IMG/VR virus record: IMGVR_UViG_3300021957_002958
Location: 1 to 31,648 of that record
Source of the DNA: a virus
Length of the DNA: 31,648 bases
Strand: one strand, 5' to 3'
Of the stretch, positions 1-31,648 are shown piece by piece. Every line of letters starts with the position of its first letter. Within the stretch, counting starts at the first letter, position 1. The notes below the pieces were generated by a model. It was given only the letters and a program-made list of their open reading frames with translations. It was not told the DNA's origin and did no database searches. The position numbers were made by a program, and so were the translations under genes.

Positions 1-378
1 ATATCTTGCAACTAATCTTGATTGAGTAGCATGACCACTCGGATAAGACCTTGATTTGTTTGTTTCGCTCGGCAATGTATTAATAGAAGAATCAACTTCT
101 ACTGGCCTATCACGATTAAAACTGCCCTTAAAGTAACCAATAATGTCAGTTGCCTGTTTGATTAAATCTCTCATTGCTTCACGGTCAAACTCCACACCTT
201 TTGATTTGCAATACTTCTCAACCGCATAAAATGGCTCGTGGTCGTGATTTCTGATAGACTGAACATCTTCTGCTGTTCTTGTTGTTACAGCGTTTACCAC
301 CTCACCAATCTCAGATGAGTTTTCTGGATGAGGCGGTAGTGTAATACTTTCTTCTAAGCCTGGTCTAAAATAGTTCAT
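1..378 (-). CDS. PAP2-superfamily phosphatase, N-terminal 126 residues (runs off window)
   Basis: The reading frame opens with ATG at 378 and stays open to base 1, so the C-terminus lies outside the window. Translating by hand gives two of the three signature motifs of the PAP2 / class A acid phosphatase superfamily: K84-x6-R91-P92 and P113-S114-G115-H116. The third motif (SRxxxxxHxxxD) would fall beyond the window edge. Members remove phosphate from lipid phosphates, sugar phosphates or other phosphomonoesters through a phospho-histidine intermediate. No signal peptide or membrane helix is visible in the first 126 residues, so a soluble acid-phosphatase or haloperoxidase-like form is more likely than a membrane lipid phosphatase. 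The gene starts on the base after the formate dehydrogenase stop codon, so the two are translationally linked. Substrate and final length are unknown. Confidence 0.8.
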   Translation of the reverse strand, partial: MNYFRPGLEESITLPPHPENSSEIGEVVNAVTTRTAEDVQSIRNHDHEPFYAVEKYCKSKGVEFDREAMRDLIKQATDIIGYFKGSFNRDRPVEVDSSINTLPSETNKSRSYPSGHATQSRLVARY

Positions 379-1575
379 TTACTTTTTAAACTCCGCTGCT
401 TCTTCAGAACCGCCTGTTGCAGTTCCTTTAGTGTAAGAGTGAGCGCCCATGCCAGCAAGGTCTCCGTCTTTAACAATTAGATATTCATCTCTGATATCAA
501 AACCAGCAAAGTAACATTCTAGTATTTCTCTAACGCCGTCTGCATATCTTGTCTGTGCTGATAATGAAGTTCCAGAAGTGTGTGGTGTCATTCCGTGATG
601 AGGCATTGTTCTCCAAACATGGTCGTTAGGGGCAGGTTGTGGGAACCAGACATCGCCAGCATACCCTGATAGTTGCCCTGACTCACATGCACGAGCAATA
701 GCGTCTTTATCACAGATTTTACCTCTTGCAGTATTAATAATGTATGCGCCTTTCTTACACTTAGCAATCATCTCGTCATCAAACAAGTGTTCTGTTTCGG
801 GGTGTAGTGGGCAACTAATATTAATTACATCACAATGTCTAACTAAAGACTCAACTGAATCATGATAGATTAAACCTAATTCTCTTTCTACTTTATTAGG
901 TAGTCTGTGTTTATCGAAGTAGTGAAGATGTACATCAAATGGTTTCATCTTTCTTAACATATCAATACCGATACGGCCAGCAGCGATTGTGCCGACATGC
1001 ATACCTTCAACATCATATGACCTTGAAACTGCATCAGCAATGTGCCAACCACCCTCATTCACAATATTGTGTTGAGTAGTAAAATCTCTTACTAAAACTA
1101 AAATCTGCATAACGATATGTTCTGCAACAGACCTTGAATTACAATAAGTTACTTCAACAACATCAATGTTGTGGTCCATAGCAGCCTGTAAATCAACATG
1201 GTCTGAACCAATACCAGCGGTAATCGCCATCTTTAAAAGAGGCGCACTTTCCATTTTCTCTCTTGTTACATAGTAAGGAAAGAATGGTTGAGAAATAACA
1301 ATATCTGCATCAACTAATTCTCTATCAGCTTCACAACCTTCGCCATCTTTGTCAGATGTAACGACTAATGAATGACCTCTTTCTTCTAAAAACTTTCTAA
1401 GGCCTAGTTCACCAGACACGCAACCTAATAGTTCACCAGGTGTAAAATCTCTGCCTTGAGGACTAGGTAATGTCATGCCGTCAGGATATTTGTCTATTTT
1501 AGGTAAATCGCTTAGTGGATAACTTTCTGGCATTCCGCCCTTAGGGTCATCATATAATACGCATAATACTTTCAT
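379..1575 (-). CDS. fdh: NAD-dependent formate dehydrogenase (D-2-hydroxyacid dehydrogenase superfamily)
   Basis: Predicted cytoplasmic homodimeric enzyme oxidising formate to CO2 with reduction of NAD+ to NADH. At 398 residues it matches the single-subunit, metal-free FDH family (about 400) and keeps the numbering of the Pseudomonas sp. 101 enzyme as I remember it. Residues known to bind substrate or catalyse are present: P97, F98, I122, N146, R284, Q313 and H332. The Rossmann motif is AAGRIG at 198-203, and D221, which selects NAD over NADP, is retained; the next residue is Lys instead of Arg, and 99 is Phe instead of Trp. The family-typical C-terminus GAHSYxKG...GGSEEAA is complete. This separates it from generic glycerate or lactate dehydrogenases. 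A strong Shine-Dalgarno (AAGGAGAAG) precedes ATG 1575, and the ATG overlaps the gp16 stop (TAATG), so it should be expressed late. No frameshift or truncation is seen. Confidence 0.96.
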   Translation of the reverse strand: MKVLCVLYDDPKGGMPESYPLSDLPKIDKYPDGMTLPSPQGRDFTPGELLGCVSGELGLRKFLEERGHSLVVTSDKDGEGCEADRELVDADIVISQPFFPYYVTREKMESAPLLKMAITAGIGSDHVDLQAAMDHNIDVVEVTYCNSRSVAEHIVMQILVLVRDFTTQHNIVNEGGWHIADAVSRSYDVEGMHVGTIAAGRIGIDMLRKMKPFDVHLHYFDKHRLPNKVERELGLIYHDSVESLVRHCDVINISCPLHPETEHLFDDEMIAKCKKGAYIINTARGKICDKDAIARACESGQLSGYAGDVWFPQPAPNDHVWRTMPHHGMTPHTSGTSLSAQTRYADGVREILECYFAGFDIRDEYLIVKDGDLAGMGAHSYTKGTATGGSEEAAEFKK

Positions 1576-1985
1576 TATTTCTTCTCCTTTAATAGTTTTG
1601 TTAATTCTGTTGTTGAACCCACAAACAAAGCGTTAGTAACACTTTTGGGGCCTGTGTTGGGCACTTCTTTGAGTTTCTTGAGTTTTTCTTGCATTGCCAT
1701 CAAGTCTTTAGAAACATCTGCAACCGTTTTTATGAGTTGTCCTGCGACCTCATACGCACGAGGATGTTCTCCTTCTTTCGCTAATGCCAGTATGCCATCT
1801 ATTGCACTATTTCCTTTTTCTAACATCTTATATAGATTCTCACGGCCTGTGTCGAAATCGACTTCTGCGTCCTTATCTATAGGAACTGCAATCTGCGTTT
1901 CTTCTACTGTTGCAATCTCAGTCGGTTCTATGACCTCTGGTACAATATTTAAAATGTCGTTTAGGTTGTCGTCTATATCACTCAT
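1575..1985 (-). CDS. 16: Small terminase subunit (T4 gp16-like)
   Basis: Small terminase protein, which in T4-like phages regulates the large terminase gp17 during DNA packaging and recognises phage DNA. The 136-residue protein is acidic at the N-terminus (1-48), with a predicted helical core from about residue 50 (NLYKMLEKG, then PRAYEVAGQLIKTVADV) to 105, and a C-terminal SVTNALFVGSTTEL segment typical of gp16 in marine T4-like phages. The position right after gp13-gp14-gp15 fits T4 gene order, although two oxygenase genes intervene. The normal downstream neighbour gp17 is not next; a formate dehydrogenase and a phosphatase occupy that place. There is only a weak Shine-Dalgarno (AAG) before ATG 1985, and translation is probably coupled to the upstream oxygenase, whose stop is 3 nt away. 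Confidence 0.85.
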   Translation of the reverse strand: MSDIDDNLNDILNIVPEVIEPTEIATVEETQIAVPIDKDAEVDFDTGRENLYKMLEKGNSAIDGILALAKEGEHPRAYEVAGQLIKTVADVSKDLMAMQEKLKKLKEVPNTGPKSVTNALFVGSTTELTKLLKEKK

Positions 1986-1988
1986 ATC

Positions 1989-2561
1989 TTAAAAATAGTT
2001 AAAATTAATATTCAATCTTCTTGTTGCATTTGTACAGGTTGTACTATGATGTGGTCTGCTCGAATTAAATAATAAAAGTCTGTTTCCAACACTTTCAATT
2101 TCAGTACCATCTTCTAGTACAGTTAATCCATCATTATCGTTTATGTAAAACAAAGCACCTTTCTGTTCGAATGGAAAATCAGTATGATATGAATGATTAA
2201 GTCTAGTATGTGTTCTTGGGTGGTAATTAATACTACACCTTATTAATGACTTCATCTCAAGCATATTCATAACCGGCACAAGTTTATTCCATGTCGTTTC
2301 ATTTGTATAAAGTAGATTATCTGCATATACTTTATGGGCTAACATAAAATCATAATCTAATTCTTCCTCTGTCAAACTTTTAATTGGCCAATCTGGCGAT
2401 AAGTTTAAATGTTTGCGTTTATCTTCCAAATTATTATGCTCTCTAATACCATTTACAGTTTCATAATGGTACCAATTAAATGTGTTTGATTCAAAATATG
2501 CTTTTAAATCACGGTATGTTTCGCCGTCTAATACATTGTCAATAATTTTATAATCAATCAT
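1989..2561 (-). CDS. 2OG-Fe(II) oxygenase-like protein, copy B of tandem pair
   Basis: Putative 2-oxoglutarate/Fe(II)-dependent dioxygenase of 190 residues. The iron triad can be proposed as H126-x-D128 (HTD) with a distal His in SRPHHST (H171 or H172), and a 2OG-binding Arg at R181 or R182 just before the final strand LNINFNYF. These features sit in a cupin-like beta-rich C-terminal half (about 105-190); the N-terminal 100 residues are helical and carry an insertion relative to the neighbouring copy. It is paralogous to the protein encoded at 2565-3089, with which it shares LFYxNxNDGLTxLEDGTEIxSV and PHHSTTCT. It lies between gp15 and gp16 and is 3 nt from both flanking genes. Substrate is unknown: a protein, nucleotide or small-molecule hydroxylase are all possible. 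Confidence 0.75.
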   Translation of the reverse strand: MIDYKIIDNVLDGETYRDLKAYFESNTFNWYHYETVNGIREHNNLEDKRKHLNLSPDWPIKSLTEEELDYDFMLAHKVYADNLLYTNETTWNKLVPVMNMLEMKSLIRCSINYHPRTHTRLNHSYHTDFPFEQKGALFYINDNDGLTVLEDGTEIESVGNRLLLFNSSRPHHSTTCTNATRRLNINFNYF

Positions 2562-2564
2562 AAC

Positions 2565-3089
2565 TTAAAAATAATTAAAATTCAAATTCACTCGTCTAGC
2601 TGCATCTGTGCAAGTGGTACTGTGGTGAGGCTTACTTGCATCATGCAATAAAATTCTGTTTTCTACACTTTTTATTTCAGTACCATCCTCTAGTATAGTT
2701 AATCCATCATTTGTATTTAAATAGAACAAAGCGCCTGTGTGTTCATATGGCAAGTCTGTATGGTCTTGATGATGAACTATTCTTGGTGTTTTAGGATATG
2801 AATTTGCTTTTGCTCTTATTAAAGATTTAGGTTCTAGAACACTAAGTATGGGTTGTATTGCATTCCAAACATCTGGAGAAGTTACTAGCATACTTTCACG
2901 AAAAATCGAGTGGAACCAAAAAAAATTCCAATCCTTTTGGTCTTGAGTTAATGGTTCTATAGCCCAACTTGGGTTAACAACATCTTTTTCAAAATACCAA
3001 GAAATTTTATCTCCTAACATAAAATCTTTTAATATATCAAAGTCATTGGTGTTTAGTGCATTATCTATAATCTTATACTCACTTTCCAT
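2565..3089 (-). CDS. 2OG-Fe(II) oxygenase-like protein, copy A of tandem pair
   Basis: Putative 2OG-Fe(II) dioxygenase of 174 residues, upstream member of the tandem pair. Proposed ligands are H110-x-D112 (HTD), a distal His in SKPHHST (H155 or H156) and R165/R166 ahead of the last strand VNLNFNYF. The C-terminal half is closely similar to the next gene at protein and DNA level, whereas the N-terminal thirds have diverged, with about 16 residues fewer here. ATG 3089 is preceded by an AGGAAT-type Shine-Dalgarno on the minus strand. It follows gp15 by 18 nt, so it is transcribed with the neck/tail genes. A role in modifying virion proteins or host metabolites during late infection can be proposed from position only; no substrate is indicated by the sequence. 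Confidence 0.75.
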   Translation of the reverse strand: MESEYKIIDNALNTNDFDILKDFMLGDKISWYFEKDVVNPSWAIEPLTQDQKDWNFFWFHSIFRESMLVTSPDVWNAIQPILSVLEPKSLIRAKANSYPKTPRIVHHQDHTDLPYEHTGALFYLNTNDGLTILEDGTEIKSVENRILLHDASKPHHSTTCTDAARRVNLNFNYF

Positions 3090-3107
3090 AATATAAATTC
3101 CTACTAT

Positions 3108-3920
3108 TTAAACATCATTACCTGTTTCTTCATCATAGTTTTTGCCGTCATCAAAGAAGTCTAATGTTGTTGTATATGTATATGTGTCATCTTTATCTGC
3201 ACTCGATGGATTAGGAGTAACTGTAACTCTTTCACTTCGAGATGGACTCTGGTCAGATGAGTCAGCATACAAGTCTGCCGATACTGTTTTGATAACAGCA
3301 GATGTGCTCACAGGTCCATATAGATATATCTTTGCAGTAAAGTTTAGTGTATATTCGATTCTTCTTGTCGTTGTCAAGTCGCCGGCATATGAATCATCAT
3401 AACTTACATTTTCTAATATAAAAGGTATATCTCTCTTTGTGCCCATTGTAGAATTTTCAATCATTGTTACTGTGTAATCGGGTTGAAAATATGGCAGTAT
3501 TTGTTCAACAATCTGTAGTCCGTCATCCGAATTAGATGTAAACACACTCAGTTGAAAACTCACATCATAAGGCACAGGCGAGTATTGTGTATTCAGTTTT
3601 GTTGTATCCGCATTTGTTGTAACAACGCCTCGTTTTTGATTCTTGTTTAACTTACGAGAAGCATCATAACTGTAACCAGTGATATCAAAAGCCATACGAG
3701 GTAGAGTAATAGCCACACTTGAATCTGTTCCAGTTAAACTAGATTGTTGTTCTAGTCGTGCAATAAACTTTTCCCTTGGCGAATACGACAAAGGTACTTT
3801 GATGTTCTGTAAAGGATTCCCGCTAGAATCTAAGCGTTTGATATTGATATTATTAAATATCGTACCGAACGCAATTACAGTATTGCGAATTTGTTTGTGG
3901 TAAAAGTGTTCTCCAAACAT
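3108..3920 (-). CDS. 15: Tail sheath stabiliser and completion protein (T4 gp15-like)
   Basis: Virion protein forming the ring that caps the tail tube and sheath and connects the tail to the neck. The start FGEHFYHKQIRNTVIAFGTIFNNI followed by PLSYSPREKFIARL and ITLPRMAFDITGYSYDASRK is the conserved gp15 pattern of marine T4-like phages; the middle holds VPYDVSFQLSVFT and EQILPYFQPDY. The 270 residues are close to T4 gp15 (about 270). The last 45 residues are a hydrophilic, low-complexity Ser/Asp-rich tail (SSDQSPSRSE to the end) that looks like a clade-specific extension. The start overlaps the gp14 stop (TAATG), giving coupled translation. Confidence 0.9.
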   Translation of the reverse strand: MFGEHFYHKQIRNTVIAFGTIFNNINIKRLDSSGNPLQNIKVPLSYSPREKFIARLEQQSSLTGTDSSVAITLPRMAFDITGYSYDASRKLNKNQKRGVVTTNADTTKLNTQYSPVPYDVSFQLSVFTSNSDDGLQIVEQILPYFQPDYTVTMIENSTMGTKRDIPFILENVSYDDSYAGDLTTTRRIEYTLNFTAKIYLYGPVSTSAVIKTVSADLYADSSDQSPSRSERVTVTPNPSSADKDDTYTYTTTLDFFDDGKNYDEETGNDV

Positions 3921-4687
3921 TAGTAGTCGTCAACCTCCCCAAATGGATTTCTTTCACTAAAGTCGAGTATGTCGTCAGCAGTGGAAGAAGTGTTTGTGCC
4001 GGCCGCAGTTTCAAATGCCTGCCCCATGTCAACAGGTTGTTGAGTCGCCATTGTGAAGTCCTCATTGACAAAGTAATCAATCGCCCCAATACTACTTTCC
4101 ATTACAAATGAACCTGTTTCGTTCTCTAGTGCAAACTGGAACTGCATTGTGTCAGTTGATAAGTCATCTTCTGTTTGGTCAATAGAAGCAATACCAGTAT
4201 CGAGTCTTTCTGAAGAATATTCCCAAGTTGTACATGATAGTTTGTAAACTGGCAACGCACTCTGTTGATAGAATGGCGCTTCATGTTCTACGAATTGAAT
4301 CTCAAAGAATTTCTTCGTAGTTGGGAAGTAAACTAAATCGCCCTCTTGTGGGCGTTCTGTAACTAAGTCTGAATTGTTGCCTACTAGAGTTTCCCATCTC
4401 AACTTAGAAACTGTAAACTGAATATCATCTCTAAGTTCTAGACCAAACTTCTTAATAATCTCTTGTTCGCCCATATAACCATCAGAATTATCAACATACA
4501 TTTCAATGATATAAGAATCATCAAACGAGCTCGCAGGGTCCTCACCAAAGATTGTGTCTTTGTTTGCTACTTTTCTTGGTAGATAATAGACATCTTGGCC
4601 ATAAATCTTCAGTTGTTCGATTATTAAATCTTCGTATAATCTTTGTTCTGAAGTGGTGCCTGTGTCGAAATAGACATTAGTTGGCAT
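3920..4687 (-). CDS. 14: Neck protein (T4 gp14-like)
   Basis: Head-completion/neck protein that with gp13 seals the portal vertex after packaging and provides the tail-joining surface. The N-terminal half (about 1-155) carries the conserved pattern: YFDTGTTSEQRLYEDLIIEQ, then GQDVYYLPRKV, IIKKFGLELRDDIQFTVSK and a PQEGDLVYFPTTKKFFEI segment. The C-terminal 90 residues are acidic and less conserved, ending NPFGEVDDY, a type of ending also seen in cyanophage gp14. Length (255) fits T4 gp14 (256). It lies between gp13 (4-nt gap) and gp15 (1-nt overlap), the T4 gene order. Confidence 0.9.
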   Translation of the reverse strand: MPTNVYFDTGTTSEQRLYEDLIIEQLKIYGQDVYYLPRKVANKDTIFGEDPASSFDDSYIIEMYVDNSDGYMGEQEIIKKFGLELRDDIQFTVSKLRWETLVGNNSDLVTERPQEGDLVYFPTTKKFFEIQFVEHEAPFYQQSALPVYKLSCTTWEYSSERLDTGIASIDQTEDDLSTDTMQFQFALENETGSFVMESSIGAIDYFVNEDFTMATQQPVDMGQAFETAAGTNTSSTADDILDFSERNPFGEVDDY

Positions 4688-4691
4688 TTAG

Positions 4692-5498
4692 TTATCCCTG
4701 TTGCATGTGTGGTGGTTCTTCATAATTAAGCCTGATTTCTTCTTCAAGTTTTTGTTGTTCATCAATAGCAGAAGAAAACAATTCAGGTCCGTTAAGCGTT
4801 ACGCCACCGAGCATCGCTGTGCCTGAAAATTTAGATAAGTTTTGACCCCATTGTCTTTTGATTAGTGCAGTTGTATATCTTTTTAAATAGATATCATCAT
4901 AGAGGTCTGTATATGTGTCTGGGTCAACTTTACGATAAACTTCAAAAATTAAATATTCACCAGCAGTAATATCATTTGACCAATCCATATCAAGATATAG
5001 TCTGTTTGAGAGTTGATTAAATCTCATTGGCTTTTCACCCACTAATATGTGGTCAAGAAAGTCTAGATGTTGCATTGTCATTTCATAATGAACAATACTT
5101 GTAGATGAAAAATCGTACAAATCATTTAGTCTTAGTTGGTATCTCACATCAAACATGTTTAGGTTTGCTCTGTCTGATAATGGGAATACATTAACAACAG
5201 AAATAACTGAAGAAGGAACAACAAGAAAGTTGTTGCCTGTTTTCCATGCTGTCGTAACAGAATTATCTGTTACTGATTCGGAACTGTCTGCTGTCATACG
5301 AGTAACATCGGACTCTGTTACCAGATACTTTAAATACATTCTTTCGACACCATCTGTGTGGTATTGTGCAAAATACTGTAGTGCTTCATCAAGCCTATCT
5401 TCTACTTGGTCGTCATCAACATTAATATCGATAACAGGCTTACCTAAGTTTCTTAGACAGTATTGTTTTAATGTTTCTCTTGTACTTGGAGTTGCCAT
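4692..5498 (-). CDS. 13: Neck protein (T4 gp13-like)
   Basis: Head-completion/neck protein, partner of gp14. Recognised from TRETLKQYCLRNLGKPVIDINVDDDQVEDRLDEAL at residues 5-39, the QYFAQYHTDGVER motif after it, and the later EYLIFEVYRKVDPDTYTDLYDDIYLKRYTTALIKRQWGQNL region at about 183-222, features shared by gp13 of marine T4-like phages. The protein is 268 residues, slightly shorter than T4 gp13 (about 309). A good Shine-Dalgarno (AAGGA) precedes ATG 5498 in the 30-nt gap to the upstream fibre gene; no perfect late promoter is present there, so it is probably read through from upstream. Confidence 0.9.
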   Translation of the reverse strand: MATPSTRETLKQYCLRNLGKPVIDINVDDDQVEDRLDEALQYFAQYHTDGVERMYLKYLVTESDVTRMTADSSESVTDNSVTTAWKTGNNFLVVPSSVISVVNVFPLSDRANLNMFDVRYQLRLNDLYDFSSTSIVHYEMTMQHLDFLDHILVGEKPMRFNQLSNRLYLDMDWSNDITAGEYLIFEVYRKVDPDTYTDLYDDIYLKRYTTALIKRQWGQNLSKFSGTAMLGGVTLNGPELFSSAIDEQQKLEEEIRLNYEEPPHMQQG

Positions 5499-5528
5499 AA
5501 TTGTTTTCCTTTATCTTACTATTTAGTA

Positions 5529-6947
5529 TTACCCTAAAGCGACAGCCTGTGCAATTGCGAAGGCCTGTGATGCCTTTGTATTAGCAAGAGTGGTGTTTGC
5601 ATCTATCTGTGTCTGTATTGCACTCGTAACACCATCAACATAATTTAATTCAGTTGCACTAGCATTTACAGCTGCAAGTTTAGTAAAGTCTGCTTGAACG
5701 AGTCCAGAAACGCCATCTAGTAGATTTAATTCTTCTGGAGTTGATGTAATCTGTGTATTACTTGCAGCCGCAAGAACAGGTAGAGTACCAGATACATTTG
5801 GTAAAGTGATTGTTCTATCTGCCGTTGGGTCTGTTACTACTAATGTTGTTTCGTAACCGTCATCTGTTGCGCCTTCAAATATAACACTTGTATTAACTGT
5901 AACAGTTGAGAACTCAGAAGCGCCACCGCCTGTAATGTCTGTTAGGTATGCGACTGTACCAGAAGCGTCTTGAATTGTAACTGTTCTATCTGCCGTTGGG
6001 TCTGTAATTGTAAAAGTTGTTTCGTAGGCGTCAGCTGTTGCACCTTCAAATACTAGTGGACTTGCGCCTGAAAAATGAACAACACCTGTTACTGTAGCTG
6101 CATTAATTATTGGTGCAGTTAAAGTTTTGTTTGTTAGTGTGTCTGTTGTGTCTTTTAGAACAATTGTACCAGTTGCGTTTGGTAATGATATTGTTCTATC
6201 AGCAGTTGGGTCTACGGTTGTTAATGTTGTTTCGTGTGCATCAGCAGTTGCGCCTTCAAAAACAAAAGCATTTTGAATATTAATTGTTGATGAGTCAACT
6301 GTAGTTGTTGTACCAGAAACAGTTAAGTCGCCAGCAACAGTAACATTAGCACCACTCATTGTTATTGCAGTAGTACTGCCTGATTTAATAATTAGGTCAC
6401 CACTTGAATTTGTTAATGAACCATAAGTAGTACCATCATCTTTTAATAAAACATCAGCACCACCAGCATCTAATATAATATCTGCAGCCGAATCTAAAGT
6501 TAAACTACTACCAGAAATTGTACCTGTTGTTAATGTACTGATTGTTTGTGAAGTTGTAGTTCCGCCAACAACACCATTAATTGTCGGTGCAGTTAATGTT
6601 TTATTTGTAAGTGTTGATGATGTGCCTGAAACATAAGTGTCTATCTGTGATGCGAGTAAGTATTTCTCTGTACCACCATCTGAGAAAAGAAACTTATCAG
6701 ATGCCGCCAAGGTAGCACTAGAACCGTCAGTAGCCGCATCAATATTAACAATTGCAGTAACATCACCGAATTCTAATGCACTTGCGCCAGAATTGACTTT
6801 TAATATTTGTCCTGCGGTGCCTATCGAAAGAGCGGCGCCAATACCACCGTGTGATAGGGGTATAAATTCGCCTGATTGATATTCTGCTAATCCTGTTGCA
6901 ACATCACTTGCATTAAAAACTGTTCTTATTGGTGTTTTTGCACTCAT
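5529..6947 (-). CDS. Repeat-rich tail fibre/structural protein, 472 aa
   Basis: Predicted fibrous virion protein. The N-terminus (1-65) has a SHGGIGAALSIGTAGQIL segment of the kind that begins many marine phage fibre proteins. The rest is made of beta-strand repeats: TLTNKTLTAPxING units, then several copies of VFEGATxDxYETTLxxxDPTADRTITLPNxSGT (about 225-260, 300-335, 355-390), and a TPEELNLLDGVSGLVQ helix-forming unit near 410. It ends in a short hydrophobic FAIAQAVALG, like two other fibres in the window. Low-complexity Ser/Thr/Ala composition and no catalytic motif argue for a trimeric fibre or whisker role. The attachment point (neck or baseplate) is unclear; its location just before gp13 is where T4 has wac (fibritin), but I see no fibritin similarity. 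Confidence 0.75.
   Translation of the reverse strand: MSAKTPIRTVFNASDVATGLAEYQSGEFIPLSHGGIGAALSIGTAGQILKVNSGASALEFGDVTAIVNIDAATDGSSATLAASDKFLFSDGGTEKYLLASQIDTYVSGTSSTLTNKTLTAPTINGVVGGTTTSQTISTLTTGTISGSSLTLDSAADIILDAGGADVLLKDDGTTYGSLTNSSGDLIIKSGSTTAITMSGANVTVAGDLTVSGTTTTVDSSTINIQNAFVFEGATADAHETTLTTVDPTADRTISLPNATGTIVLKDTTDTLTNKTLTAPIINAATVTGVVHFSGASPLVFEGATADAYETTFTITDPTADRTVTIQDASGTVAYLTDITGGGASEFSTVTVNTSVIFEGATDDGYETTLVVTDPTADRTITLPNVSGTLPVLAAASNTQITSTPEELNLLDGVSGLVQADFTKLAAVNASATELNYVDGVTSAIQTQIDANTTLANTKASQAFAIAQAVALG
5814..5831. repeat. Fibre DPTADRTI-coding repeat, example copy
   Basis: The plus-strand string TCTATCTGCCGTTGGGTC encodes (minus strand) DPTADR. Exact copies also lie at 5985-6002, 19750-19767 and 20992-21009, and near-copies recur in all five repeat-bearing fibre genes between 5529 and 22915. 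This is a protein-repeat family, not a mobile or CRISPR repeat. Confidence 0.8.
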
Positions 6948-6954
6948 AATCTTC

Positions 6955-8049
6955 CTATAATTGGAACAATGTTATTCCTGAATCTGTTAAATTACTTCCG
7001 TTTGCCAATTGAAAAGTATTACTATCGGTAAATGCATATCTGTCTTGCACTTCTGCACTAAATTCAAATGTAGCATTAGCAGTACTTAGTCCTCCACTTG
7101 CACTAAAGAAATCAACTCTACGAATTGGTTTAGAAATCGTACCAGTTGAGTCAGCACTCATAACTGCAAGGGCATTACCATCTGCTGTTTTAGAACCTGA
7201 TGGTAATGTAGCACCAGAGGCTGCAATCGCAATTGCACCTGTACCATCTGAAGAAATTGTCGCACCATCTAAGTTAATAGAGTTAGAAGAAAGAAATATA
7301 TCTTTCCATCGTCTATTCGCACTACCTAAATTGTAAGTATTAGTTTGCGCTGGCAAAAAGTCTGAATAAATGTTGTGAGGGTCTAAACCTCCACCGCCTA
7401 CTGTTCCTAACTGAACATTGACTACATGTTTGAAATTTAAAAATTCTTCTTTAAGTTTCTCCCAAGTGTCAAGGTCTGATAATTGTTTAATTCTTTCTTT
7501 ATCAAGTTCGTTAGCATTTTTCATACTAGAAATTTGCTTCTTAACTTTATCAATCATCTTATCTACAGTTTTAGTTGAAACTTCTTCTTCTAATACTGCC
7601 AGTTCTTCTAATTCAGAAACTATTTCTTCTGCTTTATATTCTTCTACATAGCCTTCATCTTCTTCAGGAGACCTTGTAGGAGCTTTCTCTGGTTCTACTA
7701 ATAATACTTTCTTTTCTACTTTCTTTTTCTTCTTTGCGGCCGCCATTTCTTTGAACAGTTCTTCTAACCCTTCAATTTTGACTTCCTCTTTCTTAATCTT
7801 TTCGCTTAAGTCTGTCTTTGCCTTACTGATGGCACCGAAAAAACTTCCAAGTTCATCTGCAAGTTCGACTTTCTGTTCTTCTTTCTTGTCAACAAGTTTT
7901 ATTTCTTTAATCTTTTCAGAGAATTTTGCCTCTTGTAACTGAGCAATTTCTTTCTCTATATCTGGGTCTATATCTATCTCTAGTTCCTTTTTGTTTTCTT
8001 CAAATCTAGATACTAGATGTGGCGACCAACCTTTGTAGTTCTTACTCAT
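6955..8049 (-). CDS. Hybrid coiled-coil / fibre-repeat structural protein, 364 aa
   Basis: The N-terminal 210 residues are highly charged, Lys/Glu-rich and predicted helical coiled coil (KEEQKVELADELGSF, AAAKKKKKVEKKV, ELEELAVLEEEV). After a GGGG hinge near residue 217 the protein becomes a beta-type fibre segment containing YNLGSANRRWKDIFLSSNSI and SDGTGAIAI units typical of marine phage fibres, then a C-terminal domain (about 300-364) with Phe-rich strands. This suggests a stalk-like trimer with a helical shaft and a beta head, compatible with a whisker or short fibre. It starts 4 nt after the 110-residue protein stops and is followed 7 nt later by the 472-residue fibre gene. Exact function unknown. 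Confidence 0.65.
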   Translation of the reverse strand: MSKNYKGWSPHLVSRFEENKKELEIDIDPDIEKEIAQLQEAKFSEKIKEIKLVDKKEEQKVELADELGSFFGAISKAKTDLSEKIKKEEVKIEGLEELFKEMAAAKKKKKVEKKVLLVEPEKAPTRSPEEDEGYVEEYKAEEIVSELEELAVLEEEVSTKTVDKMIDKVKKQISSMKNANELDKERIKQLSDLDTWEKLKEEFLNFKHVVNVQLGTVGGGGLDPHNIYSDFLPAQTNTYNLGSANRRWKDIFLSSNSINLDGATISSDGTGAIAIAASGATLPSGSKTADGNALAVMSADSTGTISKPIRRVDFFSASGGLSTANATFEFSAEVQDRYAFTDSNTFQLANGSNLTDSGITLFQL

Positions 8050-8053
8050 ATAT

Positions 8054-8386
8054 TTATCTTGTTACACTAGGCGTTACTGTAACTCTTCCTTCAATTCGTC
8101 TAGTAATTAACCCACCACTAGTGGTTGTTGTTAAATCCCACACATACCGTCCTTCAGTAAGAGAAGCTGTTACTGTATCTGTGAGTGTAATTGAACATGT
8201 GCCGTCAGTACCACTTACAATTGCAGTAGTAAATGCTGTAGCACTTGATGATAGATGAGTCTTTCTCAGTTTACTTGTAACTGTTTGTCCTGATATATCG
8301 ACAACAGTTCCAGTAGAATCTTTAATGGTTAATGTCTGTGTGAAATCAGCATCTTGGTCGATTGTAAGATTTTGTATCGTTGCCAT
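8054..8386 (-). CDS. Small Ig-like virion protein (BppU N-terminal-like fold), 110 aa
   Basis: Small beta-rich protein. The pattern FTQTLTIKDSTGTVVDISGQTV, then CSITLTDTVTASLTEGRYVWDL and a final RRIEGRVTVTPSVTR resembles the single Ig-like domain that heads phage upper-baseplate proteins (BppU_N type) and also occurs alone in T4-like marine phages. It is the first gene after a perfect late promoter (8419-8426) and begins a run with the 364- and 472-residue structural genes and gp13-gp15, so it is probably a virion component. Assignment to the fold is from sequence pattern only. Confidence 0.55.
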   Translation of the reverse strand: MATIQNLTIDQDADFTQTLTIKDSTGTVVDISGQTVTSKLRKTHLSSSATAFTTAIVSGTDGTCSITLTDTVTASLTEGRYVWDLTTTTSGGLITRRIEGRVTVTPSVTR

Positions 8387-8418
8387 TCAAATTTCCTATA
8401 AATTTAGTGATTTACTTA

Positions 8419-8426
8419 TATTTATA
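8419..8426 (-). promoter_or_regulatory. T4-type late promoter (TATAAATA)
   Basis: Perfect TATAAATA on the minus strand inside the 60-nt gap between the halogenase stop and the 110-residue gene; with T4 spacing, transcription would start near 8413, leaving about a 26-nt leader before ATG 8386. It would drive the downstream structural genes independently of the enzyme cassette. Confidence 0.7.
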
Positions 8427-8446
8427 ATATTAACCATTCTCTTTAT

Positions 8447-9946
8447 TCATAATGTTGAGTATATGTTTTTTTCTAAGTAATCAGTCACCAATGACATTTC
8501 TTCAGTTTTCTCTATATAATACGCTTTTCTATTTTTTAAATAACTAAGCTCTTTTAATATTTCTTTATGTTGAGATTTGGTGTACTGATTTAATTCTACA
8601 TCTCTCCACATTAAATTTTTTACTGGGTAGTTCATTCCTATCAAAATACAGTCTTTAGATTTTATATCAAACCAATCACTTCTAATATTTGTACTATAAT
8701 CAACAAAGTCGTCAGTAATTTTAATGTTATTTTGTATGTATTTCCAATATGGACTATCATCTCTAGTAGTATTTACATAATGTAACAACACAAAATTGTG
8801 TGTATCTTTAAATATTTCATCTAGTTTTTTATTGTAAGAAGCTCTGACGAAAGCTGAATTATTAGAAGTTTTGATTTGTTTAATGAATTCTTCTATTTGA
8901 TATCCAGTTATAGCAAGACCAGTTGATTCTAAAGGCTCTATAAATCCTGAAGCTAAAGTGAGTGCAAGACAATTGCCTACCCATCCTCGTTTGTACTTTC
9001 CTGTCTTAAACTGAACAACATTAAACTCTGCATTGTCAACTCGTTTTTTATCAAAGCGTTTAACTAAATAGTTTTTAAATTCTTTCTGTGCATCTTCTTG
9101 CGACTGAAATCTACTACTAAATACATATCCTGTGCCCATCCGTGACCATAAAGGTGCGTTCCACACCCAGCCTGATGAAAGCGCAGTACAGTCTGTAAAT
9201 GGCTCTAATTCTTTAGACTTATTGACATAAGGCATACGACAAGTAATAGCAGTATCATTTAATAAAGTATCATTTATTGACTCAAATGGTTCTTTCAAAG
9301 CGCCATCAATCAACAGGCACTTCAATCCAGTACAGTCTATAAACATATCAGCTTCTATTAACCCTTTGTCTGTAGTTACTGAAACAATTGTAGAACCATC
9401 AACTTTTACATGGTCTACATTAGCAAGTATGTGTGTACCTTTAAATTTAGTTTTGCAATATTGTCCAAATTTAATTGCATCTATATGATGAGCATAAGAA
9501 AATCCTTCGTCTGGCAAACAATCAAACTTATTGTTCTCGCCCATATGATAACCAATAAAGTTTGTGCCGTAATAATCATCTGTGTCAGGCTTGTCTAAAT
9601 TTGTAAGTTCTTGTTTAATTGCCCAGTCATAAGGGTTTAAATCTTGTTCTTCTCTTGTCCAAAAAGGATGATAACAGATACTTTTTTCAGAAGTAAAATT
9701 GTTAAATTTAATAGCCGCTTTGTATGTAGCATCACAAAAGGGCATCCACTCTTTTTCTTTAAAGCCTAGAGTATCTTTAATAAATGCAGTTGTAAATGGT
9801 ATTGTTGATTCACCTACGCCTATAACTGGCACATTAGGTGATTCAACTAATGTAACTTTAATATGTGGCAATTGTTTGTTTAAAGCTACAGCCATCATCC
9901 ACCCACTTGAGCCACCGCCGACAATACAAATACTATTTACGCTCAT
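8447..9946 (-). CDS. Flavin-dependent tryptophan-halogenase-family protein
   Basis: FAD-dependent halogenase family, which uses FADH2, O2 and halide to make HOX that is tunnelled to a substrate pocket. At 499 residues it has family length. Visible motifs: FAD-binding GGGSSG at 10-15, GVGEST at 43-48, the lysine that forms the reactive haloamine (K76 in ATYKAAIKF), a W260-V-W-N-A-P265 version of the diagnostic WxWxIP motif (Ile replaced by Ala), and GFIEPLEST at 334-342, whose E340-S341 match the catalytic Glu-Ser pair of PrnA/RebH. The intact Lys and Glu argue for halogenation rather than monooxygenation. A related cyanophage enzyme (VirX1 of Syn10) has been reported as an iodinating halogenase. 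ATG 9946 lies 14 nt inside the upstream oxygenase gene. No flavin reductase is seen in the window, so FADH2 would have to come from the host or another phage gene. Confidence 0.9.
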   Translation of the reverse strand: MSVNSICIVGGGSSGWMMAVALNKQLPHIKVTLVESPNVPVIGVGESTIPFTTAFIKDTLGFKEKEWMPFCDATYKAAIKFNNFTSEKSICYHPFWTREEQDLNPYDWAIKQELTNLDKPDTDDYYGTNFIGYHMGENNKFDCLPDEGFSYAHHIDAIKFGQYCKTKFKGTHILANVDHVKVDGSTIVSVTTDKGLIEADMFIDCTGLKCLLIDGALKEPFESINDTLLNDTAITCRMPYVNKSKELEPFTDCTALSSGWVWNAPLWSRMGTGYVFSSRFQSQEDAQKEFKNYLVKRFDKKRVDNAEFNVVQFKTGKYKRGWVGNCLALTLASGFIEPLESTGLAITGYQIEEFIKQIKTSNNSAFVRASYNKKLDEIFKDTHNFVLLHYVNTTRDDSPYWKYIQNNIKITDDFVDYSTNIRSDWFDIKSKDCILIGMNYPVKNLMWRDVELNQYTKSQHKEILKELSYLKNRKAYYIEKTEEMSLVTDYLEKNIYSTL

Positions 9947-10481
9947 CTTCTAATTTTTTAATTTTTGTAAGAAGTTTTTCTTGTATGCCTTCGAAATTAA
10001 CATTAAAAGATATAATTGTCTTTCGTGTTTTTGCTACATTAGTCGGCGCTTTATGTATTCTATAACCAGGAAATATAACCAAATCGCCTTCTGATACTGG
10101 CAAATCTATTATTTCGTCATTGCTATAAATTTGTGTTTCGACAGGATTAGGCATTTCTAAGTAATACAATCCAGTATAGTTGTCGCTGTGCAAATGCCAT
10201 TCATGTACATCATTGTGTTCATATTGTTGATACCAAATTCCTCTTACATCAAAAGTTTTATAACCAAGCTTATCCACAAGCGATTGATAAGTTTTGTTAA
10301 AATGTGGCATAAAATATTGAACCCACTTTCTAGTAAAATCTTCTGATTGATACCAATCTAATCTACTTACTTTATCGTTTGTATTATCATTTGGCCCACT
10401 AGGTTGAGAATTAATTAAATCAAGCAATGTATCTTTAATAACATTGTGCGTTTCTACTTTAGTTAATAAGATTTCGTTCAT
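9933..10481 (-). CDS. 2OG-Fe(II) oxygenase, 182 aa
   Basis: Putative 2-oxoglutarate/iron dioxygenase of the short phage type. Core motifs: EWHLHSD giving H98-x-D100, FPGYRIHKAP giving the distal H143, and KTRKTIISFNVNF giving the 2OG-binding R153 on the last strand. The N-terminal 80 residues are helical with WYQSEDFTRKW. Family members in marine phages are common and mostly of unknown substrate. The start ATG overlaps the preceding oxygenase stop by 4 nt (ATGA), and the C-terminal end overlaps the halogenase start by 14 nt, so the three enzymes form one translationally coupled set. Its sequence is unlike the duplicated pair at 1989-3089, so it is a separate lineage. Confidence 0.82.
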   Translation of the reverse strand: MNEILLTKVETHNVIKDTLLDLINSQPSGPNDNTNDKVSRLDWYQSEDFTRKWVQYFMPHFNKTYQSLVDKLGYKTFDVRGIWYQQYEHNDVHEWHLHSDNYTGLYYLEMPNPVETQIYSNDEIIDLPVSEGDLVIFPGYRIHKAPTNVAKTRKTIISFNVNFEGIQEKLLTKIKKLEDERK

Positions 10482-11074
10482 ACTAGTAACATATCTATAT
10501 CTTCGCCATGCGTACTGATATTAAAGAACCCTGTAATAATGTATTTGTCGTTTGAGATTGGCGGATTGCCTCTATGTGTGTGCATAAAATCAGCAGGCGC
10601 TAAAACTATTTTTCCTTGTTCTGGTTTAGTTCTTTCACTTTGATACAAAAATTCTGTTTCTCCGCCTTCATCTACAGTATTCAAATAAATCATCCATACT
10701 AGTATTCTGCGTGAAGTTGTAGGACTTAAATTATCACAATGCCATCTGTGAAAGCCTCCACCTACAGGAGTCTTTTGAATTTTCTGTTTAATACTATATA
10801 TGTTTTCTTCTCTAAGAATTGGAAAAGTATCAGAGTATTCTTGAAACGCTTTGTCAAGATATTCGTTTACTAATATAGCGTGTTTGGGCTCAAATACATC
10901 TAGAATATGATAAAAATCATTTCTAGCCATTGCATTGGGTTTGTTTGGAATTGATTCGTGCGCTGTAGCTGGTTCTGTGAGCATTGCGGCTTCAAATATT
11001 TCTATCATCTCCCGACAATTCACTTCTGGGAACTTAAAACTCATAGTTTTAATTCCAATACTATCTGTATTCAT
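10478..11074 (-). CDS. Prolyl-4-hydroxylase-like 2OG-Fe(II) oxygenase, 198 aa
   Basis: Most P4H-like of the four oxygenases in the window: HRWHCDN gives H112-x-D114, then YLNTVDEGGETEF (residues 130-142, strongly diagnostic of P4H-type proteins), a KIVLAPADFMHTHRGNPP segment with the distal His (H165 or H167), and K177 in NDKYIITGFF as the 2OG-binding lysine. It is a soluble single-domain protein. A GTG codon lies 6 nt upstream at 11080 in frame, but the GAGGAG Shine-Dalgarno (11080-11085) is correctly spaced only for ATG 11074, which I chose. It is the first gene of the oxygenase/oxygenase/halogenase operon, served by the late promoter at 11101-11108. Likely targets are proline or other residues of proteins, or small molecules; not decidable here. 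Confidence 0.85.
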   Translation of the reverse strand: MNTDSIGIKTMSFKFPEVNCREMIEIFEAAMLTEPATAHESIPNKPNAMARNDFYHILDVFEPKHAILVNEYLDKAFQEYSDTFPILREENIYSIKQKIQKTPVGGGFHRWHCDNLSPTTSRRILVWMIYLNTVDEGGETEFLYQSERTKPEQGKIVLAPADFMHTHRGNPPISNDKYIITGFFNISTHGEDIDMLLV

Positions 11075-11079
11075 TATCA

Positions 11080-11085
11080 CTCCTC
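11080..11085 (-). promoter_or_regulatory. Shine-Dalgarno GAGGAG deciding the start at 11074
   Basis: GAGGAG on the minus strand, 5 nt before ATG 11074. It overlaps the alternative in-frame GTG at 11078-11080, which rules that codon out as the main start. Confidence 0.8.
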
Positions 11086-11100
11086 ATTATATTATATCCT

Positions 11101-11108
11101 TATTTATA
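11101..11108 (-). promoter_or_regulatory. T4-type late promoter (TATAAATA)
   Basis: Perfect TATAAATA on the minus strand in the 68-nt gap after the Cys-rich mini-protein. It predicts a start near 11095, about 21 nt before ATG 11074, so the oxygenase/halogenase operon has its own late promoter. Confidence 0.75.
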
Positions 11109-11142
11109 TCATCAAATAGATACGGATATTGTAGAGATTATC

Positions 11143-11331
11143 TTACCATTTTCCTAACGGACATTGTGCTGGTTTTGCTCTTGCCTTCCATCTAAGCACA
11201 CAAAGACATTCACGACAAATTTCTTGTCCTATTCTCATTTCCATGTGCTCACATGCCTTACATATTTCTAGTCTAGCGGCCGCTTCTTCAGCGCTAGACA
11301 GCATCTTAAATTCATCAATAATTTTGTGCAT
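11143..11331 (-). CDS. Cys-rich mini-protein, probable zinc ribbon, 62 aa
   Basis: Small protein with six cysteines: C24-x2-C27, C39-x2-C42-x-C44 and C57 in a terminal CPLGKW. The CxxC pairs are consistent with a single Zn-binding ribbon or knuckle. The first 20 residues are helical (MHKIIDEFKMLSSAEEAAAR). I recall similar CxxC...CPxGKW proteins beside fibre genes of marine T4-like phages, but know no function for them. Its ATG overlaps the stop of the 166-residue gene (1 nt), so it is coupled to it; a stoichiometric partner or assembly factor is conceivable. Confidence 0.7.
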   Translation of the reverse strand: MHKIIDEFKMLSSAEEAAARLEICKACEHMEMRIGQEICRECLCVLRWKARAKPAQCPLGKW

Positions 11332-11831
11332 TATACAAAAGAATCATCTCCCCATGTTAATGTAATATTACCCGTAGTCAAAGTAGTAAAGGTCGATGCT
11401 GGTTGTTCAGGAGCATCAGCATCCGGTTGTGTAAACATTGATGTTCCGTCTTTTAAAACTGTTTCAACCAGATATTCTTCATTCCAATCATCAAGTGCTG
11501 TTTTAAAGGCGTCATGTTGTGCTTTTGTAATGTATTTACACTTTACTTTAATGACTGATGTACCCTTTGTTTTTTGATGTACCTGTACATTTGTGTTTGT
11601 ATAATCTATATAACCAGCATCATCTGCGTGTAAATCGTATGCCTTGTAGTGTAACCATTCTCCTGCTGGAGCTCCACCACCATGAGTTGCTGTTACACCT
11701 GATACCTGTTCGATGGTAACAAATGCTTCATGCATCTTTCCTTCACCAGAGTAATCAAATACAAGCTCTATATTATCTTCATTCGTGTACTGGTCCCCTG
11801 AAGAGCGTCTTGCTTTTAATGTTATCGCCAT
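11331..11831 (-). CDS. Uncharacterised protein of the fibre region, 166 aa
   Basis: Not recognised. The start ITLKARRSSGDQYTNEDNIEL is followed by predicted beta strands (ELVFDYS, AFVTIEQVSGV), an aromatic/His-rich stretch GEWLHYKAYDLHADDAGYIDY at about 57-77, a helix KAQHDAFKTALDDWNEEYL and a terminal strand-rich tail ending ITLTWGDDSFV. No transmembrane segment or signal peptide is visible. A strong Shine-Dalgarno (AAGGAGAG) precedes ATG 11831. It lies 19 nt after the glycine-rich adhesin gene, so an accessory fibre protein or fibre-assembly chaperone is a reasonable guess from context only. Confidence 0.6.
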   Translation of the reverse strand: MAITLKARRSSGDQYTNEDNIELVFDYSGEGKMHEAFVTIEQVSGVTATHGGGAPAGEWLHYKAYDLHADDAGYIDYTNTNVQVHQKTKGTSVIKVKCKYITKAQHDAFKTALDDWNEEYLVETVLKDGTSMFTQPDADAPEQPASTFTTLTTGNITLTWGDDSFV

Positions 11832-11850
11832 TGTCTATCTCTCCTTTATT

Positions 11851-12897
11851 TTATGAAATTTGGCCTGTATTGCCCGCTAAAGCAGAACCCGCTGAACCAC
11901 TGGCAGTACCATTTGAGCCAGCTGAGCCGCCTGAGCCGCCACCTGGACCACCTTGACCGCCGTGGCAATTATTTGTTCGAGGGCCGCCGCCTGCACCACC
12001 AGAACCACTAGCACCAAGACTGCCCCCAGAGCCGCCATTGCCGCCGTGACCATTATATCCGGCACAGTTTGCACCACTCCATCCACCGCCTGGAGCACCA
12101 GCGCCACCGCCGCCGCCTGAGTTTGCACCACCAGATGAACCAGAAGTGCGGCCGCCACCGCCTCCGCCACCAGCTGCACCACCACCGCCACCGCCGCCGG
12201 CATTCTGCCACCATGCTGAGCGTCCGCCGCCGCCTCCGCCACCACCGTTTCCAGTAATAGTTTTAGTTCCTGCAGCACCCCCAGTTCGTGTACCAGCTGT
12301 GTCGAAAATTACGGATAAATTATTGTCAGCAGTTTGTGAATGTTCAAAAGCGTTACCGCCATTATTAGCAGAATCTGCTGTTCCTGAACCTGCGTTTCCT
12401 GTACCACCAGATGTGCCGACTGCTTGTGATGTTCCTGAACCGCCTGTACCACCACCGCCTCCACCTGAACCTGGACTAGCTGATGTGTTAGAGCCTGAAG
12501 CGCCTACAATCGAGCCATTATTAGTAATGTTAATAGTTACTCCTGAGCCCCAACCTGTATCTGTTTTCATTGCAGGAGTGCTGGTTGATGTAGAACCTAC
12601 TGTTACACCACTACTAATAGTCAGTATAACTGGTGTATTTTGGTCACCGCCAGCATTTTGTACAGCAGTTTTAATGTTGTAGTTGTTTGTATTACTACCA
12701 CAAGTTATTACAGTTGCTGCTACAGCGTCATAATAATCAGACATCTGTATTTCACCAGAAGTTGGGCATTGGGGATTAGCTCCTTGTGGCACATTATCAC
12801 CACCACCATAATATTCACTTAGTTGATGAGGTTCAGAACCGCCAAATTCAGCAACGAGTTCACTAATCTCTATTTGTCCGCTTGATTGCATTGCCAT
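11851..12897 (-). CDS. Glycine-rich tail adhesin, 348 aa
   Basis: Predicted receptor-binding tip protein. The N-terminal 60 residues hold two copies of a short structural motif: SGQIEISELVAEFG and SGEIQMSDYYDA, the fibre-docking module found at the start of many phage glycine-rich tail proteins. Residues 60-130 are beta-rich (ISSGVTVGS, VTINITNNGSIVGASG). From about 140 to the end are long GGGGGG-type runs interrupted by short variable loops (NNC, GHGG, SAWWQN), a pattern resembling the polyglycine-II sandwich of T-even gp38 adhesins, in which the loops contact the receptor. It directly follows a long S74-tailed fibre, as gp38 follows gp37 in T-even phages. The antisense Pro-rich frame across it is an artefact of its composition. 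Confidence 0.8.
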   Translation of the reverse strand: MAMQSSGQIEISELVAEFGGSEPHQLSEYYGGGDNVPQGANPQCPTSGEIQMSDYYDAVAATVITCGSNTNNYNIKTAVQNAGGDQNTPVILTISSGVTVGSTSTSTPAMKTDTGWGSGVTINITNNGSIVGASGSNTSASPGSGGGGGGTGGSGTSQAVGTSGGTGNAGSGTADSANNGGNAFEHSQTADNNLSVIFDTAGTRTGGAAGTKTITGNGGGGGGGGRSAWWQNAGGGGGGGAAGGGGGGGRTSGSSGGANSGGGGGAGAPGGGWSGANCAGYNGHGGNGGSGGSLGASGSGGAGGGPRTNNCHGGQGGPGGGSGGSAGSNGTASGSAGSALAGNTGQIS

Positions 12898-12900
12898 ATA

Positions 12901-15900
12901 TTATTCTCCTTTTAGTTCGTCTATTTCTGCTTTTAATTCTTTGATTGCCTCTACTAATAGACCGATTGTTTGGTCATACTGTAGAACTTTATATTCGTTT
13001 CCGTCATCTATCTTCAAAGGTAACTCTTTTTCTGTTATTGCAGAAGGTAATACTTTTTCGACATCTTGTGCAATAAGTCCAGCAGACTCTTTACCATCTG
13101 CCTTATATGTGAATGTAACACCATTAAGCTGACTAACTTTAGATAATGCATCGCCAATAGGTTGTATGTTTTCTTTTAATCTTTCATCAGAAATCGTTGT
13201 TGAGAAAGCAACAACATCACCATCAACATGTAAGTCACCATCAGCTTCAAGTCGAGCTTCTTCGCCACCATTAACAACAAAACTTATATGTGCATTGTTA
13301 GAAAATTCAAGTTTATCTCCTGAATCTAATCCAATGTTTCCACCAGTTGCATATAAGTCACCATTAACTTGTCCACCACCTGAAGTTGTTTCATATTTAT
13401 TAACATTGTTATAATAAAGTTGAACAGCACCGTCTTGAGTACAGACAATCATATTTTCATCCACAGCAGCATTCTTTATTGCAACGGCTGAACCTGAAAG
13501 AAATAAACTTCCTGTGCCTGAATCTCGAACAATACTGTTTGAACCATCGTGATATAGTTTAAGGTCCTGAGCAGCGCCCATCATAATATTACCATTATCT
13601 GGGAAATAGGCATTTGAGTTAAATGTAGCAGCACCCGCCTCAGACATATCTAGTGTAAGTGCCGTGATACCAGAACCACCATCATTACCTTTAAACTTGA
13701 TGTCGTAATCTTGAATGGGATTATCAATTGCTAAACAATAATTATCTTGATAAAGAGTACCAAACTGTGTTCCGCCATCTTTCAATTTTATTTCAGCGCC
13801 ATCAGCATCTAAAATAATATCTCCAGAAGCATCAATTGTAAAATCACCCGTTCTTGTAATCGTGTCTATCACAGGCGTTGTTAATGTCTTGTTTGTTAAT
13901 GTTTTCGTTGTAGCGGCAAAATAAGTATCGAAAGTATCAACATTGGTCATACGCATTGTACCACCATCATTTGTTAGAATACCGTCGCCAGAAGCAACAG
14001 CAGTTGTTCCTCTTGATGTTCCGCCGTCTATTAGATTGATTTCAGCAGGTGTTGCTGTAATTGCAGTAGCAGAAGCAGCCGCAAGAACAGGTAAAGTGCC
14101 TGAAACATTAGGCAAAGAAATTGTTCTGTCGCCTGTCGCATCAATAGATGTTAATGTTGTTTCGTGGTCGTCTGCCGTTGCACCTTCAAACACAACAGCG
14201 TTATTGGCGTTCATTGTTACAGAGTTTGTAATCGTTTGCGTTCCAGAAACAACAAGGTTTGTGGCCGATAGTGTTCCTGTACTTGGGTTATATGTTAAGT
14301 TACCATCTGATTCTAGCCCTACATTACCACCATCTGCATCTGCTCCAGCAACAAATGTAAGAACATTATTCTCATTTGTAGACTCATTGTCTGTTACTGT
14401 TACAGTAGTTGCAACAGCAGATGTTCCAGAGTAACCACTTGATGTAATAGTACCAAGTGATGAACCGCCATCTGCGAATGTGATTGTGCCGCCGTCAGCA
14501 TCTAATGTAACACCACCAGATGAGTTAAGAGTAACTGTAGTTCCGGCGAGTTCGGCAGTACCATCAGCAGTAATTGTGATGTTTGCAGCTGCGGCTGCGG
14601 TGTCTACTGTTGTTAGAGTTGTTGCGCCGTTTGTGCCGACAGTTGTTGTGAAAGTATCTCCAGATGAACCAGTCATTGTGATGACTTTGCCGTTTATAGC
14701 AACATCATCAGCAGTTAAAGAACCGCCAGTAATTGCGCCAGTCGTTGTGATTGTAGATGAACCTGTGTCGATTGTGCCGAATCCTGAAGTGATTGAACCA
14801 GAGTCTAATGCACCAGTAGTAACAATATTACCACCACCAACATTATGTGATGAGAAATAAGTCGATACAGTATCGACATTGGTCATTCTCATTGTACCGC
14901 CGTCATTGATTAATATACCATCACCAGAAGCAACAGCAGTTGTGCCTCTTGCAGTACCGCCGTCTATTAAGTTTAATTCGGCCGCAGTTGAAGTAACATT
15001 AGTGCCGCCAAGTGAAAATTGTCCACTTATGTCGCAAGTACCATTGATATCAATTGCAGTAGCAGTTAAGTCTATTTCGTCTGTAGCGCCTAATGCTAAT
15101 ACGGTATCACTCAAACCGTGAATAAATTGGGTAGCATCACTAAATTGTATTTTTCTACTACTATTGATTAATATTCCTGTATCGTGGACATGGGTTATCG
15201 TTACATCATTATCAGCACCAAGTCCTAATACAGCTGCATCACTATTTAATTTTAAATCATTACTAACAAGAACTGCCGTAGAAGCATTTAAATCAATAGT
15301 TACTTCGCCATCTATTGTTAAAACACCATTAGATGATTGGTGAATAAATGTACCGCTATCACCAAATTGTAATTTATCTGTACTCGAAAGTAAAAGTCCT
15401 GTATCTGCTACATGAGTTAAACTAACATCTTGGTCATCGCCAAAGTTAATTACAGCACCGTCTGCCAAGAATAAATCTGACCATTCTAGAGCAGATGTTC
15501 CTAAAGAAGTTCCGTCAGACGCTGATGGCGAAAGAGCTGTTGTTGACATTCTTACTTTATCAGTACCGCCAAGTTTGAAATCTATTTGGTCGTCTGTATC
15601 AGCAGTCATTGTTGTATTACCATTAGCATCTAAAATTAATGCCGAACCATTAAGGTCTCTAAGATTTTGAACTACTGCTTGTCCTAAAAACTGTACATAA
15701 GTTCTTTGGCCATTTGCAGGTGCTGAGGCAAATACAATCTTAGTGCCACCTATTGCTAAACTATATCCTACTTTTGGTTCTAAGACAACAGCATTATCTG
15801 AAACTATAATTGAAGTTTCATCTGCAACTGTAAAATCTAATGTAAAGGTTGTTTCACTACCATCACCTGAAATTTGTTGTTTGGTGTGAAATCCATTTAC

Positions 15901-15921
15901 TGGGGGTTTTCCTATGTACAT
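12901..15921 (-). CDS. Long tail fibre with C-terminal S74 intramolecular chaperone, 1006 aa
   Basis: Predicted distal tail fibre. The N-terminus (1-90, with ISGDGSETTFTLDFTVADET and AGTK-type strands) is the virion-attachment type seen on marine phage fibres. The shaft from about 95 to 880 is beta-repeat: FGDDQDVSLTHVADTGLLL units, TAAELNLIDGGT units (twice), VFEGATADDHETTL...RTISLPNVSGT and TLTNKTLTTPVI. The C-terminal 100 residues are a Peptidase_S74-like trimerisation chaperone beginning STTISDERLKENI, with S911 as the predicted self-cleavage serine, and ending in a coiled coil (LLVEAIKELKAEIDELKGE). It starts with a 1-nt overlap on the preceding fibre and ends 3 nt before the glycine-rich adhesin. 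A Shine-Dalgarno (GGAG) lies before ATG 15921. Confidence 0.88.
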   Translation of the reverse strand: MYIGKPPVNGFHTKQQISGDGSETTFTLDFTVADETSIIVSDNAVVLEPKVGYSLAIGGTKIVFASAPANGQRTYVQFLGQAVVQNLRDLNGSALILDANGNTTMTADTDDQIDFKLGGTDKVRMSTTALSPSASDGTSLGTSALEWSDLFLADGAVINFGDDQDVSLTHVADTGLLLSSTDKLQFGDSGTFIHQSSNGVLTIDGEVTIDLNASTAVLVSNDLKLNSDAAVLGLGADNDVTITHVHDTGILINSSRKIQFSDATQFIHGLSDTVLALGATDEIDLTATAIDINGTCDISGQFSLGGTNVTSTAAELNLIDGGTARGTTAVASGDGILINDGGTMRMTNVDTVSTYFSSHNVGGGNIVTTGALDSGSITSGFGTIDTGSSTITTTGAITGGSLTADDVAINGKVITMTGSSGDTFTTTVGTNGATTLTTVDTAAAAANITITADGTAELAGTTVTLNSSGGVTLDADGGTITFADGGSSLGTITSSGYSGTSAVATTVTVTDNESTNENNVLTFVAGADADGGNVGLESDGNLTYNPSTGTLSATNLVVSGTQTITNSVTMNANNAVVFEGATADDHETTLTSIDATGDRTISLPNVSGTLPVLAAASATAITATPAEINLIDGGTSRGTTAVASGDGILTNDGGTMRMTNVDTFDTYFAATTKTLTNKTLTTPVIDTITRTGDFTIDASGDIILDADGAEIKLKDGGTQFGTLYQDNYCLAIDNPIQDYDIKFKGNDGGSGITALTLDMSEAGAATFNSNAYFPDNGNIMMGAAQDLKLYHDGSNSIVRDSGTGSLFLSGSAVAIKNAAVDENMIVCTQDGAVQLYYNNVNKYETTSGGGQVNGDLYATGGNIGLDSGDKLEFSNNAHISFVVNGGEEARLEADGDLHVDGDVVAFSTTISDERLKENIQPIGDALSKVSQLNGVTFTYKADGKESAGLIAQDVEKVLPSAITEKELPLKIDDGNEYKVLQYDQTIGLLVEAIKELKAEIDELKGE
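12950..12984. repeat. 35-bp perfect direct repeat in S74 domains, copy 1
   Basis: Identical to 15991-16025, both encoding the YDQTIGLLVE segment of the fibre chaperones. Surrounding DNA in both genes is also close but with mismatches. Such shared DNA allows homologous swapping of fibre tips. Confidence 0.85.
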
Positions 15922-18900
15922 TATCTATTCTCCAATGTTTCAATTCTTTTTGTTGCTTCTTGCAAGGCGGTTGATAACTCCTTGATTGATTCTACTAATA
16001 GACCGATTGTTTGGTCATACTGTAGGACTTTGTATTTTTTGCCGTCATTTTCTTTAAGTAGTAATTCTTTTTCTGATACTGCCGAAGGTAGTACTTTTTC
16101 AACATCCTGTGCAATTAAACCTGCTGACTTTTTATCATCTGCGTTATAAGTAAATGTAACACCATTTAACTGTTTAACTTTGTCTAAAGCATCTGTTATA
16201 GGCTCTATATCGTGTTTTAATCTTTCATCTGAAATAGTAGTTGAGAAAGCGATAACATCACCATCAACATGCAAATCACCATCAGCCTCAAGTCGCATTT
16301 CTTCGCCACCATTAATGTAAAACTGTATAGTAGTTGTTTCAACATCAATATGGTCGTTGGCATCTAATCCAAATCTTCCTCCCGAAGCATAGCAGTGACC
16401 AGTTATTTGAATATGGTCAGATTGTGTTTCCAATTTCTTTACATTATTATGATAAAGTTCTACACCACCATCTTCAATAAAAACTCCCATATTATGACCA
16501 CTAGCAGCATCTTGAATTTTTACATCATTACCACGAATTAATAAATCACCTGTTCCTTGGTTATTAACATAACTGTTAGAGCCATCGTGATATATTGATA
16601 AGTCGCTACCATCACCAAAAACAACTCTTTGACTATCTGCTATTTTTACATAACCACCAAATACAGCTGTACCAGCATCAGACATATCTAGTGTTAATGC
16701 CGTGATAGCAGAACCACCATCGTTGCCTTGGAAAATGATATCTTTGTCTTGTGTAAGAGATTTAACTACAAAGTCTGTTGATGAGTTTCTAAGTACTCCA
16801 AATGCAGTTCCGCCATCTTTTAAGGTTATATCAGCACCATCAGCATCTAGTATAATAGCATGTGAAGCATCTATTATAAAGTCTGAAGATGTTGTCGTTA
16901 GTGTGTTGCCATTAAATGCCATATTATCAACAGTTAATGCACTTAATGTTCCTACACTTGTAATATTTGTTTGAGCGGCAGTTGTTAATGTCAAATCAGA
17001 CATATAAGTTTTAAGTGTCGCTGCACTTGTTTGTTTCATTGTGCCGTTATCGTTATGAAGAAGTCCGTCTCCATCAGCAAACGCAGTAGTTCCAACAGTT
17101 GCACCACCGTCTATTAAGTTTATTTCTCCTACAGTAACAGTAGCGCCGTCTAATTTGTTTAATTCTTCAGGTGTAGATGTAATTTGAGTCGCAGAAGCAG
17201 CCGCAAGAACAGGAAGTGTACCTGATACATTTGGTAAATTGATTGTTCTATCACCAGTAGCGTCTATAGTTGATAGAGTTGTTTCGTGTGCATCAGCAGT
17301 AGCGCCTTCAAAGATAACAGCGTTTGAGGCATTCATTGTTACAGAGTTTACGATTGTCTGTGTTCCTGTAACACTAATATTAGGAACATTTAATGTGCCT
17401 GAACTTGGGTTGTAGTTTAAATTGCCATCTGATTCTAGACCAAGTCCAGTACCACCATCTGCATCTGCACCAGCAACAAATACTATAACATTATTTTCGT
17501 CTGTAGATTCGTTATCAGTAATTGTAACTGTTGTAGCAGCCGCAGCCGTACCCGAATATCCACTTGAAGTAATTGTGCCTAGTGAAGAACCAGCATCAGC
17601 AAATGTGATTGTACCACCATCTGCATCTAGTGTGATTCCGCCAGATGAATCTAAAGTAACTGTAGTACCAGCAAGTTCGGCAGTACCATCAGCAGTAATC
17701 TGTATGTTTGCAGCTGCAGCTGCGGCATCTGTAGTAACAATTGATAGAGTTCCGTTTGTGCCAGCAGTAAAGACTGCCGTATCTGAAGATGAACCAGTCA
17801 TTGTCATTACTTTACCATCTATAGCAACATCATCAACAGTCAATGCAGTCAATGTGCCGACTGAAGCAAGATTAGGCATTGCCGTAATCTCGTCATCAAA
17901 GTATGCAGCCAAGTCAGTAACAGCGACTTGAACCATTGTGCCATTGTCGTTCATTACTACTCTGTCTGCATCAGCGACAGTAGTTGATGTAGCAGAAGTT
18001 CCGCCGTCAACAATATTAAGTTCTGCGGCCGTTGAATCAACAGCAGCAAGTTTTGTTAAGTCTGCCTGAACGAGTCCAGAAACACCATCTAATAGATTTA
18101 GTTCTGCAGCCGTTGAAGTAACAGCAGTTGAACCAAGTGTTAGTTGGCCAACTGGAACAATAAGTCCGGCAGCGCCGTTTAGAATTAAGTCATCAGCAGA
18201 AGTATCCCAAGTAAGATTCGCACTCGCAGTATCGCCATAAAGAATGACATCATAACCTTGGTCGTTTGCACCAATTGTTAATGTAGAGTCTAGTTGAACA
18301 GCACCATCAATATCAACGGCATCTAAGTTTGCAATACCGTCAACATCTAAGTTTGTACTAACATTAACCGCACCGGTTACAGCAAGAGTTGAGCCATTAA
18401 AGGTTAAATTCGCTTCACCATTAATGGTAGAAGAACCTGTTCCTGTAACTACTCTGTTATTGGCGTCATTTGAGAACGCATCAGTACCCAAGCTTCCTGC
18501 AGCCGCCCAAGCTAAAGTTCCTGAACCATTTGTTGATAAGAGTTGTCCCGAAGAACCGTCAGCAGTCGGTAATACATAATCTATATCAGCAGACTGTGCG
18601 CCTACTTTGAAACCTGTATAGTTTGTGCCGTTATCAGTATCTTCGTAAATTCTTAATTCACCAGAACCAGTAGCGCCATTTGCTATTCCAATATAACCGC
18701 CATCATTAATATCTAAAAGTGTTCTGCCATCATACTGTTGAAATTTAATGTCTTTGGCATCGGTCATTGCTTTAATAATTGCATCACCAGATGAGTTACC
18801 AAATGAAATGGATTCGTAATTGCCAATCTTGAAATCAATTCTGTCGTCTGTGTCAGCCGTAATAGATGTGTCAGCATTAGCATCTAAGATTAATTCAGAA

Positions 18901-19220
18901 CCGTTTAAGTCAGTCGGTGTTGGTGCAATTGTAGTTGCATTTGTTTTGTCATTAATTACATAAATGGCATGGGTGTTAGTCGGCGCAGTAGCAAATGTAA
19001 TTCTTTTCAGGTCCCCACTTCCATCAACACCTAGTGTAAATGCCTTGCCTGTGCCTGGTTCTTGTCTTACATTATTAACATAGACTTCTAATGCGTTTTC
19101 GGCACCAGCTGGTACTGTATTCGCTAAATCAAATGCTGTTGTTGAGCCATCACCAGTGAAATTATCTTTCGTTGGTACTGAACTATATTCCTGAAACGGA
19201 GCTTGTCCTAAATATGCCAT
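15921..19220 (-). CDS. Long tail fibre with C-terminal S74 intramolecular chaperone, 1099 aa
   Basis: Second S74-tailed fibre. The N-terminal head MAYLGQAPFQEYSSVPTKDN with FTGDGSTTAFDL, VYVNNVRQEPG and ITFATAPTN (1-105) is a typical virion-docking domain. The repeat shaft includes TDDRIDFKIGN, DGSSGQLLSTNGSGTLAW, TAAELNLLDGVSGLVQADLTKL, DDVAIDGKVMTMTGSSSD and VFEGATADAHETTL...RTINLPNVSGT. The chaperone begins at about 993 (STTISDERLKHDI, predicted cleavage serine S997) and ends in a coiled coil. Its chaperone is nearly the same as in the 1006-residue fibre, including a 35-bp identical DNA stretch. A Shine-Dalgarno (AGGAT) precedes ATG 19220. The two fibres may form different segments of one fibre or alternative receptor-binding fibres. 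Confidence 0.88.
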   Translation of the reverse strand: MAYLGQAPFQEYSSVPTKDNFTGDGSTTAFDLANTVPAGAENALEVYVNNVRQEPGTGKAFTLGVDGSGDLKRITFATAPTNTHAIYVINDKTNATTIAPTPTDLNGSELILDANADTSITADTDDRIDFKIGNYESISFGNSSGDAIIKAMTDAKDIKFQQYDGRTLLDINDGGYIGIANGATGSGELRIYEDTDNGTNYTGFKVGAQSADIDYVLPTADGSSGQLLSTNGSGTLAWAAAGSLGTDAFSNDANNRVVTGTGSSTINGEANLTFNGSTLAVTGAVNVSTNLDVDGIANLDAVDIDGAVQLDSTLTIGANDQGYDVILYGDTASANLTWDTSADDLILNGAAGLIVPVGQLTLGSTAVTSTAAELNLLDGVSGLVQADLTKLAAVDSTAAELNIVDGGTSATSTTVADADRVVMNDNGTMVQVAVTDLAAYFDDEITAMPNLASVGTLTALTVDDVAIDGKVMTMTGSSSDTAVFTAGTNGTLSIVTTDAAAAAANIQITADGTAELAGTTVTLDSSGGITLDADGGTITFADAGSSLGTITSSGYSGTAAAATTVTITDNESTDENNVIVFVAGADADGGTGLGLESDGNLNYNPSSGTLNVPNISVTGTQTIVNSVTMNASNAVIFEGATADAHETTLSTIDATGDRTINLPNVSGTLPVLAAASATQITSTPEELNKLDGATVTVGEINLIDGGATVGTTAFADGDGLLHNDNGTMKQTSAATLKTYMSDLTLTTAAQTNITSVGTLSALTVDNMAFNGNTLTTTSSDFIIDASHAIILDADGADITLKDGGTAFGVLRNSSTDFVVKSLTQDKDIIFQGNDGGSAITALTLDMSDAGTAVFGGYVKIADSQRVVFGDGSDLSIYHDGSNSYVNNQGTGDLLIRGNDVKIQDAASGHNMGVFIEDGGVELYHNNVKKLETQSDHIQITGHCYASGGRFGLDANDHIDVETTTIQFYINGGEEMRLEADGDLHVDGDVIAFSTTISDERLKHDIEPITDALDKVKQLNGVTFTYNADDKKSAGLIAQDVEKVLPSAVSEKELLLKENDGKKYKVLQYDQTIGLLVESIKELSTALQEATKRIETLENR
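15991..16025. repeat. 35-bp perfect direct repeat in S74 domains, copy 2
   Basis: Second copy of the repeat at 12950-12984, in the 1099-residue fibre gene; first mismatch on either side is immediate. Confidence 0.85.
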
Positions 19221-19238
19221 TTTTAATTATCCTATAGT

Positions 19239-19595
19239 TTATACATCTTCGAGTACTGAAACCGTAACATCTACACTATTAGCAGCACTTGCGGATGCTT
19301 CTAAATTGTCTGCGTTTGTTCCATCGTTCATCAACACTAGCTTATTACCCGACATCACTTCTAAAGAAGCGCCTGCAGGAATAGTGGCATCCTTAACAAT
19401 ATAGACATCATTTGAACCGTCCTCATTGTCAATAAAAATACTTGCGGTTACGCCCGAAGTAGTCTTATTTGCCATTGTAATGCCGATAACGATTGTTTCA
19501 AGAGCTGAAGAACTAGCACCAGCGGGCACTCCATAGATAGTCGTTAAACTTGTTCCTACATTCGGTGTACATACTCTTTTAAAATCGTTAGCCAT
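19239..19595 (-). CDS. Small predicted virion protein, 118 aa
   Basis: Beta-sandwich type pattern: MANDFKRVCTPNVGTSLTTIYGVPAG, then IVIGITMANKTTSGVTASIFI, VYIVKDATIPAGASLEVMSG and a final VDVTVSVLEDV. Proteins with this arrangement occur near fibre genes of marine T4-like phages as small structural proteins. No catalytic motif. It is preceded by two late promoters and a Shine-Dalgarno (AAGGAAAA) before ATG 19595, suggesting high late expression, and is followed 18 nt later by the 1099-residue fibre. Location in the virion is unknown. Confidence 0.6.
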   Translation of the reverse strand: MANDFKRVCTPNVGTSLTTIYGVPAGASSSALETIVIGITMANKTTSGVTASIFIDNEDGSNDVYIVKDATIPAGASLEVMSGNKLVLMNDGTNADNLEASASAANSVDVTVSVLEDV

Positions 19596-19630
19596 GTTAT
19601 TTTCCTTTTTTTATGTTTATCTTGTTTTTA

Positions 19631-19638
19631 TATTTATA
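19631..19638 (-). promoter_or_regulatory. T4-type late promoter (TATAAATA), proximal of two
   Basis: Perfect TATAAATA on the minus strand, 35 nt before ATG 19595, in the 58-nt AT-rich gap after the 538-residue fibre gene. Confidence 0.7.
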
Positions 19639-19640
19639 AC

Positions 19641-19648
19641 TATTTATA
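19641..19648 (-). promoter_or_regulatory. T4-type late promoter (TATAAATA), distal of two
   Basis: Second perfect TATAAATA exactly 10 bp (about one helical turn) upstream of the proximal copy. Either or both could serve the 118-residue protein and the two long fibres. Confidence 0.6.
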
Positions 19649-19653
19649 ATACT

Positions 19654-21270
19654 TTATCCTAACGCCGCCGCTAAAGCTATGGAAAAAGAGTTAGTCGCCG
19701 CACTTGCGGTAGTAAGTAAAGTTCCTGTTTCATTTGGTATTGTAATTGTTCTATCTGCCGTTGGGTCGACAACTGTCAAAGTAGTTTCAAATGCATCAGC
19801 AGTTGCGCCTTCAAATACAATACTAGAGTCTGTTAAATTCAATGCAGTAGCAGTTAAAGCTGTGATTGTGGGTGAGTTCAATGTTGGACTTGTCAGAGTT
19901 TTATTTGTTAAAATCTGAGTTCCAGTCAATGTTGCTACAGTATTAGCAACGGCTATTGTTATTGTATTGCCGGCGCCTGTAGTTGCAATTCCTGTTCCAC
20001 CAACGATAGACAATGTTGTCGAATCTAAATCAATTGCAATTGTGCCTGTATCACCACTTATATCTAAATCTTGACCAGATACTGTAGCATCTACATATGC
20101 CTTGATACTTTGTTGCGTTGCAACTTTAGTAGCAGAGTTGGATGACATATTATCTTCATCAAGTATAGCACTACCAGAAACGCCAGTATTGAGAACACCA
20201 CTTGTAATTGTTGGTGATGTTAGTGTTTTATTTTGTAAAGTTTCCGAACCAGTCAATGATGCAAAACTATCACTTTGTAATGCACTATTCCATTCTGAAA
20301 GAGAACCTGTTAAAGTATTGTTCGCTAAATCGATACTTTTATTTGTTAGTGTGTCTGTTGTTGCTTTACCAACAAGAGTATCTGTAGCATTAAAGAATGT
20401 TATTGTTCTATCGGCAGTCGGGTCTGTAAACGCCAGAGTTGTTTCATAAGCATCATCAGTTGCGCCCTCAAAGACAAGAGGGCTTGAACCAGACATTACT
20501 ACTCCGCTTAAATTTTGTGTGCCTGTAAACGACCCACTAAAAGTACCACCATTGATTGTTGGGCTTGTTAGAGTTTTATTCTCTAATGTTTCTGTTCCAG
20601 TTAAAGATACAAAAGAAGCACTTTGTAAAGCACTATTAAACTCTGCCAAAGAACCTGTAAGAGTGTTTGACCCTAAATCAACAGTTTTGTTTGTGAATGT
20701 ATCAGTAGTTGCTCGACCAACAAGAGTGTCGGTTGCGTTTGGCATTGTAAGAACTCTATCGGCAGTCGGGTCTGTAAATGCTAGTGTAGTTTCATATGCA
20801 TCATCGCTAGCGCCTTCAAATACTAGTGGACTTGCGCCAGACATAACTAGTCCAGTTAAATCTTGTGTGCCTGTGAATGAGCCACTAAAAGTACCGCCAT
20901 TGATTGTTGGTGATGTTAGTGTTTTATTTGTAAGCGTCTGTGTTGCATCTGTTACGACAACAGTTCCTGAAGCATCAGGAAAAGTAATTGTTCTATCTGC
21001 CGTTGGGTCTGTAACTGCTAATGAGGTTTCATAAGCATCATCAGTTGCGCCTTCAAAAGTGATTTTAGTTTGAAAAGTGGTTGCACCAGTCTTAATACCA
21101 GTTACTTCTGTATTCATCAAAGTAATTGCCTCAACAATATCTGTTGCTGAAGCGATTACACCACTTGCACTCGTAACGCTCGAAATATCACCGACATCTG
21201 TTGCCGTTAAGTTATAAGTCGTTCTTAGTGTGTCTAAGGTATCTGTTGTTGCTACTGTTCTGTCTGCCAT
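19654..21270 (-). CDS. Repeat-rich tail fibre, 538 aa
   Basis: Paralogue of the protein at 21284-22915. Shared N-terminus MADRxVAxTDTL with DVGDIxSV and IASATDIVEA (1-55). Then repeated cassettes: VFEGAxDDAYETTLAFTDPTADR, TNKTLTSPTINGGTFSGSFTGTQ, and GSLxEFNSALQSxSFxSLTGxETL. A GxSGSAxLDEDNMxSNSATKxATQQSIKAYVD segment at about 350-385 follows; this is a widespread marine phage fibre element. The end is FSIALAAALG. The start has no Shine-Dalgarno, and a perfect late promoter element ends 5 nt before its ATG, predicting a leaderless transcript. It is structural; location on the virion is unknown. Confidence 0.8.
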   Translation of the reverse strand: MADRTVATTDTLDTLRTTYNLTATDVGDISSVTSASGVIASATDIVEAITLMNTEVTGIKTGATTFQTKITFEGATDDAYETSLAVTDPTADRTITFPDASGTVVVTDATQTLTNKTLTSPTINGGTFSGSFTGTQDLTGLVMSGASPLVFEGASDDAYETTLAFTDPTADRVLTMPNATDTLVGRATTDTFTNKTVDLGSNTLTGSLAEFNSALQSASFVSLTGTETLENKTLTSPTINGGTFSGSFTGTQNLSGVVMSGSSPLVFEGATDDAYETTLAFTDPTADRTITFFNATDTLVGKATTDTLTNKSIDLANNTLTGSLSEWNSALQSDSFASLTGSETLQNKTLTSPTITSGVLNTGVSGSAILDEDNMSSNSATKVATQQSIKAYVDATVSGQDLDISGDTGTIAIDLDSTTLSIVGGTGIATTGAGNTITIAVANTVATLTGTQILTNKTLTSPTLNSPTITALTATALNLTDSSIVFEGATADAFETTLTVVDPTADRTITIPNETGTLLTTASAATNSFSIALAAALG

Positions 21271-21275
21271 AGTAC

Positions 21276-21283
21276 TATTTATA
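21276..21283 (-). promoter_or_regulatory. T4-type late promoter predicting a leaderless mRNA
   Basis: TATAAATA on the minus strand followed by only GTACT and then ATG 21270. Placing the element at -13 to -6 as in T4 late promoters puts +1 on the A of the start codon. It sits almost entirely in the 13-nt gap after the 543-residue fibre gene. Confidence 0.6.
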
Positions 21284-22915
21284 CTAACTTAATGCAATCA
21301 CCCTAACGAGGTGGTCGAATTTGCTAGCGTGGGTTGCCGTTGTTAAAAGAGTGAATGAAGCATCTGGTATTGTAATTACATTATCTTGCTTCGGTTCTGC
21401 TGCTGTCAAAGTTGTTTCATAATTATCTGTTGTGGAACCTTCAAATACAATGCCCGTTGCGCCCATTTTTAGGCCGGTTATTGAGGTTCCTGACGCAAAT
21501 GTCAATTCATTAATTACCGCTTCTGTAAAAGTCTTATTAGCCAATGTTTGATTGGCGGCTAAAAGAACTATTGATGAATCAACAGACATTGTTACAGTAC
21601 TACCTGAAGCACTTGTTGTTAGTGCATTACCACCAGAAAAAGTCAACACTTCGTCATCTAAATCAATATTTTGTACTGAACCACTATCTGGTGCAATATC
21701 TAATTCTGAAGCCGTAACCTGACTATCAACATACGCCTTAATACTTTGTTGAGATGCTAACTTTGTAGCAGAATTAGATGCCATATTATCTTCATCTAAG
21801 AACGCACTACCAGAAATAGCAGTATTCAATACAGGACTTGTAAGTGTTGCGGATGTAAGTGTCTTGTTTGTAAGTGTTTCTGAACCAGTTAATGATGTGA
21901 AACTATAGCTCTGTAAAGTACTATTAAATTCTGCTATTGAGCCTGTTAAGGTATTAGTTTCTAAATCGATACTTTTAGTCGACAATGTATCAGTAGTTGC
22001 CTTGCCTATTAATGTATCTGTTGCGTTTGGTATAGTAATAACTCTGTCTGCTGTTGGGTCTGTAAAGGCCCAAGTGGTTTCATGTGCATTATCACTAGCG
22101 CCTTCAAAGACAAAAGGATTAGCAGCAGTCAAAACTGTCGCTGTAATATCCATTGTACCAGTAAACGAACCACTAAATGTACCACCATTAATTGTTGGAC
22201 TTGTGAAAGTTTTATTAGCCATTGTTTCTGAACCGGCCAATGAAGCAAAACTATCACCCTGTAGTGCAGTATTCCATTCTGTTAATGAACCTGTTATACT
22301 ATTACCAGAACCACCAAAATCAAATGATTTGTTTGAGATTGTATCTGTTGTCGCCTTGCCTATCATTGTATCTGTGGCATTTGGCATTGTAAGTGTTCTA
22401 TCAGCAGTCGGGTCGGTTATAGCTAATGTTGTTTCATAAGCATCATCAGTTGCGCCCTCAAAGACAAAAGGACTTGCCCCTGATAAAACTGTGCCTGTAA
22501 TGTTCATTGTACCAGTAAACGAACCACTAAATGTGCCGCCGTTAATTACTGGACTTGTTAAAATTTTGTTTGAAAGTGTATCAGTAGTGTCTGGTAATAC
22601 TACATTACCACCACCATCTGGAAAAGTCCAAGTACGGTCAGCAGTTGGGTCTGTAAATGACAAAGTTGTTTCATAAGCATCATCTGTCGCACCTTCCCAA
22701 ACCATAGTTGATGCTGGAAATACAAATGCGTCCGTTGTGATTTCAGGAAGCTCTGGATTAAGTAATACTACAGCCTCAACAATATCAGTTGCTGAAGCAA
22801 TATAACTACTTGCATCCAGAACAGACTGAATATCACCAACATCAGTTGATGTACCATTAAACTCGTGTCTAAAGTAATTTAATGTATCTGTGGATGCTAC
22901 TACTCTATCTGCCAT
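21284..22915 (-). CDS. Repeat-rich tail fibre, 543 aa
   Basis: Paralogue of the 538-residue fibre directly downstream, with the same module order: MADRVVASTDTLNYF head, IASATDIVEAVVL, several VFEGATDDAYETTLxxTDPTADRTxTxPNATDT units, NGGTFSGSFTGTMxIT units, GSLTEWNTALQGDSFASLAGSE units, the SGSAFLDEDNMASNSATKLASQQSIKAYVDS element and a shortened hydrophobic end HLVRVIALS. The repeats vary in sequence between the copies. No catalytic motif. It starts inside the 3' end of the 75-residue coiled-coil gene (11-nt overlap) with little visible Shine-Dalgarno, so translation is probably coupled. Confidence 0.8.
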   Translation of the reverse strand: MADRVVASTDTLNYFRHEFNGTSTDVGDIQSVLDASSYIASATDIVEAVVLLNPELPEITTDAFVFPASTMVWEGATDDAYETTLSFTDPTADRTWTFPDGGGNVVLPDTTDTLSNKILTSPVINGGTFSGSFTGTMNITGTVLSGASPFVFEGATDDAYETTLAITDPTADRTLTMPNATDTMIGKATTDTISNKSFDFGGSGNSITGSLTEWNTALQGDSFASLAGSETMANKTFTSPTINGGTFSGSFTGTMDITATVLTAANPFVFEGASDNAHETTWAFTDPTADRVITIPNATDTLIGKATTDTLSTKSIDLETNTLTGSIAEFNSTLQSYSFTSLTGSETLTNKTLTSATLTSPVLNTAISGSAFLDEDNMASNSATKLASQQSIKAYVDSQVTASELDIAPDSGSVQNIDLDDEVLTFSGGNALTTSASGSTVTMSVDSSIVLLAANQTLANKTFTEAVINELTFASGTSITGLKMGATGIVFEGSTTDNYETTLTAAEPKQDNVITIPDASFTLLTTATHASKFDHLVRVIALS

Positions 22916-23132
22916 TTGCTAAACCTATAAGTAAGTCTTTAATTTCTCTCATTTCTGTTTTTAATTCATTCACATCACGAATAACGCCTCGTATCTCGTC
23001 ATTCATTTCTTTCTGCTTTGTCTTTCTCGCCATGTAACGAGCATAAGCACTAGAGTCAGTATTGATAATGGCAGAAGATTTTAAATCTCTAACTAAGTGT
23101 GAGTGTCCTTCAACTTTAGCAGTGTCTTTCAT
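22905..23132 (-). CDS. Small coiled-coil protein, 75 aa
   Basis: Helical protein: MKDTAKVEGHSHLVRDLKSSAIINTDSSAYARYMARK, then a heptad-rich segment (about 35-68, EMNDEIRGVIRDVNELKTEMREIKDLLIGL). The HLVRD motif followed by AIINTD and YxxYxxxK is common in small proteins next to DUF4815-type structural genes of marine T4-like phages. I chose ATG 23132; an in-frame TTG at 23153 would overlap the upstream gene by 17 nt. Start 23132 leaves 4 nt after the giant gene's stop, with only a poor Shine-Dalgarno (GGCGG). Possibly an oligomerising adaptor for fibres, from context. Confidence 0.65.
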   Translation of the reverse strand: MKDTAKVEGHSHLVRDLKSSAIINTDSSAYARYMARKTKQKEMNDEIRGVIRDVNELKTEMREIKDLLIGLANGR

Positions 23133-23136
23133 AAGA

Positions 23137-26100
23137 TTAAACCGCCAGAGCAATTCCTCTCATATCTTTTAAGAGTGGAGGATACGAACTATTTGTTCCA
23201 GTCAGTACTACTTTCAATTGAAACGCAGTAAATTCAGGCAAAGAACTCGCACTAAATTTGTGTTCTTTAAATGTAACATTATCTATTGCTGGAGGAACAG
23301 CCGAATCAGAAGTGCCATCAGAATTAAATGCTATCCAAGCAACATCACCTAACTTTCTTGCATCTTCAGAACTAGTGTTGCGATAATACATTTTAATTTC
23401 ACTCGTTGAACGAACATTAGCAGAAACTCGAATATCAAGCGCTGTAGCATCATTTGTTAATATAACAGGTCTTGTCATATATTTTGCTGAAGTACTACCG
23501 CCAGAATTTGTTGTTTCAGCAGTAAAGTCTGGTGTGGTTCCTGATATTGGATTGTTCAATCTGTTCTGTATCAAGAATAAACTCAATCTTGCAGTATCAA
23601 TAACTGGTGAAATATTATTATTATCTGCTGGTGTTGACATAGCAATCGACATACTAAACGACTTGCTGCCAGACATTTCATTTGTTTCGTTAATTGAACT
23701 AGCAACCATACCAGGAGCAGTCATATAGTAATCTTCATTGAAATTAATTTGTTTTTGTTTTGAAGTCGCATCTAAACTATATTCTGATTCACTTGACTCA
23801 AGCGTTCTGCCGCCTGTGGTTCTCATTGTTGAAGATAGTGCTGTATTAGGCGGTTGTATTGCGCCAACACATGGTTGAATAACATCAAATAAAACATTTC
23901 TAGTTGCAGTTACAGTACTAAGACCAGCACAATCTCCAGTCGCCGAAGCAGTGTCAGAATTCTGTGCAGTAATCGTATAAGAGTCTAACTTAATATTTCC
24001 AATCGTAGTATATGTGCCATTAAGGTTTGTGTGTGCAATACCATTGTGTGAGCCTGAAGGAACGCCTGCGATTGTAACATTAGCAGATGTACTATGCATA
24101 CCATGATTTGGATGATGAACAGTAACCGTAGTAGAACCACTAGTTGTTGTAAGTGGATTCTGTTTTAAAGTCTTAACAGGAACTTCATCATTTACAAGAA
24201 CTACTGTACCAGTCGTTGCCGTTGTAAATTGAGCACGATTAATAATAAACTTAACATCTTCATTTTGTTCAGCAGTCCAAGTACTTCCGTTTTGCGATTT
24301 AAACATTCCACCAAAGTACGGTTGTTTAGAAATTAATCTATCACCATCTAGTGTTTTTTGTCCCATCTTCGCAGTATAAATTGTATATGTGTCGTCATTT
24401 GATTTTGCAACAAAACAATATTCAGTATTTTCTTTTAAGAATACAGGACTTGGGAATGTAAATGTTGTTGCCTCAGAAGCATCAGATGAAGTGTTTACAT
24501 CAGCGGCGTCTACAAAGACTTGGCCAAACGGAACAATTGTTTGCGTTGGATAGCCATTAGCCATTGTTCTTATTTGAACTTGTACTGGTGTTGCACTTGA
24601 TTTACTAGAAAAGTACAATTGAACACTTGTAATAAACATACCATTGCTAGAATCAACAAAGAATGATTGTGCAACAGGATCCCTGTTTGGATGTCTATGT
24701 GGAGGCCTGTTGACATGTACCATTGTGTTGGTTACATTAATATTTGTTCTTGTTATCGTTTGGTCCTCAGACACATCTTCTCTTGAAACTTGAGGCTCTC
24801 TAGTAGAAACAACAGTTTCTTGAACTTGTTGTATTAATCCTTTTGCCACATAAGCTGTTTCAGACGAAGTAAACACATCGCCTACTAAACTATTTGTTGG
24901 ATGACTCGTCAATCTAAACGCTCTACTTCCTGTTCTCCATTTCGGTTTACTTGAATCAGCTGCATCAGGAATTGCAAAAGTTCCTGTCGCCTCTCCTTCA
25001 GAGTTCGTTGTCAAAGCCGCACCTGCACTACTTCCTGTTGGAGTTACATAAGCAGAAACATCAATACCATCAAAGAAAGGATAAACTCTTGTCAAAGGCT
25101 TCATATCTTTACTAGTAAATGTAATAGTCTTTTCTCTAATAAATGGTGCAAATGCAACACTCACTACTCTATCACCAAAACTTGTTCTTACGGCATTTGG
25201 AATTAATCCTGTACGAACACCAGAGCGCTGTTGGCCAACTCGTTGTTCTGTTGTGATTGTTGTGCGCCTATTTCGCCAACCCCAACCACCTGCTTGTTCT
25301 GTTGTCCTATTAACTTCAGAAACCGAGCCCGACCAAGTATCGTTCCAGTTATTCCAAACAGTACCAAGATTTAAGTCTAATACTCCTTGAGCGGCAAGGT
25401 CTGTTAAAGTATCGAATGTTCCAGGCATATCAACTGTCAACTCAGGCAATGTTTCAGTTGCCATCCACTCATCCATATCTGGACTAAGTGTCATTGTTCC
25501 TACATAATCAATTACATTAAATGGTTGTAAATTAACTGTTGTACTCGCATACGGTTGTTCTGCATAAGAAACGCTTGTATATGGTAGTGTAATTAAATCG
25601 CCTGTCTTTTGATAACCGTTAGTTGTTCTAATTGCGTCAGACATCTCCGTACTATTTGCTAACAAACTATCAGCTTCTATTAAATTTACATTGTCTTGAT
25701 GGAATGCAGGGCGCAATTCTCCGTTTGCCATATCCATTGAAACTGAATAGTCTGTATCAGTTACATCAGCAATTCCGTGTCCTGTAAAGTTGTCTACTAT
25801 GATACCATTTTTGAATCTATCAAAACCATCAGCATCTTGTATTTGCATATTCTGTGCTTCTGATTCTAGTAAAGATAATTGAGTATAATATTCGACATTT
25901 TCTAATCGCTTTTCGATACGACCAATATCTCTCATTGTATATCGTCTATTATCTTGAGGTCGAATCAAAATATCACTTGTCTTGAAAGTGTATGCAGGCA
26001 CAAACATCTTATACAATAACATAGCATCTGCAATACCTTCAGGCTCGAGAGGTTCAACTGCCGGTGCGCCAGAAATAACTTTGAATTCACCATTAGATGC

Positions 26101-29100
26101 CATAAAGACTTTATCTCTACGACTTAAATAAAATTCTAAGTCAGAAGTAATGTCTGCATTGATTTTAGCCATTTCGATTACTGAAGCGCCTGTGCCGTCA
26201 AAACTCCTATCTTGAGTACCAGCATTAATTGTTGAGGCATTATCAACCCTTGGCCTGAAATCTAAACAATCTCTTAAATCAAATTTTTCTCCTGTAACAT
26301 CAGAAGTATAATAAGGTATATCACCATAGTCTATACCAGAATAACTATCTACACTAAAGAAGTTTCCAGCGCCATGTGTATAATAACTGAATGTAATAAG
26401 TAATCTTCCTGTTGGGTTTATAGAACCCGCCTTTCTTACTAGACGACCAACATCATAGAAGTTATCTCTTTGTCCAGTATCTAAATCAAATCTGTTTGAG
26501 ATATCCACATCACTTGTTGTTGCGGCTGTACTAAAATCAGCGGCCATATGAACACTAGCAACTGAATATACATCAGCATATTTTAAGTTAAGTTCATTTT
26601 TTGTTGCAAGAGCTGATGTGTTGTAATCTGTATTTGTTGCATCTTCTACAGCAGTTTTAGTTTTTGCACCAACAACTGAAGCAGAAATAGTAGCAAGAAC
26701 CTTGACGGTAGCACTATTGAAAGTGGTAGGTAATGTTACTGTTAGAGTTTTTCCTGTCGGAGTACCACCAAGAGCATAACCAGTTGAAGCAGTTAAAACA
26801 TCTCCAACAGCACCTGCTGATGCGCCAGCACCCGTTACAGACATAATAAAATCTTCCTCTGAGTGTGCTGAAAATATTTCGTTTGTACCAGCAGTTAATG
26901 TAAATGTTCCAGAAGTTACGGTTGCAGCAAATTGCCTCCTTATCTTGAAACTTGTATCACTAACATTAGAGTTATCTTCTGTCAATAGTGTCTTAACTAC
27001 ATCATGTGGTAACTTAAATAACAACGAGTCATTAGTTGGTGATTGAATTTTTGTTCTTTTACGAACAAAACCTACTTTTGTTGATACAGCAGAAGTAGCA
27101 GTAATTTCTAATTGTGTGTCTGAAGCAATACTTTCTACAATTTTTGTTACAGTTGCATTAGCATCAGTTGTCCAAGTGATTTCATCACCAATTTTTAATT
27201 CAGAAGTAAATCGTGTTCCAAATCCATAAACTGCTGTTGTACTATTAGCGACAGTAATAGAACCTGTCATTGTTTTATGAGAACCATAAGTTGAAGTTAA
27301 GTCAACATCAGCAGTATATGTTGGACTGCCCGCCATTGAAATACCTTTAGTTTGATTAAATTCTTTTTGTACAAACCCTTTTGCTCTGTAAGCACTATAC
27401 TGAACTGTTCCTTCTCTTGAATTAGTTGGCGCAGTAATTGTTTCTCCGTCAGTAAATTCTCCTTTTACATTTGAAAGAACTATGACATCATGTTTTGCAA
27501 CTCCACCAGAACCAGAAAAAGAACTATATCCAGTACCGTTAACCGTTGCAGGTTGTGTTCCCGAATCACCGATTGCAGAAGTTGATGCCTGAAATAATTT
27601 AAATGTTGTAGCAGTTGGGTCTTTACAAGTCCAAGTTGCGTTAATGTCTGTTATACCAGAAACACCAGAAATTGTTAATTGTTGCCCTTCTTTAAAGGTA
27701 TGACCACCCGAACAAGTTACAACTACAGGATTAGCAGATGTTGCCCCTGTAATTACTGCTGAACCGACTGTTGTAACATCCTCAACAATACCGGTTGCGC
27801 CTGAAGTTCCGCCTGTTAATGTATCGCCAGCCGTTAAAGCGCCCGACATAGCACCCACACAGTTGATGTGAGCAAACATAACAGTATCAAAAAGATATTG
27901 TTTGTATGTGTTGGTTGTTACGCCTGATGAGGACAGAAAATAAGTAGAACCTATAGTACCAGCGCTATATTCTATACCTCTAGTTTTTGCACGACCAATA
28001 TCATAAACAGTACCATCGCCATTTACTTGTACTGTTCCTCTTGTTGCATGTTCTGTATCTACTAATCGAACTGCTTTAAATGCTTCTGTTTCACCACTCA
28101 CGAATCCAACATCTGGCGTGCCGTACATATTTGTAACATTTACATATGGTAGTTGACCAAATCTAGTTACAATACCACTTGCAGTATCAAAATCTCTCGC
28201 CTTATCTAAATCAATGTAAGTTGTTCCGTGTTTTGCAATTTCATAGCCTTTAACATATGCCTTGCCTTGCGAAAGTCCTAACGCCAACTTAGATTCACTT
28301 GCAACATTGCCATCAACTGAAGTTGAATCAGCGGCATAGATACCACGATTTGTTCCTGATGATAAATGTTCTCTTGGGTCTAAGTCAAAATTACGAACAA
28401 CATAATCACCACTCTCGTCAAATGTTCTTCTTGCAAGGGTATCTTCTAATACCGAGTAGTCTGTAGAAGAAACTTTATTAACTACTGAACCGTTGTTTAC
28501 TCGTAACAATTCAACAAAACTAGCATCAGCTGTTGAGGTGAGTGAGAGTTTGGTAAGCGTTAAGTCAATTTTAAATCTATGAGCACCAGTTGCGTTTGCG
28601 TTTGATGAACCAGTCGCATTGTCTAATAAGGATGTGTCATCTGTTGATGTAACAAAAGTTTCTGATATTGTTAAACCAATACGATAACTTGGAGTATTCG
28701 TGTATTTGTCTAATATTAAAGTTTGTTCAGTTACGCCGACAAAGAAACCATTAATGTAGTAAGTACCAGCTTCTATCTTAACGGCAGCACCTTGTGCCGT
28801 TGTTGAACAAACTGCTGTTGAAGCAGATGAATGTCCACTAGTTAATGTTTCGCCATCAGTAAACCCAGAACTAGCGTTATCTGTTCCTGAATTTCTATAT
28901 TTTACAAATAAAGTATCAGGGTCAGTACCGTCTGTTGCAACAACATTTACAACATCAGCAACAACACCAGATGTGCCACCAGTTAAAGTATTGCCGTTAT
29001 AATTTGTTAGTGTTCCGTTAAACGAAGTTAATTTTACAGCATTGTAATGAAAATCCGGTTCAATTTGACCAGGAATAACCATTGCGCCGTGCTCAAACAT

Positions 29101-29265
29101 ATGGTCAGCAAATTTCTCAATTTGATTTTGGGTTATGGATTGTTGTGTTGTTAGTTCTCTTGCTTGAACAGCATAAGCTGGTCGATACATAACTCTATGA
29201 AACTTTTTAGAGTCTGCATAGTCGTCATAATAAGGACTAACATTAAAATCAGTTTTAGATGCCAT
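23137..29265 (-). CDS. Giant baseplate/fibre structural protein, DUF4815-like, 2042 aa
   Basis: Largest gene of the window. The N-terminus FNVSPYYDDYADSKKFHRVMYRPAYAVQARELTTQQSI with NQIEKFADHMFEHGAMVIPGQI (7-67) is the conserved DUF4815 head of marine T4-like phage structural proteins, extending through IYYxNGFFVGVxEQTL-type strands and GYEIAKHGTTYIDLDKARDF to about 370. A long beta-rich middle follows, including an insertion rich in Ser/Thr/Gly repeats (about 470-900). Around 1010-1180 comes the conserved YTSDVTGEKFDLRDCLDFRPRVD and RYTMRDIGRIEKRLENVEYYTQLSLLE block. A carbohydrate-binding-like domain (about 1540-1660) has RDPVAQSFFVDSSNGMFITSVQLYFSS and IRTMANGYPT. It fills the place of T4 genes 9-12 after gp8, so a baseplate wedge/fibre-connecting role is inferred. 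A good Shine-Dalgarno (AAGGAAT) precedes ATG 29265. Confidence 0.85.
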   Translation of the reverse strand: MASKTDFNVSPYYDDYADSKKFHRVMYRPAYAVQARELTTQQSITQNQIEKFADHMFEHGAMVIPGQIEPDFHYNAVKLTSFNGTLTNYNGNTLTGGTSGVVADVVNVVATDGTDPDTLFVKYRNSGTDNASSGFTDGETLTSGHSSASTAVCSTTAQGAAVKIEAGTYYINGFFVGVTEQTLILDKYTNTPSYRIGLTISETFVTSTDDTSLLDNATGSSNANATGAHRFKIDLTLTKLSLTSTADASFVELLRVNNGSVVNKVSSTDYSVLEDTLARRTFDESGDYVVRNFDLDPREHLSSGTNRGIYAADSTSVDGNVASESKLALGLSQGKAYVKGYEIAKHGTTYIDLDKARDFDTASGIVTRFGQLPYVNVTNMYGTPDVGFVSGETEAFKAVRLVDTEHATRGTVQVNGDGTVYDIGRAKTRGIEYSAGTIGSTYFLSSSGVTTNTYKQYLFDTVMFAHINCVGAMSGALTAGDTLTGGTSGATGIVEDVTTVGSAVITGATSANPVVVTCSGGHTFKEGQQLTISGVSGITDINATWTCKDPTATTFKLFQASTSAIGDSGTQPATVNGTGYSSFSGSGGVAKHDVIVLSNVKGEFTDGETITAPTNSREGTVQYSAYRAKGFVQKEFNQTKGISMAGSPTYTADVDLTSTYGSHKTMTGSITVANSTTAVYGFGTRFTSELKIGDEITWTTDANATVTKIVESIASDTQLEITATSAVSTKVGFVRKRTKIQSPTNDSLLFKLPHDVVKTLLTEDNSNVSDTSFKIRRQFAATVTSGTFTLTAGTNEIFSAHSEEDFIMSVTGAGASAGAVGDVLTASTGYALGGTPTGKTLTVTLPTTFNSATVKVLATISASVVGAKTKTAVEDATNTDYNTSALATKNELNLKYADVYSVASVHMAADFSTAATTSDVDISNRFDLDTGQRDNFYDVGRLVRKAGSINPTGRLLITFSYYTHGAGNFFSVDSYSGIDYGDIPYYTSDVTGEKFDLRDCLDFRPRVDNASTINAGTQDRSFDGTGASVIEMAKINADITSDLEFYLSRRDKVFMASNGEFKVISGAPAVEPLEPEGIADAMLLYKMFVPAYTFKTSDILIRPQDNRRYTMRDIGRIEKRLENVEYYTQLSLLESEAQNMQIQDADGFDRFKNGIIVDNFTGHGIADVTDTDYSVSMDMANGELRPAFHQDNVNLIEADSLLANSTEMSDAIRTTNGYQKTGDLITLPYTSVSYAEQPYASTTVNLQPFNVIDYVGTMTLSPDMDEWMATETLPELTVDMPGTFDTLTDLAAQGVLDLNLGTVWNNWNDTWSGSVSEVNRTTEQAGGWGWRNRRTTITTEQRVGQQRSGVRTGLIPNAVRTSFGDRVVSVAFAPFIREKTITFTSKDMKPLTRVYPFFDGIDVSAYVTPTGSSAGAALTTNSEGEATGTFAIPDAADSSKPKWRTGSRAFRLTSHPTNSLVGDVFTSSETAYVAKGLIQQVQETVVSTREPQVSREDVSEDQTITRTNINVTNTMVHVNRPPHRHPNRDPVAQSFFVDSSNGMFITSVQLYFSSKSSATPVQVQIRTMANGYPTQTIVPFGQVFVDAADVNTSSDASEATTFTFPSPVFLKENTEYCFVAKSNDDTYTIYTAKMGQKTLDGDRLISKQPYFGGMFKSQNGSTWTAEQNEDVKFIINRAQFTTATTGTVVLVNDEVPVKTLKQNPLTTTSGSTTVTVHHPNHGMHSTSANVTIAGVPSGSHNGIAHTNLNGTYTTIGNIKLDSYTITAQNSDTASATGDCAGLSTVTATRNVLFDVIQPCVGAIQPPNTALSSTMRTTGGRTLESSESEYSLDATSKQKQINFNEDYYMTAPGMVASSINETNEMSGSKSFSMSIAMSTPADNNNISPVIDTARLSLFLIQNRLNNPISGTTPDFTAETTNSGGSTSAKYMTRPVILTNDATALDIRVSANVRSTSEIKMYYRNTSSEDARKLGDVAWIAFNSDGTSDSAVPPAIDNVTFKEHKFSASSLPEFTAFQLKVVLTGTNSSYPPLLKDMRGIALAV

Positions 29266-29278
29266 GGTATTCCTTTAT

Positions 29279-30736
29279 TTAAAATTCTATAATTAATTTA
29301 ATATTTTCTGTCTGGTCAGACGCCCTTGTGATAGGACTTCTTTCTTCAACATAAAGTATATCTCCTGAGTCGGATGCAAGTTCTGGTGTTGAATATCCAG
29401 ATGTGATTGATACACCATTCACATCAGTTGAACTACTTGTTAATGGTGTTGCAGCTGCGCTTGATGTTTGTCCTGTGATTGCGTTTGCGCCACTAAATGC
29501 AGTTGCATTACCATCTGAGTCTGTTCCAACATCTGGGAATCGTGTTTGAACCCAGTATAGTAATTTATTTGTTGCATCATACTCGACTACTTTACCAACA
29601 GCGCCAGTAGTTGCCTGATTAATTTCTTCATCAGCAGCAAATGTTCCTGATACAGATGAGAATACAGCAGCATAGATTTGTCGTCTAGTACTTGCACTTG
29701 CAACTGTTGTTGTTCCAAAGTTGTATGGATTTCTTACAAGACCAATTCTTCTAAAGTCGTTACCAACGCCAATATCAGATGTTCCTTCAACACCAACAAG
29801 TGATTTGTTCATCATTACATAGAAAGCGCCCAATTCTTTAAGTGCATCTGAACCATGACCACCTTTAGGTGGAATGATTACATTAATGTTTGCACCAGAA
29901 CCAGCACCACCAGCATTTGTAGCAGTAATAATATCTGCACTTCGAATATATGCATAAGTGTATCCTGTCCCAGCAGTTGTAATAGAAACGGCCGAAACAG
30001 CGCCAGAAGTGATTGTTACTGAAGCAACTCCAGATGAACCATCACCACGAATAGGGATTGCAGAAATTGTTGAACCTGAAGAAACAGTATAACTAGAACC
30101 ACCAGCAACAATCAATGCAGTATCTAATGCACCATCAACGGCAGCGGATGATACAGTAGAGTCAGTTGAACAATGAATGAAGTCTGTTGACATAAAGTTA
30201 AGAGTTTCAGCAGATGTTAATGAGTACATATACTTCCAACGATAACCATCAGATGTACTAAAGATTGAGTTTGATGTAGAAGTTGGTTCTACTGTTGATG
30301 CTGTTGCACCATCATTCTCAATACACTTATATACGGCATATGCACTATTCATTACAACAAAACTTGAGTCCCAAAGATTGGTAGCACCACTGGCCGCAGC
30401 GTTTGATGAGCCAATGTTGTGTTCGTACATATCGTAAGTTGTGCCTGTTGTCCAGTTTCTTCGTGGTATTACTCTTGACACATCTGAAGATGCTATAAGT
30501 TTTGAACCTAACATATCGTCCCAGGCATAGAACTCTGAACTTACATCATCATTCGGTGTCGGTGGTGAAGCGTCTGTTCCTTCTGCGATTGTGTTTCCCT
30601 GAACATCTGCATCTGATGCCCAAGAGTGTGCTCTTCCTATAAACAAATAATAAGTTTCAGCAGATGTTTCCGAAAAGGATTCAACGAACTGTTCCGCATT
30701 ATTTATTCTGAATTTATTTGTGATAATTGCTGCCAT
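29279..30736 (-). CDS. 8: Baseplate wedge subunit (T4 gp8-like)
   Basis: Baseplate wedge protein. Recognised by the start IITNKFRINNAEQFVESF, then YYLFIGRAHSW, the AWDDMLGSKLIASSDVSRVIPRRNW block at about 65-95, YKCIENDGATASTVEPTSTS and YRWKYMYSL (about 165-173), all conserved in gp8 of T4-like phages. At 485 residues it is longer than T4 gp8 (334); the extra length is partly a Ser/Gly-rich insertion (about 205-285, VAGGSSYTVSSGSTISAI onward) and a GxVxEYDATNKLLYW domain near the C-terminus. A perfect late promoter lies 39 nt before ATG 30736, and the gene ends 13 nt before the giant structural gene. Confidence 0.88.
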   Translation of the reverse strand: MAAIITNKFRINNAEQFVESFSETSAETYYLFIGRAHSWASDADVQGNTIAEGTDASPPTPNDDVSSEFYAWDDMLGSKLIASSDVSRVIPRRNWTTGTTYDMYEHNIGSSNAAASGATNLWDSSFVVMNSAYAVYKCIENDGATASTVEPTSTSNSIFSTSDGYRWKYMYSLTSAETLNFMSTDFIHCSTDSTVSSAAVDGALDTALIVAGGSSYTVSSGSTISAIPIRGDGSSGVASVTITSGAVSAVSITTAGTGYTYAYIRSADIITATNAGGAGSGANINVIIPPKGGHGSDALKELGAFYVMMNKSLVGVEGTSDIGVGNDFRRIGLVRNPYNFGTTTVASASTRRQIYAAVFSSVSGTFAADEEINQATTGAVGKVVEYDATNKLLYWVQTRFPDVGTDSDGNATAFSGANAITGQTSSAAATPLTSSSTDVNGVSITSGYSTPELASDSGDILYVEERSPITRASDQTENIKLIIEF

Positions 30737-30774
30737 GTTTTTTATCCTGTACTATAATTAGTGTTCTTTATATC

Positions 30775-30782
30775 TATTTATA
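30775..30782 (-). promoter_or_regulatory. T4-type late promoter (TATAAATA)
   Basis: Perfect TATAAATA on the minus strand in the 54-nt gap between the gp7-like gene and gp8. It would start transcription near 30769, giving about a 33-nt leader with an AGGAT Shine-Dalgarno. Confidence 0.75.
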
Positions 30783-30790
30783 AAGATTTA

Positions 30791-31648
30791 CTAAGCGCTT
30801 TTCGTTACTTCAGTAGGAAAAGCGAAGTTAATTTTATGATTTTGACTTGAATTTGTTCCGCTGATGTCCGACAATCTCATTGTTGTACCATCTACATTAC
30901 TATTTAGTGTGCCTGAGAAGCGTAATGTATTCCAATCCGCTATCGTTGTAGACCAAGAATCTGATTGTGGGTGTTGTAAAACACCAGATTCATTTTCTAA
31001 CAATATCTCTCCATCACCAGCACCGCCCTCTAAAGTGATTGCATTATTAGCCGCAAAGCTTGTAAACGCACGGTCACTTAAATTCTTAACTCTTGGTCCG
31101 CCATAAGCGTAACCATTTCTAACTTCTACATTACGAACCGTATAACTATTTAAATCATAGAAACTATTTCTATTTCTTTCTTGTAATTCGATTGTTGTTT
31201 CAGGTGATAAGTTTACATCTTTCTCACCGGCTGTGTAGTGGGCGCTTGTGAAAGCATCAGCAACGGAGACAGCGTATCCTGCGTTTGCAGCTGAACGAGT
31301 CCGTTTAGTTTTGCCATCTAGTTCAACACCGTTACTCATAGAATGTAATCCAACGCCTGTTCTTCTGCCAAAGATTCTATTAAATAGAGTATTTAATCTC
31401 ATGTAGATTGGACTGTCTGAAGTGCCAGAGAATAATCCAGAACTTAATGTTGAACCAACAGGTTGTCTTACACCACCAGCAAGTTGAGTTGCAATATTTA
31501 CTTGTCCAGTTACATAGAATCCACTTGGGTGAACTGCTCGTTTAAGTGCATCTCTCCATTTATCAATACTTTCTGATACTTTTACAACATAAGAATAATC
31601 TTGATAATATAAACTGTCTTGAATTTTTTTAGACAATTCAGAAAGATG
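30791..31648 (-). CDS. 7: Baseplate wedge protein (gp7-like), C-terminal 285 residues
   Basis: The frame is open to the window edge; the first in-frame TTG at 31636 is not a credible start because HLSE is encoded before it, so this is the 3' end of a longer gene. The visible start LSKKIQDSLYYQDYSYVVKVSESIDKWRDALKRAVHPSGFYVTGQV is the conserved C-terminal block of the giant wedge-initiator protein of marine T4-like phages. The rest is beta-rich with DLNSYTVRNVEVRNGYAYGGPRV. The position directly before gp8 is that of gene 7 in T4, which supports the name, though gp7 of these phages is much diverged from T4. Confidence 0.65.
   Translation of the reverse strand, partial: HLSELSKKIQDSLYYQDYSYVVKVSESIDKWRDALKRAVHPSGFYVTGQVNIATQLAGGVRQPVGSTLSSGLFSGTSDSPIYMRLNTLFNRIFGRRTGVGLHSMSNGVELDGKTKRTRSAANAGYAVSVADAFTSAHYTAGEKDVNLSPETTIELQERNRNSFYDLNSYTVRNVEVRNGYAYGGPRVKNLSDRAFTSFAANNAITLEGGAGDGEILLENESGVLQHPQSDSWSTTIADWNTLRFSGTLNSNVDGTTMRLSDISGTNSSQNHKINFAFPTEVTKSA

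Follow-up and report, generated by a model that had tools for sequence, protein, structure and literature searches.

The best-known flavin-dependent halogenases of the PF04820 family act on free tryptophan. Phage halogenases are already known, as are multiple 2-oxoglutarate (2OG) oxygenases in cyanophages, and the enzymes described herein are of these known kinds. VirX1 of cyanophage Syn10, whose active site has been described as large and accessible, accepts many small aromatics (PMC8407142). Published proposals for cyanophage halogenases include protection against antibiotics (PMC2984593; PMC9964418), those for cyanophage 2OG oxygenases include DNA repair (PMC2984593) and 2OG balance (PMC3037559), and general metabolism is a further proposal for these enzymes. 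On the structural side, the polyglycine adhesin of Salmonella phage S16, gp38, shows variable loops that have been proposed as receptor binders (PMC6851490). A search of the freely accessible literature found no publication linking phage halogenases or 2OG oxygenases to fibre adhesins. The linkage of a halogenase to a polyglycine tip gene is the new part of the present work, and we hypothesize a function for it below.

The window analyzed here is the whole of IMG/VR record IMGVR_UViG_3300021957_002958, itself a 31.6-kb viral fragment (31,648 nucleotides). With profile matches to baseplate, fibre, gp13, gp14, gp15, and terminase small subunit proteins, it looks like the structural-gene part of a T4-like myovirus genome. 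No near-identical isolate was found when the DNA of the window was compared with that of isolates, the nearest being Pelagibacter phage HTVC008M, which matched over 1% of the sequence. The source is best explained as a T4-like marine (pelagiphage-type) myovirus. A D-2-hydroxyacid dehydrogenase gene (379-1575, minus strand; PF02826, 1e-45) adjoins the terminase small subunit gene, an odd site for a metabolic gene.

The cassette consists of three genes on the minus strand, read in the order oxygenase a, oxygenase b, halogenase, and held in tight overlap. Oxygenase a (10478..11074, 198 aa) and oxygenase b (9933..10481, 182 aa) share 4 nt (10478-10481), while oxygenase b and the halogenase (8447..9946, 499 aa) share 14 nt (9933-9946); the three oxidative enzymes and both overlap lengths of the original prediction were thus confirmed to the nucleotide. 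A ribosome-binding site, GAGGAG (11080..11085, minus strand), lies 5 nt ahead of the ATG at 11074, making this a likelier start than the mechanically called GTG at 11080. A match to the T4-type late promoter, TATAAATA, is found 26 nt ahead of the same ATG (11101..11108, minus strand), and another just 3' of the cassette (8419..8426, minus strand) precedes the gene at 8054-8386. Upstream of the cassette, at higher coordinates, are a conserved 62-aa Cys-rich, zinc-ribbon-like protein (11143..11331; PF19668, under its cut-off), a 166-aa protein without a Pfam or PHROG match that gene order across loci shows to be conserved in closer relatives (11331..11831), a 348-aa polyglycine-rich adhesin-like fibre-tip protein (11851..12897; phrog_10745), and two S74 fibres, one of which, a tail fibre with an S74 intramolecular chaperone (12901..15921; PF13884, 2e-17), lies directly upstream of the polyglycine gene. 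The four proteins with coordinates here are encoded on the minus strand.

The halogenase cleared the curated cut-off of Trp_halogenase PF04820 (315.7 bits vs 21; 7e-94), matched phrog_2928 (4e-117), and had VirX1 (6QGM, 1e-80) as its nearest solved structure. Among 19 aligned phage halogenases, G10, G12, and G15 of the dinucleotide-binding motif GxGxxG (GGGSSG in the window) were invariant, as were K76 and E337. The catalytic Lys and Glu positions are those of VirX1, with K76 aligning to its lysine, and we take K76 and E337 to correspond to K79 and E346 of PrnA. The cassette enzyme is a VirX1-type flavin-dependent halogenase that has kept its catalytic residues, and halogenation with FADH2, O2, and halide is its predicted activity. 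It nevertheless differs from VirX1, with about 33-35% identity, a diverging C-terminus, and WVWNAP at the WxWxIP site (WxWNIP in relatives L065 and L008). No flavin reductase of family PF01613 was found in the 11 related phages searched, so FADH2 is presumably host-supplied. In Syn9, a phage related to Syn10, the halogenase gene gave a tblastn score equal to that of Syn10 and belongs to a block on the fibre side that also holds several 2OG genes. Often two or three phage halogenases stand in tandem, overlapping and divergent (L016, L019, L022, L024, L220, L228, L231, L233, L250, and others), and phage contigs from human faeces (MT835646.1 and MT837902.1) encode halogenases 30-32% identical to that of the window.

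Oxygenase a matched PF13640 (3e-12) and phrog_61 (6e-40) and carries H112-x-D114, H165/H167, K177, and an EGGET signature. Across 35 family sequences the His and Lys are invariant, and almost every sequence has D or E at position 114; the HxD...H iron site and the 2OG lysine are both present. Its structural model, of moderate quality (pLDDT 79), has a prolyl-4-hydroxylase (P4H) fold (5C5T, E 7e-8; 4J25, TM 0.65 on the query), and its matches ranked the Chlorella-virus collagen prolyl hydroxylase (vCPH, 5C5T) ahead of a Pseudomonas P4H acting on EF-Tu and known in complex with it (4IW3) and of PHD2. Like these enzymes, it has the HxD...H...K spacing and EGGET as well as the fold, although identity in the structural alignment is 14-18% and the likeness in fold is drawn from a model at pLDDT 79. 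Oxygenase a is therefore described here as a putative prolyl-4-hydroxylase-like 2OG/Fe(II) oxygenase with its catalytic residues kept, and proline hydroxylation is its predicted activity. Oxygenase b (2OG-FeII_Oxy_5 type; PF13759, 4e-8; phrog_81, 1e-24) was modeled as a double-stranded beta-helix with pLDDT 91.9. It has the profile and fold of PF13759 oxygenases, which occur in marine phages and in bacteria of the Roseobacter group; the nearest structures (2RG4 and 3BVC) are uncharacterised proteins. In all 37 aligned sequences (alignment A5), H96-x-H98...H143 is invariant and no acid is conserved, such that HxH stands where canonical 2OG oxygenases have HxD and the HxD/E...H facial triad is lacking. 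By profile, oxygenase b is a PF13759 member and the second 2OG-type oxygenase of the cassette, with a possible unusual metal site of the HxH...H type.

Two further adjacent genes in the window (1989-2561 and 2565-3089, minus strand) matched phrog_274, labeled 'DNA endonuclease V', a label that is also common beside halogenases in cyanophage records. Their sequences carry the 2OG-type HxD...H pattern, and a review states that denV is absent from cyanophage genomes (PMC2984593); for both reasons the label looks misannotated, and we rejected it for the genes near cassettes in favor of a 2OG-type assignment.

The polyglycine protein, encoded 0.8 kb upstream of the cassette, is 31% Gly; variable segments separate its glycine runs, the longest of which is G9. 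Glycine-rich motifs that alternate with variable segments, together with a gene position directly after the distal fibre gene, are features of S16 gp38 (6F45). Unlike gp38, however, the protein had no meaningful PDB sequence match, and it lacks the conserved Trp of the gp38 N-terminal attachment helices (PMC6851490), there being no Trp within its first 110 residues. We therefore rejected its membership in gp38 and put forward the adhesin role by analogy: the protein may work like gp38. In phage S-SRM01, a halogenase adjoins an annotated gp37-gp38 adhesin tip gene.

Six copies of TATAAATA were found in the window, all on the minus strand (8419, 11101, 19631, 19641, 21276, and 30775), a count that by itself is not above chance (3.3 ± 1.7 expected; 12 of 100 shuffled windows reached as many). 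It is their placement, and not their number, that makes them credible as T4-type late promoters: all six lie on the coding strand 5-45 nt ahead of a start codon, in a window that is only 1.2% intergenic. Given this position just before coding-strand genes, the phage probably follows the T4-type late promoter consensus, and the cassette is probably expressed late. The cassette copy is present in close relatives L001, L004, and L006 and absent in L007, L065, and L140, where transcription from further upstream must serve. The original prediction gave the cassette its own late promoter; the promoter and the GAGGAG site are indeed present and well placed, but the arrangement is a lineage-specific trait and is not conserved.

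Gene order was compared across ten loci, comprising nine IMG/VR loci with halogenases 63-100% identical to that of the window, and L065. The order fibre, polyglycine gene, small genes, oxygenases, halogenase was kept down to 63% halogenase identity. The polyglycine gene was upstream in every window-clade locus whose contig extends that far, and the Cys-rich protein (55-62 aa in relatives) was kept in all of them. The order from adhesin to halogenase persisted while oxygenase content changed, with two to five oxygenases per locus within 5 kb and most of the extra genes again being 2OG-type by Pfam or PHROGs. Overlap was usual, at 61 of 84 same-strand junctions between neighboring halogenase and 2OG genes (with start codons called mechanically). 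Relatives of the polyglycine protein were also found near as many as five oxygenases where no halogenase lay within reach, several of these on contigs that end early, and the halogenase is accordingly one member of a changing set. The three-gene unit initially described holds insofar as halogenase and 2OG genes co-localise, while the exact trio of the window is only one version of a module with changing 2OG content.

Beyond these loci, a quick tree of 137 halogenases, in which deep branches are weak, requires the polyglycine label to switch about 22 times among its phage members, indicating that the arrangement has often been gained or lost and is not one frozen arrangement. The window halogenase fell in the VirX1-bearing part of the tree; in a distinct deep clade that includes P-SSM2 and HTVC008M, a polyglycine gene was nearby in 3 of 24 cases, vs 50 of 94. 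HTVC008M itself has a 2OG-halogenase pair that overlaps by 17 nt and lies between its terminase genes; beside gp13, four 2OG genes form a block of their own.

Rather than being scattered with no co-occurrence, the outcome that the original prediction had named against itself, the genes were linked. The positions of PF13640 and phrog_274 matches and of halogenases were taken from 18 phage genomes and the halogenase was rotated at random: 45 oxygenase genes lay within 6 kb of a halogenase, vs 16.7 ± 5.4 by rotation (0 of 5000 rotations), and 16 of the 18 genomes had at least one, vs 8.3. Because the phages are related, this and the following rotation tests overstate independence. A repeat with independent ORF calls in 12 genomes gave 51 oxygenases vs 15.5 ± 6.0. 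For polyglycine (glycine-dense) ORFs, identified by composition only, 16 were within 6 kb of a halogenase, vs 2.9 ± 2.1 (0 of 3000; 9 of 12 genomes). Among 80 viral halogenase loci, an oxygenase lay within 5 kb in 68 and within 60 nt in 43, and a polyglycine ORF was present in 41; among 80 cellular loci, compared with the viral ones by Fisher tests, the corresponding counts were 1, 1, and 2, with cellular oxygenases under-counted because the profiles were seeded from phages. Polyglycine density in the viral loci was 8.2 per 100 kb near halogenases and 3.4 far from them, a contrast that held at every glycine threshold tried, and in 34 of the 41 loci the polyglycine ORF closest to the halogenase was on its strand and upstream of it.

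Probable late expression, co-translation, a protein-hydroxylase fold, an open-pocket halogenase relative, and a fibre-tip neighbor together fit a post-translational modification of the tip, and the recurrence of this neighborhood across marine phages suggests chemical decoration of the part of the virus that contacts the host. Beyond the observed gene order, overlaps, motifs, folds, promoter placement, and statistical linkage, we infer protein targets, the adhesin as substrate, and an effect on binding; we consider the chances about even that the cassette encodes late enzymes hydroxylating and halogenating the fibre tip, most likely the polyglycine protein. Oxygenases a and b and the halogenase would be translated together, late, beside the fibre-tip genes, and would add hydroxyl groups and halogens to side chains exposed on the freshly synthesized tip. 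A flavin reductase of the host would supply FADH2, and the cell would provide 2-oxoglutarate, O2, and halide. Modified side chains on the variable, receptor-binding loops could add affinity or stability and so tune adhesion, and exchange of enzymes around the adhesin could diversify the modification. Several observations count against modification of the tip. Adhesins with and without a downstream halogenase (9 vs 16 loci) did not differ significantly in Trp, Tyr, Phe, His, Pro, or Lys, no polyglycine gene was found near the halogenases of P-RSM6 and S-MbCM6, the HTVC008M halogenase lies between terminase genes, the P-SSM2 clade rarely has the polyglycine neighbor, and 2OG genes as a class do not lie near polyglycine genes. 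The joint target first suggested, virion fibres among the options, is partly backed by the linkage of halogenases to 2OG genes and to upstream polyglycine adhesin-like genes, but not by adhesin aromatic and proline content, which does not track the halogenase; tRNA, other proteins, or small molecules may instead be the target.

Among such alternatives, the enzymes could belong to auxiliary metabolism and, during infection, make or modify in the host cell a halogenated or hydroxylated small compound (free Trp, an indole, or a signal), for example as an antibiotic or signal quencher. The free-tryptophan activity of the best-known family members, the many small aromatics taken by VirX1 (PMC8407142), and the antibiotic protection proposed for cyanophage halogenases (PMC2984593; PMC9964418) all speak for this, yet it would not lead one to expect either linkage to the polyglycine tip gene or a late-promoter setting. 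Moreover, Pfam and PHROG profiles recognised no other biosynthetic gene in the cassette, and the fold of oxygenase a is nearest to protein hydroxylases, so we regard this explanation as unlikely. That same fold, given its resemblance to the EF-Tu-hydroxylating Pseudomonas P4H (4IW3), would also suit a host target such as an outer-membrane receptor, a surface polymer, EF-Tu, or ribosomal proteins, modified to block superinfection or for takeover. The fibre neighborhood would then reflect shared receptor specificity, as a superinfection gene that masks a receptor may move together with the adhesin that binds it. We give a host target a low probability, since the timing suggested by TATAAATA is late for exclusion, and a varied target would account for the number and turnover of the oxygenases better than would a single, fixed host protein.

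It is similarly improbable, in our view, that the hypervariable fibre region is simply an insertion hot spot gathering unrelated cargo, in which case the halogenase and oxygenases need not act jointly or on the tip. Gene content beside fibres is variable, many 2OG genes lie away from fibres, and DNA repair (PMC2984593) and 2OG balance (PMC3037559) have been proposed for 2OG genes as well. However, a hot spot should draw 2OG genes in general to polyglycine genes too, and these were not enriched there (5 of 25 vs 7 expected), in contrast to the halogenases; the prevalence of overlapping junctions and the same-strand upstream order of the polyglycine ORFs point instead to selected co-expression.

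Returning to modification of the fibre tip, the link between halogenase and polyglycine tip gene gives phage halogenases and 2OG oxygenases a directly testable candidate target, and the layout is shared by cultured phages, namely S-WAM1, S-CREM1, S-SZBM1, and Syn9/Syn10. More tentatively, and at somewhat under even chances, we propose that marine T4-like phages practice modular hydroxylation and halogenation of their own receptor-binding tips, with oxygenase exchange diversifying the chemistry beyond the twenty amino acids. If true, the virion proteins of these phages would bear halogen and hydroxyl substituents, and receptor-binding diversity would gain a new layer.
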